Source: an uncultured Erysipelotrichaceae bacterium | GTDB lineage: Bacteria > Bacillota_I > Bacilli_A > RFN20 > CAG-826 | Reading direction: 5' to 3' | DNA: 64,000 nt | Assembly: GCA_902791935.1 (NCBI GenBank) | Contig: CADAXQ010000004.1 | Span: forward strand, 62,001-126,000 | Shown here: in pieces, positions 1 to 64,000 of the stretch | Position numbering within the stretch: the stretch's first letter is position 1 | Layout: each line of letters starts with the position of its first letter | Notes under the pieces: generated by a model | Seen by the model: the letters and a program-made list of their open reading frames with translations, nothing else | Databases searched by the model: none | What the model was told of the DNA's origin: nothing | Made by a program: the position numbers and the translations under genes

Positions 1-24
1 TAGGCAACAGGAATTCTTGGGAAG

Positions 25-1593
25 TTAAACGTGTGCTAAATCCGGGAAGAAGAGGCACGCCATCAAAAAGTAAATCAACAATGTCGTGACATCCATCACA
101 GTGGTTAACATCGGTTGCGAAAGTAAGGCTGGGTCTTTCTTGATGGCCGCGGCACCTAATGGCAATAAAGTGCCAATCAACTTCGAAGCAATGATGGCAA
201 TGAACATCGTGATGGCGACAAGCCCAGAGAAAGTGATGGTATGCAAAGCAAAGTCTGCTGCACGCGGGTCGCTAAAGACAGTCCCGTTCCATAAAATCAT
301 ATTGGAATAATCCACGTCGCGCGTGTAAACCTTCACGATACCAGTGTATTGTTCTAACAAAACCCACAAGAAAGCAAATATACCGGTAAACAAAGCGACC
401 AATAGTCCCGACTTGAATTCCTTCCATAACACTTTTCCGACATCTTTCGGCGTGAATTCATTGACCGCCAAGCCACGGATCATAAGCCCCGTTGTTTGCC
501 CCCCTGCGTTGCCACCCGTATCCATCAAAGTGGGAACAAAGCTCACCAAAATCGGTAAGCTGACAAAGATTTGCTGGGTTTCTAACCGATTCAGAACCAT
601 GGTGGTGAAGGTGCCTAATATCAGCAAGGCGATGAGCCAAGGAAAACACTTCTTAGCGCTTTCCCAAGCAGTCATGCTCATATAAGGCTTCTCGGTTGGT
701 TCCATGTTGGTCATACGGGCCATATCTTCTGCGGATTCTTCCGTCATGACGTCGACCGCATCGTCGACCGTGACGATACCTAACAAACAATGATCTTCAT
801 TTAAGACGGCCATCGCGTTCAAGTCATACTTACGGAACATGTTCGCGACTTCCTCTTTATCGGTATTCACGTGGCAATAAGGGGCGTCTTTGTTCATGAT
901 GGACGTAATCGGCGCATCGTCTTTGGCCCAAATCAAATCATCCAAGTCTAGCGTGCCGACAAAACGGCGTTTGTCATTGCGGACGAAGATGGTATAGACC
1001 GTTTCGGCTTCGCGTCCGATTTTCCGGACGGCTTCAATCGCTTCTTTGACGGTGCAGCCTTGTTTGATTTCCAAGAACTCCGTCGTCATGATGGCACCGG
1101 CAGTGTCATCTTGATATTTCAAAAGCTTATTGATGTCTTGCCGCATGTCGGGATCTGCCGCAGCCAAAACCTTTTTGGCCAAGTTGGCGGGCATGTCACC
1201 GACCGTATCCGCAACATCGTCTGCAGATTGTTGATTGATTAAGGCCACGAGTTCTTTGTTGGTCATGGCCTGGACAAGCGCCTCTTTTGTTTCTTGGGAG
1301 AGCTCGTCATAAAGCGAGGCGTTTTGTTCGGACTTCGTATCGCGGAACAACGTGATTAACTCTTTGATATCGAGTTCTTCGCAAGCCTTCGCAATATCGG
1401 CATCGGGAACGGAATCAAAGATGTTCTTTAACTTTTCGGCATCATGGCGTTCGATGGCGTCACGCAAAATATCTTCATTAAAGGTGCTTTCCGTGACATC
1501 TTCGGAAGTCGCTTCATCTAAAGGGACATCGAGTTCAATCGGTTTCTTTTCTTCGTTTGACTCGGCTGGTTTCTTTGGTTCTTTTTCTTCCAT
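25..1593 (-). CDS. mgtE: Magnesium transporter MgtE
   Basis: This gene encodes a 522-residue Mg2+ channel/transporter of the MgtE family. The order is an acidic N-terminal MgtE_N helical domain, a pair of CBS domains in the middle (Mg2+ sensing in the family), then about five membrane segments in the last 190 residues. The conserved family motif TGGNAGGQTTG lies in the membrane part. I chose the ATG at 1593 because a strong AAGGAGGG Shine-Dalgarno sits 7 nt upstream; an in-frame ATG 29 codons earlier has no such site. It is divergent from pduL. I see no M-box riboswitch in the 170 bases upstream. The length is slightly above the usual 450 residues because of an acidic, Lys/Glu/Pro-rich N-terminal tail. 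Confidence 0.95.
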   Translation of the reverse strand: MEEKEPKKPAESNEEKKPIELDVPLDEATSEDVTESTFNEDILRDAIERHDAEKLKNIFDSVPDADIAKACEELDIKELITLFRDTKSEQNASLYDELSQETKEALVQAMTNKELVALINQQSADDVADTVGDMPANLAKKVLAAADPDMRQDINKLLKYQDDTAGAIMTTEFLEIKQGCTVKEAIEAVRKIGREAETVYTIFVRNDKRRFVGTLDLDDLIWAKDDAPITSIMNKDAPYCHVNTDKEEVANMFRKYDLNAMAVLNEDHCLLGIVTVDDAVDVMTEESAEDMARMTNMEPTEKPYMSMTAWESAKKCFPWLIALLILGTFTTMVLNRLETQQIFVSLPILVSFVPTLMDTGGNAGGQTTGLMIRGLAVNEFTPKDVGKVLWKEFKSGLLVALFTGIFAFLWVLLEQYTGIVKVYTRDVDYSNMILWNGTVFSDPRAADFALHTITFSGLVAITMFIAIIASKLIGTLLPLGAAAIKKDPALLSQPMLTTVMDVTTLLIYFLMACLFFPDLAHV

Positions 1594-1725
1594 ATCTGTC
1601 CCTCCTTCGTTACTTCTCAGTAAGTCTAGCCTCTTTTCTAACGGAAAGGAAACCCGAACACCATTTTTTCTCTTGTTCAAAAATACTTTTGTTGCTTCTT
1701 CATACGCAAAGACGAAGCGATGTTT

Positions 1726-1748
1726 TATAATAGACGCGTCCTAAAGGA
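1726..1748 (+). promoter_or_regulatory. Promoter -10 and RBS for the pduL operon
   Basis: A perfect TATAAT lies at 1726-1731 and an AAAGGAG Shine-Dalgarno follows at about 1742-1748, ahead of the ATG at 1764. I do not see a convincing -35 hexamer at 17 bp, so the promoter call rests on the -10 box and its position between divergent genes. Confidence 0.45.
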
Positions 1749-1763
1749 GTAAGAACACAAATT

Positions 1764-2363
1764 ATGTCTGATCAAAAGATTTTAATCGAAACCAGTGCCC
1801 GTCACGTTCACGTGACCCAAGAGACGCTTGAGGTTCTCTTTGGCGAAGGCCATCAATTAGCCGTCCGGAAGATGCTTTCGCAACCCGGGCAATTTGCCTC
1901 GACCGATAAAGTCACCGTCATCGGCTATAACCGCAAAGATCCGAATGGCCCACGTCCTAGCGCGAATTTCTCGATTCTTGGACCGGTACGGGATCATAAC
2001 CAAGTCGAAGTTTCTTTCACCGATGCCCGTACGTTAGGACTCACTGCCCCCGTTCGGGAATCTGGCGATATCGCTGGATCTGGCAAATGCACGTTAAAAG
2101 GCCCAGCGGGCGAAGTTGACCTCGAAGAAGGCGTCATTGTGGCAAAACGTCATATTCATATGACGCCAGAAGATGCCAAGAACTTCGGCGTCGAAAATGG
2201 CCAAATCGTGAGCGTTGCCTTAGAAGGCACCGGCCGTAGCGTCATCTTTGGCGATGTCGTGATCCGGGTTTCTAGCAAATATGCTTTAGCCATGCATATC
2301 GATACCGATGAATGCAATGCCGCGAGTGCTTTTGGCGTGGTCTATGGCACGATCGTCAAATGA
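1764..2363 (+). CDS. pduL: Phosphate propanoyltransferase PduL (acyl-CoA phosphotransacylase)
   Basis: The product (199 aa) matches the PduL family, which swaps CoA for phosphate on acyl-CoA, giving acyl phosphate for ATP synthesis by acetate or propionate kinase. The metal-binding histidine motifs are visible: RHVHV near residue 13, KRHIHM near residue 128, and AMHIDTDECNAA near the C-terminus. There is no N-terminal microcompartment encapsulation helix, so it is probably a free cytosolic Pta substitute. It is the first gene of a tight three-gene operon; the next ATG overlaps its TGA stop (ATGA). Confidence 0.93.
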   Translation: MSDQKILIETSARHVHVTQETLEVLFGEGHQLAVRKMLSQPGQFASTDKVTVIGYNRKDPNGPRPSANFSILGPVRDHNQVEVSFTDARTLGLTAPVRESGDIAGSGKCTLKGPAGEVDLEEGVIVAKRHIHMTPEDAKNFGVENGQIVSVALEGTGRSVIFGDVVIRVSSKYALAMHIDTDECNAASAFGVVYGTIVK

Positions 2364-2635
2364 CCAAAACCTATTCCTACACCCCACAAAACGTTTGTTC
2401 CCGTCACTTTGAAATCACATTAGACGGGAATCGTATCGTCACGATTCGAATCGTCGGTGGCTGCGCTGGCAATACGCAAGGCGTGTGTCGCCTTTGCCAA
2501 GGGAGAACCATCGAGGAAGTGATTTCTTTATTAGACGGAATCCGTTGTCCCGGTTCTCGTACTGGCATGACTTCTTGCCCGGACCAACTCGCCCAGGCGT
2601 TAAAACAAATTCAAACCCAAGAAAGGGGATTATGA
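2360..2635 (+). CDS. TSCPD domain protein
   Basis: This 91-residue protein carries the family's hallmark C-terminal stretch GMTSCPDQLA together with further cysteines (CAGN, CRLC, IRCPG). The domain is found alone in Firmicutes and fused to some ribonucleotide reductases, where a metal or redox role is suspected; the exact function is unknown. The start is the ATG that overlaps the pduL stop by 4 nt; a longer in-frame reading inside pduL is not supported. It overlaps the next gene in the same way, so the three genes are translationally coupled. Confidence 0.85.
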   Translation: MTKTYSYTPQNVCSRHFEITLDGNRIVTIRIVGGCAGNTQGVCRLCQGRTIEEVISLLDGIRCPGSRTGMTSCPDQLAQALKQIQTQERGL

Positions 2636-3153
2636 GTCGCGTTCTGTTACTCGACGCATTTCCAGCCATCTTGGGGGATGGCGCCCAAATCCTGGGCGCT
2701 TTTCGTTCTGGCGTAGCAAGGCAGAAACACGACATTGAGCAATACCATTTGTCTTATCTAAAAATTCATGACTGCGTGGCCTGTTCTGCTTGTCAAAGCC
2801 CATGCGTGCTACAAGATGACGGCAATGCCGTCCTTCGCGCCATCGGGGAAGCTAAGGTGATCGCTATCGCCTTCCCATTATCTTCTTATGGCTTTCCCTC
2901 TGTGTTGACGGCATTATTAGATCGTCTTGTCTCTATACCAGAAGCAAAGCAAGTCGCGAAGCAAGTGATTTTCTTTGTCGTAGGAACATTAGAAGATACG
3001 AAACCCATCCTAGAAAGCTGCGCTTTGCTTTGCCAAAGAGAAGGTTGGCAAGAGTTGCATTTCCTGGCCATTCCGCCTTCTAAGGCCATTGGCCAAGAAC
3101 GTTTCTTAGGGCAATGCGAAACTGCCTTCCAATACGGGTTAAGGATTCTTTGA
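2632..3153 (+). CDS. Flavodoxin-like NAD(P)H-dependent FMN oxidoreductase
   Basis: The 173-residue product has a flavodoxin-like fold signature: an N-terminal beta strand (VLLLDAFP), a cysteine pair motif CVACSACQSPC typical of NADPH-dependent FMN reductase family members, and a central PLSSYGFPSVLTALLDRL segment matching the 'P-x-YxxxxPxxLKxxlDR' region that binds FMN. The start is the ATG at 2632 with AAAGGGG just upstream, overlapping the TSCPD stop (ATGA). Substrate is unknown; the operon with PduL suggests a fermentative redox setting, which is inference. Confidence 0.75.
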   Translation: MSRVLLLDAFPAILGDGAQILGAFRSGVARQKHDIEQYHLSYLKIHDCVACSACQSPCVLQDDGNAVLRAIGEAKVIAIAFPLSSYGFPSVLTALLDRLVSIPEAKQVAKQVIFFVVGTLEDTKPILESCALLCQREGWQELHFLAIPPSKAIGQERFLGQCETAFQYGLRIL

Positions 3154-3177
3154 CGTATTCTTTCTACGTGTTTTGAT

Positions 3178-3205
3178 GGCCTAGTTTGCTTCTAGGCCTT
3201 TTTGT
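3178..3205 (+). terminator. Intrinsic terminator after the pduL operon
   Basis: A perfect 7-bp stem GGCCTAG/CTAGGCC (3178-3184 with 3192-3198) encloses a 7-nt loop and is followed by TTTTTG. It closes the pduL-TSCPD-flavodoxin transcript. Confidence 0.85.
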
Positions 3206-3237
3206 TTTCTTTTTCGTTTGTTTGAATCAGGCAATGA

Positions 3238-3278
3238 ATGCGACAAAAAAATGTCGCATAAAAACGAAAATGTCGTTT
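3238..3278. promoter_or_regulatory. Distal operator-like palindrome, TGTCGCAT type
   Basis: ATGCGACA (3238-3245), six A residues, then TGTCGCAT (3252-3259) form a perfect 8-bp-arm inverted repeat. A further half site AATGTCGT follows at 3269. The same word recurs 180 bp further on, right over the promoter of the AlbA_2-HATPase gene at 3483. The sequence between is very AT-rich and carries no gene. I infer a regulator-binding site, perhaps for that gene's own product. Confidence 0.55.
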
Positions 3279-3429
3279 TATTTGTTTGTCTGAATAGAAA
3301 GCAAATTTGTGAAAATAATTTGAATATATCTTAATTTTTATATTATTAGCAAAGGTTAAATTATCTATTTCTTTCAAATCATTTTTCTAAGATACATTGA
3401 AAGTATCAGCAAACCATGATATTTTAAAA

Positions 3430-3476
3430 ACGACAAAAAATGTCGCATATAAAATAAAAATGTCGCATACGGAGAA
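3430..3476. promoter_or_regulatory. Proximal operator repeats, -10 and RBS of the 3483 gene
   Basis: CGACA-A5-TGTCG (3431-3445) gives a second short palindrome, and AATGTCGCAT occurs at 3439 and again at 3459, 20 bp apart. A TATAAA -10 candidate (3448-3453) lies between the two copies and GGAGAA (3471-3476) is the ribosome site. A protein bound here would block the promoter, so autorepression is likely but not shown. Confidence 0.55.
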
Positions 3477-3482
3477 TACTTT

Positions 3483-4811
3483 ATGAAATGGATGGAATCG
3501 GAACAATTAGAATGCAAAGAACGATACACGGATACGATGGCAAGAGAGATCGTGTCTTTTCTTAATGCGTCTGGCGGCACCATCGTTATTGGGGTGAAAG
3601 ATGATGGAACGCTTGTTGGTGTGGACAAAGTTGACGAGACCTTACGAAAATTGTCCGATGTTATCACTATGCAAATTGAGCCGAATCCGCAAGATGAAAT
3701 CCGGACGGAATTAAAATTCGAAGATGGCAAAACCTTGATTTTGATTCACATTGATAAGGGAAACAAAAATATCTATTGCCAAAAGAGATATGGTTTTTCT
3801 TCGACGGGGTGTTCTATTCGCGTTGGCACAACTTGCCGGGAAATGACCTCTGAACAAATTAAGATTCGTTACGAAAGAAATTATTTCGATACTGAATATA
3901 TGCTCAAGAAGCGTTCTTCTTTGGCTGATTTATCGTTCCGTGAACTGAAAATCTACTATGCCGATAAAGGCTTTCATTTGGATGATGTCAGTTTCGAAAC
4001 CAATTTGAATCTTCGTAATCCCCAAGGGGAATACAATCTCCTGGCGGAATTGTTGGCGGATCGAAACTATATTCCGCTCATTTTCGTAAAATTTAGAGGA
4101 AACGATAAATCGTCCATCTCAGAACGGAATGACTATGGATGCGGCTGTTTGATTACGACCTATCACAAAATCAAAACGCGATTGATGGCGGAGAATATCT
4201 GTCTCTCTGACACTACCGTTAGGCCGAGAAAAGACCGATATTTATTTGATTTCGACTGTGTGAATGAAGCCGTTTTAAACGCGTTGGTTCATAACGATTG
4301 GACCATCACTGAACCGCAAATCTCAATGTTTTCGGACCGCATTGAAATTCTTTCTCACGGCGGCTTGATGAACGGCATGACAAAACAACAGTTTTTTGAA
4401 GGAATAAGCAAGCCGAGAAACGCCACGTTGATGCGCATTTTTATGAACGTGGACTTGGTAGAACATACGGGGCATGGCGTGCCGACGATTGTGCACCGTT
4501 ATGGCAAGAACGTGTTTGAAATCGAAGACGACTATATCCGTTGCACAATACCTTTTGATCGCGAGGTGTTAGAAGCAACGAAAAAGCCTGTGGTCAGTAA
4601 GAACGTTGTGGATCAGGTTGGCTTAAACAAAACAGAGCACGTTTTAGCGGCATTGTTAATCACCCATCCCACGATGAAGACTTCTGACATCGCCAAACAA
4701 ATCGGCGTTTCGGTGCGTACGGCGGAACGCACATTGTCTTCCTTGGAAAACAAAGGGGTCATCCTCCGTACCGGAACGAAAAAATCCGCCAAATGGGAAG
4801 TCATTCGATAA
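3483..4811 (+). CDS. AlbA_2 / HATPase_c_4 putative transcriptional regulator (paralog 1)
   Basis: This 442-residue protein starts with an AlbA_2 (Schlafen AAA_4-like) nucleic-acid-binding domain of about 115 residues, with E-x-LECKE, GGTIVIGVKDDG and YGFSSTGCSIRVG motifs. A HATPase_c_4-like domain follows (NAVLNALVHNDW, GHGVPTIV). A C-terminal winged HTH ends it (IAKQIGVSVRTAERTLSSLENKGVI). The family is usually annotated as ATP-binding protein or 'transcriptional regulator'; its ligand is not known. The linker before the HTH (VVSKNVVDQVG) does not contain the TGTCGCAT upstream repeat, unlike the paralogs at 58-61 kb. The gene stands alone between a terminator and the metK leader. Confidence 0.8.
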   Translation: MKWMESEQLECKERYTDTMAREIVSFLNASGGTIVIGVKDDGTLVGVDKVDETLRKLSDVITMQIEPNPQDEIRTELKFEDGKTLILIHIDKGNKNIYCQKRYGFSSTGCSIRVGTTCREMTSEQIKIRYERNYFDTEYMLKKRSSLADLSFRELKIYYADKGFHLDDVSFETNLNLRNPQGEYNLLAELLADRNYIPLIFVKFRGNDKSSISERNDYGCGCLITTYHKIKTRLMAENICLSDTTVRPRKDRYLFDFDCVNEAVLNALVHNDWTITEPQISMFSDRIEILSHGGLMNGMTKQQFFEGISKPRNATLMRIFMNVDLVEHTGHGVPTIVHRYGKNVFEIEDDYIRCTIPFDREVLEATKKPVVSKNVVDQVGLNKTEHVLAALLITHPTMKTSDIAKQIGVSVRTAERTLSSLENKGVILRTGTKKSAKWEVIR

Positions 4812-4891
4812 AGCTATGTTTTGATGCGTTTGCCTTCAAAGCTCTATTTCGACCGTTATTCTAACGACAACCAATTGCCTTATCGTTTTCC

Positions 4892-4920
4892 TTGCTATCT
4901 TCTCTTTGCCTCTCTAGAAT
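4892..4920 (+). promoter_or_regulatory. Promoter of the metK leader
   Basis: TTGCTA (4892-4897) and TAGAAT (4915-4920) are separated by exactly 17 bp and match the sigma-A hexamers at 4/6 and 5/6. Transcription would begin near 4927, about 190 nt ahead of the metK start. Confidence 0.6.
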
Positions 4921-4926
4921 AATGAA

Positions 4927-5099
4927 CGGCGAAAACCGAGTATCACGAAGCGCCTAATGAGAACTGAAAAAAGACGCTAGCAACTCCAGCGACTATAGCC
5001 CTGGTAAGTGCTTGTTCTTAGAGGGAGCCCACACACCCCTAACGATACTTGGAGGATGGAACGAAATGTTGTCCTTCCACTGGTGTGGGAGGATTTTTT
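4927..5099 (+). ncRNA. Structured metK leader or small RNA ending in a terminator
   Basis: About 170 nt lie between the promoter and metK. Visible pairings are GAGAAC (4959) with GTTCTT (5014), and a CGCT/AGCG hairpin at 4975-4991 with a GCAA-containing loop. At the 3' end two structures exclude each other: TGGAGGA (5050-5056) can pair with TCCTTCCA (5072-5079), but TCCTTCCAC is also the left arm of a terminator. This terminator/antiterminator layout is typical of riboswitch or T-box control. TGGAACG (5057-5063), bulged out in the antiterminator, weakly resembles the T-box sequence TGGNACC, but I cannot find a Met specifier. It matches none of the SAM riboswitch consensus forms I know. A stand-alone small RNA such as 6S is another option. 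Confidence 0.5.
5072..5099 (+). terminator. Intrinsic terminator in the metK leader
   Basis: TCCTTCCAC (5072-5080), loop TGGT, GTGGGAGGA (5085-5093) make a 9-bp stem with one G-U pair, followed by six T residues. It ends 16 nt ahead of the metK ATG, so read-through is needed for metK expression unless another promoter exists. Confidence 0.8.
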
Positions 5100-5115
5100 C
5101 GTCAGAAAGGATCAT

Positions 5116-6285
5116 ATGAACAAAGTACTTTTTACTTCGGAATCCGTTTCTGAAGGCCATCCAGACAAGGTGTGTGATAAGATCGCAGACTCGATTTTGG
5201 ATGCTTGCTTAGCGCAAGACCCCTCGTCCCACGTGGCATGCGAAGTGTTCGCGACCACGGAATACATTCTCTTGGGCGGTGAAATCACCACCAAGGCTCG
5301 TGTGGATTATGAAGGCATCACGCGGCGTGTGTTACGGGACATCGGTTATACCAGCCCCGAAATCGGGATTGGTGCCGATACGTGCCGCATTGATAACCGC
5401 ATCAAAGAACAATCGCCCGACATTGCTCGTGGCATTGAAGAAAATAAGAGTGAGTTAGATATGGGTGCTGGCGATCAAGGCATCATGTTTGGCTATGCGA
5501 CGAATGAGTCTAGCGGATATATGCCGCTTGCCATCAGCATTGCGCATAAGCTCGTCCGTACGGCAACCGCCAATCGGAAAAAAGGATTATTCTTGCACGC
5601 AAGGCCGGATATGAAGTCTCAAGTCACGATTGACTATACCGATCCAGAGCACGTGCGCATCGATAATGTCTTGATGTCTTGCCAACACGACGAATATTGC
5701 GATTTAGATGCGTTTAAACGTTATGTGCACGACGAGATTATGGTTCCGGTTGCGGAGTCATTCCATCTCAACACGGATTTCGCATATTTGATTAATCCGA
5801 CTGGCCGTTTCTGCATCGGTGGACCGATGGGCGATACTGGCTTAACGGGCAGAAAACTGATTGTGGATACCTATGGCGGAGCCGCAAGACATGGCGGCGG
5901 CGCATTCTCTGGTAAAGACCCTTCTAAGGTGGACCGTTCTGCCTCTTATTACGCGCGCTATATCGCGAAGAACTTAGTGGCGGCTGGTGCGGCTGATCGG
6001 TTAGAAGTTCAACTAGCGTATGCGATCGGGGTATCTCATCCGATGTCAATTGGCATTACGACTTTTGGCACGAAACATTATTCCGACGATTTGGTTTTGA
6101 AAGCAATTCAAACGTTCTTTGACGCAAGACCTGGCGCCATCATTGAACAGTTCTCATTACGGCATCCTTCGTTCCGTTATGCGGATACCACGAACTATGG
6201 TGCATTTGGACGTCCCGACCTTGACTTGCCATGGGAAAAACTCGACAAAGTCGATGAACTGAAAGCGTTCTTTGCGAAAAACTAA
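5116..6285 (+). CDS. metK: S-adenosylmethionine synthetase
   Basis: The 389-residue product makes S-adenosylmethionine from methionine and ATP in the cytosol. It begins with the canonical FTSESVSEGHPDK methionine/ATP loop. It also contains the two family signatures, GAGDQGIMFGYA (near residue 115) and GGGAFSGKDPSKVDRS (near residue 260), which include the metal- and phosphate-binding residues. The ATG at 5116 is preceded by AAAGGA at a good distance; a longer in-frame reading would start inside the terminator leader and is rejected. Length is normal for the family. It is transcribed alone, behind the structured leader and ahead of its own terminator. Confidence 0.97.
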   Translation: MNKVLFTSESVSEGHPDKVCDKIADSILDACLAQDPSSHVACEVFATTEYILLGGEITTKARVDYEGITRRVLRDIGYTSPEIGIGADTCRIDNRIKEQSPDIARGIEENKSELDMGAGDQGIMFGYATNESSGYMPLAISIAHKLVRTATANRKKGLFLHARPDMKSQVTIDYTDPEHVRIDNVLMSCQHDEYCDLDAFKRYVHDEIMVPVAESFHLNTDFAYLINPTGRFCIGGPMGDTGLTGRKLIVDTYGGAARHGGGAFSGKDPSKVDRSASYYARYIAKNLVAAGAADRLEVQLAYAIGVSHPMSIGITTFGTKHYSDDLVLKAIQTFFDARPGAIIEQFSLRHPSFRYADTTNYGAFGRPDLDLPWEKLDKVDELKAFFAKN

Positions 6286-6300
6286 TAGTTCAAAACCCCC

Positions 6301-6350
6301 AAAAAACCACCATCTAGATGGATTCTTGCCCAAAAAGAGGTGGTTTTTTA
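6301..6350 (+). terminator. Intrinsic terminator after metK
   Basis: AAAAAACCACC (6301-6311) pairs with GGTGGTTTTTT (6339-6349) around a 27-nt loop that itself holds a small CATCTAGATG palindrome. The A and T tracts make it potentially bidirectional. Confidence 0.8.
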
Positions 6351-6488
6351 CATATCGGTGTTCTGCATAAATCTTAACAATTACAAAATAGTTTAGATTA
6401 TAAGTTGGTTTTTAATAACTTTTATTTCAATTTTATTGCCAAAAATATATCATAAAGTTGTAAGGGGGAGACCCCGGAGGTACATAAG

Positions 6489-7052
6489 ATGAAATATCAA
6501 ATCGTCGGTAAGAACGTAACCGTTACCGACTCTATCCGCGCAGACATCGAAAAGAAGCTTGGGCGGATGGACAAGTACTTTGTCGATGACGACAATGTGC
6601 TTTGCCGCGCCGTTGTAGTTGCTTACAATGTTGGCGCAAAAGTGGAGATTACAATCTTCACAAAAGCCATGGACTTCCGCACTGAAGTCCGTGATAACGA
6701 CCTGTATGCGGCCGTGGATCATGCCATTGATAAACTCGAAGATCAGATGCGCCGTTTGAAGACGCGTATGAACCGTTCCAAGGACGCCGGAAAGGGCCTT
6801 GGATTAGGCAAGACTTTGGCCTTCCAAAACTTCCAAGAAGAAGAGGAAGCTGCCGAGGCTGAAGAAGTTGTCAGAACGAAGTCAATCTATCTTGAACCGA
6901 TGACGTTAGACGAAGCGATTACCCGTATGGATGCGCTCGGTCATTCCTTCTTCCTTTATCTCGATATCGATGATGATCGTGTCTCCGTTGCCTATAAGCG
7001 TGTTGATGGCGGATACGGGGTTATCGAAGCAGAAAACGAGTTAAAAAAATAA
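6489..7052 (+). CDS. hpf: Ribosome hibernation promoting factor, long form
   Basis: This 187-residue protein is a long HPF/RaiA. It has an N-terminal S30AE domain (residues 1-100, starting MKYQIVGKNVTVTD and containing DNDLYAAVDHAIDKLEDQ) and an acidic linker. The C-terminal dimerisation domain contains RTKSIYLEPMTLDEAITRM. In stationary phase long HPFs dimerise 70S ribosomes into inactive 100S particles. A strong GGAGG lies 9 nt ahead of the ATG. It is a single-gene unit ended by a tetraloop terminator. The linker EEEEAAEAEE is more acidic than usual. Confidence 0.95.
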   Translation: MKYQIVGKNVTVTDSIRADIEKKLGRMDKYFVDDDNVLCRAVVVAYNVGAKVEITIFTKAMDFRTEVRDNDLYAAVDHAIDKLEDQMRRLKTRMNRSKDAGKGLGLGKTLAFQNFQEEEEAAEAEEVVRTKSIYLEPMTLDEAITRMDALGHSFFLYLDIDDDRVSVAYKRVDGGYGVIEAENELKK

Positions 7053-7074
7053 CTTGTTGAATTCGTGAAAAGTT

Positions 7075-7104
7075 AAGAGAGCTTCGGCTCTCTTTTCTTT
7101 TTCT
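7075..7104 (+). terminator. Intrinsic terminator after hpf
   Basis: AAGAGAGC, TTCG tetraloop, GCTCTCTT (7075-7094) followed by TTCTTTTTC is a textbook terminator. Confidence 0.92.
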
Positions 7105-7135
7105 ATTTTAAGAGTTAACCAACAAAAATAAAAAG

Positions 7136-7164
7136 TTGCCTAACTTTTATTTAAGCCGTAAAAT
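7136..7164 (+). promoter_or_regulatory. Promoter placing the transcript start on the ATG at 7171
   Basis: TTGCCT (7136-7141), 17-bp spacer, TAAAAT (7159-7164). Standard sigma-A geometry puts +1 at 7171, the A of the start codon, and no Shine-Dalgarno is present. This predicts a leaderless mRNA. Confidence 0.65.
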
Positions 7165-7170
7165 AGAGGC

Positions 7171-7509
7171 ATGAAGAAAACGTTGACGCGCAAAAAGATC
7201 AAAGGCAGAGATTACTATTACCTAACCTATCGGAAAGGAGGGAAACTGCATACGACTTATCTCGGTTCTGTGTCGTCAACCAAATACAAAAAATATCTTT
7301 ATTTGTTAACGTCAAAAGGATCGGAATACGGCATTCAAAAGGCACGGCAAAAAAACTTTGCTTGCGGGGTGCCTATTGCCTATGTGGAAGACGGGTATTT
7401 GGTCTACGAATATAAGAACGGCGCGAAAGAGTATTTGAACGGGAAAATGCAGACGGTGAAAGTGGCGCGTTTGGAACAAAATGAAAAACATGAAGAAGAT
7501 GAATCGTAA
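7171..7509 (+). CDS. Small basic protein, possible antitoxin-like partner
   Basis: This 112-residue protein is not one I can name. It is very basic at the N-terminus and contains a KIKGRDYYYLTYRKGGKLHTTYLG segment that looks like a short beta-meander seen in many Firmicutes small proteins; the C-terminus is charged (EKHEEDES). The coding sequence overlaps the following P-loop gene by 29 nt, so the two are co-translated. The overlap, the small size and the zeta-like neighbour suggest a toxin-antitoxin-type pair, but that is inference. The start has no ribosome site and coincides with the predicted transcript start. Confidence 0.55.
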   Translation: MKKTLTRKKIKGRDYYYLTYRKGGKLHTTYLGSVSSTKYKKYLYLLTSKGSEYGIQKARQKNFACGVPIAYVEDGYLVYEYKNGAKEYLNGKMQTVKVARLEQNEKHEEDES

Positions 7510-8041
7510 AGATAAAAAAGATGCGGAAGTGACCCTTACAAAATCATCTCGTAAAGAGTTGGTTTTAGTCTGTGGTTCACAAGGTTCTGGGAAGGAAATG
7601 TTTTGCCAATGCTTCAAAAATTCCTTTCTACAGTCCTTACCCGTTCTACCCCTCTACCAAGGGTTAGTTGGGGGGTTGTCTTTTGCCGCGACTTCGGATT
7701 TGACGGATCCGAAACACCTGACCTATATCACCGCCGCCCACGATAGAGGCTATCGCGTCACCCTTTATTACCTTTTCTCGGGAAGGCTTTTATGCGCTGC
7801 GCGAAATCGTTTTAGCGCCCTGACAGATGGCACGCCATTTCACGAAACAGAATTTAAGAAAGGCTACGAATCATCCTATCGTTCACTCGTAGAAATCTAC
7901 CCCTCGACCGATCTCGTCTTCTTTATACGCAATCAGAAAGGATTTGAGTTTTTGCGTGCCTTCGACCCCCTAGATACCGATGAAGCGACGTTTAAAGAAG
8001 CAGTCCATCGTGTGAAAGTGGCGGTGGACACGCTTCGTTAA
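7481..8041 (+). CDS. Zeta-toxin-like P-loop protein
   Basis: The 186-residue product has an N-terminal P-loop GSQGSGKE (residues 32-39) and a downstream layout like zeta-toxin / UDP-GlcNAc kinases. A strand ends LSFAATSDLTD where zeta toxins have an ETTL-type motif. AHDRGYRVTLYYL corresponds to the 'A..GY.V.L.fl' segment, and FKKGYESSYRSL to the 'RY..SL.NL' segment. The usual Ser/Thr after the Walker lysine is replaced by Glu39, so catalysis may be altered or lost. Three Met codons lie close together at the start (7481, 7490, 7499), none with a strong ribosome site. Family assignment is tentative. Confidence 0.45.
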   Translation: MKNMKKMNRKDKKDAEVTLTKSSRKELVLVCGSQGSGKEMFCQCFKNSFLQSLPVLPLYQGLVGGLSFAATSDLTDPKHLTYITAAHDRGYRVTLYYLFSGRLLCAARNRFSALTDGTPFHETEFKKGYESSYRSLVEIYPSTDLVFFIRNQKGFEFLRAFDPLDTDEATFKEAVHRVKVAVDTLR

Positions 8042-8048
8042 GGCGCTC

Positions 8049-8076
8049 TTGTCTTTCGGCTAAGAAAACTTAGAAT
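8049..8076 (+). promoter_or_regulatory. Promoter placing the transcript start next to the ATG at 8084
   Basis: TTGTCT (8049-8054), 16-bp spacer, TAGAAT (8071-8076) puts +1 at about 8083, one base before the start codon. There is no Shine-Dalgarno, so this is a second predicted leaderless transcript. Confidence 0.6.
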
Positions 8077-8083
8077 TAATGCC

Positions 8084-8950
8084 ATGAATACCGCGAAAGT
8101 CATTGCTACCGATTTGGATGGCACGCTGTTTTATCCCCGGAAAAGATTCAAAATGATTCCGTCTGATTCGCGTAAATTTTTAGAACGTTTTATCGATGAC
8201 GGCGGACGTTTGGTCATCGTGAGCGGGCGTAATCGCTATTTCGGTGAGAAAGTTGAGCGCAATCTTAAACGTCATGTCGACGTGGTGGGATGCAATGGCG
8301 CTTTTGTGACCTGTAACGGCATGGTCATTCAAGAGAAATGCTTCCCGACGGATGAACTGAAGCAAATGTTAAAAGAGGTACGCCGTGAATACCATTTTAT
8401 GGTAGCTTCATTGTTTTGCCGTCATCGGAACTTCGTGATTGATTCTGGCATCATGAACTGGCGAACGTTACTGGGTTACCGCATGTACCAGTTTATGCAA
8501 GGGGTGTACCGCGAACCGGTGCAAATCAGTGACAAGCTCTTCTATGAAGAACTTGAAAAAGGCGAAGTTTATAAAGTCCTCTTAATCACAGGCATCATGC
8601 CGAAATACAAAGAGATAGCAAGACAAATCACCGAAACTTTGACCAAAACCTATCCGAACATGGTCTTTGCTTGGAGCAATCAGGCGATTGAAATTACACC
8701 CAAAGGGTGTTCGAAGAGTTCCGGTCTTGCTTTCTATCTTGATTACAATAAAATTTCTAGCGATAATATACTAGTTGTGGGTGACAGCGGGAACGACATC
8801 TCCATGTTCCAAGCTTTCCAACCTACGAGTTTCTGCATGGCACATTCCTCTCCGGACGTGCAAAAACATGCAGCGCACATCATTCAACGTTTCTCCGACT
8901 TGAAAGAGTATATCTACCCGTCTGTGGAGAAGAACAATCCTCAGGACTAA
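8084..8950 (+). CDS. Cof-type HAD phosphatase
   Basis: This is a 288-residue HAD hydrolase of the Cof (class IIB) type. Motif I is DLDGTL (residues 11-16) with the Asp nucleophile. Motif II is VSGR near residue 46 and motif IV is GDSGNDISMF near residue 233, with a cap domain between. Family members dephosphorylate sugar phosphates or cofactors such as pyridoxal phosphate and FMN; the substrate cannot be told from sequence. It follows the zeta-like pair but has its own promoter. Confidence 0.85.
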   Translation: MNTAKVIATDLDGTLFYPRKRFKMIPSDSRKFLERFIDDGGRLVIVSGRNRYFGEKVERNLKRHVDVVGCNGAFVTCNGMVIQEKCFPTDELKQMLKEVRREYHFMVASLFCRHRNFVIDSGIMNWRTLLGYRMYQFMQGVYREPVQISDKLFYEELEKGEVYKVLLITGIMPKYKEIARQITETLTKTYPNMVFAWSNQAIEITPKGCSKSSGLAFYLDYNKISSDNILVVGDSGNDISMFQAFQPTSFCMAHSSPDVQKHAAHIIQRFSDLKEYIYPSVEKNNPQD

Positions 8951-8982
8951 GAACGTTAGATACGAAAGGACATTAAGTTAAG

Positions 8983-9921
8983 ATGAATCAAGTTTCAGAA
9001 GTCATCACGACATTAGAACACTACAAAGTCGTGGTCCGTGATACTTTGGAGTACACGTTGCCGAGAGATAATTACGACATCAACGCGTACAATGAGAAAA
9101 AACGGAGCATTTTGGTGGAGGTCGATCAAAACACCCCATTAAAGAGCATCATCAATAACTCTGGCGAAAACGGCCAAAAGTTAGAAAAGCTCATCCGTGA
9201 TTTCTATGACCAAGTTTATGGCGATGGTTCTACCATTTTGAAATTGGCCGAAGATGGACTTCGCGTGGATCACGCCCAACATTTAGCCATTTTCCGTGGT
9301 GTGTTACCGATTCATGAAAACATTGAATCGATGGTTCGTGGCATCCTCGTCGATGCGAAGAAGAATAACCTCGACGTGGCTGAAGTCGAAAAAGTCGACC
9401 TCTTAGAAGAACGGTTATATCGCACGGTTGCGTATTTAACGTTGACGAACCAATTGATCAAACTCTTCAACGACTATAACCAAGCGCGTCGGGAAGCCAA
9501 AGGTGAAGAAAGCGCCGCTTCGAAGTTCATTGGGAACGACATCAACGAAGTCATCCAAGATTTGAACATCGTTCGCGCCAATTCTCGCATCACCGATGAA
9601 CGCTTCATGGGCGTCCAAGACAAGATCTTCGAACTCGTTGAATATATGACGGGTCGTCGTGATTTACCAATGGGCAAAGGATTTGGCGAAGTCATTCGCG
9701 AAACCCAAGACGCCATTGCTGGCCTCGTTCGTGAAGTGGAACCGGCATTCCAACAAGCCTATGTGCCGCTCTTAAACGAACTCATCAATCAAGCTCGCGC
9801 CAATGACAACAAGATTGGTGGTCCTGCTGCTGGTGCGCAACCAGCTCCAGCCGCTCAACCTGCGGCCAATAACGAAGAGCCACAAGAACTCGATCCGAAG
9901 ACGGGTCTCCCCAAACAATAA
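8983..9921 (+). CDS. Helical cytosolic protein of unknown function
   Basis: I do not recognise this 312-residue protein. It has no signal peptide or membrane segment. It is mostly predicted alpha helix with many charged heptad-like stretches (for example LDVAEVEKVDLLEERLYRTVAYL), and it ends in an Ala/Pro linker (PAAGAQPAPAAQPAANN). The next gene, 20 nt downstream, encodes a two-helix membrane protein with a similar Ala/Pro/Glu tail, so the two may form one cytosol-membrane complex. The ribosome site is weak (AAAGGACA, 13 nt upstream). Confidence 0.6.
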   Translation: MNQVSEVITTLEHYKVVVRDTLEYTLPRDNYDINAYNEKKRSILVEVDQNTPLKSIINNSGENGQKLEKLIRDFYDQVYGDGSTILKLAEDGLRVDHAQHLAIFRGVLPIHENIESMVRGILVDAKKNNLDVAEVEKVDLLEERLYRTVAYLTLTNQLIKLFNDYNQARREAKGEESAASKFIGNDINEVIQDLNIVRANSRITDERFMGVQDKIFELVEYMTGRRDLPMGKGFGEVIRETQDAIAGLVREVEPAFQQAYVPLLNELINQARANDNKIGGPAAGAQPAPAAQPAANNEEPQELDPKTGLPKQ

Positions 9922-9941
9922 TCAAATAGAACGGATTTCGT

Positions 9942-10397
9942 ATGGCAGATACAAAAACCAAAACCAGAAAACAACATAGCAAATCCTGGCATGTCGCATG
10001 GCGCTCCATTTTCGGAGCCCTTGACGGCATCATCGCCGTGCTCGGCATCATTTTCATCGTGCTCGGCTTTATCTCTGACTATCTTCCGAAGAAGAATAGC
10101 GAGAACTGGACTGGCGAAGCGACATTTGCCGCGAATATGCACATGGGTTATCGCTGGTTTGGGTTTATCTTGCTTGCTGGTGCGGTTTTGATTCTCGTCA
10201 TCTACTTCAATGTGATGGCGCATCATGATGAAGCGGACCGCGAACGGGAACTTCGTCGTCAAGAACGGATGAAGATCTTAGCGGCCAGTGTTCCAGAGGA
10301 GCCAGCCCCCGAAGCAACCTCTCCTGCCACCGAAGTGAAATCGAGCCAACCGCAGCCGGCGGAAGCAGTGCCGGAAGCAAAGCCCGAAACGAAATAA
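9942..10397 (+). CDS. Two-helix membrane protein with Pro/Ala/Glu-rich tail
   Basis: This 151-residue protein has two membrane segments, about residues 24-43 (FGALDGIIAVLGIIFIVLGF) and 71-90 (FGFILLAGAVLILVIYFNVM). A basic N-terminus precedes them and a charged cytosolic segment (ADRERELRRQERMK) follows, then a low-complexity Pro/Ala/Glu tail. I cannot assign a function. It forms an operon with the preceding helical protein and is ended by a strong terminator. Confidence 0.6.
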   Translation: MADTKTKTRKQHSKSWHVAWRSIFGALDGIIAVLGIIFIVLGFISDYLPKKNSENWTGEATFAANMHMGYRWFGFILLAGAVLILVIYFNVMAHHDEADRERELRRQERMKILAASVPEEPAPEATSPATEVKSSQPQPAEAVPEAKPETK

Positions 10398-10411
10398 CCG
10401 ATTTGATGTTT

Positions 10412-10440
10412 AAGCCCCGCTTGTGACGGGGCTTTTTTGT
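10412..10440 (+). terminator. Intrinsic terminator
   Basis: AAGCCCCG (10412-10419), 7-nt loop, CGGGGCTT (10427-10434), then TTTT. It closes the two-gene unit at 8983-10397. Confidence 0.92.
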
Positions 10441-10469
10441 AAAAATATGGTTATAAAACCGCTTTCTTT

Positions 10470-10498
10470 TTGTAAATCACATGTAAAAGTAATATAAA
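10470..10498 (+). promoter_or_regulatory. Promoter placing the transcript start next to the ATG at 10506
   Basis: TTGTAA (10470-10475), 17-bp spacer, TATAAA (10493-10498). The expected +1 is 10505, one base before the start codon, and there is no Shine-Dalgarno. This is the third predicted leaderless transcript in 4 kb. Confidence 0.6.
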
Positions 10499-10505
10499 GA
10501 AATGG

Positions 10506-12185
10506 ATGGACAACGCGACTTTAGTCACGGTAATTCTTCTCTTGCTTGGCGGTTTGGGCGCTTTTTTGGTGGGCATGAAGTTACTTCAAGATGCCACCGA
10601 GAAATTAGCGACCGGTTCGTTAAGAAAACTTTTTGCTAAGACGGCAAAAAGCCCGCTTGTTGGTGTCGGGATTGGCACGTTGGCGACGATGATCACGCAA
10701 TCGAGCGGTGCGACCACGATTATGGTCGTAAGCTTCGTCAACGCTGGCGTTATGGATTTAGCGCAAGCGACGGCTTATATCATGGGCGCGAATATTGGGA
10801 CGACGATTACGGCTCAGATTGTCGCGTTAGGCAATCTTCCCATCTCGGAAGTCATGATTGCTTTGACGCTGGTCGGCATCGCATTATATATGGCATTTTC
10901 CAAACGACAAGAAAAGGTCGGTTCTGTTGGTTTAGTGATCGCAGGGCTCGGCCTTATTTTCTTAGGTTTAGAAGTGATGACGTCAGAAATGAACCTCTTG
11001 TTCTCTTCCTATCCTGCTTTGACGGACTTCTTAAAGAATCTGAATAATCCGTTCTTGTTATTGTTGATTGGCATTGTGGCCACGGCTATGGTGCAATCTT
11101 CTTCTGCGATTACCTCTATTATCATTGCGATGGCCATGGCAGGCGTTGTCGTCGGCGGTGGTGGGAATGGCGTCCTTTATTTAATCTTAGGCACGAATAT
11201 CGGCTCGACTTCGACGGCGTTGATTTCTTCAATTGGTAGCAACATCAACGGCAAGCGCGCCGCGTTTATCCATTTGTTGTTCAACGTCTTTGGCTCCGTT
11301 TTGTTCTTTATCTTGTTACTTTGCCTTCCTCGCTTTAACGAATGGACGTTCGCAAAATGGTTTGCGTCTTCTCCCCAAGAACAAATCGCGATGTTCCATA
11401 CGTTCTTTAACGTGACATGCACCATTCTCTTCTTGCCATTAACGAAAGTGTTTGTCAAAGTCTCTACTTGGATTGTGCGTGACAAGAAAAAGAATCCGAA
11501 TGACGAGGATGATTTGATTAACGAACGGTTCTTAAAGACCCCGGCCATCGCAGCTTCCCAATCGGTGGAGTATTATCATCGCATTTCTAAGAAGGCGTTA
11601 CTTTCTTTAAATGAAGCCATTGATGCCTTTATGGACAAAAATATGGAGAACACCCCTAAGATTCATGCCTTAGAAGAGGAAGTGCTTCGGATGAGCCGGA
11701 AATTAACGGACTTTAATGTCAAAGTCATTTCTGCTGGCGTTTCCGAAGAAGAGAATGCAAGACTCTCCCGCATGGCACTCGACTTAGCGGACATCATTCG
11801 TTTAACGGAAGTCGCGGATAATTTAACGGGATATACCCGTCATGAAGTGAATGAACAACTGAATTTCTCCCCGATTATCTATGATCAAATCCGGGAGATG
11901 AAACGTTTGCTTAACGAGCAATACAAGAATGCCGAAACCTTAGTCGATCATCCTTCGCCTGAAAAGTTAAAAGAAGCGCAACAGCTTGAAGATAAGATTG
12001 ACAATCAACGGACCGCGATGATTCAAGGCCACATGGAACGTCTTTCCAAAGGCGAATGCTCTCCTAATAACTCCGATGTCTTTATCAATTTGACAGGCAA
12101 CCTCGAACGTTGTGGCGACCATTTCAACTTTATCTGCGAACGGGCTTGTCAAAATCTCTCTCAATCGTTATCCATGCACGCCTAA
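10506..12185 (+). CDS. Na/Pi cotransporter family protein with PhoU-like domain
   Basis: This 559-residue protein has two inverted Na_Pi_cotrans repeats in the first 330 residues, each with the family's QSS motif: TQSSGATT near residue 66 and VQSSSAITS near residue 199. A cytosolic PhoU-like helical domain follows in the C-terminal 220 residues. The family imports phosphate with sodium; the PhoU part probably tunes activity. A second ATG lies out of frame 4 nt upstream; the in-frame ATG at 10506 is used. It forms a single-gene unit behind a promoter that leaves no 5' leader. Confidence 0.88.
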   Translation: MDNATLVTVILLLLGGLGAFLVGMKLLQDATEKLATGSLRKLFAKTAKSPLVGVGIGTLATMITQSSGATTIMVVSFVNAGVMDLAQATAYIMGANIGTTITAQIVALGNLPISEVMIALTLVGIALYMAFSKRQEKVGSVGLVIAGLGLIFLGLEVMTSEMNLLFSSYPALTDFLKNLNNPFLLLLIGIVATAMVQSSSAITSIIIAMAMAGVVVGGGGNGVLYLILGTNIGSTSTALISSIGSNINGKRAAFIHLLFNVFGSVLFFILLLCLPRFNEWTFAKWFASSPQEQIAMFHTFFNVTCTILFLPLTKVFVKVSTWIVRDKKKNPNDEDDLINERFLKTPAIAASQSVEYYHRISKKALLSLNEAIDAFMDKNMENTPKIHALEEEVLRMSRKLTDFNVKVISAGVSEEENARLSRMALDLADIIRLTEVADNLTGYTRHEVNEQLNFSPIIYDQIREMKRLLNEQYKNAETLVDHPSPEKLKEAQQLEDKIDNQRTAMIQGHMERLSKGECSPNNSDVFINLTGNLERCGDHFNFICERACQNLSQSLSMHA

Positions 12186-12374
12186 GGCAGGAAAAATAAC
12201 ACGGTTTTCAGGGGGATTTTTTATTTTTTAAGGCAGTTTTACACGAGATATTTATCTTGTGATTTCTCGTCTTGTAACCTCTTTCTTATTACGTTGCCGT
12301 TATTTTGATTGAAATTTTGGCGACCCTGCCACCACAATATAGTCCGAAGTCCTGCGGTGACTTCTTTTGCATTT

Positions 12375-14207
12375 ATGATATTTGGAAAGTACATCAACAA
12401 ATACTATAAGAAATACTGGTACTTTTTTGTTTTAACCATTCTTTTTGACGTCACCGTGGACGTCGTGCAACTCTTATTGCCACGGATCACCGGCTTCATT
12501 TTGAAGGGCATTAACGATGCGCCAGACGCGTTTATGAAAGATGGTATCTCTACCGTGGTCATCAACGGGGTAGAAACAACATTTCCGTTCTACGCCTCCT
12601 CATTCTCTCACGCCATGATATCGTTAGCCGTCATCACTTTGATCATCGTCTTTGGCCGGGTGGGTTGGCGACTATTCTCCGCTCGTATCGGGGCGCATAT
12701 TGAACACGACCTCCGTTATGAGATGTACGAGAACATTCAAAAGATGTCGCTTCGTTATTACGCCAGCAAGAAAGTCGGCGGTTTGATGTCTTATATGACC
12801 GCAGATATCCAACAAGTGAAGCAATTATTCATCGACGGTTTTATTTTCTTAACGGACTTAACGGTGTTAGGCACGTTATCTTTTGTATTGATGATCCAGT
12901 ATTCCTGGAGCTTAGCCTTAATCTGCGCCATCCCGTTACTATTATTCATCTTTATGGGCCGTTGGATTGGCTCCCATTTAACAAAACGAAGCAAAGCTGC
13001 CGATGATGCTTTTGAACGGTTAAGCGACTACACCGAAGAGAACTTACAAGGTTTTGCCGTCATTAAAGCGTTCTCCAAAGAAAGCCAACGCCAAAGCGGT
13101 TTTGCACAAAAAGCAGTGGATGCCAAAGGAGAGAATATCCGGTTGGCTCGTTTCTCTTCTTCGTTAGATATGGTCATCAACCTAATCATTACGTTGATGT
13201 ATGCGTTATTGCTTGGCTTTGGGGCCTATTCCTTAATTCAAAACAACACGATGTTCTTAGGCAACATCCATGATACGGGCGACTTTATCACGTTTGCCGG
13301 TTATTGCGATTCGTTAATCTGGCCGATGATGGCAGGCGGTATCTTAATTTCCGAAGTCTCCAACGCAAAGGCGGCCTATTTAAGAATGGAAACGATCCTT
13401 GCGGCAAAACCCGATATTGTCGATGCGCCGAATGCCATTCCTCATAGGCATATCCAAGGCCATTTTGTGGTCTCGCATCTGTCGTTCGCCTATCCCGATG
13501 GCAAAGGAGAAGCGTTGCATGATGTTTCTTTTGAAATCAAACCGGGCAGCAAAGTAGGGATTTTAGGCCGTACGGGAAGTGGCAAATCCACGTTGGTCTC
13601 TTTGTTTCCCAAACTTTATGAAGTGCCTGAAGGCATGATTTCGTTAGACGGCGTGGACTTATCGCTATGGCGGAAAGAAGACTTACGCGAACATATTGGC
13701 TTTGTCTCTCAAAGTGCGTATTTGTTCTCTGGCAGCATTCGAGAATCAATTGGTTTTGCCGAACAAAATGCCGCGGATATCGACGAAAAGAAGATGGTAG
13801 AAGCAGCAAAGTTTGCTTCGATCGATACGGATATTGAAGCGTTCCCCGACGGCTATAACACGATTGTCGGAGAAAAAGGCAACACGTTATCGGGCGGGCA
13901 GAAGCAACGGATCTCCATCGCAAGAGCCATCTATAAAAACCCAGATGTGCTTATTTTGGATGACTCGTTAAGCGCGGTGGATGCCGATACGGAGAAGAAG
14001 ATTCTCGATAACTTAAAGAACGAACGAAAAGACGTGACGAGCTTTTTGATTTGCCATCGCGTCTCTTCTCTGGAAAACTGCGATGTGATTTTGGTGATGG
14101 ACGAAGGACGGCTCGTCGGCATGGGCACCCATGAAGAATTGCTCCAAACCTGTCCGTTATATCGTGACATCGCCAAATTACAAGAATTACAAAAGGAGGT
14201 GGATTAA
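12375..14207 (+). CDS. ABC exporter subunit, degenerate-site half (BmrC/BmrD type)
   Basis: The 610-residue protein is a fused ABC transporter half: six membrane helices (about residues 15-325) and an ATPase domain with GRTGSGKST, LSGGQKQRIS, LILDDSLSAVD and an ICHR H-loop. The residue after the Walker B Asp is Asp rather than the catalytic Glu, which marks a degenerate nucleotide site. The ATG at 12375 (MIFGKY) is chosen over an in-frame TTG at 12309; neither has a good ribosome site. A short GAAGTC/GACTTC hairpin with T4 lies just before the ATG and might attenuate. It is coupled to the next subunit, with its stop 1 nt before that ATG. Confidence 0.88.
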   Translation: MIFGKYINKYYKKYWYFFVLTILFDVTVDVVQLLLPRITGFILKGINDAPDAFMKDGISTVVINGVETTFPFYASSFSHAMISLAVITLIIVFGRVGWRLFSARIGAHIEHDLRYEMYENIQKMSLRYYASKKVGGLMSYMTADIQQVKQLFIDGFIFLTDLTVLGTLSFVLMIQYSWSLALICAIPLLLFIFMGRWIGSHLTKRSKAADDAFERLSDYTEENLQGFAVIKAFSKESQRQSGFAQKAVDAKGENIRLARFSSSLDMVINLIITLMYALLLGFGAYSLIQNNTMFLGNIHDTGDFITFAGYCDSLIWPMMAGGILISEVSNAKAAYLRMETILAAKPDIVDAPNAIPHRHIQGHFVVSHLSFAYPDGKGEALHDVSFEIKPGSKVGILGRTGSGKSTLVSLFPKLYEVPEGMISLDGVDLSLWRKEDLREHIGFVSQSAYLFSGSIRESIGFAEQNAADIDEKKMVEAAKFASIDTDIEAFPDGYNTIVGEKGNTLSGGQKQRISIARAIYKNPDVLILDDSLSAVDADTEKKILDNLKNERKDVTSFLICHRVSSLENCDVILVMDEGRLVGMGTHEELLQTCPLYRDIAKLQELQKEVD

Positions 14208-14208
14208 T

Positions 14209-16062
14209 ATGGAAGACTTCGATGAATCTGAAGATCTACAAACAACGAATAAATCCTACTCCTTGAAGGATATGAAGCTTTTGAAGGCGTATGTGCCTTT
14301 CGTAAAGCCTTATCTTGCGCCATTAATTCTTTTGATTTTGCTCGACGTTGTCGTGAACTTTTGCTTTACGGCCGAAGCGTTGATGCTGTCGAAGAACTTA
14401 GACGTCGTGCAATCGTTCTTAAGTGGCAAATTAGCCTATGAAGAGGCAATGCGTTCCTTCCTTCTTTACGCCGGGCTCGACATCGGAATGTTACTCGTGG
14501 CGAGCGTGCTTGCTTATGTCGTGAATTTCTATCTCCGGAAAGTCGGGCAAAAGATTGTCTGTGACATCCGGGAAACGTTATTTAATCGTGTGTTATCCTT
14601 AAGCCAGAAGCAGCTTAAATCCATGAAGATCGGCTCGTTTGTGACTCGAATCACGAACGATTCTCAAAACCTTTCCACCTTCTTTAGCGATATCCTTCCG
14701 GTTTTTGTTCGTAACGTGGCCGCTATCTTAATCATCTTGGTGTTGATTTTCACCCAAACCGGTTGGTTTGGCTTTATCTACTTGGCCTATTTGCCCGTTG
14801 TCTTTATCATCTCTTATTTCTTCCGCAAGAAAGCCAGAAAATACTACTTAGGGGAAAAGAACGCCATCTCCAAGATGAATTCGTTCCTAAGCGAGTCATT
14901 CTCCGGCATCCGTGTGACGAAGACCTATAACCGCGAAGACAAGAAACAACGGGAATTCGAAGTTCGTAACGAAGATATCTATTCGCATTTCTTACATTCA
15001 CAAGACCTCTTTGCCGCCTTCTTCCCTTTCATGTACTTCTTGCAGATGAGTTGCTTAATCCTCGTCTGCGGCTTTGCGATTCCTTCCGTTTATCAAGGCA
15101 CGATGTCTTACGGCACGTTCTATCTTTTAATTAACTATAATGGACAATACTTCCAACCGATCCAACAGTTAGCGTCCTTGATTAATAACTTACAATCTAT
15201 CTTATCATCGGCCGAACGTTGCCAAGTCATCTTGGCGATGGAACCAGAAGTGGAACATGATTCTGGCACGTTAGAAGTGGATCACTTCCAAGGCAAAGTC
15301 GAATTCCGTCACGTTTATTTCCGTTACGAAGATGGCTCGGAAGACGTGTTAAAAGACGTTTCCTTTGTGATTTATCCTGGAAAGACCGTTGCGTTTGTTG
15401 GCGCCACCGGCGCTGGCAAAAGCACCATCATCTCGTTAATCACCCGCACCTACGAAGTCCGAAGTGGTCAAATCTTAATTGATGACCATGATATTCATGA
15501 ATACACGTTGAAGTGCTTAAGACGGAATATCGGTTTAATGATGCAAGATGTGTTCTTATTCTCTGGCACCATTGAAGACAATATCACCTTGGGCGATACT
15601 TCGATTTCTCGGCAAGAAGTGCGCGAAAAAGAAGAATTCGTCGGCTTAGACAAGATGGTGGATTCCTTGCCCAAAAAAGAAGATACCCCTGTTACTGAAC
15701 GTGGGGAGAATTTCTCGGCAGGGCAACGGCAGCTGATCTCATTTGCTAGAACGCTTTGCTATCACCCGTCCTTGATGTTACTCGATGAAGCCACGGCGAA
15801 CATCGATACTGAAACGGAGAACGTCATTGAAGAGAGTCTAGAGAAGATGCGTTCGATTGGCACATTAATCATCGTTGCCCACCGTCTCTCCACCATCAAG
15901 AATGCCGACCATATCTTTGTGGTCAGCCATGGTAGAATCATCGAAGAAGGCAACCACCAAGAATTGTTGAAACTACGTGGCGTCTATTATAACCTCTACG
16001 AACTACAAAACATGGAACGGCGGATTGACCGACAAGATAGCCTTGTGACAGGGGCCCAATGA
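14209..16062 (+). CDS. ABC exporter subunit, catalytic half (BmrC/BmrD type)
   Basis: This 617-residue ABC half-transporter pairs with the preceding one. It has six membrane helices and an ATPase domain with GATGAGKST, a non-canonical signature FSAGQRQL, LMLLDEATANID with the catalytic Glu, and a VAHR H-loop. The canonical Glu here, together with the altered signature, complements the degenerate Walker B and canonical signature of the partner. This is the pattern known for asymmetric heterodimers such as BmrCD and TM287/288. A very strong AAAGGAGGTGG site (about 14192-14202) fixes the start at 14209 rather than an earlier in-frame codon. The likely role is multidrug or lipid export; the substrate is unknown. 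Confidence 0.9.
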   Translation: MEDFDESEDLQTTNKSYSLKDMKLLKAYVPFVKPYLAPLILLILLDVVVNFCFTAEALMLSKNLDVVQSFLSGKLAYEEAMRSFLLYAGLDIGMLLVASVLAYVVNFYLRKVGQKIVCDIRETLFNRVLSLSQKQLKSMKIGSFVTRITNDSQNLSTFFSDILPVFVRNVAAILIILVLIFTQTGWFGFIYLAYLPVVFIISYFFRKKARKYYLGEKNAISKMNSFLSESFSGIRVTKTYNREDKKQREFEVRNEDIYSHFLHSQDLFAAFFPFMYFLQMSCLILVCGFAIPSVYQGTMSYGTFYLLINYNGQYFQPIQQLASLINNLQSILSSAERCQVILAMEPEVEHDSGTLEVDHFQGKVEFRHVYFRYEDGSEDVLKDVSFVIYPGKTVAFVGATGAGKSTIISLITRTYEVRSGQILIDDHDIHEYTLKCLRRNIGLMMQDVFLFSGTIEDNITLGDTSISRQEVREKEEFVGLDKMVDSLPKKEDTPVTERGENFSAGQRQLISFARTLCYHPSLMLLDEATANIDTETENVIEESLEKMRSIGTLIIVAHRLSTIKNADHIFVVSHGRIIEEGNHQELLKLRGVYYNLYELQNMERRIDRQDSLVTGAQ

Positions 16063-16092
16063 TGATTCTTTCGATTCAAAAAGAGAAATAAC

Positions 16093-16821
16093 ATGAAAGA
16101 AGAAAACTGCGAAATCTTAGAAAACGTTCTACTTAGTGAGAATACTTATCGCATGACTTTAAGGCAACAAGAGGAAAATTTTCCTCGCCCGGGCATGTTT
16201 TTTGCCTTGTCTTTGCCTTCCTTCTTCTTACGCCGTCCCTTTTCTTTGATGGATCATCATGATTCTTTCTTTACTTTTGTTTATAAAGTCGTCGGCAAAG
16301 GAACCAAAGCCATGAGCGAAATGAGGGCAGGGACTTCTTTGAACGCTTTGCTTGGACTAGGAAATGGTTATGACCTTTCAAAAAGCGGAGACCATCCTTT
16401 GCTTATCGGAGGAGGAAGTGGAATCGGGGTGATGGTAGATTTAGCTCGCTTCCTTTTGAAAGAAGGAAAGCATCCTTTGGTTGCGGTTGGATTCAATCGC
16501 AAAGTGGAAATCTACGCGGAAGAAGAACTTCGTAAGATGTCTCTTTCTTATCGCCTGTTTACGGTCGATGGCAGCGCTGGTGAAAAAGGATTTCCCACTT
16601 TGGCCTTATCTTCTCCCCACGATTACGTCTATGCCTGCGGTCCTTTCCCATTATTGAAGGCGATTGCCTTAACGGATCCCGTTCCTGGTCAATTTTCTTT
16701 GGAACGAAGAATGGGTTGCGGATATGGCTGTTGCATGGGTTGCACCATCGAGACGAAGCACGGGCCAAGACGCGTTTGCAAAGATGGACCGGTATTCGAA
16801 AAGGAAGATCTTTTATGGTGA
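16093..16821 (+). CDS. pyrK: Dihydroorotate dehydrogenase electron transfer subunit PyrK
   Basis: The 242-residue product is the FAD/2Fe-2S subunit that passes electrons from PyrD to NAD+. It has an N-terminal ferredoxin-reductase beta barrel with RRPFSLMD (FAD binding), then an NAD domain with GGGSGIGVM. The C-terminal cluster motif CGYGCCMGC...C supplies the iron-sulfur ligands. Length is typical. Its stop codon lies inside the pyrD start region (7-nt overlap), so the two subunits are made together. No other pyr genes are in view. Confidence 0.94.
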   Translation: MKEENCEILENVLLSENTYRMTLRQQEENFPRPGMFFALSLPSFFLRRPFSLMDHHDSFFTFVYKVVGKGTKAMSEMRAGTSLNALLGLGNGYDLSKSGDHPLLIGGGSGIGVMVDLARFLLKEGKHPLVAVGFNRKVEIYAEEELRKMSLSYRLFTVDGSAGEKGFPTLALSSPHDYVYACGPFPLLKAIALTDPVPGQFSLERRMGCGYGCCMGCTIETKHGPRRVCKDGPVFEKEDLLW

Positions 16822-17720
16822 ACACGAAAATCTCTTTATGTGGTCAAATCTTAGACAATCCAATCATCGCCGCCGCGGGAACTTTCCATTACGGTTATGA
16901 GATGGCTTCTCTTTATGACATCAACATGCTGGGTTCCTTTTCTTGCAAAGGAACGACATTAGAACCGCGTTTTGGTAATCCTTCACCTCGCATTGCCGAA
17001 GCCAAAGACGGCGTGATTATTTCTATCGGTTTAGAAAATCCAGGTGTTGATGCCGTGATAAGCACGGAATTTCCACGTCTTCAAAAGGTATATCACAAGA
17101 AGATTTTCGCGAATTGTTGCGGATTTTCTCCCGAAGAATTTGCCGAAGTGGCTTATCGGATGGATCAAGCGGATGTGGTTGGCTTTTTAGAAATCAATAT
17201 CTCCTGTCCGAATGTCAAAGGGGCGAGCCGTTTTTCTTGCGACCCTGCTTTAGCAAAAGAAGTGACGCGTCTTGTGAAAGCAAGATGTCACAAACCGGTT
17301 TTTGTCAAGTTATCGCCCAATGTGACGGATATTGTTTCTATTGCCCTGGCGTGCGAAGAAGGCGGAGCGGATGGCATTTCTTTGATTAACTGCATCCACG
17401 CGATGCGAATCGATTTAAAAAGCCGAAAGCCGGTCTTGGCATTGAAGAAAGGCGGCTTATCAGGCCCCGCCATCTTCCCGATTGCCTTAAGAATGGTTTA
17501 TGACGTTTCGCATGCCGTGCATGTTCCAGTGATTGGAATCGGGGGAATCGAAACCCCGGAAGACGTGTTAGAGATGATGATGGCAGGCGCCTCTGCCGTA
17601 GAAGTGGGAGCAATGAATTTGGTGGACCCTTATATTGGTAAAAAGCTGGTGCTGGGGTTACCTGAAGCCATGGAACGTTATGGCATTTCTGATTTAAGCT
17701 CGATTATCGGTGTTGCCTGA
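16815..17720 (+). CDS. pyrD: Dihydroorotate dehydrogenase (NAD+), catalytic subunit PyrD class 1B
   Basis: This 301-residue TIM-barrel flavoenzyme oxidises dihydroorotate to orotate in pyrimidine synthesis. It carries the NISCPNVKG motif with the catalytic Cys near residue 136, KLSPNVTDI, and the FMN phosphate loop GIGGIETPEDVLEMMMAGA. The start is the ATG at 16815, where translation resumes from pyrK; an in-frame reading starting deeper inside pyrK is rejected because it lies within the iron-sulfur domain. The pairing with PyrK marks it as the heterotetrameric NAD-dependent class. Confidence 0.95.
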   Translation: MVNTKISLCGQILDNPIIAAAGTFHYGYEMASLYDINMLGSFSCKGTTLEPRFGNPSPRIAEAKDGVIISIGLENPGVDAVISTEFPRLQKVYHKKIFANCCGFSPEEFAEVAYRMDQADVVGFLEINISCPNVKGASRFSCDPALAKEVTRLVKARCHKPVFVKLSPNVTDIVSIALACEEGGADGISLINCIHAMRIDLKSRKPVLALKKGGLSGPAIFPIALRMVYDVSHAVHVPVIGIGGIETPEDVLEMMMAGASAVEVGAMNLVDPYIGKKLVLGLPEAMERYGISDLSSIIGVA

Positions 17721-17758
17721 TGCTTATCAAGCAAAAAAGTAACAAAGCGATACGAGAA

Positions 17759-18601
17759 TTATCGTAACGGCCTCAAACCTTTTCGATAGTATTCAGGATA
17801 GTAATCTTCATTAATATAGCGATCAAAGACAGCGCAGGCGAAAGAAAGAAAAGCGAGCGATAAAGGGGCAATCCATACAAAAGATAGCAATAGCATGCCT
17901 CCGAAAGCACCAAATAATGAAATTTTAGAAAGATAGGTTTCCATCGCCCAAAGAGGAGCGATGATTAGCCCCATAAACAGCAACGTGAAAGGATAGGTTC
18001 GAATGGACAATTTCATAGCGTTTTTTAAAGTGTCCATAAACGAAGAACGATAATAAACACTTTGAAGTGAAAACCATAACGCGATGGGCGCGAAGAAGGC
18101 GATTAGAATGACGGATAAAAGGATTTGAAGGAAAGGGGATAGAGAAAGATTAGTCAAAAAACGTGCGAAAGCAATAAACAAAAAAGAAGCAACAAAGCGA
18201 AGACCGCTGCTTTTTAGCCCTTCACGAAAGTCCTCCTTGAGAAAAATTGGCTCATCCCATAGTAATTGACGGAAAATTTGAATGACGCCGGAAAAAAGAA
18301 AACCGAAAAGAGTGAGGGCAAGAACTTCACCCCCTCCATAAAGGAGATTGGCATAGACACGCGCTTGTTGCAGTGTCGATTCATCGGGGTTCTCCAAATT
18401 AGAAGTCACTGCCAATAAATGAAAATCCTTGAAAAATAGCACAAGTAAAAAAGGCAAAAAGAACAGGGAAGTCAAAAACGAAAGCCACGCAATCATTCTG
18501 AAACGTTCTTTGAAAATGGAAAAATATTGAGCTAAACGAGACGCAGGGAGGTCGTTTTCTTCAAAGTCACGGCTCGCCGTTTTGATTTTTCGTCTTTTCA
18601 T
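17759..18601 (-). CDS. DUF624-like (YesL-type) membrane protein
   Basis: This 280-residue polytopic membrane protein has about six hydrophobic segments, a basic N-terminus and a C-terminal cytosolic tail (RYINEDYYPEYYRKGLRP) that resembles the end of DUF624/YesL family proteins. In Bacilli, YesL-like proteins often sit with sugar ABC importers and rhamnogalacturonan genes. Its start overlaps the stop of the upstream ABC ATPase gene by 4 nt, so they are co-translated. Family assignment is moderate; function is unknown. Confidence 0.6.
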   Translation of the reverse strand: MKRRKIKTASRDFEENDLPASRLAQYFSIFKERFRMIAWLSFLTSLFFLPFLLVLFFKDFHLLAVTSNLENPDESTLQQARVYANLLYGGGEVLALTLFGFLFSGVIQIFRQLLWDEPIFLKEDFREGLKSSGLRFVASFLFIAFARFLTNLSLSPFLQILLSVILIAFFAPIALWFSLQSVYYRSSFMDTLKNAMKLSIRTYPFTLLFMGLIIAPLWAMETYLSKISLFGAFGGMLLLSFVWIAPLSLAFLSFACAVFDRYINEDYYPEYYRKGLRPLR

Positions 18602-19320
18602 ACTGCGCTTGCTTCTTTCATTTCACGAATTAACGGAAGTGGGGAGTCGTAAACTTCAGTCGGCGTCCCTTCTAGTATTTTCTTGCCGTCATTCACGACA
18701 AAAATTCGGTCTGCCAGAAGCAATGCTTCTTTGAAATCGTGTGTGACATAAATTCCGATGCATCCCTGTTCTTGCAGAATGTTTTTAGTCCATCCGCGCG
18801 CTTTTTCGCGTGTTTTAAGGTCGCAATTAGAAAAAGGCTCATCGAAAAGACACACGACAGGATTTCGCACCAGTGCTCTTGCAATGGCCACACGCTGTTG
18901 CTGTCCACCTGAGAGTTGACGCGGTTTCCTTCCAAGACAGACGCTTAATTCGGTGCGCTCCGCAATGGCGTAGACCCTGCTTTTGATTTCTTCTTTGCTG
19001 GCACCCATGATTTTTAAAGGAAAGGCGATGTTGTCAAACACGGTGTACATGGGATAAAGCTGATATTCTTGAGAAACAAAAGCAAAATTGCGATCTTTTG
19101 GTGCTGTTCTATCGAGGTTTTTATGATCGAATTCGACTGTTCCTTCGTAATTCAAGAGACCAAGGATGGTTTGTAACAAAGTACTTTTTCCAGAGCCGGA
19201 AGGACCGATAATGACATTGATGCCGGAAGAAAAGACGGCACTGAAGCCCTGCAAGGCGTGTGTCACGGATTTTTTACTGACATAATCGACAAAAAGGTCT
19301 TTTACGACAAGGGTGCTCAT
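18598..19320 (-). CDS. Sugar-type ABC transporter ATP-binding protein
   Basis: The 240-residue ATPase has GPSGSGKST (Walker A), a Q-loop region SQEYQLYPMYTVFDNIAFPLK, LSGGQQQRVAIARAL (signature), CLFDEPFSNCD (Walker B/D-loop) and a YVTHD H-loop. The Q-loop region matches the MalK/UgpC/MsmX sugar importer class, but the C-terminal regulatory OB (TOBE) domain of those proteins is missing. It is in an operon with a DUF624-like protein. The large sugar importer at 25-29 kb lacks an ATPase gene, so this could energise it. A GATAAT box 6 nt before the ATG suggests a leaderless transcript. Confidence 0.82.
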   Translation of the reverse strand: MSTLVVKDLFVDYVSKKSVTHALQGFSAVFSSGINVIIGPSGSGKSTLLQTILGLLNYEGTVEFDHKNLDRTAPKDRNFAFVSQEYQLYPMYTVFDNIAFPLKIMGASKEEIKSRVYAIAERTELSVCLGRKPRQLSGGQQQRVAIARALVRNPVVCLFDEPFSNCDLKTREKARGWTKNILQEQGCIGIYVTHDFKEALLLADRIFVVNDGKKILEGTPTEVYDSPLPLIREMKEASAV

Positions 19321-19401
19321 CGCTTAATTATCAAGTCTTTTCAAATCCAAATGAATCAAACTTGGAAAGAAGGTATTTTTTTATAAAAGAACAAGAAGAA
19401 A

Positions 19402-21720
19402 ATGAACGTGCGAGATATTCCGGTTTTCTATAATGAAATCATGCAATTTCCAAGTCATTTCGTCGGCCGAACAAAAGATTTTCAAGATATCGACCACTGG
19501 GTTCCTGCCCCCTATTTTCGGAAGACGTTTGTCCTCTCTTCCGTTAAAGAAAGTGAAATCATCCTTTGCGGATTAGGCTTCTATCGCCTTTGGGTGAACG
19601 GAACGGAAATCACCGATGGCGTCCTTACCCCTTATATTTCGAACCCCGACCATTATCTTTATTACGATCGTTATGATGTAACGGCATTTTTAAAATCAGG
19701 GAAGAACGTAATCGGGATTCTTTTGGGCAATGGCTTTCTGAATCAGGGAACGACGGTTTGGGATTTAAATCGGTCTCCCTTCCGCGATGCCCCTAAAGTA
19801 GCATTGGGTTTCTATCAAGAAGGAAAGCTTGTTTTTGAAAGCGATTCTTCCTTTTTAACAGCAGACTCCCCAATTTTATGGAACGATTATCGCGGTGGTG
19901 AATATTACGACGCCAGAAAAGAAATCCCCCATTGGAACGAAATTGATTTCGATGATGCTTCTTGGGATCCTGCCATTGACAAAAATGCGCCTCATGGAGA
20001 AGCAACTTTTTCAAAAGCCCAAAAAATTCGCTTTTTCGAGAGAAAGAAGCCGGTGAAGATTCGGAAAACCAAACGGGGTTATGTTTATGTTTTCCCTGAG
20101 AATGAAGCGGGAGTGACAGAACTTTCGATCCAAGGGAAACGTGGCCAAACCATCGTGCTTCGCCATGGCGAATGGATGCTTAATGACGAATTTGATGACG
20201 CCTTCATCCGTTTTGGTGAACAAACGCCGGATTGTTATTCCCAGATGGATACCTACGTTCTTAAAGGAGAAGGCAAGGAGACATATATTCCTTCTTTTGT
20301 TTACCACGGATTCCAAGTGGTACTCGTCGAAGGACTTGAAGATGAACAGGCGACACCGGATTTACTGACCTATCTTGTGATGCATACAGATTTGCCAGAA
20401 ATCGGTTCCTTTCATTCTTCGAATCATACGATGAACCGTTTGACGGATATGGCTGATCTTTCCTATTTGGCTAATTTCTTTGATTTCCCGACCGATTGCC
20501 CGCATCGTGAGAAAAACGGATGGACAGGGGATGCGGCTTTATCCTTAGATTATTTTTTGTGGACGAGGAACGCCATCCCTTCCTTGAAAGAATGGTATCG
20601 ATCGGTATTAAAGGCCATGAATGAAAAAGGTGCTATACCAGGTATCGTCCCGACCAGCGGGTGGGGATATGATTGGGGTTCAGGCCCAGGCTGGGATCGC
20701 TTGCTTTTCGAATTACCATATCAAATTTATCGATTTTCGCATGACCAAGAAATCATCGCGGAAGCATATCCATACTTGTTGCGTTATCTTGCTTATGCCG
20801 AGACGCGAGCAGATCCGAATGGCTTGTATGGCTATGGACTTGGCGATTGGTGTCCTGTTGGAGTACATAATTACCGTTACGTCACTGAAACCAATCTATT
20901 AATCACCGACACATTGCATGTTCTTGACATGGTGCAAAAAACCATTCGAATTGCAAAGTGGCTAAACAAAGACACGTCTAAGCTGATTGACAAAGAAGAA
21001 AAAATAAAAGCCGATTTCCGAAAGGCATTTATTGCCGGTGGCCGTTTTCTAGAAGAGAAAGCCACGCAAACAGGACTAGCAATGGCATTGGAACGCAACG
21101 TTTTTGCGCCTGAAGAAGAGCCAAATGCGATTTCTCAGTTGCTTTCTTTGATTCAAGGAAAAGACGAAGGTCACATTTCCATTGGTGTTTTTGGGAATCA
21201 AGCGCTATATCGCGCATTGACGGAACACGGGCAAGTCGATTTGGCCATGAAATTGTTGTTGCAGCCATCCTTTCCTAGTTTGGGGTATTGGGCAGACGTG
21301 CAACGTTTTTCTGCTTTGCCAGAAGCGTTTGAATGGGATCTTCATTACAAGGCAATCGCTTCCTATGAAGGAGGCAAAGAATTCCCAGCCATTCGTTGCT
21401 CTCATAACCACCATTTTTGGGGCGATTTTGTCGCCTACTTCTACGAAGATATTGCAGGCTTTCTCCTAACGGATGACGGAATCATCATCCGTCCTTATTT
21501 CCCCGCTTGTTTAAGCGAAGTGTCGGCCAGTCATTGTTTTCCAGAGGGGAAAGTGGGCGTTTCTTGGAGAAAAGCAGCGAATCATATTGAGGTAACCATT
21601 CGTTCCCCGGAAGGAATGAAAGTTCGTTTTGAAAATACCGATGAAGATTTGCCTGTTGTTTTGCATCAAATCGTCTATCGTGGCGGTGAAATAACAGACA
21701 AGATGCCATTTCACTCATGA
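19402..21720 (+). CDS. GH78 alpha-L-rhamnosidase-like enzyme, cytoplasmic
   Basis: This 772-residue protein matches GH78. It has an N-terminal beta domain with VNGTEI and LLGNGFLNQG, then an (alpha/alpha)6 barrel with DCPHREKNGWTGDAALS (residues 365-381) containing the general acid Glu370. Later come GWDRLLFELPYQIYR and a C-terminal beta domain starting near SHNHHFWG. The enzyme would release terminal L-rhamnose. No signal peptide is present, so it acts inside on imported saccharides. It is divergent from the ABC ATPase/DUF624-like pair. Some GH78-like proteins act on related sugars, so substrate is probable rather than certain. Confidence 0.85.
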   Translation: MNVRDIPVFYNEIMQFPSHFVGRTKDFQDIDHWVPAPYFRKTFVLSSVKESEIILCGLGFYRLWVNGTEITDGVLTPYISNPDHYLYYDRYDVTAFLKSGKNVIGILLGNGFLNQGTTVWDLNRSPFRDAPKVALGFYQEGKLVFESDSSFLTADSPILWNDYRGGEYYDARKEIPHWNEIDFDDASWDPAIDKNAPHGEATFSKAQKIRFFERKKPVKIRKTKRGYVYVFPENEAGVTELSIQGKRGQTIVLRHGEWMLNDEFDDAFIRFGEQTPDCYSQMDTYVLKGEGKETYIPSFVYHGFQVVLVEGLEDEQATPDLLTYLVMHTDLPEIGSFHSSNHTMNRLTDMADLSYLANFFDFPTDCPHREKNGWTGDAALSLDYFLWTRNAIPSLKEWYRSVLKAMNEKGAIPGIVPTSGWGYDWGSGPGWDRLLFELPYQIYRFSHDQEIIAEAYPYLLRYLAYAETRADPNGLYGYGLGDWCPVGVHNYRYVTETNLLITDTLHVLDMVQKTIRIAKWLNKDTSKLIDKEEKIKADFRKAFIAGGRFLEEKATQTGLAMALERNVFAPEEEPNAISQLLSLIQGKDEGHISIGVFGNQALYRALTEHGQVDLAMKLLLQPSFPSLGYWADVQRFSALPEAFEWDLHYKAIASYEGGKEFPAIRCSHNHHFWGDFVAYFYEDIAGFLLTDDGIIIRPYFPACLSEVSASHCFPEGKVGVSWRKAANHIEVTIRSPEGMKVRFENTDEDLPVVLHQIVYRGGEITDKMPFHS

Positions 21721-21927
21721 TACATCCTTGATTTTGCTTTTTTAAAGAACACGAAGGAAAAGATTATGCCAGCAACAGCAGGAACTTCTTCTTTGTGTCA
21801 CCGACTTTTTGCAATACGGCGTTTCTTCCTCTTCTAAGCGAAAGATGTTTGCCGTAAATGACTTTCCTTTTTATCAAACGTTTGCGTATCGTCTATCTTT
21901 TTTTACTGAGAACAAGCGAGGTGCCTC

Positions 21928-22845
21928 ATGGACCGATTAGAACCAATTCTTCAAGAAGCGAAAAAACGCGCCCATCCTTATGCCGTTTTTGACATGGATT
22001 TCACGTTGACTGTCAACGATACTGAAATCACAACGGAATATACGCAAGTGATGCACCATTTGTTTTGGATGGATCCCGTTACCTTTCGAAAAGGCATGTC
22101 TTCTTATTATCCGCAAGGATTCAGCTCCTTTGCGAAAGAAGCGGTGGAATGTTACGAGACACTCGCTTCCAGGAAAGAAACTGACCCAACCATTCGTGCC
22201 GCTTTTCAAACGGCGATGTTTGGTGTGCTTCACGAAGTTGACAATTTTCCCGGATTAGAAAACTGCACGTTCCCAAATTTCTTAAAGATGGGATTAAAAC
22301 GGGAGGAATTATCCGTTTTCACTTCTTTGATGCTTCGCCATCTTTTAAAAGAACCGTTGCAGTCGTCTTATCAAGGCATGACATATCCTTCAGGATTACG
22401 CCCCAATCAGGTCATCATCGATATTTTGCATCGTCTTCACCAAGAAGGCATTGGTATTGCCGTCGTCAGCGCCTCTTATGAAACCGATGTAAAAGCAATG
22501 ATAAAGGCGCTTTCTCTAGAAAAAGAAGTGGACCATGTTTGTGCGGTGAAAGATGCTTTTGATGACTGCGGTTATGTTTTGCCAATCAATGGTGATTCAG
22601 AAGGATTGCTGCCTTGGAAAGAAGGGAAGGTTGCCGTGATTCGGAGGGATTTGGTTCCTATTTTCGGGGAAGAACCTTCTTTTGCTTTCGGCGATTCTAA
22701 TTCCGATGTTCCGATGTTAACTTCTTTCCCTCATCTCTTATTGGCTGGCATTTCACCCTTTGCAAACGGCGAAGAAATGCTTGAATTAGCAAAAAATAGC
22801 CAAGACGTATATCAAAAAGGGAAAACTTTGGTCCATCGTTTTTGA
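21928..22845 (+). CDS. HAD-superfamily phosphatase next to EutH
   Basis: The 305-residue product has HAD motif I FDMDFTLT (near residue 21), motif II VVSASYETD (near residue 185) and motif IV FGDSNSDVPML (near residue 252). The helical cap and the DxDxT nucleophile motif place it in the HAD-IB group with phosphoserine- and phosphocholine/phosphoethanolamine phosphatases. GAGGTG 8 nt upstream of the ATG is the ribosome site. It is directly followed by eutH, so release of ethanolamine or a related amine from its phosphate is a fair guess, not shown by sequence. The 200-bp gap before it holds no clear gene. Confidence 0.7.
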   Translation: MDRLEPILQEAKKRAHPYAVFDMDFTLTVNDTEITTEYTQVMHHLFWMDPVTFRKGMSSYYPQGFSSFAKEAVECYETLASRKETDPTIRAAFQTAMFGVLHEVDNFPGLENCTFPNFLKMGLKREELSVFTSLMLRHLLKEPLQSSYQGMTYPSGLRPNQVIIDILHRLHQEGIGIAVVSASYETDVKAMIKALSLEKEVDHVCAVKDAFDDCGYVLPINGDSEGLLPWKEGKVAVIRRDLVPIFGEEPSFAFGDSNSDVPMLTSFPHLLLAGISPFANGEEMLELAKNSQDVYQKGKTLVHRF

Positions 22846-22847
22846 AT

Positions 22848-23987
22848 ATGGCTTGGTTTAATATTGTCATTACCTCGTTTGCTGTTTGCTTCGCCTTGGC
22901 GGGCATTATCGATTTATGCTTCTTAAAACAGCGTTGGGGCATCGGAGAATCCTTTCAAAAAGGAATCAAAATGGTTGGCCCTTTGATTCTTTCTATGGCT
23001 GGAATGATATCCATTGCTCCGTTGGTATCCTGGATTAACGATCATACTTTAGGCCCGCTTTTTCTTCGGATGAATATGGATCCAAGTATTCCTTTAGCGA
23101 CGTTTCTCCCAATGGATATGGGTGGATATGCAGCGGTAAAATTAGCGACAACGGACGAAACAATGGCCCTTGCTAGCGGCATCGTTTATGCTTCCATGAG
23201 CGGTGTCACGTTCTTGTTTATTTTGCCTACGGCATCTTCTTTCTTGAAAAAAGATGACCTTCCTTTCTTTGGCAAAGGCTTATTAATCGGCCTTTGGGGC
23301 ATTCCTTTTGGCACTTTTATCGGCGCGCTTATGCTTGGTGTTGCACCTTTAAAAATGCTTTATAACCTTATTTTTCCTTGCCTCTTTTTCGCCATCCTGT
23401 TTCTTTTGCTGCTTCTTTTTCCCAAAGGGACGCTTCGGGCGTTTCGTTATTTGGCAAAAGGAACAGAAGTACTTTCCTTGCTCTTTTTTGGCATCGCCTT
23501 GGTTCGTGATCTCGTTTTGATTCCGATTGGGGAGCAAGTCGGGTTTGACGCGAATGCCTTGCCGTTCTTCCGTTACATCGCCCCGCTTTCGGAAGGAATC
23601 CGCATATCGGGAAATATCGGATTGTTGCTTTGCGGTTTCTATCCGTTTTTGACTTTGCTTCTTCGTTGGCTTGATCGACCGCTTTCTCGTCTCGCAAAAT
23701 GTCTTCATGGCACCAAAGAAGGAGTCATCGGTCCCTTGCTTTCTTTGACCAATTTGCTCTCGACTTATGAAGTTTATCCGTTGATGAACGAACGAGAAAA
23801 AGTCATGAATGCCGCTTTTGCGGTGGGAGCAAGTTATGCGTTATGTGATCATGTTGCTTTTTGTATCAGTGAGGCACCGAACGCTTTGTTTCCGATGATT
23901 GTTGGCAAATTGATTGCAGGAGGAATCGGATTCGGCGTTGCCTTTCTTTTGGAAAAGGTCAATCACAAACAAAGTCAAGCTTCGTGA
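22848..23987 (+). CDS. eutH: Ethanolamine permease-like membrane protein EutH
   Basis: The 379-residue protein is highly hydrophobic with about 10-11 membrane segments. It has EutH family features: the N-terminal GIGESFQKGIKMVGPLILSMAGM region, an FLPMDMGGYA motif near residue 82, and a conserved SYALCDHVAF segment near residue 330. EutH facilitates uptake of protonated ethanolamine. The ATG at 22848 is taken; a TTG at 22842 overlaps the preceding stop and is an alternative. No ethanolamine ammonia lyase or microcompartment genes lie in the window, so use is either elsewhere in the genome or different. Confidence 0.85.
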   Translation: MAWFNIVITSFAVCFALAGIIDLCFLKQRWGIGESFQKGIKMVGPLILSMAGMISIAPLVSWINDHTLGPLFLRMNMDPSIPLATFLPMDMGGYAAVKLATTDETMALASGIVYASMSGVTFLFILPTASSFLKKDDLPFFGKGLLIGLWGIPFGTFIGALMLGVAPLKMLYNLIFPCLFFAILFLLLLLFPKGTLRAFRYLAKGTEVLSLLFFGIALVRDLVLIPIGEQVGFDANALPFFRYIAPLSEGIRISGNIGLLLCGFYPFLTLLLRWLDRPLSRLAKCLHGTKEGVIGPLLSLTNLLSTYEVYPLMNEREKVMNAAFAVGASYALCDHVAFCISEAPNALFPMIVGKLIAGGIGFGVAFLLEKVNHKQSQAS

Positions 23988-24003
23988 ATGAACCAAAATC
24001 CCT

Positions 24004-25059
24004 TTATACTTTTTCAAAGGTGATGTTTTGATAATCGATATCAATTTGAGATTGATTACGGAATTGCCCTGGCGTCAATCCGGTGATTTTCTTGAATTGG
24101 GTAGAAAAATATTGAACGTTATCATAAGAAAGACCGTCGGAAATATCTTTTAGAGAAAGTGTGCCTAAAGTAATGAGCTCGCATGCTTTCTTGATTTTCA
24201 TCTTTGTGAAATAACTCATGATGGAATCATGCATTTCTCGTTTAAAAACAACGGAAATTCGCGAAACGCTGTAGTTGAATTGCTTCGCCGTGTCTTCCAG
24301 ATTGATTGCTTTGTCGATATTGGCGTTGAGGTATTCCAAGACCTTTGTTACGATTTTGCTATGCTTGATTTCTGTAATGTTTCCCGTTTCCTTTTTATTT
24401 TGGGAAGAAGGGCGTGCCAAACGTAATAATAGCAATTCGAAAGAGTCTTTGACTTCTTGTTCTAAGCATATGCTTTCTTCTTTGCCAGACGGTCTTCCAC
24501 CCGCGGTGCGCGCAATTAATTGAGTGCCTTGATGATAGATGTTTTTCAAATAGAACTGATCGATTTCGTTACTTCGAATGACTCGATCGCACAATTCATC
24601 CGCTGCCTTTTTGCTGTTATTGCTTAGTTTGAACGTAAAAAACATCACGCGGCACTGGACACCGTTTGCCTTCACGCGATGATAGTCCCACGGGCGATGA
24701 ATCAAAATGTCGCCATCTTCCAATACGGAGGAATAACGAGAAGTGGCAACAGTAATAGAGCCGCGTTGCACATAAACCAATTCCATCGGTTCATGACTCT
24801 CGCCCATATAAGAGAAGTTCGGCGTATAGAGATAAGTAAAGATTTGGAAAATCTCCTTTACATTGTATTTAGACTTCAGAGGGGTTGGATCGAGGTAGAC
24901 TTTACGTTCCTCTGTCATGTAATTTGACATACGATTTTCAAATCTCCTTTGGCAAACAAATTTTATAACTAAATAACAAGAAATCAATAACAAGAAGAAA
25001 GCGCTCACAACTAAATTAAGATTAGTAAAAAGCAGAGAAGAAAAAGAAATCATTGGCAT
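24004..25059 (-). CDS. AraC-family regulator with a putative N-terminal membrane helix
   Basis: The 351-residue protein ends in an AraC double HTH (residues about 245-345: EYLNANIDKAINLEDTAKQF, then DISDGLSYDNVQYFSTQFKK, ITGLTPGQFR). A cupin-like sensor precedes it (LVYVQRGSITVATS, LEDGDILIHRPWDYH). The first 40 residues contain a hydrophobic stretch (VVSAFFLLLISCYLVIKFVC), which would anchor the regulator in the membrane, rare for AraC proteins. An internal ATG (MSNYMTEERK, codon 44) has an AAAGGAG 13 nt upstream, so the soluble form may be the true one. It is divergent from the glycan importer operon and is its likely regulator. Confidence 0.85.
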   Translation of the reverse strand: MPMISFSSLLFTNLNLVVSAFFLLLISCYLVIKFVCQRRFENRMSNYMTEERKVYLDPTPLKSKYNVKEIFQIFTYLYTPNFSYMGESHEPMELVYVQRGSITVATSRYSSVLEDGDILIHRPWDYHRVKANGVQCRVMFFTFKLSNNSKKAADELCDRVIRSNEIDQFYLKNIYHQGTQLIARTAGGRPSGKEESICLEQEVKDSFELLLLRLARPSSQNKKETGNITEIKHSKIVTKVLEYLNANIDKAINLEDTAKQFNYSVSRISVVFKREMHDSIMSYFTKMKIKKACELITLGTLSLKDISDGLSYDNVQYFSTQFKKITGLTPGQFRNQSQIDIDYQNITFEKV

Positions 25060-25114
25060 TCTAAAACACTTCTCTTACAGCTTTTGCAACGCGAAATAAC
25101 AAAGGAGATATGGC

Positions 25115-26071
25115 ATGGTTTCGTCTTCACAACGTTTCGCCCGTCAGCCTAAACGAAGCAGGAACAATGGAGATTTCAAAAAGCGTCCGACACGACGCGG
25201 ACAAGTCCTTTTTGCTTGGAGTTTCATTCTCATTCCGCTTTTGTATTTGATTATCAACTGGATTTTTATTAACGGCCAAACCGTGCTCCTTGCCTTTAAA
25301 GACCCATGGAATCGTTGGACTTTTGATAATTTCAAAGAGGTTTGGAAACGTTTTACTGATCCTTACGAAGCAGACATGACGCCGGTATTGCTCAATACGT
25401 TACTATATTTTGCAATGCAGGAATTTGTCGGTTTGCCGGCCTCATTCTTCGTTTCCTATTTCATTTACAAGCACATCAAAGGATATAAAGTGTTCCGCGT
25501 TATCTTTTACCTTCCCTCCATCATCCCGACTATGGTCATGGTCATTGCTTTCTCTCAATTCGTCTTCCCGCAAGGTCCTTTTGAAATGATTTGCACCTGG
25601 CTTAACATCAAGCTCCCAACAGAAGGCATTCTCTATAACGAATCGACAGCAAAATGGGCTCTCATCGTCTATTCGTTCTTTACAAGCGCCGCCGGAAACA
25701 TCCTTTTCTATAGCGCCATGTCGCGGATTCCGCCTGATCTCATCGACGCCGGCAAGATTGATGGCTTAACGCCGTTTCAAGAATTTATCCATGTCATCTT
25801 CCCTTTGATTATGCCCACCTTCATGATGACTTTGTTACTGGACGTAAGTTCGATTTTAAACGCAGGCCCGCCAATCTTTTTGTTTGGCAACCCGCCGGGA
25901 ACTCAGAATATCGCAAACTGGTTCTTCTATTCCGTTTATAGCAGTGGTTCCACCGGTATTGGCAAATACGGATATTTGTCCGCTCTCGGCCTGTGCTTCA
26001 CCCTCATCAACTTGCCGATTGTCTTCTTGGTTCGCCACTTGGCAGAAAAATTCTCAACCGTGGAGTATTAA
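25115..26071 (+). CDS. Sugar ABC transporter permease, LplB-type
   Basis: The 318-residue protein has six membrane segments and the BPD_transp_1 EAA-like loop DAGKIDGLTPFQEFIHVIFPLIMP near residue 208. A basic N-terminal tail (RFARQPKRSRNNGDFKKRPTRRG) precedes the first helix, as in LplB proteins. With the next permease it forms the channel of a carbohydrate importer. An AAAGGAG site 7-8 nt ahead fixes the ATG at 25115. It heads the large operon running to 37419, and its stop overlaps the next start (TAATG). Confidence 0.92.
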   Translation: MVSSSQRFARQPKRSRNNGDFKKRPTRRGQVLFAWSFILIPLLYLIINWIFINGQTVLLAFKDPWNRWTFDNFKEVWKRFTDPYEADMTPVLLNTLLYFAMQEFVGLPASFFVSYFIYKHIKGYKVFRVIFYLPSIIPTMVMVIAFSQFVFPQGPFEMICTWLNIKLPTEGILYNESTAKWALIVYSFFTSAAGNILFYSAMSRIPPDLIDAGKIDGLTPFQEFIHVIFPLIMPTFMMTLLLDVSSILNAGPPIFLFGNPPGTQNIANWFFYSVYSSGSTGIGKYGYLSALGLCFTLINLPIVFLVRHLAEKFSTVEY

Positions 26072-27012
26072 TGATGAAAAGCGCTTTATTCTCTTTAAAA
26101 AATCGACCCTATCGTCCGCGAAAGTCTGCCAACAACAAGCTTTCAATACACGATCGCGTGATTTATGTGATTGCTTTTATCATCTTTTTGCTTTGGGCCA
26201 TTTTGCTTCTCTACCCCGTTCTTTGGCTAGTGTTGAACTCTTTCAAGACCAAAGGCCAATACTACAGCGATCTTTTCTATGGACAGCCCTTTGCTTTCCC
26301 CAAAAAGTGGGAATTTCAAAACTGGGGGCTTGCCTTCACTAGCATTTCTCTAAAAGGTCTGACGGAGACCAATTTCTGGGGAATGTTATGGAATTCTCTT
26401 TGGTATTGCGGATTACGTGTCATCATGGGCGTACTTGTTCCCATGATGACCGCTTATGCGATGGCGAAATTTGAATTTAAAGGCAGGGCTTTGATTTATG
26501 GCTTTGTCATCACCAGTATGACCATTCCCATTTTCGGAACAAACGGTGCTGCCTTTACGTTCTATTACAAACTCGGTCTTTACAACAATCCTTTGTTTGT
26601 CGTTTTCACGGGATTAGGTGGATTTGGTGGCAGCTTCTTGATTATGTATGGATACTTCAAAAGCATCTCTTCAAATTACGCCGAAGCCGTTTATATCGAT
26701 GGAGGGAACGATTACACGGTTTTCTTCCGTATTATCTTGCCGATGTCATTGCCATTAATCGCTACGTTTGGTGTCATGACTTTCATTGGCTCATGGAACG
26801 ATTCTGGAACCATGTTAATCTACCTTCCCGATTATCCGACTTTGGCTTCAGGCGTCTTTGAGCTCTCAAATGGAAATGACACCTTGCGTTACACCAACCC
26901 GCCGGTTTATTTCGCTTTGCTTGCCATTATGGCGATTCCGGTATTAACGATCTTTATCGCCTTTTCCGATCAAATTATGTCCAATCTATCGATTGGTGGC
27001 ATTAAAGGCTAA
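26071..27012 (+). CDS. Sugar ABC transporter permease, YtcP-type
   Basis: The 313-residue second permease has six membrane segments and the EAA loop EAVYIDGGNDYTVFFRIILPMSLP near residue 212. The start at 26071 shares a base with the preceding stop; a longer in-frame reading inside the first permease is rejected. LplB/YtcP-type importers bring in complex oligosaccharides such as rhamnogalacturonan or N-glycan fragments. No ATPase is encoded in this operon, as is usual for systems that borrow a shared MsmX-like ATPase. Confidence 0.92.
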   Translation: MMKSALFSLKNRPYRPRKSANNKLSIHDRVIYVIAFIIFLLWAILLLYPVLWLVLNSFKTKGQYYSDLFYGQPFAFPKKWEFQNWGLAFTSISLKGLTETNFWGMLWNSLWYCGLRVIMGVLVPMMTAYAMAKFEFKGRALIYGFVITSMTIPIFGTNGAAFTFYYKLGLYNNPLFVVFTGLGGFGGSFLIMYGYFKSISSNYAEAVYIDGGNDYTVFFRIILPMSLPLIATFGVMTFIGSWNDSGTMLIYLPDYPTLASGVFELSNGNDTLRYTNPPVYFALLAIMAIPVLTIFIAFSDQIMSNLSIGGIKG

Positions 27013-27060
27013 TCTTCAAAAACAAGAAATTCGATTGTTCTCATAAAGGAGGAAAATAAT

Positions 27061-28725
27061 ATGAAGAACAAGAAAAAGGCTCTCCTCATCCCCGCCAGCG
27101 CATTATTGGCCATGAGCCTTGGCTCCTTGACCGGTTGCAACAAGCCCGTCGCGGATACCACCCAAACACTGGAAGTCTGGACAGTCAAGTTGGGATTCGG
27201 TTCTGATTGGGCAAAAAATCTTTTGGACGCTTTTAAAGAAGAAGCATGGGTTAAAGAGAAATACCCGAACCTTCAAACGATTTTCGAAACGAGCGCCGAT
27301 CGTAGCGCCATCAACACCCGCTTAGATGCAGGAGAAGGCGTCAATACCGTCGACTTAGTTTTCTCCGATTCCGTTACTCCTTACATGGGTGAAGACAACC
27401 AAGGAAATGCACGCAGCGTTGATTTAACCGATGTTGTATATCACTCCAAAGTACCAGGAGAAGATATCACCGTTTATGACAAGCTTCGCGATGATTGGAA
27501 GAAGCAAACCGCTTATTACAGCGTCGGTGAAAATTCGTTCTCTGGCAACGTTCCCTACAAAACTTATGATTTCTTGTGGGGAAGCGGCATGATGGGCATC
27601 GTCTATAACGAGGAACTTTATAAGTCCTTTGGCTATTCCGTTCCTCCCCGTACGAGCGATGAACTTTTCGAAGTATCGCAACATATCAAAGAAGGCAATG
27701 ACCAATACAAGGAAGACTATACCTTCATGTATTCTTCAGGCGGCGATTATATGGGCTATCTCTATCAAATTTGGTGGGGACAATATGAAGGAATCGATAA
27801 TATCTATAACTACTATCAAGGTATCGGCTTCGATGGAGAAAATTACGTTGAAAAGAGTTCAGATATTTTCAAACAAGTGGGCCGAAGAGAAGCGATGAAC
27901 GAATTGATTCGCCTCTCACAAAAAACAAACGGTCTGCGTTATTCTCGCGGTGCGGCCACCGATTTTAAGGCAGCGCAAAAATTCTACTTCCAAGGAAAAG
28001 GCGTCTTTATGTGCAACGGCGACTGGCTGGCGGAAGAAAGCAAAGAAGATCTAGCGGAGTCTCCTTATCACTTCAAGATGATGAAGACACCGATCATTTC
28101 TTCCATTCGTAACAAAACCAAATCGATACCTGATGATGCAACGTTGCGTCAAGTGGTGCAGGCGATCGATGATGGCAAAACCTTTGCTGAAGCCAATATT
28201 TCTGGCGTTACGGAAGCGGACTACAAGACCATCATGGATGCGCGTGGCGTGACGCTTTCTTTGGGCGCCGGTTTCCATTCTTGCATTCCTTCGTATGCCG
28301 CCGGAAAAGAAGTTGCCATTGATTTCTTACGTTTCATGGCAACGGACAAAGCACAAGAGATTTACGCCAAAGCAACGGGTGGTGCAACGCTCCCCTTCAA
28401 ATATAAGATGTCGGACAAAGAGGTCTTTAAAGGATTCTCCGATTTGCAAAAGAGCGTGATCGACATGCGCGAAAATAGCATTTACGAATCTGCTTGTATG
28501 CCAATCGGCACAAACATGCCGTTAGTGAAATTTGGCGGTTTAGGAATCTGGACTTCCTATGCTTTAAAAGGAACTTGGGATATCAACTATGCCCAAAACG
28601 GTTCTTTGGATCCTACCGATGAATGGTCAGCACAAGCTGCTTATGACCGTGACATCGACTATTACACCAACAATGATGGCGAGAAGTGGAATAACTGCCT
28701 TCGTCTTGCCGGCTTCATCAAATAA
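27061..28725 (+). CDS. LipO-type sugar-binding lipoprotein of the ABC importer
   Basis: The 554-residue extracellular solute-binding protein has a lipoprotein signal ending in LTGC (Cys26), so it is anchored outside the membrane. The body begins LEVWTVKLGFG and shows the large LipO-type layout with GKGVFMCNGDW and CIPSYAAGKEVAIDFLRFMATDKAQE late in the chain. AAAGGAGG lies just before the ATG. It delivers glycans to the two permeases upstream. The secreted enzyme and lipoproteins that follow are probably co-transcribed. Confidence 0.92.
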   Translation: MKNKKKALLIPASALLAMSLGSLTGCNKPVADTTQTLEVWTVKLGFGSDWAKNLLDAFKEEAWVKEKYPNLQTIFETSADRSAINTRLDAGEGVNTVDLVFSDSVTPYMGEDNQGNARSVDLTDVVYHSKVPGEDITVYDKLRDDWKKQTAYYSVGENSFSGNVPYKTYDFLWGSGMMGIVYNEELYKSFGYSVPPRTSDELFEVSQHIKEGNDQYKEDYTFMYSSGGDYMGYLYQIWWGQYEGIDNIYNYYQGIGFDGENYVEKSSDIFKQVGRREAMNELIRLSQKTNGLRYSRGAATDFKAAQKFYFQGKGVFMCNGDWLAEESKEDLAESPYHFKMMKTPIISSIRNKTKSIPDDATLRQVVQAIDDGKTFAEANISGVTEADYKTIMDARGVTLSLGAGFHSCIPSYAAGKEVAIDFLRFMATDKAQEIYAKATGGATLPFKYKMSDKEVFKGFSDLQKSVIDMRENSIYESACMPIGTNMPLVKFGGLGIWTSYALKGTWDINYAQNGSLDPTDEWSAQAAYDRDIDYYTNNDGEKWNNCLRLAGFIK

Positions 28726-28761
28726 TCAGCGATAACGAACCAAGTAAGGAGGATGATTTTC

Positions 28762-31287
28762 ATGAAAAAAGGAATTCAGTTGCTATTGCTATCAGGCGCC
28801 GCTTTGTTAACACTTTCATATGTTTCAAAGCCCGCTTTGCGCGTAAAAGCCATAGATAGTCAAGAGCTATGGAGCGCTCCCTTCGTGGAAAAAGTCCTCC
28901 GCTCTGGGCGGAAATACGCACATGGCGTTGGTGAAATATCAGTCGATGCAGCCAAAGATGAAGCGGAAGCGGCGCAATTGGTTTTAGAACCTGCCGAGAA
29001 CTGCTCTTATCGTCTCACCTTAGAAGACTTGAAACGCGATGGCGGGACGGAGATTTACGAAGCCACTCACATCGACGTTTACCAAGCGATGTACGTTAAT
29101 GTTCCAGCCCTTTTTAATGGGCGGGTACGCAATCTCTCTTCGGGCTATTATCCTGATGCCATGCTGCCTTATGAAGCGGCAGTCAAGAAAGGGGTAAATG
29201 CCGTCGAAAAAGGCAATCGGCTCAGTTTGTATTTTGATTTCAATATCCCCTTCGGACAAATGGAAGGCACGTATCGAGGCACTTTCTTGGTGGCTTTGGG
29301 TAACAAAGAAATCGAAGTTCCCGTCACCTTAAGAGTGCGAAGCATCGCAGTCAATCCTGATGTTTCCACATTAAGCATGTTTTCTGATACTTGGACCCAT
29401 TGTATTGGCGAATATAACGGGTCCCAACGGATGCAAGACCTTTATCACAAAGCTTTGATGAAATATCGTGTTTGCCCGACCAGTTTAGTCGTTGACACGA
29501 GCGGGAATGACGAAGATGCCGCTTATTATGCCGAAAAAGTTGTGGAATTGTATCGTTATGGCAGCGATGAATCCGTTTTTGGCCCTAAAGCCGATCGCTT
29601 TACTAATTTCACCATCCCGGTTTCCTTGGCTTCAGCCCCATCTTATGCAGAAGGATTCAAACGTTATTTGAAACCGATTGTGAATGTCTCCTGTCGTGAA
29701 AAGGTAAATCTTTTAGAACGTTGCCGTGTTTATTGCATCGATGAACCGGCCGCCAACGGCACAAAGCCAGAATATTGCGCCAACATTTTATCTTTCCACC
29801 AAGGTGCCATCAGCGAAATCCGGAAAATGATCGAAGGGATGCGTGGCGATTTGAAAAACACTTATGGTGTGGACGATGATTTTGTCGACGCTTTAATCGA
29901 AGGCACCGCAAAAATTCATAATGTCGTCACACAAAGCTATACCAACGAATATGCAGGAACCATCGATACTTTCTGCCCACTTTTTGACAGCTACGATACG
30001 CCTTCGATGCGTCAAAAGTATCAAGAAGTCAATCCTGATGAACGTTGGTGGTATGGCTGTTTAGTTCCTGCCGCCCCGTTTCCTACCTATCACATTGATG
30101 ATTTGGGATATGGCCCAAGACTGGTGGGGTGGTTGCAAAACCTTTATGGAGTCCGCGGCAATCTCTATTGGGCGACAGACTCTTATGCCGCCTATCAAAG
30201 CATTGGCGGGGGTGCTCATTATTACCGCTATCTTGACGATTATTATAGTACGGCCGCCCTTTTTGACATTTATCCCGGGGAAGGTTATTTGTTCCGCCCA
30301 GGCAAATCCATGGGCGTGGATGGCCCTTTGCCAACGATTCGTTTGACTTCCATTCGAGACGGATTAGAAGAATACGAATTGATGAATGACATTCAAAAAG
30401 AATATAAAGCGGTTAGCGAGGCGATCGGTTTGTCTTTCGATGCTTCTTCCAGTTTCGTATCCATGATTTCAAAAATGGTAAATGGGATGCAATTGGGCGG
30501 AACGGTTGCCGATTTCGTGGGAGCAAGACAAGAACTTCTGGATTTATCTGAATTCACGGAAAGTGGTGTTGTTTTCCCAAGTTATTCTGATGATAGCAAA
30601 GGTCATTTAGATTATGGTGTGTATGTTCCTGCCGGAACGACCTTGACCGTTGAAGGGGCCACAAAACTTTCGGAAGAGGCAGCAACTGGTGGCACACTTT
30701 ACCATTATGGCGTCGATATGACGAATACAGCGGCAGAAGTAGCGGTTTTCAAGGCCACAAACGCAGCTGGAAAAACCTATTCTTTGACGCGAAATCTGCC
30801 TGGAAAAGTAGTCGTTCATGGCATTGACAGCAATAGCCCGTCTGATTTCTCCGGAACGGATTTGACGGGTGCAAGTTTTGTGACCAAGAATGGCGAAAAC
30901 GCCGTTCAACTAGCATTGCAAGCGGTTGGAGCGGATGAAGTGAAGCGATTCCAAAAAGTCACATGGAAACCTTCTTATTTATCCGAATTTAACGATAAAG
31001 TCGTCAAAGCCGTTTTCAAATTCTTCTTCGATGGCGGGGCAAGTGAAACGTTACCGTTATTGATGTTAGTGAAATACAAGAACAAAATCGCGCTTTCTCA
31101 AGAAGTTTCTGTCACTCTGAAGCAAGGGGAGAATCTCGTTTCCTGGAATAGCATTTCTGGCCTAGATTGGACCGATGTCGGTTCTATTGAAAAGATTGAC
31201 TTCCGTTTTGCCGATTCTCCAAGTGGTGTCGCTTTGCCTGCACGTCATGATATCTACTTCATGGGAACAACAATCTATCAGGGATAA
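28762..31287 (+). CDS. Secreted GH123-like (DUF4091) beta-N-acetylgalactosaminidase candidate
   Basis: The 841-residue protein starts with a signal peptide (KKGIQLLLLSGAALLTLSYV). An N-terminal beta domain follows, then a catalytic barrel with an adjacent Asp-Glu pair in YCIDEP (Asp327, Glu328). The DUF4091 end segment comes next (YWATDSYAAY, GEGYLFRPGKSMGVDGPLPTIR, SIRDGLEEYELM). This layout matches GH123 enzymes, which use a D-E pair for substrate-assisted cleavage of beta-GalNAc. About 240 C-terminal residues add beta-sandwich domains, perhaps sugar-binding. The start is 28762: the AAGGAGG site directly abuts the ATG at 28753 and so can only serve the second one. Confidence 0.72.
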   Translation: MKKGIQLLLLSGAALLTLSYVSKPALRVKAIDSQELWSAPFVEKVLRSGRKYAHGVGEISVDAAKDEAEAAQLVLEPAENCSYRLTLEDLKRDGGTEIYEATHIDVYQAMYVNVPALFNGRVRNLSSGYYPDAMLPYEAAVKKGVNAVEKGNRLSLYFDFNIPFGQMEGTYRGTFLVALGNKEIEVPVTLRVRSIAVNPDVSTLSMFSDTWTHCIGEYNGSQRMQDLYHKALMKYRVCPTSLVVDTSGNDEDAAYYAEKVVELYRYGSDESVFGPKADRFTNFTIPVSLASAPSYAEGFKRYLKPIVNVSCREKVNLLERCRVYCIDEPAANGTKPEYCANILSFHQGAISEIRKMIEGMRGDLKNTYGVDDDFVDALIEGTAKIHNVVTQSYTNEYAGTIDTFCPLFDSYDTPSMRQKYQEVNPDERWWYGCLVPAAPFPTYHIDDLGYGPRLVGWLQNLYGVRGNLYWATDSYAAYQSIGGGAHYYRYLDDYYSTAALFDIYPGEGYLFRPGKSMGVDGPLPTIRLTSIRDGLEEYELMNDIQKEYKAVSEAIGLSFDASSSFVSMISKMVNGMQLGGTVADFVGARQELLDLSEFTESGVVFPSYSDDSKGHLDYGVYVPAGTTLTVEGATKLSEEAATGGTLYHYGVDMTNTAAEVAVFKATNAAGKTYSLTRNLPGKVVVHGIDSNSPSDFSGTDLTGASFVTKNGENAVQLALQAVGADEVKRFQKVTWKPSYLSEFNDKVVKAVFKFFFDGGASETLPLLMLVKYKNKIALSQEVSVTLKQGENLVSWNSISGLDWTDVGSIEKIDFRFADSPSGVALPARHDIYFMGTTIYQG

Positions 31288-31300
31288 GAGAGGAACATTT

Positions 31301-32530
31301 ATGAAACAATACCGTCGCAATTGCATTCTCTTATTGGCTTCGTCGTGGTGTCTAGGCGGATGTCAAGCACAACAGTCGTCAACGTCTTCCGCCGACCCAA
31401 TTGATGCGCCCGAAACCATTTATTCGGACTTTAATGATTGGGACACCGATTTCACTTTGATTCGCGTTGGCCCTACTTCGGGTGCTGTGTATTTGAATGA
31501 AGACCCGCAATACAGCCGCGATGGAACAGGCAAATCTTGCCTCTTCCGTCCCTTGGGAAGCTATTCGCGAAAGGAAGCGGCTACCTTTCTCTTCCCCAAT
31601 TATTCCGAGAAACAAGGTTTTGATTATCGCGATTATTCAAAAACAAAAGAATTGGTCTTTGATTTTTATAATGCAGAAGATAAGGAATTACAGGTTGCAG
31701 TCGGTTTAGCGCCGTCCATTCCTACTGCCTACACCAATACGTTGACGAAAACCGTATGGCAGACGTTAGCAGCGAAAGCTTGGACAACGATCACCTATCA
31801 AGTTGATCAAACTTCTTTGGGTTTCCTTTTCGATGTGGCCAATATCGACGGATTCTATGTGCAATTTGCCAATAGCGGAACGCGGGACGAAGAAAAGGCG
31901 CCACACGTCTATTTAGATAACATCAAGATTGAACGGTATATTGTTGCTCCTCCAAAAGGCGAAGGACTTCGTTTAGAGCCAATGGAATTCATGAACTTTG
32001 AAGACCCGTTGCAAGAAATGGCCATTGATGTGAACGGCCCAGCCGATGCTAAACCGGAGGGCGGCATCGTCAAAGCAACCTCGGTTGGCCTAGAGGCGCC
32101 AAGCGGGGATTACATCTATTCTTGGACTTGTCATCCCAGCCCCAAGAACACCGGTTCATGGTCTTCGGTGATTTTCTCTTCCTTGGTCACGCAGGCAACT
32201 ATTCTAAATCAGGTTGACGCGACTTTAGCCAAGCAACTCGTTTTGAATTTTTGGGTTTATAACGACACAGATGCCATGAAATGGATGGAGCAGGATTTCT
32301 TATATGCGGATCAAACGGTTTATTGCTCCTTGCAACTGAAGCCGAAAACCTGGATGAAATTTTCCTTGTCGATGGAGGAGGCGTTAACCAAATTTGAAGG
32401 GTTTGCCAAAGGTGGTAAATTGCGCTTTGTCTATCCGGAATATACCGAAAAGGAAGACTATCATTTTTACTTCGACAATTTCTATTTCTCATGGGCGAGT
32501 GAAACCCATCCTGGCAGCATCGAATATTAA
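31301..32530 (+). CDS. Lipoprotein with jelly-roll (carbohydrate-binding-like) domains
   Basis: The 409-residue protein has a lipoprotein signal ending LGGC (about residue 20) and a Ser-rich linker. Two similar beta-sandwich segments follow: each begins with an 'F.D..' strand (YSDFNDWDTDF near 45; MNFEDPLQEM near 230) and ends with a 'VYLDNIKIE' / 'FYFDNFYFSW' strand. That pattern is typical of concanavalin-like CBM domains. No catalytic motif is evident. It probably holds glycans at the cell surface for the neighbouring GH123-like enzyme and importer. An AGAGGAACATTT site precedes the ATG; earlier in-frame readings overlap the GH123 gene and are rejected. Confidence 0.7.
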   Translation: MKQYRRNCILLLASSWCLGGCQAQQSSTSSADPIDAPETIYSDFNDWDTDFTLIRVGPTSGAVYLNEDPQYSRDGTGKSCLFRPLGSYSRKEAATFLFPNYSEKQGFDYRDYSKTKELVFDFYNAEDKELQVAVGLAPSIPTAYTNTLTKTVWQTLAAKAWTTITYQVDQTSLGFLFDVANIDGFYVQFANSGTRDEEKAPHVYLDNIKIERYIVAPPKGEGLRLEPMEFMNFEDPLQEMAIDVNGPADAKPEGGIVKATSVGLEAPSGDYIYSWTCHPSPKNTGSWSSVIFSSLVTQATILNQVDATLAKQLVLNFWVYNDTDAMKWMEQDFLYADQTVYCSLQLKPKTWMKFSLSMEEALTKFEGFAKGGKLRFVYPEYTEKEDYHFYFDNFYFSWASETHPGSIEY

Positions 32531-32545
32531 GAAGGAGAGATTTGC

Positions 32546-35395
32546 ATGAAACACCAAAAAGCATCGTTCTTCTTCCTGACATTAACCCTCTTGCTGGCTT
32601 CCTGCGGAGAGAGTAAGGAAGGAAAATCCACTTGGGGAACGCTAGAGAACTTCTCAGATCAAACCGTTACAGCGGAAGCAGGCGACCGCTATACGCCCGA
32701 TTTGACCGAAGTGAAGACAAAAGAAGGGAAAACCTATACCTTAAATAACGATTTATTCATCACCGCTACCGATTCAAAAGGTGCCGATGTAGCAATCACA
32801 AACGGGTCATTTACGGTGACCGACATGGATGGCTATACGGTATTCTATCGGGTTTACGAAGGAAAAGATTATCGCGAACGGAAAGTGACCTTAAAGGTGA
32901 AGGATAGCACCAGCCCGAAAATTCAGATTCTTGGTTTGCGGTCAGAACGCGAGGTCGGGACATTTGCATTGCCAACGTTACGGGTCAGCGACAATTCTGG
33001 TGAGACTTTGGCTGCCACTTATGAAATCTTAGATAAAAGCAGTGGCAAAGTCGCCGATTCCGTTACCATCAACAAAGAAAAGAAAACCATGACTTTTGTG
33101 ACGCCTGGCGAATATGTGTTCCATGCCAAAGCAGAAGATTCCCATGGCAATATCGGCGAAGCGTCGAAAGACTTAATCATCACTGAAAAGATGGCACAGG
33201 GCGTATGGGAGAATTTTGATAATGAACGCCACTTGGAAGTGATTAAAAACATCAATCATTACACTTCCCAAACCACCACGCGATGGCTTGATTCCTATAA
33301 AGGAAGAACAGGAGTGGCAGAGATTCGGCCGAATTACAAAGAATATTATTATCATTCCTCCTTTGTTCAGCTTGGGTTGAACAAAACCGTGGCGGAGATG
33401 ATGAAATGCCATTGGAACGCATTCACGCTTTCGATGTATGTGAGCGCAGGGAACGAATCGACCGTGAAAGTGTCTAATGGTTCCTATTTGTTTGGCGAAA
33501 TCGAAACCGGAAAATGGGTGGATTTCAAAATCACGCGCAAAGCGTATCTAACGCCCGAAAACAGCCGAATGTTCCCAAATATGGTGGTAACCGATGATAG
33601 CGAAGCGCGATATTTGGCGTTCGCCAAAGCCATCACCGGCGATACGCCGAAATTGGCTTTTGCCATCAACAGCGCATCAGACGATACCGATGTGAAAATC
33701 TATCTCGACGCCATCACTTGGGAAGAAGGGGAGAAAGACACCGAAGCTCCAAAAGTGCGTTTAGAGGGGGCGACATGGAAAGTCCAATCCCACACTTTGA
33801 TGACCATTCCGACCATTGTCGTCGAAGACAACATGGATGCCACATCGACTTATGAGAGTCTGCATTTCTATTATGTAAACGGCGAAACACGGCAGGAAAT
33901 CGGCATCAGCAATGGCAAAGTACAAATTGGTGATGCGGGTACTTATCAATTGGTGGTTGGCGTTCGCGACGATAGTGGAAATTATGCCGATCGTGTTTTC
34001 ACCTTTACGGCAACTGATGAACCCGTCGATCCACATATTATCGCCACTTATGATGCCGAAGAACAAATCGGCGGAACCAATGGCGAAATCGGTTACCTGG
34101 ATGCCTTTGAAGGGGCAAATGGCGTCATGTCGGTAAAGCTTCAAGATGCCGTCGAATATGGCAGTGGCTTCTTAGCAATGCAATTCCCTAAAGCGGCGAT
34201 TGATGCCGCTATTGCTGGCCGCTTCGACTACGTTCGTTTCCGCATGTATGTTGCTTGCGAAACTTCTTCGAGCGATGTCCTTGTTTATTCTTGGAACAGC
34301 AATCTAGGAAAAATCAAACCAAATCAATGGATTGATTTTGACTTAACCATCAAAGGATTGTCCTACCATTCTTTCTTATCCTATAACGAGCAATTGACGC
34401 GGCAAGACACCTACACACAATTCGTGAATCAATACGTAAATGGAAAAGGAATCTTATTCTATCTTTCTGATACGGATCTGATCAGCAATAAAAAAGCGGT
34501 AACTTACTACTTCGATTCCGTGGAGTGGGGAATTTACCACGAAGGCGACTATGTGGAATCCGTCAAAGGCTTGAAAGCGTCTTATGATCTTGCGAATGAA
34601 ACCTCGATTGCCGTTCCCACCATCGCGATGGTGTCGGATGGCATCTTAAGCAGCGAAAAAGAAATTTCTTCCATTGCTTTCTATCAAAAGGACGGAGAGG
34701 ATTGGAATGAGATTCAACCCAAAGACGGCCGCATTATCTTCCCATCAAAAGGAGAATATAAAGCCGTGACAAAGGTGGAAGGATGCCCCGACTTTACTTC
34801 TTCTTTCATCGTGGAAGATTTAACCAACGCCATCTATTCCTTTTCAAGCGATGACGTCTATACAGAAGATCCGAAAGAGACATGGTATCCGGCAAAAGGG
34901 GAACACGTTACTTTTGATTATCATAACGGCCGCAGCACCTGGATGGAGAAATTCACTGGCAAAGACGGCGTTACGGAATACGGGGTCTTGAAAGCAAATC
35001 AAGCTCAGTCCAGCCTTCGCTTTGACATCGGAAACAAGAAATTCGAATGGGACGAAATCAAAGTCCGCATTTATTTCGAAGCAGAAAGTGCGACAAAAGT
35101 TGGCGTTTATAGCGCGAGTTCGGAAGTCTCTTACTATGATGGCGGTTTGCCTGCCAACGCTTGGACCGACATGACCATTAAACGGGAGATGTTACATAAC
35201 GAGAAAGCGGCCATGTACGCCTTAGGATCGGCGACTTATAACGCCTCGGTCGATGATTTCTATAACTTATGCTTTGGACGCGTCGGTTATAACAATCAAA
35301 GCTGCTTCCAATTCGATATCTATAACTATGATCCCTGGAAACTTTTGGATGTCACGGTCTATATTTCGCTGATTTCATGGGTAAAAAATTCATGA
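32546..35395 (+). CDS. Large multidomain surface lipoprotein (paralog A)
   Basis: The 949-residue lipoprotein has a signal ending LLASC (about residue 20). Ig-like modules come first (about 35-125; KDSTSPKIQILG near 125-215), then a jelly-roll module ending YLDAITWEEG, another Ig-like module (DTEAPKVRLEG), and two more jelly rolls ending YYFDSVEWG and VYISLISWV. The last 450 residues are clearly homologous to the next protein, sharing for example DDVYTEDP, FDYHNG/IDYHNG and NLCFG.VGYN. No enzyme motif is visible. It is most likely a glycan-binding surface scaffold of this operon. Confidence 0.75.
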   Translation: MKHQKASFFFLTLTLLLASCGESKEGKSTWGTLENFSDQTVTAEAGDRYTPDLTEVKTKEGKTYTLNNDLFITATDSKGADVAITNGSFTVTDMDGYTVFYRVYEGKDYRERKVTLKVKDSTSPKIQILGLRSEREVGTFALPTLRVSDNSGETLAATYEILDKSSGKVADSVTINKEKKTMTFVTPGEYVFHAKAEDSHGNIGEASKDLIITEKMAQGVWENFDNERHLEVIKNINHYTSQTTTRWLDSYKGRTGVAEIRPNYKEYYYHSSFVQLGLNKTVAEMMKCHWNAFTLSMYVSAGNESTVKVSNGSYLFGEIETGKWVDFKITRKAYLTPENSRMFPNMVVTDDSEARYLAFAKAITGDTPKLAFAINSASDDTDVKIYLDAITWEEGEKDTEAPKVRLEGATWKVQSHTLMTIPTIVVEDNMDATSTYESLHFYYVNGETRQEIGISNGKVQIGDAGTYQLVVGVRDDSGNYADRVFTFTATDEPVDPHIIATYDAEEQIGGTNGEIGYLDAFEGANGVMSVKLQDAVEYGSGFLAMQFPKAAIDAAIAGRFDYVRFRMYVACETSSSDVLVYSWNSNLGKIKPNQWIDFDLTIKGLSYHSFLSYNEQLTRQDTYTQFVNQYVNGKGILFYLSDTDLISNKKAVTYYFDSVEWGIYHEGDYVESVKGLKASYDLANETSIAVPTIAMVSDGILSSEKEISSIAFYQKDGEDWNEIQPKDGRIIFPSKGEYKAVTKVEGCPDFTSSFIVEDLTNAIYSFSSDDVYTEDPKETWYPAKGEHVTFDYHNGRSTWMEKFTGKDGVTEYGVLKANQAQSSLRFDIGNKKFEWDEIKVRIYFEAESATKVGVYSASSEVSYYDGGLPANAWTDMTIKREMLHNEKAAMYALGSATYNASVDDFYNLCFGRVGYNNQSCFQFDIYNYDPWKLLDVTVYISLISWVKNS

Positions 35396-35454
35396 TTTCG
35401 ATTCTTATAAAAAGAGAAAAAAGCAAATTTTCATGTTATAGGAGGTAATGAGAC

Positions 35455-37419
35455 ATGAAGAAAAAATCAACAACATTGGTGTTGCTCTTTACAGGAGCGA
35501 TGCTTCTTAGTGGTTGCGGGGAGAAGAATCCAAGTGGGTCTTCAAACTCCTCTCACCAAAATTCCACATCCTCACAGCCAGTCGCTAAAACGTTTGCGGT
35601 AACGTGGAATCAAGACCCTGCAAAATATACTTTGGTTCCTGAAGCCGGCCTAGACGCAGCAAAAATCAAAGAAGGCACTCCCTTCCGCTTCCATTTGACC
35701 ATGACTGACGCCTATAGCAAAAAGACGAATCTTTCGGTGAAAGAAGGAACCAACGAGCTGACTCCCAATGGTGAGGGCATCTATCAAACGGGCGCGATAA
35801 AAGCAAATGTTGCTTTATCGATTTCTGTGGACATCAATACCTACGTCATTTCCTTCGTGGATGCGGATGGAAAAGAACTACAAAAGAAGACTTATTCGCA
35901 CGGTGATAAAGTCTCTTATGACGGGGTTACGCCTTCTAAAGAGAGCACCCAGTCAAAAACCTATACCTTCGCTGGCTGGGACAAAGAGGTGACGGACGCC
36001 GTTGCGGATACGACATACACCGCTGTATATGACATCACGTCTGATCCAAATTATTTCACGTCTTTTGATACGGCCGAAGAAATGGGCGATGTTGATGGCA
36101 CAAAAGAATTCTTAGAAACCTTTGAAGGGGAAAACGGCGTGGTCAAAACCGTGGAATCGAATGCGACGGATACGGGAGCAGGGTTTTTGGCCATGCATTT
36201 CTCTTCCTTGGTTATGAGCAAGGCCATGGAAGCCAAATTCGATTACATCCGTTTGCACGTTTATGTGGATGCAGAGACAGAAAGCGCCGCCTTGCCTTTC
36301 TACTCTTGGAACGCAAAGCTTGGGGATATTGCTTTGAAGCAATGGACATATTTTGATATTAACCTCAAGACTCTTTCAGCAAACTCCTTTCTGGCGAAAG
36401 AGGAAATCAATCGCCAAGGTGTATATGATGCTTTAAAAGAAAAATACGTCGATGGAAGCGCGGTCATGATGTATACCAACGATGAAACATTGGTTAAAAA
36501 CAAAGCGCCCGTTACGTTCTATTTGGATTCCATTACTTGGGGCGTCAGCCATGTTGCCGACAGCATTGTCTCCATTGAAGGGCTAAGTGCAGATTACGAC
36601 CTATCAAAAGGAGCCATGGCCTTACCGACCAAAGTTAAATTGACGGATGGCGTGTTCGAAAGCCAAAAAGATATTACGGAAAAGAAAGTGTATGCCTTAA
36701 ATGGCGAAACCTGGGAAGAAGTGGCAACGGAAAACGATGCCGTCACTTTGCCAAAGGCAGGAAAATACAAAATGGTCGTCAAAGCCGACGGCGTGACGGA
36801 CGCGTTTGAAAAAACGTTCTTGGCAGAAGACTTGACCAACACCGTTTATAGCTACGCCACCGATGATGTTTATACGGAAGACCCCGTTGGCGAACCATAT
36901 CCTGTGAAAGGGCAGCACGTGCAAATCGATTACCACAACGGCGGTAGCACCTGGTTGGAAGAATATAAAGATTCCAATGGCGTCACTGAATATGGTGTCG
37001 TGAAAGCAAATAACGCCCAATCCAGCGTTCGCTTAGATTTGGGGAACAAAAAATTCGCGTTCGATTACATCACCATCAGAATGTGCTTTGCGACGGAAAC
37101 GAAAAAGAGAATCTCAGCCTACAGCGCCAACGTGGAACTTGATAGTTCTTATTATGGCACCGCTCGTTATTCAAACGAATGGATGGACCTCAAAGTGACA
37201 CGTGAGAATTTGAAAAACAAAGGATCGGAAATGTATTGGTCACAGTCTGCTACCTATACCGATGATAGCGATGATACATTCTATAATCTTTGTTTTGGAA
37301 CTGTCGGTTATAACAAGCAATCCTGCTTGATGTTTAGGATGATGAACTACGATCCGTGGGGCGAAGCAACAGATGGAACCCTTCTTGTTTCCAAGATCAC
37401 TTACGGATTAAACGGATAA
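35455..37419 (+). CDS. Surface lipoprotein with InlB B-repeat-like module (paralog B)
   Basis: The 654-residue lipoprotein has a signal ending LLSGC, a Ser/Asn/Gln-rich linker (about 25-45) and a beta domain. An InlB B-repeat / Flg_new module follows (about 125-190: ISFVDADGKELQKKTY, TFAGWDKEV, TTYTAVYD). The C-terminal 450 residues repeat the architecture of paralog A (FETFEGENGVV, FYLDSITWG, DDVYTEDP, NLCFGTVGYN), pointing to tandem duplication with swapped N-terminal modules. AGGAGGT precedes the ATG. It is the last gene of the importer operon, followed by a strong terminator. Confidence 0.75.
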   Translation: MKKKSTTLVLLFTGAMLLSGCGEKNPSGSSNSSHQNSTSSQPVAKTFAVTWNQDPAKYTLVPEAGLDAAKIKEGTPFRFHLTMTDAYSKKTNLSVKEGTNELTPNGEGIYQTGAIKANVALSISVDINTYVISFVDADGKELQKKTYSHGDKVSYDGVTPSKESTQSKTYTFAGWDKEVTDAVADTTYTAVYDITSDPNYFTSFDTAEEMGDVDGTKEFLETFEGENGVVKTVESNATDTGAGFLAMHFSSLVMSKAMEAKFDYIRLHVYVDAETESAALPFYSWNAKLGDIALKQWTYFDINLKTLSANSFLAKEEINRQGVYDALKEKYVDGSAVMMYTNDETLVKNKAPVTFYLDSITWGVSHVADSIVSIEGLSADYDLSKGAMALPTKVKLTDGVFESQKDITEKKVYALNGETWEEVATENDAVTLPKAGKYKMVVKADGVTDAFEKTFLAEDLTNTVYSYATDDVYTEDPVGEPYPVKGQHVQIDYHNGGSTWLEEYKDSNGVTEYGVVKANNAQSSVRLDLGNKKFAFDYITIRMCFATETKKRISAYSANVELDSSYYGTARYSNEWMDLKVTRENLKNKGSEMYWSQSATYTDDSDDTFYNLCFGTVGYNKQSCLMFRMMNYDPWGEATDGTLLVSKITYGLNG

Positions 37420-37432
37420 TATAAAAATACGA

Positions 37433-37475
37433 CAAGAAAGGGCGGGCGTGTTTATCGTCCGCCTCTTCTTGTTTT
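37433..37475 (+). terminator. Strong intrinsic terminator ending the importer operon
   Basis: A 16-bp stem with one mismatch (37433-37448 with 37456-37471), loop TGTTTAT, then TTTTG. It separates the surface/import genes from the cytoplasmic enzymes. Confidence 0.88.
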
Positions 37476-37502
37476 GATAAAATAGAGAAAAGAGGAACGG
37501 GA

Positions 37503-39371
37503 ATGAAAATCAAAGTGGATTGTGTCTCTCCCTTTCTAGAAGGAATCAAAGAGTTGCAATCGCAACTTTCTTTTTCGCTAGATGAGGGCGGATATCCGAT
37601 TCATTTTTTGTCAATTGAAGGCGATACGCTGACCGTGAAAACAACGGAAAGTGCTGCGGTGGTTTATTATCCAAAGAATCATTTGTTTTATCTTGGCTTT
37701 TCTTTGGCCCTTCAATATGTGAAAACAGACAAAACGATTGTCGTCAAACGCAATATTTCTCAACTAGGAACGATGCAAGATTGCTCTGATGGCGTCATGT
37801 CTGTCGAAGGCATCAAGACCATGATTCGACAAAGCGCCCTGTTGGGATATACCTATCTAGGGCTTTATCTTGAATCCACGTACCGTGTCGATGACGAACC
37901 TTATTTTGGTTACCGAAATGCTTCCTATAGCAAGGAAGAACTAAAAGAAATCGCTGCCTATGGGGAACGATTTGATGTTGAAATCGTCCCTTTTATTCAA
38001 ACACTTGGCCACATGGGTCAAATGCTTCGCTGGTCACGTTTTGGGGAATTCCGCGATATCAATGATGTGATGCTAGCGGATTACGAACCAACATATGCGC
38101 TCATCCGCAAAATGATTCGTAGCATCCGTTCTTGTTTTAAAACCAAACGCCTCTCTTTAGGCATGGATGAGTCTTATTGGATGGGAAGCGGTCGTTATCA
38201 CTGGTTTGTCAATGGTTCCTATCCGGATCAAAAGGCCATGTTTTTACGGCACCTGAACCGTGTATCTCAAATTGCTATAGAAGAAGGATTCGAAGACTTG
38301 GAAATTTGGTGTGATACCCTTTTTGAGATGGAATTCCAAGGGTATATGTTCCCGCCAGATTCGCTGTATCGCCCCTTTTCAAACGAAATCAAGCAACAGA
38401 TTCCTTCCCACGTGACCATCCGACTTTGGAATTATGCCGTTCATGAAAAAGAAGAGTTTTTGCGTTGTTACCGGATGGTGGAAGATCTTTGCCCGCGCGT
38501 CTCTTTCGCTACGATTGCGCATGGTTACGCTTCTTTTGCGCCGCTAAACAAGATAGGGGTTCGTTCTCTTCCCGCCATCAGGGACGGAATGAAGACGAGT
38601 GGCATGCAAGATTTGCTCATTACACGTTGGGAAACGATAACATCCCCTTTGTTGGCAATCCCAACTTATTTTGCTTATAGCAATGCCGCTATCTCTTACG
38701 AAGGAATCGATCCTTCTTCTCGGAGTCCCTTTTTGTTTGGATACAGCCAAGAAGAATTGTTAGAACTCGATCTGCCAAACGAAGTCTCTTTTGAGACACC
38801 AACCGATCCTTTCGAGGAAGTTAATCCGGCTTATTATCTTGTTTTTGATGATTTGTTTTTCGGCGTTATGGCTCCCCACACGCCAGAAACGGCAGGGGAA
38901 TTCTATCGTAAGGCGGCTCTTCGGCTGAATGCCTTAGCCAAGAAGAAAGGGTATTTGTCACCTCTTTTCTCTTGGGAAACGGCTCTATGTCGCTTATTGG
39001 CAAAAAAGACACCTCTCGTGCATCGTTTGCCTCAAGCGTATCAAGAACATGACCGGCTGCAATTGCATCAAATTGCCGATGATATATCGCCGTTAATGGA
39101 AGAATGGCAATCGTTTTACGAGGCCTACCGACAACACTGGTTAAGCTACTGCAAAGAGGATGGCTTTGCGTTATTTACTGCTCGTTTCGCTGCCTCATTT
39201 GCTCGCCTTGTCGAAATTCGCCAGGCTATTTGGGACTATCTGGATGGCAAAATACCGGCATTGCCCTCTTTCAGTGAAACACGCCTTCCTTTATATCCAG
39301 GTAGTGAAAGAAAAATTACGTTTTATAAAGATTGGCTTGGAATTGCGCTAGGTCGCAAAAATAGATTGTGA
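37503..39371 (+). CDS. GH20-like beta-N-acetylhexosaminidase, cytoplasmic
   Basis: The 622-residue protein has no signal peptide. A short N-terminal domain precedes a TIM barrel that contains PFIQTLGHMGQML and LGMDESYWMGSGRY; Asp222-Glu223 are the expected stabilising Asp and acid Glu of GH20. A helical C-terminal region of about 200 residues follows. GH20 enzymes release terminal GlcNAc or GalNAc by substrate-assisted catalysis. The sequence resembles GcnA-type intracellular enzymes of Firmicutes. GAGGAACGG serves as ribosome site. It forms an operon with the GH94 enzyme (9-nt gap) and the next gene. Confidence 0.8.
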   Translation: MKIKVDCVSPFLEGIKELQSQLSFSLDEGGYPIHFLSIEGDTLTVKTTESAAVVYYPKNHLFYLGFSLALQYVKTDKTIVVKRNISQLGTMQDCSDGVMSVEGIKTMIRQSALLGYTYLGLYLESTYRVDDEPYFGYRNASYSKEELKEIAAYGERFDVEIVPFIQTLGHMGQMLRWSRFGEFRDINDVMLADYEPTYALIRKMIRSIRSCFKTKRLSLGMDESYWMGSGRYHWFVNGSYPDQKAMFLRHLNRVSQIAIEEGFEDLEIWCDTLFEMEFQGYMFPPDSLYRPFSNEIKQQIPSHVTIRLWNYAVHEKEEFLRCYRMVEDLCPRVSFATIAHGYASFAPLNKIGVRSLPAIRDGMKTSGMQDLLITRWETITSPLLAIPTYFAYSNAAISYEGIDPSSRSPFLFGYSQEELLELDLPNEVSFETPTDPFEEVNPAYYLVFDDLFFGVMAPHTPETAGEFYRKAALRLNALAKKKGYLSPLFSWETALCRLLAKKTPLVHRLPQAYQEHDRLQLHQIADDISPLMEEWQSFYEAYRQHWLSYCKEDGFALFTARFAASFARLVEIRQAIWDYLDGKIPALPSFSETRLPLYPGSERKITFYKDWLGIALGRKNRL

Positions 39372-39380
39372 GGATTCATT

Positions 39381-41690
39381 ATGGCAAATCATTTCGATGA
39401 CGAAAAACGCGAATACGTGATTGAGGATATGTTCCCTAGACGGGATTGGTTGAATTACCTTTGGAATTCCAATACGGTTCTTTGCTTGACACAGTTTGGC
39501 GATGGGAATGCCTTCACCAATTTAGGATCGACGAACCGTCAAATCGACGCCGGCCCTCGTTATCTTTATGTGCGGAACGGAAATAACGGAAAATTACGGG
39601 CGATGAATCGGAATTTTTCACAAGAGAAATTCGATCGTTTTGAATGCCATGTCGGCATTGGGTATCACACCGTTCTTTCAGAAGTGGACGGTATCCGTTC
39701 CGAATTGACTTTCCTTGTGCCTACCATCGGGAGAGTTGTGCTTGCCAAAGCCACGGTGACAAATATTTCTTCGAAGACGTTACCCTTGGACATCGCTTTC
39801 CTTTGTCATCCCACTGTCGTGATGGGACCACACACTTCCTATGGAGAAGGGCATAAAGCAAAAGACGGAAATTATCTTCTTTATACCTACGAAGGATATC
39901 GCATCCCTCGTTCTTACGATGATGTGGTGCTTGGATCTGCGTTGCCTTTTGAAGAATACGAAGTATCCGAGCAACGTTTGTTACGCGGTTATCGCACCTA
40001 TGCGAATCCGCTTCCGTTAGAAAAGGGAAAACTAGCTTCGCAAGGCAGTGATTTCGACGCTTCTTATGTCGGAGTCATCATGCATCACGTTACTTTAAAA
40101 CCAGGAGAACGTTTTGAAAACGTTTATGCCTATGGTGCCGTCAACAACGAAGATGAAGCGAAATCTTTGGTTCATGATTTTGCTTCTCTTTCGCGTTTTG
40201 ATAAGGAATTAAAAGAAATTCAAAAGAAAGCAAAGCAATATGATGATTGCTTCCATGTTGTCTCTCCTGATCCGATTTTAAATTCGCAAGTCAACCTTTG
40301 GCTAAAACGACAATTGTCCTTAGGAAAAGACTGGGGAAGGATTTATGGCAAAGGCTTTCGTGATGTGACGCAAGATTGCACGGCCTTTGCTTCTTTAGAT
40401 CCTGCTTTAGCCCGCACCCGAATCTTAGAAATCCTGAAGCATCAATATGAAGATGGGAATCCCATCCGCATGTATGAACCTGACTTTACCTATCCCTATA
40501 ACGATGGCGCCAGTTGGATTCCAGCAGCTTTATATGCTTACCTTGCAGAGACGGGCGATAAAACCATCTTGGAAGAGAAACTTCCTTATCTTCCAGGAAC
40601 TACGGAAAGCCATTGGGATTTAAGCGATGCCTTTGTTTACCGCGCTTATCAGGGAACTTCTTATCAAGAAAGCGTCTTAGCACACGTCAAACGCGGGATG
40701 GACCACTTGGCAAAAACACGCGGTGAACATGGCTTAGTGCTTTTCCTTGGCGGGGATTGGAACGATTCCTTGAATGCCGCAGGACTAGCAAAGAAAGGCG
40801 AAAGCGTGTGGTTATCCATTGCTACTGTCAAAGCCTATAACGAATGGATTGAAATTCTGCGTTTCGCTGGCAAAGAAGAATGGATCCCCGAAGCCACCAA
40901 AATCAAAGAAGAAATCCGTCATGCCATTTTGGCTGATGGACAAAGTGACGGCCACTTGATTTATGGCTATACCGATGAAGGAAAGGCCATCGGTGCAAAA
41001 GACAGTGAAGGTCCCACTCTATTCTTAAATCCGCAAACATGGGCAGTGCTTGCTTCTTTGACTTCGAAAGAACAATTGGAAAAATACATGGATCAAGTGG
41101 AGGAAACGCTGCGTTGTCCCTTTGGTTATCGTTTGTGTTATCCCTCTTACACCAAAGGAGATGACACAATTGGTCGGGTCAGTTATTTTAAACCAGGATT
41201 GGTCGAAAATGGCTCAGTGTATAACCACGGCGTTGCTTTCAAAATGGTTGCTGACTGCATGTTAGGAAGAGGGGATAAAGCCTACGAGACCTATCGTTTG
41301 ATCCGTTATGACAATCCGAAAAATCCCGACAACGGGATGGAGCCTTATGCTTGGAGCAATATGTATATAGGGCCGGACGATCCGAATTTAGCCGGATATG
41401 CCCCAATGAGTTGGATCACCGGAACGGCGGGTTGGATTTATCGCGCCTTGACCCAATATCTTTTTGGAATTCGTCCAACGTTAGAAGGATTGCTTGTCGA
41501 TCCTTGCTTGCCTTCTTCTTGGAAGGAAGCGGAAGCAAGCCGCGAATTCCGTGGCACCATTTATCATTTCCATTTCCTTGCAGGAGAAAAAGTTACTGTC
41601 AAAGAAGATGGAAAAGAAGTGCCAAATGGACTGTTACTTCCCGATGAACGAAAAGAACGTTGGATTGAAGTGGCTTTTAAAGCGGAATAG
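39381..41690 (+). CDS. GH94 glycoside phosphorylase
   Basis: The 769-residue protein shows the GH94 order: an N-terminal beta sandwich and helical linker, then an (alpha/alpha)6 barrel holding the GDWND motif (residues 458-462) with the catalytic Asp. The conserved segments DVTQDC, LENGSVYNHG-type VENGSVYNHG, EPYAWSNMYIGP and SWITGTAGWIYRALTQYLFG follow. GH94 enzymes cleave beta-glycosides with phosphate to alpha-sugar-1-phosphate, saving ATP. Which disaccharide is used (cellobiose, chitobiose, other) cannot be told from motifs; the HexNAc neighbours favour an amino-sugar substrate, as inference. Confidence 0.85.
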   Translation: MANHFDDEKREYVIEDMFPRRDWLNYLWNSNTVLCLTQFGDGNAFTNLGSTNRQIDAGPRYLYVRNGNNGKLRAMNRNFSQEKFDRFECHVGIGYHTVLSEVDGIRSELTFLVPTIGRVVLAKATVTNISSKTLPLDIAFLCHPTVVMGPHTSYGEGHKAKDGNYLLYTYEGYRIPRSYDDVVLGSALPFEEYEVSEQRLLRGYRTYANPLPLEKGKLASQGSDFDASYVGVIMHHVTLKPGERFENVYAYGAVNNEDEAKSLVHDFASLSRFDKELKEIQKKAKQYDDCFHVVSPDPILNSQVNLWLKRQLSLGKDWGRIYGKGFRDVTQDCTAFASLDPALARTRILEILKHQYEDGNPIRMYEPDFTYPYNDGASWIPAALYAYLAETGDKTILEEKLPYLPGTTESHWDLSDAFVYRAYQGTSYQESVLAHVKRGMDHLAKTRGEHGLVLFLGGDWNDSLNAAGLAKKGESVWLSIATVKAYNEWIEILRFAGKEEWIPEATKIKEEIRHAILADGQSDGHLIYGYTDEGKAIGAKDSEGPTLFLNPQTWAVLASLTSKEQLEKYMDQVEETLRCPFGYRLCYPSYTKGDDTIGRVSYFKPGLVENGSVYNHGVAFKMVADCMLGRGDKAYETYRLIRYDNPKNPDNGMEPYAWSNMYIGPDDPNLAGYAPMSWITGTAGWIYRALTQYLFGIRPTLEGLLVDPCLPSSWKEAEASREFRGTIYHFHFLAGEKVTVKEDGKEVPNGLLLPDERKERWIEVAFKAE

Positions 41691-41701
41691 AGGGACAAAT
41701 C

Positions 41702-43696
41702 ATGGAGAAAAGAATTGTCACCAAACCCAATGACACCACGTTGGTGTTAACTGATTTACGCGATGGGCGAAGCTTATTGAATGGCGGTGATTTATCTCTC
41801 TCCTATACCAGGAAAGACGAAGACATCACCAAAGGGGAACGGCAAAATGGCTGCTCACCTTATGACAGCCATGAAGGAAAACTAATATGGGACAAAGAAA
41901 GAAAGTCGTTACGGAATGAAGAATTCCAATCCACATTGTCTTATGAAACCTTAGAAAATGGCATCGTCTTGACCTTAGAAGGGCATTCTTCCTTGGCAAG
42001 CGAATACGGACTGAACCTTCCTTTTGACTTCATGGGGAAAAAGAATTCCGGACATTATCCGCATCAATATTTATTCACAAGCCCTTATCGGTCCTTGGAA
42101 GACACTTATCAATATGTTTTGCTAGAAAAGCCAGATGGGAATGACTTGCTGGTTGTCTTCTTATCGCCAGTTGATGGCTGGAAGATGGATTATTCTCCTT
42201 ATGTCGGTGGCCATTATTTCACGAATTTGAAAGTGTTATCTTCTTTTGACCGCGCTTATCACACCGATTCCACCAAACAGCTTGTGAAAGTGGGTCTCTT
42301 CCCGGTTTCTTCCTTGCGTGAAGCATTAGAAATCGTGACACGATTATTGAAAGTTCCTGCCGTTTATTATGAAAAGAGCTATTCCTTTGATGGAAGGGGA
42401 GAAGTGGAAATCATCGGCCCTTGTGACCAAATGGTGGTGAAAACGGAGGAGAAAGAAGAAAAATTTCCTGTTACTTCCTCCCATTTCACGTATCAAAACG
42501 CCAAACGGAAGACCTATTTGATTCCTTATTGGCAAGGCAAGCGCGGGCTTGATGCATCCGTATGGACGTTTGAAGATCCGAAGGAAACGGGGAAGAAAGT
42601 CTTGGAACATTTATTCTCACGCCCGGATTTCCCACCTCACGACAATCTTTGTGAAGGGGCTTGTTATGCTTCCGCCGCCTTGCGTTATATGAAAAAATAC
42701 GGGGAAAATGCGTTTTTCATGAGCCAAATGGAGAAGTTCTTCTCCTTATTGATGGCAACAGACGAATCCAAAGCTATCCCCGATCTTACTATTTTTAATC
42801 AACCGCAAAACGGTTATCCTGCTTATCATTTATATCGTTCTTCAAGGATTCAAGAACAAGCCTTCGGCATCACCATTTTCCAAGATGCATACGAATTAAC
42901 CGGCAAAGATATTTATTATGAATATGCGACAAAGGCCTTGAATACATTGCTAGATACCTATCAAAAAGAAGATGGTCGGCTAGAAACCTCCCACGCCGGA
43001 ACGCCAGAAGATTACAGCACCGTGTGTTGCCCTTTGATTCCGATTGTCGATATGGCTTTATTGACCGAAAAGAAAGATCCGGTTTTAGCGAGGAAATATC
43101 ATGATGCCGCTTATCGTTTGGCGTCTTATATTGCCAAACGCGGCTTCCATTTCCCTACGGAAGGCGGGGATAGTCCATTAGCCGAAGAACAAATGGAAGA
43201 TGGTTCCATTTCTTGCTCCGCGCTGGCTTTGCTTTATTATTGCGCCAAAATCGAACGGAAAGAGGAATGGATCGCCTTGGCAAAAAAGATATTGGATTTC
43301 CACGAAACTTGGGTGATGAAGACGCCGGATTGCAATGTTTATCGTTCGTCGCTCCGTTGGTGGGAGACGAGATGGGAAGGGGATGGCGATGGGCCAGCGC
43401 TTTGCTGTGGCCATGGCTGGACCATTTGGCGCACGGAAGCGGATTACTGGTATGCCGTCTTGACGGGAGATTCAAAAGCCATGGAGAACGCCCTCTCTGG
43501 TTTTGCGACCAATTTTGCCAAAATTGGACCAAACGGCGAAGAAAAAGCCATCTACCAGATGGATTTCATCACCGGCGGTGGCTTCTTCGAAAAGAAAGAC
43601 ATCCGTTACCGCGTTGCTCCGCGTTTTCCGGATGCCGATGATATCAAAGTCTCTTTTTATGCGTGGATTCGCGCTTTTGAAACCATTCTTTCCTAA
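41702..43696 (+). CDS. Unassigned (alpha/alpha)6-type putative glycoside hydrolase or lyase
   Basis: I do not recognise the family of this 664-residue cytoplasmic protein. The first 300 residues look like beta sandwich (many Thr/Val strands). The last 350 look like an (alpha/alpha)-barrel with aromatic and acidic motifs such as NLCEGACYASAALRYM, RIQEQAFGITIFQDAYELTG, GTPEDYSTVCCPLI, SLRWWETRWEGDGDG and CCGHGWTIWRTEADYW. This beta-sandwich plus helical-toroid layout is shared by GH94, GH127, GH105-linked and several lyase families. GAGGGA precedes the ATG and only 11 nt separate it from the GH94 gene, so it probably acts on the same substrate. Confidence 0.6.
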   Translation: MEKRIVTKPNDTTLVLTDLRDGRSLLNGGDLSLSYTRKDEDITKGERQNGCSPYDSHEGKLIWDKERKSLRNEEFQSTLSYETLENGIVLTLEGHSSLASEYGLNLPFDFMGKKNSGHYPHQYLFTSPYRSLEDTYQYVLLEKPDGNDLLVVFLSPVDGWKMDYSPYVGGHYFTNLKVLSSFDRAYHTDSTKQLVKVGLFPVSSLREALEIVTRLLKVPAVYYEKSYSFDGRGEVEIIGPCDQMVVKTEEKEEKFPVTSSHFTYQNAKRKTYLIPYWQGKRGLDASVWTFEDPKETGKKVLEHLFSRPDFPPHDNLCEGACYASAALRYMKKYGENAFFMSQMEKFFSLLMATDESKAIPDLTIFNQPQNGYPAYHLYRSSRIQEQAFGITIFQDAYELTGKDIYYEYATKALNTLLDTYQKEDGRLETSHAGTPEDYSTVCCPLIPIVDMALLTEKKDPVLARKYHDAAYRLASYIAKRGFHFPTEGGDSPLAEEQMEDGSISCSALALLYYCAKIERKEEWIALAKKILDFHETWVMKTPDCNVYRSSLRWWETRWEGDGDGPALCCGHGWTIWRTEADYWYAVLTGDSKAMENALSGFATNFAKIGPNGEEKAIYQMDFITGGGFFEKKDIRYRVAPRFPDADDIKVSFYAWIRAFETILS

Positions 43697-43698
43697 GG

Positions 43699-44472
43699 TC
43701 AGCGCGGTAGAAAGCCATTGCTTTTGAGCCAATTCTCCAATAGGAGCGTCCAAGCGTGAACGGATGGCACTTTTGGCGCCAACCCAATGCCGTGTCCTCC
43801 TTCTTGAAAAACATGGCATTCATAAGGGACATGCTTTGCAGCCAGTTCTTTCGCATAAGCGTAAGTATTTTCTACGGGAACCAATGCATCGTTTGCGCAA
43901 GACCATAAAAACGTTTTTGGCGTTTTTGATGCGACTAGGCGCGAAAGATCGAACTTTTGCCGTTCTTCATAACGCGGACCTAATAGGTGACGAAAGGAAT
44001 CGAGATGCGCGAAAGGACCGGTGGATAAGACCACAGGATAACAAAGAACTTGGGCAGAAGCGTGGAAGTCTTCTTGGTCAACGACATCATTAACATCATT
44101 TGGCAAATCGAGTTGATCTACCGATAGAAGGGCGGCCAAATGAGCGCCAGCAGAAGAACCGACGGCTAGGATTTGTTGCGGATTAACGCCGAAGGAAACG
44201 GCGTGGAAGCGAAGAAAACGAATAGCGCGTCTAGCGTCGAGCAAGGGATCAGGAAAATAATGCGGTGTCAACGAATAACGAAGCACGAATGCATGCATGC
44301 CTAGAACGTTAAAGAATTCGGCATATCCTCTTCCCTCATGCTCGGATAAAGTTTGATATGCGCCTCCTGGGAAAATTAAAACGGCCGCTTGGGTGACGGG
44401 ATCCGCGGAAGGATAGAAATCTATTTCCGCCGAGCGATTGGGATTGTTTTCAAAGAGGCGGAAAGAACGCAT
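43699..44472 (-). CDS. Alpha/beta-hydrolase, BD-FAE/acetyl esterase-like
   Basis: The 257-residue protein has the oxyanion loop FPGGAYQTLS, a nucleophile elbow VGSSAGAH (Ser near 110), Asp in SCANDALVPVEN and His in GGHGIGLA. This is the catalytic triad of acetyl-xylan-esterase-like carbohydrate esterases. It is cytoplasmic, so it would remove acetyl groups from imported oligosaccharides. The ATG at 44472 overlaps the stop of the upstream PhnP-like gene (TGATG). The 3' end meets the gene on the other strand with a 2-nt gap and no terminator between. Confidence 0.82.
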   Translation of the reverse strand: MRSFRLFENNPNRSAEIDFYPSADPVTQAAVLIFPGGAYQTLSEHEGRGYAEFFNVLGMHAFVLRYSLTPHYFPDPLLDARRAIRFLRFHAVSFGVNPQQILAVGSSAGAHLAALLSVDQLDLPNDVNDVVDQEDFHASAQVLCYPVVLSTGPFAHLDSFRHLLGPRYEERQKFDLSRLVASKTPKTFLWSCANDALVPVENTYAYAKELAAKHVPYECHVFQEGGHGIGLAPKVPSVHAWTLLLENWLKSNGFLPR

Positions 44473-45302
44473 CAAAACTCAATCTCCATGCCGTCATAGG
44501 CGACAATTAAGCCGTTTGCTTCAGCGATTTTTGATAAATGCTCATGGGTATCAACACCACTGTAGTGTGAGATGTGGGTGCAGACGACCAAAGCATCGGA
44601 AGCCAAATTCCCATTGGCTTTGAAACGATCGCGTAAACGGATGTTTTGCCAAATGTTCATATGGCCATAGAATTCGTCTTTCAAGCTGCCAAAGGTGCAA
44701 TCGCAAGAAATCGCATTTAACACGACGTGGTGTTCTTTCATATATTGGTAGACCAATTCGCTAGGATCGGTTGAATCGACGAGATGAAGATAAGATTTTC
44801 CGTCCTTCTGAATCAAAAACTCCATGGCGTCCTCACGACGCATATGATTGGTGTAAAACGGCGTGACTTGATAGCCGGCAATGTCATATGTCTTGTTGCA
44901 TTCGATGGTTTTGACCGCGACGAAATTCAAGACGTACTCATTAAAGAAATCCACGGCATATAGCCGCTTACGAACGAACTCGTTGCCATAAAGGGTTAAA
45001 ACCGGAGCGATTCCTTTTGTCGATGCGGGCGTACGCATGACGATATCGTCGGGGTAATAATGGTCTTCGTGAGTGTGAGAAATCAACAAGTGGGCGATGG
45101 AGCCAAAATCAACGCCCCAGCGATTCATATTGACGTATGAATCGGGGGAAAAATCGATGGCGATGGTGTTGTCCAATACGAAACCGGTACGGGTGCGAAA
45201 ATCCTTGCCGCCATTTTTTCTGGCATTTTCACAAACCGGGCAATGGCAATAAAGAGAAGGAATGCCTTCGCTTGCTCCTGTGCCAAGATATTTCAATTTC
45301 AT
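44472..45302 (-). CDS. PhnP-like metallo-beta-lactamase fold hydrolase
   Basis: The 276-residue protein starts with KYLGTGASEG and the zinc-finger-like CHCPVCENARKNGGKDFRTRT seen in PhnP proteins. The metal motif SHTHEDHYYPDD, then HMRR, HLVDSTDP and a final THISHYSG follow. PhnP cleaves a cyclic phosphodiester of ribose, and relatives act on other phosphodiesters. AAAGGAG before the ATG at 45302 decides the start; the in-frame extension upstream lacks support. It lies in a two-gene operon with a carbohydrate esterase, divergent from GH3, so a sugar phosphodiester substrate is possible. Confidence 0.8.
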   Translation of the reverse strand: MKLKYLGTGASEGIPSLYCHCPVCENARKNGGKDFRTRTGFVLDNTIAIDFSPDSYVNMNRWGVDFGSIAHLLISHTHEDHYYPDDIVMRTPASTKGIAPVLTLYGNEFVRKRLYAVDFFNEYVLNFVAVKTIECNKTYDIAGYQVTPFYTNHMRREDAMEFLIQKDGKSYLHLVDSTDPSELVYQYMKEHHVVLNAISCDCTFGSLKDEFYGHMNIWQNIRLRDRFKANGNLASDALVVCTHISHYSGVDTHEHLSKIAEANGLIVAYDGMEIEF

Positions 45303-45468
45303 GGGAATCACTCCTTTTGGAATTACTATAAAAGAAATCATAACGTTTGGGTGCCGAATGGATTGAAATACGAACAAGAAAAAACATTTTTCACAATAGC
45401 GCAAGGAGAAAACGCAACGAGGGAACATGGATTTGTGCTATAAATCAAGCATAAGCAAGGATACCTTT

Positions 45469-47682
45469 ATGGACATTGAACAATTGTTAAAGGAAATGAG
45501 CGTTTTTGAAAAAATCATGCAATGTACGCAACTCATTTCAAGCTTCTATCGGGGAACCAAAGTAGAAGACAATGCGGCGAACGCCATTGGGCCTTATACG
45601 CAATTGGGATTAAAGCAAGAAGATATCTACCTTGCTGGCAGCGTTAATTTTCTTTCTGATGAAACAGGTGCCATGTTACCAGCTTCAGAATTACGCCGAA
45701 TTCAGAAAGAATGCATGGAAAGAAGCCCACATCATATCCCCACTTTATTTGTGCAAGATGTCATTCATGGATACGTCACCATCTATCCGATTCCACTTGC
45801 CATGGCTGCCACGTTTAATCCTGATTTGATGGAACGTTGCGCCGCGATGGCTGCCAAAGAGGCTTCTATGAATGGCGTTGATATGGCATTAGGACCAATG
45901 GTGGATTTAGCGCGCGATGCTCGTTGGGGCAGAGTGGCGGAAGGGTTTGGAGAGGATCCTTTTCTTGGTGCAGCCATGGCCAAGGCTTCTGTCTATGGTT
46001 ATCAAGGGCGACAAGACAAAAAAGCGAAGATCTCTTATGAGCACGTCGGAAGTTGCATGAAACATTTTGCTGGCTATGGCGCTCCTGAAGCGGGACGTGA
46101 CTACAATTTGGTAGACATGAGCGAACTTACGTTCCGTTCGTTCTATTTACCTAATTATCAAGCCGCTATCGAAGCTGGCGTATCGGCGGCAATGTCTGCT
46201 TTTCATGCTTTTGACGGCATCCCTGTGACCGGAAACAAGAAAATCCTTAAAACGCTTTTGCGTGATGAACTTCATTTTGAAGGTGTGGTAATGAGCGATT
46301 ATGCCGCTTGCACGGAGTTGATTACGCAAGGTGTGGCGGAAAACGAAGAGGAGGCCGCTTATCTTTCTTTAGAGGCCACTTGCGACATTGAAATGATGAC
46401 CACCGTCTATGCGCAATCCGTACCCGTTTTATTAAAGCAAGGGAAAATCAAAATGTCGCAACTAGATGACGCTTGTCGTCGCGTGCTGACAGTGAAAGAG
46501 CGATTGGGCCTTTTCATTGACCCTTATCGGCAATGCGACGAGCAAAAAGCAAAAACGCTTTTCCTTTGCCCCAAGCATCGAGAGCTAGCAAAAGAAGCGG
46601 CCGAAGAAAGCGCCGTGCTATTAAAAAACGATGGTATTCTTCCTTTGCCAAAACAAGGAAAGAAAGTCGCCTTGATTGGGCCATTAGCAAGTAATCCTAG
46701 AATTTTAGGGACATGGCGTTGTGGCGGGCAGGAAAAAGACAGCGTGACGATGTTACAGGGCTTGCAAGAAAAAATCGGCGCAAATAACGTGGTTTATGCG
46801 CGTGGATGCGACATTGATTATCGTGGAACAGACGAACGCGAAATTCCATTGGCCGTTCAAAAGGCCAAAGAAGCGGATGTGGTCATTCTTTGCTTAGGAG
46901 AAGATGAGGATGACAGCGGGGAAAGCGCAAGCAAAACCAATCTGACGCTTCCCGACATTCAAAAGAAATTATATCGTGCCGTTTTGGCGGTGAACCCGAA
47001 TATTGTTCTTTGTGTTTTTAACGGAAGACCTTTGGTTTTGACGGAAGAAAACGAAACCGCTCGTGCCATTTTGGATTGTTTCTTTCCGGGAAGCGAATGT
47101 GGGCACGCCATCGCGGATTTGCTTTTCGGCGATGCCAATCCGTCGGGAAAATTGCCAATGAGCTTTCCTCGTAACGTTGGCCAATGCCCGCTTTACTATA
47201 ACCACGTGAATACTGGCCGTCCCCGTAGCGACGAATATCATCGTTGTTGGAATCAATCCGCTTACATCGATTCCCCCAACACTCCGTTATATCCATTTGG
47301 ATATGGACTTTCTTATACCAAATTCGCTTATGGTCCGCTCCGTTTGAGCAAAAAAGTATTACAGCAAGGAAAAGCGGATTCTTTGACGGTTTCTTGTGAC
47401 ATCACCAATATTGGGCCGTGTGACGGAAAAGAAACGGCTCAACTCTACTTGCGCGATCTTGTCGGAAGCGTGGTGCGCCCCGTGAGAGAACTAAAAGGCT
47501 TTCAAAAAGTCTTTCTTCGAAAAGGTGAGACGAAGACCGTCTCGTTCGAGATCCAAGAAGACTTGCTCGCATTCGTTGCAAGTGATTTCCAAAAAAGAGC
47601 GGAACCTGGACGATTCCGCGTTTGGATTGGCTCTAGTAGCGATGTTATAGACGGAGATGAATTCGTTTTGAACAAGGAGTGA
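45469..47682 (+). CDS. GH3 beta-glycosidase, BglX-like, cytoplasmic
   Basis: The 737-residue protein has the three-part GH3 layout. First is a TIM barrel with GPMVDLARDARWGRVAEGFGEDP, CMKHFAGYGAPEAGRDYN, and the nucleophile Asp277 in VMSDYAA. Then comes an alpha/beta sandwich with LCLGEDEDDSGESASKTNL. A fibronectin-III-like end contains the PFGYGLSYTKF region. It has no signal peptide. The KHFAGYGA motif fits beta-glucosidase/xylosidase members rather than NagZ (KHFPGHG). The ATG at 45469 follows AAGGATAC; an upstream in-frame ATG at 45427 is less well placed. It is followed closely by an SGNH hydrolase. Confidence 0.9.
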   Translation: MDIEQLLKEMSVFEKIMQCTQLISSFYRGTKVEDNAANAIGPYTQLGLKQEDIYLAGSVNFLSDETGAMLPASELRRIQKECMERSPHHIPTLFVQDVIHGYVTIYPIPLAMAATFNPDLMERCAAMAAKEASMNGVDMALGPMVDLARDARWGRVAEGFGEDPFLGAAMAKASVYGYQGRQDKKAKISYEHVGSCMKHFAGYGAPEAGRDYNLVDMSELTFRSFYLPNYQAAIEAGVSAAMSAFHAFDGIPVTGNKKILKTLLRDELHFEGVVMSDYAACTELITQGVAENEEEAAYLSLEATCDIEMMTTVYAQSVPVLLKQGKIKMSQLDDACRRVLTVKERLGLFIDPYRQCDEQKAKTLFLCPKHRELAKEAAEESAVLLKNDGILPLPKQGKKVALIGPLASNPRILGTWRCGGQEKDSVTMLQGLQEKIGANNVVYARGCDIDYRGTDEREIPLAVQKAKEADVVILCLGEDEDDSGESASKTNLTLPDIQKKLYRAVLAVNPNIVLCVFNGRPLVLTEENETARAILDCFFPGSECGHAIADLLFGDANPSGKLPMSFPRNVGQCPLYYNHVNTGRPRSDEYHRCWNQSAYIDSPNTPLYPFGYGLSYTKFAYGPLRLSKKVLQQGKADSLTVSCDITNIGPCDGKETAQLYLRDLVGSVVRPVRELKGFQKVFLRKGETKTVSFEIQEDLLAFVASDFQKRAEPGRFRVWIGSSSDVIDGDEFVLNKE

Positions 47683-47687
47683 TGCCT

Positions 47688-48446
47688 ATGGAAAAACGTT
47701 GGATAGCAATCGGTGACTCATTTACCTATCTGGACGCCCATCAAGATTTATGGACCGATCGTTTTGAAAAAGGATATGTGACCAGAACAAAAGAGAAACT
47801 TTCTTTTCCTTGCGAAGTCACGAACTTAGGGGTGGATGGCGCTATTGTGGATACTTTCGTTTCTGCAACATTCCCACTTGGCGACTTCTATACGGTTTTA
47901 TTAGGAACCAATGATTGGAATTCGGAATTATATCCGATTGGAGGCCAGACCGATTTCCTTGAACGTAAGCCCCAGACCTTCGTCGGTCATTTGGGAATTA
48001 TTATTGATCACATTCGTCAAGTGAGCCCTACAGCGCCCATTTTCGTTCTGACTCCGATAGAACGGGCCCATTTTGTGTATGCAAGAGATCAATTTCACGA
48101 TGCACTAGATTCAACGCACCGGAAGAAATATGGGTATCTTCGTGACTACGCTAAGGCAATTGTAGATTGTGTGAAGGGAGAAGGAGTTGTGGTGGTAGAT
48201 ACTCATTCTTTGACGGGCATTACAATTGCTAACGCCGTTCGTTTTATGCGGGTCCTTACACCGGAAGGAACGATTCGTGATTTGCAATATCCTGAATTTT
48301 GCGATTGGCAATACGATCCTCATGGTCCTTACCCTTATCCGAAAGAGGCATGGGGCATGACTTATGATGGCCTCCATCCTAGTGATGAGGGAGCGGAACG
48401 AATCGCACTCGTTTTGGCTGACGCCATCGGCAAAGTAGTGCGTTAA
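47688..48446 (+). CDS. SGNH-family hydrolase (putative carbohydrate esterase)
   Basis: The 252-residue protein shows the SGNH blocks: IGDSFTYL (catalytic Ser near residue 10), LGVDGA (Gly block), LLGTNDW (Asn block) and DGLHPSDEGAERI (Asp and His). These hydrolases often remove acetyl groups from sugars or act on lipids. No signal peptide is present. The start is decided by AAGGAG at 47674-47679, which is 8 nt from the ATG at 47688; nearer GTG and ATG codons are too close. The gene sits 5 nt after GH3 in the same operon. Confidence 0.82.
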   Translation: MEKRWIAIGDSFTYLDAHQDLWTDRFEKGYVTRTKEKLSFPCEVTNLGVDGAIVDTFVSATFPLGDFYTVLLGTNDWNSELYPIGGQTDFLERKPQTFVGHLGIIIDHIRQVSPTAPIFVLTPIERAHFVYARDQFHDALDSTHRKKYGYLRDYAKAIVDCVKGEGVVVVDTHSLTGITIANAVRFMRVLTPEGTIRDLQYPEFCDWQYDPHGPYPYPKEAWGMTYDGLHPSDEGAERIALVLADAIGKVVR

Positions 48447-48566
48447 CGTATCAAAAATTATTGCAAATTTAGACTATTTTATTCATCTTTCAGCGACTTG
48501 CTTTGTTGCTTTGCTGATTCATGATAAAACTTTACCGAGTTAAGTTTCCGATATAAGGAGAACAAT

Positions 48567-49799
48567 ATGAGTGAAATTTCAGTCGGCGTCATTGGCTTAG
48601 GACAGCGCGGGTTGGCTTTGTTAGAGAGCATGATGGCATGCCCGGAATGCCAAATCGTTGCCGTCAGCGATTTGTATGAAGATCGCCGCCAAAAAGGCGT
48701 TGATGCCGTGATGAAGCATCGGAATAAAGCGCCGAAGATCTATGCGGATTGGAAAGAGCTGATTTATGATCCTCAAGTGCAAGCCGTTGTGATTTCTTGC
48801 GATTGGGAAATGCATATCCCGATGGCCATTGAAGCAATGCATGCCCACAAAATCGTTGCCAGTGAAGTGGCAGGGGCATATTCGGTGGAAGATTCTTGGA
48901 AATTGGTGGACGCCTATGAAGAAACAAAGACGCCGATCATGTTATTGGAGAATTGCTGCTTCGATGAATTCGAATTATTGACCACCTCATTGGTGCGTCA
49001 CGGATTGTTAGGCGACATCCTTTACGCCCATGGTTGTTATGGCCATGATTTAAGAAATGAAATCACGGGTGGCAACGTTAACCGCCATTATCGCTTACGG
49101 AATTACGAACACCGCAACGCAGAAAATTATCCCACACACGAATTGGGCCCCATTGCCAAGATCTTAAACATCAATCGCGGCAATCGTTTCCTTCGCTTGG
49201 CAAGTAACGGTACTCGTCCAGGCGTTGGACTCGAAGCATATACGAAAGACAAACGTTGCATTGATCCGACTTTGACCCATCAAAGCTTTGCGCAAAGCGA
49301 TATCGTCTCAACAACGTTAATCACAGAGCAACAACAAGTGGTGACCATCCGCCTAGATACCTCGTTGCCACGGTTCTATGCCCGCGAATTCACCATCCGT
49401 GGCACCAAAGGATTGGCGCAAGGGGATCAGAACTTAGTTTGTCTCGATGGCGACATTCCTGAAATTTATGAGACCAATAAATTCTATGCAAAGATGTTAA
49501 ATAACGCCGACGCATATAAAGAAAAATACGAATGCGATATTTGGAAGAACATCACGCCAGCCCAGCGCGAATTAGGGCATGGCGGAATGGATTACATCGA
49601 ATTTAGAGTTTTCTTTGACTGCATATTAAATCACAAACCATTGCCGATTGATGTTTATGATATGGCTACTTGGATGGCCGTCACTCCGTTATCCACCTTG
49701 TCGATGGAACGGGGTGGGGAACCCGTTGAAGTGCCAGACTTTACACGTGGAAAATATCGCGAAAGAGAAGCACAAGACGTCGTTGCCTTGCCAAAATAA
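48567..49799 (+). CDS. Gfo/Idh/MocA family protein, GH109-like NAD-dependent glycosidase candidate
   Basis: The 410-residue protein begins with an NAD-binding Rossmann fold (VGVIGLGQRGLALLE). A Gfo/Idh/MocA C-terminal domain follows, with YPTHELGPIAKILNINRGNRF near residue 190. That last segment closely resembles GH109 alpha-N-acetylgalactosaminidases, which use NAD+ in an oxidation-elimination-addition mechanism; ordinary sugar dehydrogenases lack this 'THxLGP...NINRGxRF' pattern. The lack of a signal peptide suggests intracellular action. It has its own promoter region in the 120-bp gap upstream, AAGGAGAA as ribosome site, and a terminator after it. Confidence 0.68.
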   Translation: MSEISVGVIGLGQRGLALLESMMACPECQIVAVSDLYEDRRQKGVDAVMKHRNKAPKIYADWKELIYDPQVQAVVISCDWEMHIPMAIEAMHAHKIVASEVAGAYSVEDSWKLVDAYEETKTPIMLLENCCFDEFELLTTSLVRHGLLGDILYAHGCYGHDLRNEITGGNVNRHYRLRNYEHRNAENYPTHELGPIAKILNINRGNRFLRLASNGTRPGVGLEAYTKDKRCIDPTLTHQSFAQSDIVSTTLITEQQQVVTIRLDTSLPRFYAREFTIRGTKGLAQGDQNLVCLDGDIPEIYETNKFYAKMLNNADAYKEKYECDIWKNITPAQRELGHGGMDYIEFRVFFDCILNHKPLPIDVYDMATWMAVTPLSTLSMERGGEPVEVPDFTRGKYREREAQDVVALPK

Positions 49800-49823
49800 G
49801 GCGTCTATCACCAGATAGCCTTT

Positions 49824-49859
49824 GCCCCTAATTCTGAATCTAACAGGTAGGGGCTTTTT
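49824..49859 (+). terminator. Intrinsic terminator after the GH109-like gene
   Basis: GCCCCTA (49824-49830) pairs with TAGGGGC (49848-49854) and is followed by TTTTT. Confidence 0.85.
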
Positions 49860-49934
49860 ATAAGATGGCGGAAGTGAATAAAATCATAGAAAATTGCACA
49901 CCTATCGATATTTCAACGGCTTAAATTTTCTATT

Positions 49935-49977
49935 TGTGCGGAGAATGAGATATTTTTGCCGATCTCCGCACATTTTT
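49935..49977 (+). terminator. Second strong hairpin with T-tract, parent transcript unclear
   Basis: TGTGCGGAGA (49935-49944) and TCTCCGCACA (49963-49972) form a perfect 10-bp stem followed by TTTTT. It lies 75 bp after the terminator of the previous gene, so it needs another transcript or acts as a backup. A 19-codon reading frame without ribosome site (49865-49924) is the only coding potential between; I do not call it a gene. The rest of 49978-50043 shows nothing. Confidence 0.6.
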
Positions 49978-50043
49978 ACTGCGTTTAAAATAAGCCAACC
50001 ATTTCTAATCGAGAACAACGACGGCTTCTTACGAAAAGACGAA

Positions 50044-50078
50044 GAAAAACCATCGGAATTGCGTCCGATGGTTTTGGA
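50044..50078 (-). terminator. Terminator of the lipoprotein pair on the minus strand
   Basis: AAAACCATCGGA (50046-50057) and TCCGATGGTTTT (50064-50075) form a perfect stem with A/T flanks, just beyond the stop of the gene ending at 50085. It can work in both directions. Confidence 0.82.
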
Positions 50079-50084
50079 ATGGAC

Positions 50085-51814
50085 TTACGCCGTCTTCGTC
50101 ACTAGGCAAGAAGCAGTTTTTCCTTCCTCGTCTTGCACCGTTAGAAGGTAGGTGCCATCTTTTTGTTTTGCGATGGTGTAATCTTCTGCGCCGGAGACAA
50201 AAGAGATGCCCATTGTTGTCGAATAGGAGACGTCTAATGCCGTATATAGGGAAGTGCCTGTGCCATAAGAAAGCGTGACTTTATAAACATAAGGGTGTTT
50301 TTCCTTCGTGTATTTGTCGGTGTTTGCTTCACGGCTAAAATGGATGGTGTATGTTTCGCCAGCGTGAATGGTCGCATCCGTAGCAAAAGTGCCTTGATAA
50401 GTGCCATAAGCGTCTTTGGCAATATCGATGGTTTCGATTTTGGCAGGATCGAAAGGAAGAGCGGAAGTGTCATAAGTGAAAGAATAAAGGACGCTTCCCT
50501 TCGATTCGGTATGAAGTGCAATCGTGCCAATTTCGTTTTGCACGTTGAGTTCGACTTCCACGCTGCTAAAGGTTAAAGAAGCCATGCTGTCCTCATCCAA
50601 AATATAGCCGAAGGTATCGAAATAGAAAGCAAAATAATCGGCTAAAGAAGTGCCCGTAGAGTCGATTTGGTCCAATACATATTTGTGAGAAGATTCGGAA
50701 TAGAGGAAGGCTTCTACCGGCTCTGCACGCAATGGGTAATAACCGACAGGAATCGCGCGCAATAACGTATCATTGTCATCAGCAAGCGGAGTTTCATCGT
50801 ATGCGTAGTTATCGCCTTCCTTTGTCACTTCGTAGACTTTGCTGTCTTTGACGATCAAAGCAGCGTAATTATCGGCTTGATTGGGAACGGAATAATAGAA
50901 CGCATCAGATGAAACGTACCCCTTTAAATGTGGCATGGAAACGGATGAAAGTGAAGAAGCGTCTCGTTCAAAACTATAAGATGGACTCTTTAAAAGCTTG
51001 TCGAAAGCGGCTTGTAATGTATCATGATAATCCAAATGCTCGAATGGGGTTGCCATGGTCGCACTATGATCGTGGCTTTGATCGTTATCTAACATAAAAT
51101 TCGCTTCATAATGAACGGTGGTTTTGGGATTATTGATGGAGAAAGAACGGGTGACAATATTGACCGCGGTGATTTTCTTTCCTTCGACGGAAAGCTTGAC
51201 GGAATCAAATCCATAGGGAATGACCACAGAAAATTTCGAAATCAAATCTAAAGCGGCTTGATAACGGTTCCCTCGTTCTTGCGTATCTTTTGCAAAATCC
51301 AAATAATAAACGCCTTCTTTTTCATCGTAATCAAAGAAACCAGGATCGGTTACGCTGTCCAAGAAGGGATTTTGCACGGTCGACCAACCGATTAGATTAT
51401 TTTCTTCTTGATCACGGGCTGGCGTCATCACGACTTGGTTATTTTCATTGACGCTAGAGACGGCCACATAGCTTTCGCCATTTTGGACGATGCGGAACAA
51501 ATCGGAAGAAGCAACTTTTTCTCCTTTTTCATTCGTTTCTTCGAAATGATAAGAATTCGAAGTGAACTTGGTTACGAAAGAAGAAGTGCTATGAACTTCG
51601 GTACCATAAAAGATATTGGTCGTTCCTTTGGCGGTCAAATTGGCACGATAATCGGCCAAAATATCCGCGCAAGAGGCGTGGGAGCTGGCTTATCTTGGTG
51701 AGAAGAAGAGGTGGTATTTTCCGAAGAAGCGGAAGAAGTCGCAGGCTTTTCGCCACAAGAGGCGAGCAAAGCAAGTAAGGAAAGAGTTAAGGCAATATTT
51801 TTCTTTTTAAACAT
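50085..51814 (-). pseudogene. Frameshifted surface lipoprotein (second of pair)
   Basis: Translation from the ATG at 51814 (AGGAG upstream) gives a lipoprotein signal MFKKKNIALTLSLLALLASC and a Ser/Thr-rich linker (TSSASSENTTSSSHQ), then hits a stop in that frame soon after. The 524-residue body (ADILADYRANLTAKG onward) is in the frame one base back. Adding one base to the CCC run (GGG at 51680-51682 on the + strand) joins them as ..DKPAP-HASCADILADYR... The body is long, beta-rich and has no enzyme motif I recognise. It lies 20 nt after the stop of a similarly broken gene. Real decay, an assembly error or recoding are all possible. Confidence 0.7.
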
Positions 51815-51833
51815 TTCGTGTTTTCTCCTGGCT

Positions 51834-54217
51834 TTATGCCACGATGGCGCTGATCGTCACGGCGCTATTAGGCATCGTAAAGGCGATAATAACAGCCGGC
51901 AATTGCGTTGGTTCGCCATGATCGTATTCTGGATCAAAGCTTGGATCAGCAATGGTTGTGGCTTTTTGCGTGAAGGTCACGGCATTCCCTTTTTCATCAG
52001 TCACAGAGACAGAAGAGAAAGATTTGGCGGTATTCGAAATATAAAGCGTCACTTCGATGCTTTGCCCTTCTTTGGCAACGCGTTTGTTGTAAGACAAATA
52101 TTGTTTATCCGCTTGAACGGTGTCTACGGCATAATCGCCGGAAGTAATGTTAATCGCGTGGGTGGAAGAATCGGCTTGAATGTCGAAGGTTAATGTTACA
52201 TCCTTGGAACCTAAAATAAAGGAATATTCCTTGTTTGCCGTCACGGTAGTCACGGCGGTTCCGTCGGAAACCGTAATGGATTTTAAGACCTTCCCGGAAA
52301 TCAAAGAGAGCTTGATTTTCACTTTGGTTCCAACGGCAACGGAAGCGCCAGAAGTGATGGTCTTTTCTTCGGTAGAGCCTTCGGGGTTATAGAAAACCTT
52401 GAACTCAGAGGCGACGGAATAAGATGGTTTTGTATAAGAGATGGTCGCGGTTTCGATTTTCCGAATCACGAATTCAATCGAACAATCGCCATTTGGCATG
52501 GTGAAGGTATAACGATTTTGGCTTCCAGGTTTTAATTCGGTTTTGGTTTCGCCGACCACCAAATAGACGGTGTCAATCGCATATCCAGTCTTTGGATCGG
52601 CATAGAAGGAAACTTCTTCACCGGAAGCGTGCTTGCTATTTCCCGCCTCGATTTGGGTTAATGTCACGCCTTCCACTGCGGGAATAGTTAACGTTGGACG
52701 TTCATCCTTGGCAGTCACTTTGACTTTGAGACTGACATCGTAATAAGTTCCGTTTAAGGATAAATTGGCGCTTCCTTCGCTTAATCCGGTTAAGGTCACA
52801 GAGATGCCATAATCTGCTTCACTACTTCCTGTCATTTGGAAAGCGGAAGAAACGATGCCTTCACCACCGCTGAAGGAGAGGTTAGAAAGATCCCAAGGTC
52901 CTTTTTCACCATAAGAAGAAAGTTCGAGATCAAATGTCTTGCTTTCACCGATTTCTAAATCGACGGTGGCGTCACTTTCGACGCCCTTGATTCCGGTGAC
53001 AGAAGGTTCTGCCGGAAGAACAGTAACACCTTTCATCGTATAAAGATTGGGGTTAAAGACGTTGCCTAAAGTTAAATCGGTGGTTCCGGCTTTTAACGCT
53101 TCATAGCCATAGCCATAGCTGTCTTTCCCAATCACGGATTCGTCGGAAGAGGAAGTGATGGTAATCGTAGAGACGTCTAATGCCGTTGAAGGCTCGTAAG
53201 AATCAATCTTCAAAAGAGAAGTGAAGTAAGAATCGCCGACACGGATGACGGCATCTTTCCCTGTCATATAATCTTGGAAGGAGGCGTGCTTGATTTCCGT
53301 GATGAAATAAGAGGGAAGCGTAGAAAGAAGTGGAGCAGTGCCAGTTTGTGGCAAGGCATCAACATAAGTTACGTTTTCTAGATGGAACGACATGAATGTC
53401 CCCGTTCCTTCTTTAGGCTCGTGCTTATCTAAATCCCAATTGTCAGTGGCAGCCGCCATTCCTGTCAAAGTGGCTTCCGAGATTTTTCCGTTTTCGATAA
53501 CGAGTGTGAAGTCATAATCATAAGAAGTCGGATGGTCAAGATCTAACGATTTTTCTTCATAATAAGAAACATAATGGACAGTTTCTTTTCCATCGCTTCC
53601 CAATACGGAAGAGAATGAAATTTGCGTATTCTTTTCTTCAACCGCGGCTAAAAAATTAATTTTCCCCGTTAAGCTTCCCATCTCACCATTGGAGAAAAGG
53701 AAAGGAAGGCCGTTATGATTTTGAATGTTTTGAATGTTCTTTTGGGCATCATCCAAGGTAATTTCTTGATCGTAAGACTGAACTTCATCGACGATCTTCT
53801 TTCGGCTGGCAGAATCAAAACCAGTTCCCGTTTCGGTGCTGTAATAGACATTGTCGAGAATGCCGGCATAGCGCTCAATCGGCGTCTCTTTTCCTTCTTG
53901 GACAAGACGGACGAAATTCTCATTCTGCGTCATTTTTACGTCATAAGTGTCGAAAATGGTATGTGCCTCGGTTTCGTTTGGCATCTTTTCTTCATAGGTA
54001 TAACGCAAAGCCGAGGTTGGCAAAGCCATATTTTCTGTTACAAGAGCGCGAAGGTCGTTTGCATTACGAATGCTCCCTTCTTTTGAAGGCGAAGAAGTAA
54101 CAACGGTGCTGCTAGAACTAGGGCACTATCTTTCGAGGAAGAAGAATTCTCAGGAGTGCAGCCGACAACCAATAACGATGGAGCAGTGAGGAGAAGGAGT
54201 AATTTTCTATTTTTCAT
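51834..54217 (-). pseudogene. Frameshifted large surface lipoprotein (first of pair)
   Basis: From the ATG at 54217 the frame gives MKNRKLLLLLTAPSLLVVGC and the linker TPENSSSSKDSA, then runs out of frame to a stop. The one-base-back frame continues with PSSSSTVVTSSPSKEG and a 730-residue body. One extra base in the CCC run (GGG at 54121-54123 on the + strand) restores a single Ser-rich linker. The body contains Ig-like beta modules (VTGIKGVESDATVDLEIGE) and two related 'MPN' modules (YTFTMPNGDCSIEF, AFTMPNSAVTISA) as in bacterial surface repeats. A good promoter lies upstream, so it is probably still transcribed. Confidence 0.72.
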
Positions 54218-54247
54218 TTCTTTTTTACCTACCTAACATGATTGAAC

Positions 54248-54276
54248 ATTATGAAGAGAAATGGATATAGTTTCAA
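54248..54276 (-). promoter_or_regulatory. Promoter of the lipoprotein pair
   Basis: On the minus strand TTGAAA (54276-54271), 17-bp spacer, CATAAT (54253-54248) match the consensus at 5/6 and 5/6. The transcript would start near 54241, leaving a 24-nt leader. Confidence 0.7.
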
Positions 54277-54499
54277 TCAATATGAATCGACTTAAAGAAG
54301 CGCCTATGAAGGGAACGATGTTTAAACGTTAAAATCGAACCGCTTTCATTTCGTGATGTTTCTAATAGGAAGAGCAAAAAAACGATTTCGTTAGGCAAAA
54401 ACGAAAGGGATGCCTCCGGCTAAATATAGGGAAGCACCCATGTCGGCCTCATGATATAATTCAATCAGCGAATCCAGGAAACTGGGTACATATCACAAA

Positions 54500-54529
54500 G
54501 GCAATTTAATTGGTGACAACGAAGTCGCA
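54500..54529 (+). repeat. Copy 1 of a 30-bp imperfect duplication
   Basis: This 30-bp segment (GGCAATTTAATTGGTGA...) matches 22 of 30 positions at 55531-55560. In both copies it can be read as G-x-IGD-x-EV in an open frame that soon stops (GNLIGDNEV here, GDFIGDDEV there). They look like remnants of two related coding sequences flanking the pgmB-like gene. The surrounding AT-rich stretch 54290-54600 holds no intact gene. Confidence 0.4.
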
Positions 54530-54591
54530 GGCATGGTTTTAGATAATGAATCATATAAGAGAAAAATCAACGAATCATCAATCATTTAAAA

Positions 54592-54795
54592 TCATTATCC
54601 CTAGAAGAAATAGTGACCCCTTATGTGCATCACTATTATATTGAAGTCTTGATTAAATATGGTTTATTAGAAGAGGCTCGTTTAGCTATGGATGAATATT
54701 GGGTGCGATGGTTAATGATGGGGCAGATACTTTCTAGGAATGATTTAATTCGAAGAACAAAGATGAAAGCCCATATGGTGGTAAGGCCGTCTTGA
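54592..54795 (+). pseudogene. C-terminal fragment of a glycoside hydrolase (GH78-like barrel end)
   Basis: An open stretch reads SLEEIVTPYVHHYYIEVLIKYG, then LLEEARLAMDEYW, which matches the 'PYxxHYxxEALxxxGxxEEAxxxxxxYW' helix near the end of GH78-type (alpha/alpha)6 barrels. No start, ribosome site or upstream barrel is present, and the following residues lose similarity. I read it as the remnant of a deleted enzyme gene. Assignment rests on one motif. Confidence 0.4.
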
Positions 54796-54866
54796 GCTAT
54801 TGCCATGCATGGAGCTGTATACTCCTTGATATCGATTAAGAAAATATTTCATTGGAGATAACAAAA

Positions 54867-55496
54867 ATGATTAGAGGCGTAATTTTTGATTTAGATGGTG
54901 TGATTTTATCTACAGATGACTTTCATTACCAAGCTTGGAAGAAACTGGCTGACCGATTAAAAATCCCATTTGACCGAGAAAAAAATAATCGTTTAAGAGG
55001 TGTCAGTAGAATGGCCTCTTTAGATATCGTTCTTGAAGGATATACATTTAGCGAAGAAGAAAAACTTGCTTTTGCTGAAGAAAAAAATAACACCTATCGC
55101 GTATTACTAAATACATTAACTCCAGAATTTGTAAACAACGATGTGAGAGATACGTTAGACGAATTGAAATCTCGAGGTATTAAAATCGCTATTGGTTCAT
55201 CTAGCAAAAATACCAAATTGATTTTATCAAGAGTTGGTTTACTCAATGCATTTAACGCAATTGCGGATGGCACAGATATTAAAAATAGCAAGCCTGATCC
55301 AGAAGTGTTTTTAATTGCCGCACAAAGAATTGGCCTAGAACCAAAAGAGTGCATTGTTGTTGAAGATGCTTTTGCTGGTATTGACGCAGCGGTTGCGGGT
55401 GGATTTGTTCCCGTGGCAATCGGTGATGCTTGCGCACATAAAAAAGCTAAATACAGAATAACAGTCCTATCGGATTTATTAAAAATAGTGGAATAA
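54867..55496 (+). CDS. pgmB: Beta-phosphoglucomutase-like HAD protein
   Basis: The 209-residue protein has HAD motif I DLDGVILSTDDFHYQAW with the Asp nucleophile and acid/base Asp (residues 8 and 10), the cap motif RGVSRMASLDIVL, motif II GSSSKN, and KPDPEVF/VEDAFAGIDAA. These are the features of beta-phosphoglucomutase, which turns beta-glucose-1-phosphate from GH65-type phosphorylases into glucose-6-phosphate. GGAGAT lies 10 nt ahead of the ATG at 54867; an in-frame TTG at 54852 is less likely. The gene is AT-rich and sits between decayed fragments, with no GH65 gene in view. Confidence 0.85.
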   Translation: MIRGVIFDLDGVILSTDDFHYQAWKKLADRLKIPFDREKNNRLRGVSRMASLDIVLEGYTFSEEEKLAFAEEKNNTYRVLLNTLTPEFVNNDVRDTLDELKSRGIKIAIGSSSKNTKLILSRVGLLNAFNAIADGTDIKNSKPDPEVFLIAAQRIGLEPKECIVVEDAFAGIDAAVAGGFVPVAIGDACAHKKAKYRITVLSDLLKIVE

Positions 55497-55530
55497 TATG
55501 AATACTTCTATATTTTTTAATATCAACATA

Positions 55531-55560
55531 GGCGATTTCATTGGTGATGATGAGGTCACG
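55531..55560 (+). repeat. Copy 2 of the 30-bp imperfect duplication
   Basis: See the copy at 54500-54529. This copy lies in a 30-codon open frame (55498-55590) that starts 1 nt after the pgmB stop, has no ribosome site and is probably a remnant. Confidence 0.4.
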
Positions 55561-55590
55561 AGAGTTGCAAGAAGTTTGTGTAATCCGTAA

Positions 55591-56035
55591 GCCGCATAGC
55601 CGTCTTTCCAATCACCTTTTCGAACTTTCATTACTACAAGAGCTTTTCACAAAGACTCTATGAGAGGTTGCAAAACAATGGGTAGCCGCGGTAAAACGTT
55701 AGGGCAAGCACGTTGGAATTTGCCAGCAGAATATATAAAGAAGGTATTAAAGTGCTTCAAAACGCTGAAAGGCCAATACACCCTTCATTGCAGCAATTTC
55801 TCACACAAAAGGTACTAAATACATTTCACTAGACAAAAATGGTAATTTTAATCAATTAAGAATCTACGATTATGCAGGCCATCCAAAAATTGATATCGAT
55901 TACGGAGTTCATGCAAGCTTGAGCAAACAAGCAACTCTCCACATTCATACTTGGAAAAGTGGAAGAGACAATGGAGTTAGACTTTTTGCAAAAAGCGATT
56001 ATAAAAATGCGGAAAAAATTTGAAAGGATTAATTA
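55591..56035 (+). pseudogene. Decayed C-terminal toxin-like or phage-related coding remnant
   Basis: No intact gene is present in this 445-bp stretch, but pieces in different frames join into plausible protein: ISHTKGTKYISLDKNGNF, then QLRIYDYAGHPKIDIDYG and LHIHTWKSGRDNGVRLF, ending at a TGA shortly before 56035. At least one frame change is needed upstream (VLQNAE / ANTPFIAAIS). The His- and Asp-rich C-terminal end followed immediately by a small acidic gene resembles the tail of a polymorphic toxin followed by its immunity gene. The assignment is an inference. Confidence 0.4.
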
Positions 56036-56038
56036 AAA

Positions 56039-56317
56039 ATGAGTGGATTAACTAAAGAAGCCTTTGAAGATTGGATGTGGCGCCTTCGTTATGTCGAAGT
56101 TGTTATAGGATACAAAGGGCAACGTTACCACATTGAAGGCGGTACAAAAAAATATACTATCGGTGTATTCAAAAAGAAGGAACATGAAATTGACCATTGG
56201 ATAGAAGTTGTTGGCGATACCGATGACGATGCTTACGACAAATTGATGAATGAACCATTATTCGACGGTGAAGCGTTAAAAGACATTATTGGCAAGATCG
56301 AGTGGCTTGAAGGGTAA
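56039..56317 (+). CDS. Small acidic protein, possible immunity protein
   Basis: The 92-residue acidic protein (MSGLTKEAFEDWMWRLRYVE...) contains a 'kgqrYHIEGG' strand pair and a C-terminal NEPLFDGEALKDIIGKIEWLE that resembles the 'ifdGKsl.di...Iew' ending of small Firmicutes immunity-like proteins next to toxin C-termini. GAAAGGATT precedes the ATG. It follows a decayed toxin-like remnant by 3 nt and is followed by a terminator. Function is not established. Confidence 0.5.
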   Translation: MSGLTKEAFEDWMWRLRYVEVVIGYKGQRYHIEGGTKKYTIGVFKKKEHEIDHWIEVVGDTDDDAYDKLMNEPLFDGEALKDIIGKIEWLEG

Positions 56318-56335
56318 CTGAATACGTATAAAACT

Positions 56336-56359
56336 GGTAATCGATGATTACCGTTTTTT
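56336..56359 (+). terminator. Intrinsic terminator after the immunity-like gene
   Basis: GGTAATC (56336-56342), GAT, GATTACC (56346-56352), G, TTTTTT. Confidence 0.85.
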
Positions 56360-56555
56360 GTTATTTTTTGTCTTCAATTGTCGATACACATACTGGTGGT
56401 CAAGTCCAATTTTCCGTACACATTAACGGCAAAAATAGATAAGAACAATAAACTATTGCATTTATTGCCGATAATCATACATATTCGACTAAAATAGCAC
56501 TAGAATGTTGTTTTGGTCGAAATCGTGGTGTATTATACAATCGAGGTTTAACTGT

Positions 56556-57818
56556 ATGGAGTTTATTAGAACAATAGAAAAAAAGTTCAATGAGATAAAA
56601 AATGAATATGCTGTCATCACTATTTACGGTGCTAGACAAGTCGGAAAGACAACAACCGCTGGTAAAGTCTTCGGAAAAGAAATGGCCGTTGTTTCCTTGG
56701 ATGATTTGGAAAATAGAACACTGGCAAATAAAAACCCAAAACTCTTTTTAGAATCACATCCTTGGCCGATTATTATCGACGAAATACAAAAAGCTTCGCC
56801 TCTTTTAGACGCAATCAAAATCGTGGTGGATAATGAAAAGAATAAGTGTTTGCAAAACAATGCAAAAGTGCCGCTTATGTATGTTCTAACTGGTTCTAAT
56901 CAGTTTGAATTACAAAATATGGTGTCTGAATCACTGGCAGGTCGTACTGCTATATTGAACATGTCATCATTAGCAAATAACGAGCTAGAAGGAGTGGAGG
57001 GAAACATATTCAATCCTGATTTAGATTGTTTAAAAGCAAAATACACCCAAGTCAAAGATAAAAATCTTTATCGCACTCGAAAGGAAATTTTTGAAAGAAT
57101 TTTTAAAGGCGGAATGCCTGAATATATTGCTAAAAATCTAAACAGAGATACTTTCTTTAGTTCATATATTGCTACATACATCGAAAAGGATGTCAAAAAA
57201 ATAATTAATGTAGATAAAGAAGGCGACTTCTTAAGATTTCTAAATTATATGGCTTTACGAACTGCCCAACAAATCAATTATGACGATATTTCGAGAAATA
57301 TAGGGATTGATGTGAGAACGGTTAAGAAGTGGATTTCTATTTTAGTTACTTCGGGAATTGCTGTTTTATTAGAACCATATGCAAAAAATATGTCTGATAG
57401 AATAACTAAAGCTTCAAAGTTATATTTTATAGATACTGGCTTGTGTGCATATTTATGTAAATGGCCAAGTGCCGAAATGCTTGAAAATGGTGTAATGAAT
57501 GGTGCTTTTTACGAAACATACGCTGTTAGTGAAATAATAAAAAGTTACATTAATGCTGGTGCAGATTATAAAAGAAGCTTTTATTATTATCGCGACAAAG
57601 ATAAAAAAGAAGCTGATTTAATCATCGATTATGTTGATCATATATCTCCGATTGAAATCAAAAAAGGTATTAACCCAGTTAGCAGCAGTTTTAACTTTAA
57701 TTTCTTAAAAAAATATGGAAAACCAATTTCAAAAGGAATAGTAATTGATTCAAGAGAAGATTTATTCCCGATAAATTTTGATAATTGGTATTGTCCAATT
57801 TATATGATAGGTATTTAA
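56556..57818 (+). CDS. AAA+ ATPase with DUF4143 domain
   Basis: The 420-residue protein has an N-terminal AAA_14 P-loop domain (YGARQVGKTT near residue 24; PIIIDEIQKAS as Walker B), a middle winged-helix-like segment (MALRTAQQINYDDISRNIGID), and a C-terminal DUF4143 domain. That domain contains a PD-(D/E)xK-like EADLIID...PIEIKKG motif near residue 350. The family (COG1373) is common on mobile and accessory DNA; its role is not settled. The ATG at 56556 (MEFIRTIEKKF) is preferred to an in-frame ATG at 56505. Codon use is strongly AT-rich, unlike the glycan locus. Confidence 0.85.
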   Translation: MEFIRTIEKKFNEIKNEYAVITIYGARQVGKTTTAGKVFGKEMAVVSLDDLENRTLANKNPKLFLESHPWPIIIDEIQKASPLLDAIKIVVDNEKNKCLQNNAKVPLMYVLTGSNQFELQNMVSESLAGRTAILNMSSLANNELEGVEGNIFNPDLDCLKAKYTQVKDKNLYRTRKEIFERIFKGGMPEYIAKNLNRDTFFSSYIATYIEKDVKKIINVDKEGDFLRFLNYMALRTAQQINYDDISRNIGIDVRTVKKWISILVTSGIAVLLEPYAKNMSDRITKASKLYFIDTGLCAYLCKWPSAEMLENGVMNGAFYETYAVSEIIKSYINAGADYKRSFYYYRDKDKKEADLIIDYVDHISPIEIKKGINPVSSSFNFNFLKKYGKPISKGIVIDSREDLFPINFDNWYCPIYMIGI

Positions 57819-57859
57819 AAATACCCTTGGACAAAATCCTTGGGGAAGTTTCACAATGA

Positions 57860-57883
57860 TGGCGGAGCGAGAGGGATTCGAAC
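57860..57883 (-). other. 24-nt tRNA 3'-end fragment (att-site remnant)
   Basis: Read on the minus strand, GTTCGAATCCCTCTCGCTCC followed by GCCA is the T-loop, 3' T-stem strand, acceptor strand and CCA of a tRNA, cut exactly at the T-loop: the 5' T-stem partner (GAGGG) is absent. This is the classical core left by tRNA-integrating elements. Its acceptor differs from that of the tRNA-Ser at 61735, so it comes from another tRNA. It sits at the border between AT-rich accessory DNA and the two regulator genes. No integrase is in view. Confidence 0.5.
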
Positions 57884-57992
57884 TTTATTGCCAAGTAATC
57901 GTCTACAGGCTTCCGGCTTTGCTACTCAGCAGGAAAAGGATGCGCCTTTTGCTGTTGCATGATATGCCTAAGTACTTGCAAGTCATCAATTG

Positions 57993-59615
57993 TTATTCGG
58001 CTGAACGGCCTGTATTGTTTGAAGCAAAACGATATTTTCCTTTTCCAAGCCCTTTGACTGGCTCCAAAACGCCCAAGGCCATCAGCCTTCTCAGGTGATT
58101 TCCTGCTGTGTTTCTGCTGCAACCCAGATGGCCGGCGATATCTTGAGCGCCGAAAGGCCTGTCATTAAGTTCCACTGCTATTTTGATCAGATCATTCTTC
58201 ACATTCTTGCTATATCCGCTTTTCTCGATTCGACTACGAATGCCCAGGCTTTTGCTGCCAATGCCCAAACTTTTGCTGTCAATGCCCAAATTTTCATTGT
58301 CAACGCCCAATTTTTCATTAATCTGCGACAAGAATTCCTTATTCGCTGGAATAACTACCGAAGTGATGTCGGCATCGGTTGAAAACACTTTGTAATAAGG
58401 TATGTCGGATCCGTTATCTATTGCAGCTTTTTTTGCCTCACCAATCCCTGTCCCGTAACTTTCTATTATTCCGAGTGACTTGAACATGTCTCTGATTTCT
58501 GGATTCACTGAATCCCTCTCGTGAAAGACATATCCTTTGTTGAGATCTTCCAAAGTCAGGGGAGGAAGGGGAGCATTGTAGTTCACGATGTTGATTTCAT
58601 TTTCTGACACATAAACCTGTATTGTCTTCCCGCACTCATAGTTCTTGTGAACGATGGCATTCGCCAAAAGCTCACGAACAGTAATATAAGGGTAATTGCT
58701 TATTTCTCTGTGATTGGCTTTATTCGGTTCTCTTATCGTCAGCGTGCGGATGAAATGATCACGGATGTAGTCAAGACAGGCATAGTATTGTTTCCATATG
58801 GGCCCTTTGAATTCTTTGGACTCCATTCTCCTCATGCTTCCCAATGTATTTGTGATTACCTCGACATAGGCATAAGGAATGTATTGACTCGGATCGGTTG
58901 AAAACATGAGAAGAGCATAGTTCTTGACAGAATTGACCGAAGTTTCGTTTTCGGGAGAAAGCTTCAAGATCTTCACCAGTTCCTCTTTGCTCATGTTTTC
59001 ATACAATTCGCGCTTGCTTGTGAGCGAAAGGTATTCGTTCATCAATCCGAGATTAAGATTATTTGTTGTGTATTCGAGCGACATTTCCGATGAAAAGCGA
59101 TAATTTGAAAACTTACGCAGCAGCTGGTATCTCTCCTGCGGGTTCGCAAGCCTGGTGTCGCTTTCAATCCTGATGTACTGGCCCTCTTTAAGTACAACTC
59201 TTTTGTCTCTCGTGGCCTTGTCCGTCACGGAAAACGGGCCGCCAAATTGGCGTTCAACATAAACAAGAAGGTATTTTCTGCCATGGAATTCATTGGTGAT
59301 GACCTCAAAGCGAACATTGGGTGCGATAAGAGGCCTCAAGGAAAGAATGGCGTTTTTTGCAATTTCTAGTCTTTTGTCATCTATTCCAATGATTGGCAGT
59401 TTGGGAACGGCTTTAGCTTCTGATGAAGCTTCTTCTTCAACTCCGATGTATAGGAAAGATATCTCGTTGTCATAATAATTGTTTCCGTAAGCACAGATAG
59501 TCTTCAGGATTTTTCCAAGCTGTTTCTCGCTTGACTTGTATTCGATGCTCGAGCACTCTGGTTCTTTATTGGAAAGAATGGTGTTGGCTTCCTTCTTGAT
59601 TGCTTCAATGTTCAT
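57993..59615 (-). CDS. AlbA_2 / HATPase_c_4 / wHTH regulator with 7-residue repeat linker (paralog 3)
   Basis: The 540-residue protein begins with an AlbA_2 domain (IEYKSSEKQLGKILKTICAYGN, FLYIGVEEE) and continues with a HATPase_c_4-like region (RELLANAIVHKNY, SYGTGIGEAKK). A tandem linker of four 7-residue repeats, LGVDNEN, LGIDSKS, LGIGSKS, LGIRSRI, lies at about residues 431-458. A winged HTH follows (DIAGHLGCSRNTAGNHLRRLMALGVLEP). The linker DNA repeat (21 bp) is the same word as the repeat array over its own promoter. Codon use differs from the glycan locus (more AGG, ATA, CTC), suggesting transfer. The family is DNA-binding in other members; the ligand is unknown. Confidence 0.85.
   Translation of the reverse strand: MNIEAIKKEANTILSNKEPECSSIEYKSSEKQLGKILKTICAYGNNYYDNEISFLYIGVEEEASSEAKAVPKLPIIGIDDKRLEIAKNAILSLRPLIAPNVRFEVITNEFHGRKYLLVYVERQFGGPFSVTDKATRDKRVVLKEGQYIRIESDTRLANPQERYQLLRKFSNYRFSSEMSLEYTTNNLNLGLMNEYLSLTSKRELYENMSKEELVKILKLSPENETSVNSVKNYALLMFSTDPSQYIPYAYVEVITNTLGSMRRMESKEFKGPIWKQYYACLDYIRDHFIRTLTIREPNKANHREISNYPYITVRELLANAIVHKNYECGKTIQVYVSENEINIVNYNAPLPPLTLEDLNKGYVFHERDSVNPEIRDMFKSLGIIESYGTGIGEAKKAAIDNGSDIPYYKVFSTDADITSVVIPANKEFLSQINEKLGVDNENLGIDSKSLGIGSKSLGIRSRIEKSGYSKNVKNDLIKIAVELNDRPFGAQDIAGHLGCSRNTAGNHLRRLMALGVLEPVKGLGKGKYRFASNNTGRSAE
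58239..58322. repeat. In-gene tandem repeat, four copies of 21 bp
   Basis: Copies begin at 58239, 58260, 58281 and 58302 with core AATGCCCA (AACGCCCA in the last). On the coding strand each reads TGGGCATT plus 13 nt and encodes LGI-x-S-x-S. The period equals two helical turns. The promoter array at 59627-59710 has the same 21-bp period and a core differing by one base (AATGCACA). Confidence 0.9.
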
Positions 59616-59626
59616 ACTAATGGTCT

Positions 59627-59710
59627 AATGCACATATATTATGCACCAATGCACAGGTTTTTACAAGCAATGCACAAATATTTCTTGCCAATGCACAAGT
59701 TTTTAGAAAA
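59627..59710. promoter_or_regulatory. Promoter operator array of the 57993-59615 gene, 21-bp period
   Basis: AATGCACA occurs at 59627, 59648, 59669 and 59690, exactly 21 bp apart, with one extra ATGCACC at 59641. On the minus strand a promoter TTGTAA, 17-bp spacer, CATAAT is embedded in the array just upstream of the ATG at 59615, so binding would block transcription. The same 21-bp word is repeated inside the gene. Confidence 0.8.
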
Positions 59711-59810
59711 GCATTCCGATTCAAAAGCAAACAGATTTGTTTTAGAAGATTCCGAATCCCCCGGCTTTATGCAAGGCATTAAAATTCCCCTTCACTAAAA
59801 ACTATAATTG

Positions 59811-59834
59811 AAAAAATCATCCTTTATAGGATGA
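59811..59834 (-). terminator. Minus-strand intrinsic terminator in the divergent intergenic region
   Basis: TCATCCT (59817-59823), TTAT, AGGATGA (59828-59834) form a perfect 7-bp stem; on the minus strand it is followed by TTTTTT. No minus-strand gene lies directly upstream, only about 120 bp resembling the region downstream of the tRNA-Ser at 61.6 kb. The stretch 59711-59978 holds no other gene I can support. Confidence 0.65.
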
Positions 59835-59978
59835 CTTTCGCTTTATCGGAACCTGTTTCGGTATGACTCCTTCGACTACGATGCACTCTCTGCACACATA
59901 GAGCGTTCGCAGGAAACTTCGATGGCGGGGGAGTGCGGAATTTATCCGAACATTCGTCTTGAGAAAAAATGAGTTTAA

Positions 59979-60021
59979 CAGTGACATATACAGTGACATA
60001 TACAGTGACATTTAGTATAAT
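59979..60021 (+). promoter_or_regulatory. Promoter with 12-bp operator array of the 60046 gene
   Basis: CAGTGACAT occurs at 59979, 59991 and 60003, exactly 12 bp apart. The middle copy supplies the -35 box GTGACA (59993-59998), with a 17-bp spacer to TATAAT (60016-60021). The operator and promoter are therefore the same DNA, a strong sign of autorepression. The identical 9-bp word, inverted, recurs three times at 12-bp spacing inside the gene. Confidence 0.82.
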
Positions 60022-60045
60022 ATCAAAGAAGGATTTAGCATCAAG

Positions 60046-61401
60046 ATGCAAAATTTGGGAACGGAAAACGAAAGTTTGGAATTCAAGAAAACAACCTCAG
60101 AAAGAAAAGCCGCCTGCGATGATATTGCTGCCATATTGAATAAAAAAGGTTCAGGCACGCTTTACTTCGGGGTTTGGCCTAATGGAGATGCCAAGGGGCT
60201 CATGGTCAACGCCTCCACTCTCAACGACGTTGCCGAGGCTATCAAGACAAATATCCGCCCCATGATTTATCCCTCTATCGAAAAGGTCACAATCGATGGC
60301 GCGGACCTGATCAAGGTTCTGTTTTCAGGAACCGAGATACCATATTCCTCGCATGGCCATTACTATAAGAGGGTGCATGACAGGACCGAGGAAATGACTC
60401 CTCACGAACTTAGATCTATTCTCAATTCAACCGACTATACCTCAGAGTGGGAGAACAACCCATCTCTCGAATCATTCAATGATGTGGACCACGAAGCTCT
60501 GAAGAGTTTTTACGATACCGCTGTCGGCTGTGGCAGGCTTGTGCCCATGGAGAAATACGATGAGGTTGAACTGCTGCGGGGCTTAGGCTTAGCTTCGAAA
60601 GAGAGTCTCACCAACGCCGGTCGTATGCTTTTTTCCAAAAAGGGTCCAGTGTCCTTGAAGGCGGCGGTCTATCTTACGGATGAGAGAATCAACTTCGCAG
60701 ACATCAAGCGTTATTCCGGGAATATCTACAATTTGGTGAATGCCGCGGTCAACTACATCAGGACGAACATACGATGGCGTGTGGAGGGAAGTGATGGGGT
60801 TCAAAGGATGGAAATCCCTGAAATACCGATGGATGCCGTTCGAGAGATCGTGGTCAACGCTTTTGCCCATGCGGACTACAGAGGAGACACAGAACATGAG
60901 ATAGACATAACTCCTACTTTGGTCGAGATATACAGCCCCGGTCCATTCCCGATGAACCTCACACCAGAGGATTTCGTCTCCGAGCAAAGGAAGTCCATCG
61001 AGAGGAACCACGTGATCCTCAACATGCTGTTTAAATGCAAATACGTGGAAATGTTCGGAAGCGGATTCAAAAAGGTGTTTCATCTATGTGAGCAAGCGGG
61101 TGTGAAAATATCTTCGAAATCAGATCCGCTAGGATTCTCGTTCTTCTTTTATCGCCCTGAATTGCGTGATGTCACTGATGATGTCACTGTAAATGTCACT
61201 GATGAATTCCCATTGAAGGCATTAGATATAAGAATCCTTATGGCACTCAAGGAGAACCCCACTTTGACCCGAGAACAGCTGGCGAAAACCTTTCAAAAAA
61301 ACATAAGGACGGTGCAAAGAAGCCTCAACAATCTCAAGCAAGCGGAAAAGATAAGACGGATTGGCACGGACAGGACTGGATACTGGGAAGTATTAAAATA
61401 A
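60046..61401 (+). CDS. AlbA_2 / HATPase_c_4 / wHTH regulator with DVT repeat linker (paralog 2)
   Basis: The 451-residue protein has an AlbA_2 domain (NESLEFKKTTSERKAACDDIAAILN, GTLYFGVWPNGDAKG), a HATPase_c_4-like domain (REIVVNAFAHADYRGD, MFGSGFKKVFHLCEQAG), a 12-residue linker DVTDDVTVNVTD (about 375-386), and a winged HTH (LTREQLAKTFQKNIRTVQRSLNNLKQAEKIRRIG). The linker DNA is three copies of ATGTCACTG at 12-bp spacing, the inverse of the promoter repeat. It is divergent from paralog 3. AAGGA about 17 nt ahead of the ATG is a weak ribosome site. Codon use again differs from the glycan locus. Confidence 0.85.
   Translation: MQNLGTENESLEFKKTTSERKAACDDIAAILNKKGSGTLYFGVWPNGDAKGLMVNASTLNDVAEAIKTNIRPMIYPSIEKVTIDGADLIKVLFSGTEIPYSSHGHYYKRVHDRTEEMTPHELRSILNSTDYTSEWENNPSLESFNDVDHEALKSFYDTAVGCGRLVPMEKYDEVELLRGLGLASKESLTNAGRMLFSKKGPVSLKAAVYLTDERINFADIKRYSGNIYNLVNAAVNYIRTNIRWRVEGSDGVQRMEIPEIPMDAVREIVVNAFAHADYRGDTEHEIDITPTLVEIYSPGPFPMNLTPEDFVSEQRKSIERNHVILNMLFKCKYVEMFGSGFKKVFHLCEQAGVKISSKSDPLGFSFFFYRPELRDVTDDVTVNVTDEFPLKALDIRILMALKENPTLTREQLAKTFQKNIRTVQRSLNNLKQAEKIRRIGTDRTGYWEVLK
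61169..61204. repeat. In-gene tandem repeat, three copies of 12 bp
   Basis: ATGTCACTG begins at 61169, 61181 and 61193. It is the exact reverse complement of the promoter word CAGTGACAT, with the same 12-bp period. It encodes DVTD-DVTV-NVTD immediately before the HTH. Confidence 0.92.
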
Positions 61402-61406
61402 GGAGA

Positions 61407-61597
61407 GGATAAACGAAAGTGTTGACTCCGGTCTCGATGATGGTTTATCCCAACAACGAATTCTTCGTGATATTCTGACCAGATAGACCGTTCGACGCCG
61501 GACGGGCGCCACCCCTAACTGGGCACGGCAACATTCTTTTCCAGTATTTCCTCCGGAGAACGGGGAAAGCCGAAGATGGCAACACTATTGTTTATCC
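61407..61597. ncRNA. Candidate structured RNA closed by a long terminal stem
   Basis: GGATAAAC (61407-61414) pairs with GTTTATCC (61590-61597) and AGTGTTG (61418-61424) pairs with CAACACT (61580-61586), separated by a symmetric 3x3 internal loop: 15 paired bases closing a 191-nt element. Inside, CTCCGG (61426) can pair with CCGGAG (61553), and ACGAATTCTTCGT forms a hairpin. A second GTTTATCC at 61443-61450 offers an alternative partner for the 5' arm, so two folds compete. I find no open frame, no known riboswitch signature, and neither strand is favoured clearly. Length and closed ends would suit a 6S-like RNA. Confidence 0.4.
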
Positions 61598-61603
61598 TTC
61601 CCT

Positions 61604-61633
61604 AAAATAAAAAGCCATCCTCCTCGGATGACT
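61604..61633 (-). terminator. Minus-strand terminator downstream of tRNA-Ser
   Basis: AGCCATCC (61613-61620), TCCTC, GGATGACT (61626-61633) form an 8-bp stem with one G-U pair, followed on the minus strand by TTTTTATTTT. The 100 nt between the tRNA 3' end and this site can fold (CCGGA/TCCGG around TAGG/CCTA) but hold no gene I recognise. Confidence 0.7.
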
Positions 61634-61734
61634 CCCGACTATCACCGGACCTCATAGGCTTTGACCTACTCGCCATCCGGAATTCTAGACCGAACCCATA
61701 CTTGGAAACGTATAGTGTTCGGATACAAAACCAC

Positions 61735-61825
61735 TGGCGGAGGAATAGGGATTCGAACCCTAGCGCAGTGTTGCCCGCCTACGAGCTTTCCAAGCCCGCC
61801 CCTTCGACCACTTGGGTATTCCTCC
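61735..61825 (-). tRNA. tRNA-Ser(GGA)
   Basis: A complete class II tRNA: acceptor GGAGGAA/TTCCTCC, D-arm with AAGTGGTCGAAGGGG, anticodon loop CTTGGAAAG giving anticodon GGA (codons TCC/TCT), a long variable arm, T-arm TAGGGTTCGAATCCCTA, discriminator G and an encoded CCA. It reads on the minus strand, divergent from the rluD-like gene. Confidence 0.95.
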
Positions 61826-61895
61826 AAAAGGGTAACCATTCAAAAAAATGGCAAGTGAGATTATAGCCTTCCTTGTCACTTGTTTCAACAGGTCA

Positions 61896-61904
61896 TGATA
61901 TAAT
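61896..61904 (+). promoter_or_regulatory. Extended -10 promoter of the pseudouridine synthase gene
   Basis: TGATATAAT is a perfect extended -10 box. The predicted start is about 61911, leaving only about 3 nt before the ATG at 61914 and no room for a Shine-Dalgarno. Confidence 0.6.
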
Positions 61905-61913
61905 TTTCCCAGC

Positions 61914-62882
61914 ATGAAAGAATTTACCATCGACTCGGCAAACGAGGGGCAACGCATTGAGAAATTTGTGCGCCGTTATTTGCCCGATGCCCCCTTGGGT
62001 TTCATTTATAAAACATTCCGGAAAAAAGACATCAAAATCAACGGCCATTGGGTCAACAAAGATGCCGTTCTTCATACGGGTGATGTGGTCCGTATTTATG
62101 TGACCGATCAGCAATTGGCAGACTTCACCCACCCAAAAGCCGTAGAACGGAAACCCTTCAATCATCCGATTGTCTATGAGGACGATCAGGTATTAATCGT
62201 AAACAAACCGGCTGGATTGTTAGTGATGGGCGACCATAACGAAAAACGGGTGACCTTAGAAAACGATGTTTTAGCCTATCTCTATGGCAAAGGAGAATTT
62301 GATCCGAACGAAGCGACGTTTGTGCCTTCTCCTGCCCATCGTTTAGACCGCAACACTGCCGGGATTATTGTCTTTGGCAAGACTGCGGCTGCCTTGCAGG
62401 AGCTCACGCGGTTATTCAAAGAACGCACCAATCTCGATAAACGTTATTTGGCGCTGGTGAAAGGCATTCCTTCCCCAGAAGGCACCATCGATGCCCCCTT
62501 AAAGAAAGATGGGGATCGTGGGTTAGTAGTGGTTGCGAAAGACGGCAAAGAAGCCGTTACGAAATATCGGCTACGGGAAACCTTTGGAAAAGTATCGCTC
62601 GTGGAATGTGAGCTTTTAACGGGAAGAACCCATCAAATCCGCGTGCACTTGGCTTCCATCGGCCATCCGATTGTAGGAGATGGCAAATACGGCGATTTTG
62701 AAACAAACCGTTATTTCCATACGCATTATGGGATTGACCGGCAGTTCTTGATTGCCTATCGCTTAACGTTCAAAGAAATCGAAGAACCGCTGCGTTATCT
62801 TTCGAATCGCACTTTTCAAATCAAACCCGACGCCAAACAAGAGGAATTGCTCGCGAAATTACGAGAGAATCCTCTACAATAA
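61914..62882 (+). CDS. RluA/RluD-family pseudouridine synthase
   Basis: The 322-residue protein has an N-terminal S4-like RNA-binding domain (GQRIEKFVRRYLPDAP, IYKTFRKKDIKINGHWV) and a catalytic domain with AHRLDRNTAGIIVFGK, where Asp145 is the nucleophile. RTHQIRVHLASIGHPIVGDGKYG then follows. It isomerises uridines in 23S rRNA or tRNA; which RluA/C/D target is used cannot be told. The start codon lies about 3 nt from the predicted transcript start. It is followed at 18 nt by the phosphohexomutase gene. Confidence 0.92.
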   Translation: MKEFTIDSANEGQRIEKFVRRYLPDAPLGFIYKTFRKKDIKINGHWVNKDAVLHTGDVVRIYVTDQQLADFTHPKAVERKPFNHPIVYEDDQVLIVNKPAGLLVMGDHNEKRVTLENDVLAYLYGKGEFDPNEATFVPSPAHRLDRNTAGIIVFGKTAAALQELTRLFKERTNLDKRYLALVKGIPSPEGTIDAPLKKDGDRGLVVVAKDGKEAVTKYRLRETFGKVSLVECELLTGRTHQIRVHLASIGHPIVGDGKYGDFETNRYFHTHYGIDRQFLIAYRLTFKEIEEPLRYLSNRTFQIKPDAKQEELLAKLRENPLQ

Positions 62883-62900
62883 TGGAGTAAAGGAGACTTT

Positions 62901-64000
62901 ATGTTAGACGAAAAAACCAAACAGAACTACGAACGTTGGCTCGCTTCGCCAAGATTGAGTGAAGCAGAAAAACAAGAGCTTCGTTCCTTAAGCGAAGAAG
63001 AAATCTCGGATGCGTTCTTCCGTGACATGGAATTTGGCACGGGTGGAATGCGTGGCAAGTTAGGGCTTGGCACGAACCGCATGAACTCCTACACGGTCGG
63101 CCGTGTGACCATTGCTTTCGGTTTATATCTCTTGCATCGTTATCCTGATGTCAAAACACAAGGCGTCGTGATTTCACACGATAACCGTTATCATTCGCGC
63201 GATTTTGCCGAAGAAGCAGCCAAAATCTTAAATGAAGAAGGCATCCCGGCTTATTTGTTTGACTCGCTTCGCCCAACGCCGGAACTTTCTTATGCGGTGC
63301 GGAAGATGAAAGCCAGCGCCGGCATTATGATCACGGCCTCCCATAACCCCAAGCAATATAACGGCTACAAAATCTACGATGACACTGGTTGCCAGCTTTT
63401 GCCCGATGCCGTGAACGACATGTTGCAATATTTAGACGGCCTTCCCGATGAATTAGAAGCCGTTGCCCCGAAAGGCCCAAAACCAGGTGTTACTTCTATC
63501 CTTCCTACCTCTATCGATGATGACTATGTGAAAGAAGTGGAAGGTTGCCAATTAAATCCGAATTTGCCCAAGCAAGGATTCAAAATCATTTATTCCCCAC
63601 AACATGGTACCTCTTACGAAAACGCGATGCGCGTATTCCACGATTGTGGTTACGATGTGATTCCTGTGCTTTCGCAATGCGTTCATGATCCTGCCTTTGG
63701 CGCGACGTTATCTCCTAACCCAGAAACCGCGGAATCATTCATTGAATCGATTAAGTTAGCAGAAAAAGAGCATGCCGACTTATGCGTCATGACGGATCCT
63801 GATGGCGACCGTTGTGGCGTAGCCTATCGTTCTTCGAAAGGCACCTTTGAACGCTTCACGGGCAACCAATCCGCGGCATTACTGATGGATTATTTGTTCT
63901 CGGAACGGAAGGCAAAAGGTCTCTTATCCAAAGATGGCGTCATGTATGACACGATTGTCACCTCTGACTTGGGCAGAAAGATCGCCCATGCCTATGGCGT
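62901..64000 (+). CDS. Phosphoglucomutase/phosphomannomutase family protein (3' truncated by window edge)
   Basis: About 366 codons are visible from the ATG at 62901 (AAAGGAG 8 nt upstream) to the window end with no stop. The protein begins MLDEKTKQNYERWL and contains FGTGGMRGKLGLGTNRMN (substrate loop), the active-site phosphoserine loop ITASHNPKQYNGYK near residue 145, and the Mg2+ loop TDPDGDRCGVAY near residue 296. This is the layout of the ~560-residue alpha-phosphoglucomutase (PgcA) group, which converts glucose-1-phosphate to glucose-6-phosphate. That is the fate of the GH94 product. Confidence 0.93.
   Translation, partial: MLDEKTKQNYERWLASPRLSEAEKQELRSLSEEEISDAFFRDMEFGTGGMRGKLGLGTNRMNSYTVGRVTIAFGLYLLHRYPDVKTQGVVISHDNRYHSRDFAEEAAKILNEEGIPAYLFDSLRPTPELSYAVRKMKASAGIMITASHNPKQYNGYKIYDDTGCQLLPDAVNDMLQYLDGLPDELEAVAPKGPKPGVTSILPTSIDDDYVKEVEGCQLNPNLPKQGFKIIYSPQHGTSYENAMRVFHDCGYDVIPVLSQCVHDPAFGATLSPNPETAESFIESIKLAEKEHADLCVMTDPDGDRCGVAYRSSKGTFERFTGNQSAALLMDYLFSERKAKGLLSKDGVMYDTIVTSDLGRKIAHAYG

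Follow-up and report, generated by a model that had tools for sequence, protein, structure and literature searches.

Several described systems resemble the locus reported here. The intragenic second operators lac O2 and gal OI act together with a promoter operator by looping. In plasmid Rep iteron autoregulation, the same word occurs at the initiator's promoter and in a tandem array. A further case is lambda ori, which lies within gene O: the protein binds a tandem array in its own gene, with a specificity that varies among related phages, and the 19-bp iterons function in replication (PMC4488673). TrlG (temperature restricting locus) of Photorhabdus combines a growth-arrest phenotype with the SLFN_AlbA_2 and HATPase_c_4 architecture considered below; the portion of its description that was consulted gives neither an array nor a self-match (PMC7554251). 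For AlbA_2/HATPase_c_4 regulators as such, no description of a self-encoded operator or array was found in the open-licence papers searched.

Here, a gene of this architecture carries matching tandem arrays at its promoter and within its own codons. It lies in the window, the whole 64-kb stretch of DNA that was analysed, and has the following features:

60046..61401, plus strand: coding sequence of 451 aa with SLFN_AlbA_2, HATPase_c_4 and winged HTH domains
60064..60399, plus strand: SLFN_AlbA_2 domain (PF04326), residues 7-118; E 7.5e-18, 65.6 bits, cut-off 25.3
60895..61107, plus strand: HATPase_c_4 domain (PF13749), residues 284-354; E 1.9e-11, 44.2 bits, cut-off 26
61219..61356, plus strand: winged HTH (HTH_24), residues 392-437, the proposed word reader; 22.2 bits, cut-off 21.9
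59979..60011, plus strand: promoter array of three CAGTGACAT copies at 12-bp spacing, outside the coding ORF; proposed autoregulatory operator
59993..59998, plus strand: putative -35 box GTGACA, from the middle promoter copy
60016..60021, plus strand: putative -10 box TATAAT
61169..61201, minus strand: in-gene array of three CAGTGACAT copies at 12-bp spacing, encoding DVTDDVTVNVTD in a low-confidence linker

All three domains of SLFN_AlbA_2/HATPase_c_4 (COG2865-like) regulators are present in the product. In an AlphaFold2 model (mean pLDDT 76.8; alignment of only 5 sequences, from window and genome rows), the winged HTH consists of helices and C-terminal strands. Residues 373-388 have a pLDDT below 50 in this model and are exactly the residues that the in-gene array encodes. 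That the array codes for DVTD-DVTV-NVTD immediately before the HTH, as the initial annotation had it, is confirmed. Few close relatives were matched in scans of genome contigs and viral contigs; PADLOC and NCBIfam searches gave weak or domain-level matches, and a PDB search gave a single partial relative, 3lmm.

All coordinates previously given for six copies of one word at 12-bp spacing are correct: CAGTGACAT starts at 59979, 59991 and 60003 on the plus strand, and its exact reverse complement at 61169, 61181 and 61193. The window contains no further copy; dinucleotide shuffles of it give an expectation of 0.30, and none of 100 such shuffles yields six. Nor are CAGTGACAT arrays common in the genome: across its 1.93 Mb, the tandem pair is confined to the focal locus and the core GTGACA-N6-GTGACA occurs only as the four focal pairs, with GTGACA at 12-bp spacing nowhere else. 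Tandem arrays of comparable strength number four in the whole window, every one in the SLFN_AlbA_2/HATPase_c_4 gene family: two are the focal ones, at promoter and linker, one is in the linker of the neighbouring paralogue, and one is at the promoter of a further family member (3436-3469). In the focal promoter, GTGACA comes from the middle copy and has a 17-bp spacer to TATAAT, so that the word itself would be the -35 box, as had been predicted. The two focal arrays are inverted relative to each other, and their 41-nt arms, 1157 nt apart, are 83% complementary.

The divergent paralogue next to the focal gene differs from it in both word and period, and its own promoter and linker match each other, in agreement with the initial annotation:

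57993..59615, minus strand: divergent paralogue of 540 aa, SLFN_AlbA_2 and HATPase_c_4
59627..59705, strand not assigned: paralogue promoter array, AATGCACAA-type word, 21-bp spacing
58239..58319, strand not assigned: paralogue linker array, AATGCCCAA-type word, 21-bp spacing

It has an AATGC(A/C)CAA-type word six times, with three copies at the promoter and three in the linker; the spacing is 21 bp and the sense direct. The third family member in the window (L013, ORF 3453-4811) has a promoter array of AAAAATGTCGCATA at 20-bp spacing, and a matching linker array was not found in it. In the focal genome there are 21 HATPase_c_4 genes, most of them with a promoter word unlike those of the others; over a dozen distinct words occur among these copies. 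Sampled members of the genus and family often have 0 to 5 such genes, and many relatives have none. A tRNA-like 3' end (TGGCGGAGCGAGAGGGATTCGAAC; 57858-57882) and the similar 3' end of a tRNA-Ser gene (61735-61825) flank the focal gene and its paralogue, and may point to a tRNA site as an insertion point; of the two, only the tRNA-Ser gene is called by ARAGORN.

The relation between linker and promoter was examined in a family sample of 202. Of these, 201 came from the family, order, class and phylum of the source, and all 201 had upstream sequence and an intact N-terminal domain; the Mycoplasmopsis arginini orthologue completed the set. A tandem array in the linker between the ATPase and the winged HTH is present in 57 of the 202. 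For every linker array, a score was computed against the upstream 250 bp of the same gene and against the upstream regions of other members. For the 57 genes, the own-pair sum is 701.5 against 439 when permuted (z = 18.4); for 20 representatives, one per 45%-identity cluster, it is 268.5 against 160 (z = 9.2); and with permutation inside clusters only, 411 against 304 (z = 6.85). The observed value was reached in 0 of 5000 permutations in each case. Control regions gave z values of 1.0 (downstream sequence), -0.2 (first 250 nt of the gene) and -0.4 (-450 to -250). The focal linker array scores 23 against its own upstream 250 bp, where the maximum in 1000 dinucleotide-preserving shuffles is 12, and for 11 examples the observed score was never reached in 1000 dinucleotide shuffles. 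Taken together, the permutations and shuffles bear out the earlier judgement that a chance match is very unlikely, and they rule out an artefact of composition.

A clear promoter match exists for 27 of the 57 linker arrays. About half have no upstream match in the sequence examined, among them the GTVN type and most of the TTQE type. In the GTVN-type linkers of L041, L055 and L171-L173, which consist of ATGGCACTGTAA repeats, the matching word is absent upstream, so in-gene arrays can occur alone. Many other members have a promoter array alone, and several a linker array alone. Of the 27 upstream arrays with a match, ten fall within an ORF that stays open to the start and could therefore be coding; the focal array is not among them. 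The initial annotation had proposed the self-encoded operator as a property of the family. This stands insofar as the match recurs in at least 8 of the 20 independent clusters and in the named relatives L253 (Mycoplasmatota) and L262 (Fusobacteriota), but it is not universal, as the counts above make plain. More distant plasmid relatives mostly have linker arrays, without a promoter match in the 200-300 bp examined, and several of them are located within operons. Type I restriction operons, with hsdR, hsdM or hsdS as the adjacent gene, contain L253, L269, L270 and L272, which come from Mycoplasmopsis, Aeromonas, Picosynechococcus and Aliarcobacter.

The matched arrays are direct in 16 cases and inverted in 11, as expected of a DNA site. 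This bears on a reading at the RNA level, in which the protein, or intramolecular pairing, acts on word copies in the mRNA. In its favour, transcription of both arrays of an inverted pair would yield complementary RNA, nucleic-acid binding has been attributed to AlbA_2 as well, and NCBI labels relatives 'RNA-binding domain-containing protein'. However, the 16 direct matches could not pair, and the focal promoter array overlaps the -35 box upstream of the predicted transcription start and would thus be absent from the mRNA. RNA pairing is rejected on both counts, and action on RNA of any kind has next to no likelihood.

Upstream tandem arrays are present in 87 of the 201 members, where block shuffles give an expectation of 1.2 and a coding control gave 0. 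Their periods are mostly 10-12, 20-24 and 30-33 bp, corresponding to about one, two and three helical turns; such helical phasing is the pattern that protein-binding sites would show. An 11-bp promoter period is common where an in-frame linker array is absent. In the GTGACA group the promoter array overlaps the predicted -35 box; arrays outside this group show no excess overlap with predicted sigma-A promoters (8 of 25, against 7.2 expected).

Comparison of relatives shows how the words change. The M. arginini orthologue L253 (57% identity) has GTGACA in both arrays, at 12-bp spacing and inverted, and the word again forms the -35 box; L057, a second focal orthologue, also has GTGACA in both arrays, and the layout GTGACA-17-TA(T/C)AAT is common to the two. 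In a third orthologue, L196 (52% identity), the promoter reads GGGACA/GAGACG and the linker has NVP/NVS in place of VT. Promoter and linker share TGTCCGTTTGAA in L247, TGTCGGTGTAAA in L183 and TGTCGGTTTA in L236, and the encoded peptides differ between these members. In L262, the Fusobacterium relative of the neighbouring paralogue (42% over 430 aa), the linker and the upstream region share another word, ACTACCAAAGAA. At the level of sequence, every paralogue or group of orthologues uses a word of its own, and where the promoter array differs the linker array differs with it. The region upstream of L262 (1307-1446) contains its own linker word in inverted arrangement and, separately, a TGTCGGTTTG array resembling that of another subfamily; this second array could reflect cross-regulation between members.

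The repeated unit is DNA. In the L132 group, the linker words, spaced 12 and then 11 bp, fall in different frames; the promoter array that they match has an 11-bp period. In L258 and L260, from gut phage-type contigs, TACCG recurs exactly every 11 bp through all three frames and the peptide is not repeated. Spacing of 11 bp across frames indicates that DNA, not peptide, is repeated. One alternative is that the linker repeat is a tetrapeptide feature, its promoter resemblance being secondary or due to biased composition. With all periods allowed there are 63 linker arrays, 49 of them with an in-frame period of 12, and this, like the linker-only members, would suit such a feature. It is nonetheless very improbable, given the permutation and shuffle controls, the matches in both orientations, and peptides that are wholly different between members and follow the promoter word. 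A peptide repeat as such is rejected, as largely refuted, on the out-of-frame 11-bp arrays together with the promoter matching.

Taken in aggregate, these data make it probable that the focal gene encodes an autoregulator that binds its own word and carries a second operator array in its own linker. In the proposed mechanism, the C-terminal winged HTH would read a short word with GTGACA as its core, which recurs roughly every helical turn, and oligomers on the three promoter copies would cover the -35 box and repress transcription. The second array of the same word, ~1.16 kb downstream, occupies linker codons between the GHKL-type ATPase and the HTH, where a disordered linker would tolerate almost any peptide and hence offer a place for it. 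This array would most likely serve as a second operator, either through a loop with the promoter array or by acting as a roadblock to elongation. Tight control would be plausible in light of the growth arrest associated with TrlG and of the relatives in type I restriction loci.

The assignment of the winged HTH as the domain that reads the word is consistent with a weak trend. Among members with promoter arrays, winged HTH similarity tracks word similarity in distant pairs (beta 0.16), compared with betas of -0.17 for AlbA and -0.01 for the ATPase (jackknife errors about 0.06 for all three). L035 and L186, which share TGGCGNAATAA, have a winged HTH similarity of 0.37 and an ATPase similarity of 0.05.

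A lesser but serious possibility is that only the promoter array functions, and that the linker array is a template-switch copy, made in either direction and tolerated in a disordered linker. L057 contains a 39-nt near-exact inverted copy between its arrays, unrepeated spacers included, which suggests occasional copying of sequence between promoter and linker and looks recent. L066 and L180 keep the promoter array despite decay of the linker array, so that not every member needs the in-gene array; the low model confidence of the linker also fits. Against this, at least 8 independent clusters have their arrays at the same position in the linker, co-variation holds inside clusters, and the periods are helical. 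Moreover, the Bacilli and Mycoplasma orthologues, whose proteins are 57% identical, retain the core at promoter and linker alike, where a passive copy should have eroded. A tentative and somewhat doubtful extension of the autoregulator reading is that the linker codons form a heritable operator record, copied between promoter and linker in either orientation. Private words would then diversify with the protein, yielding many mutually orthogonal, self-recognising regulators per genome.

Another reading takes the array as an iteron-type replication or partition site of a mobile element, the promoter copies being the initiator's autoregulatory operator. Lambda ori inside gene O is a precedent (PMC4488673): the spacing here is iteron-like and the tandem sites lie inside the gene, as a lambda O-type origin requires. 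The patchy accessory distribution, with 21 copies here and none in many relatives, and the presence of some members on plasmids point the same way. However, replication genes are absent from the focal gene neighbourhood, a single chromosome can carry many copies that differ in word, and type I restriction operons contain some of the relatives; this reading is improbable.

If the focal gene is indeed such an autoregulator, the linker protein sequence would appear to be dictated by the DNA word recognised, which would couple coding sequence directly to regulatory sequence in a large family of patchy distribution whose members are often restriction-linked. The binding sites of hundreds of uncharacterised regulators could then be obtained straight from sequence, providing a ready source of orthogonal pairs of regulator and operator, and within single genes one could follow how a DNA-binding domain and its site co-evolve.

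The focal protein has the same domain content as the COG2865-like SLFN/AlbA_2 predicted transcriptional regulators. Like plasmid Rep systems, the locus combines a word at its own promoter with a tandem array, but a replication function is improbable here. As in lac O2 and gal OI, a second operator, here a proposed one, lies in a transcribed gene, but those operators lie in the target genes of another regulator, whereas this array lies in the linker codons of the regulator itself. The nearest precedent is lambda ori in gene O, where likewise a tandem array lies inside the gene of the binding protein (here a proposed one). In contrast to lambda ori, the units here are 12 or 21 bp, match the array at their own promoter, diversify in parallel with it, and belong to a chromosomal regulator family.
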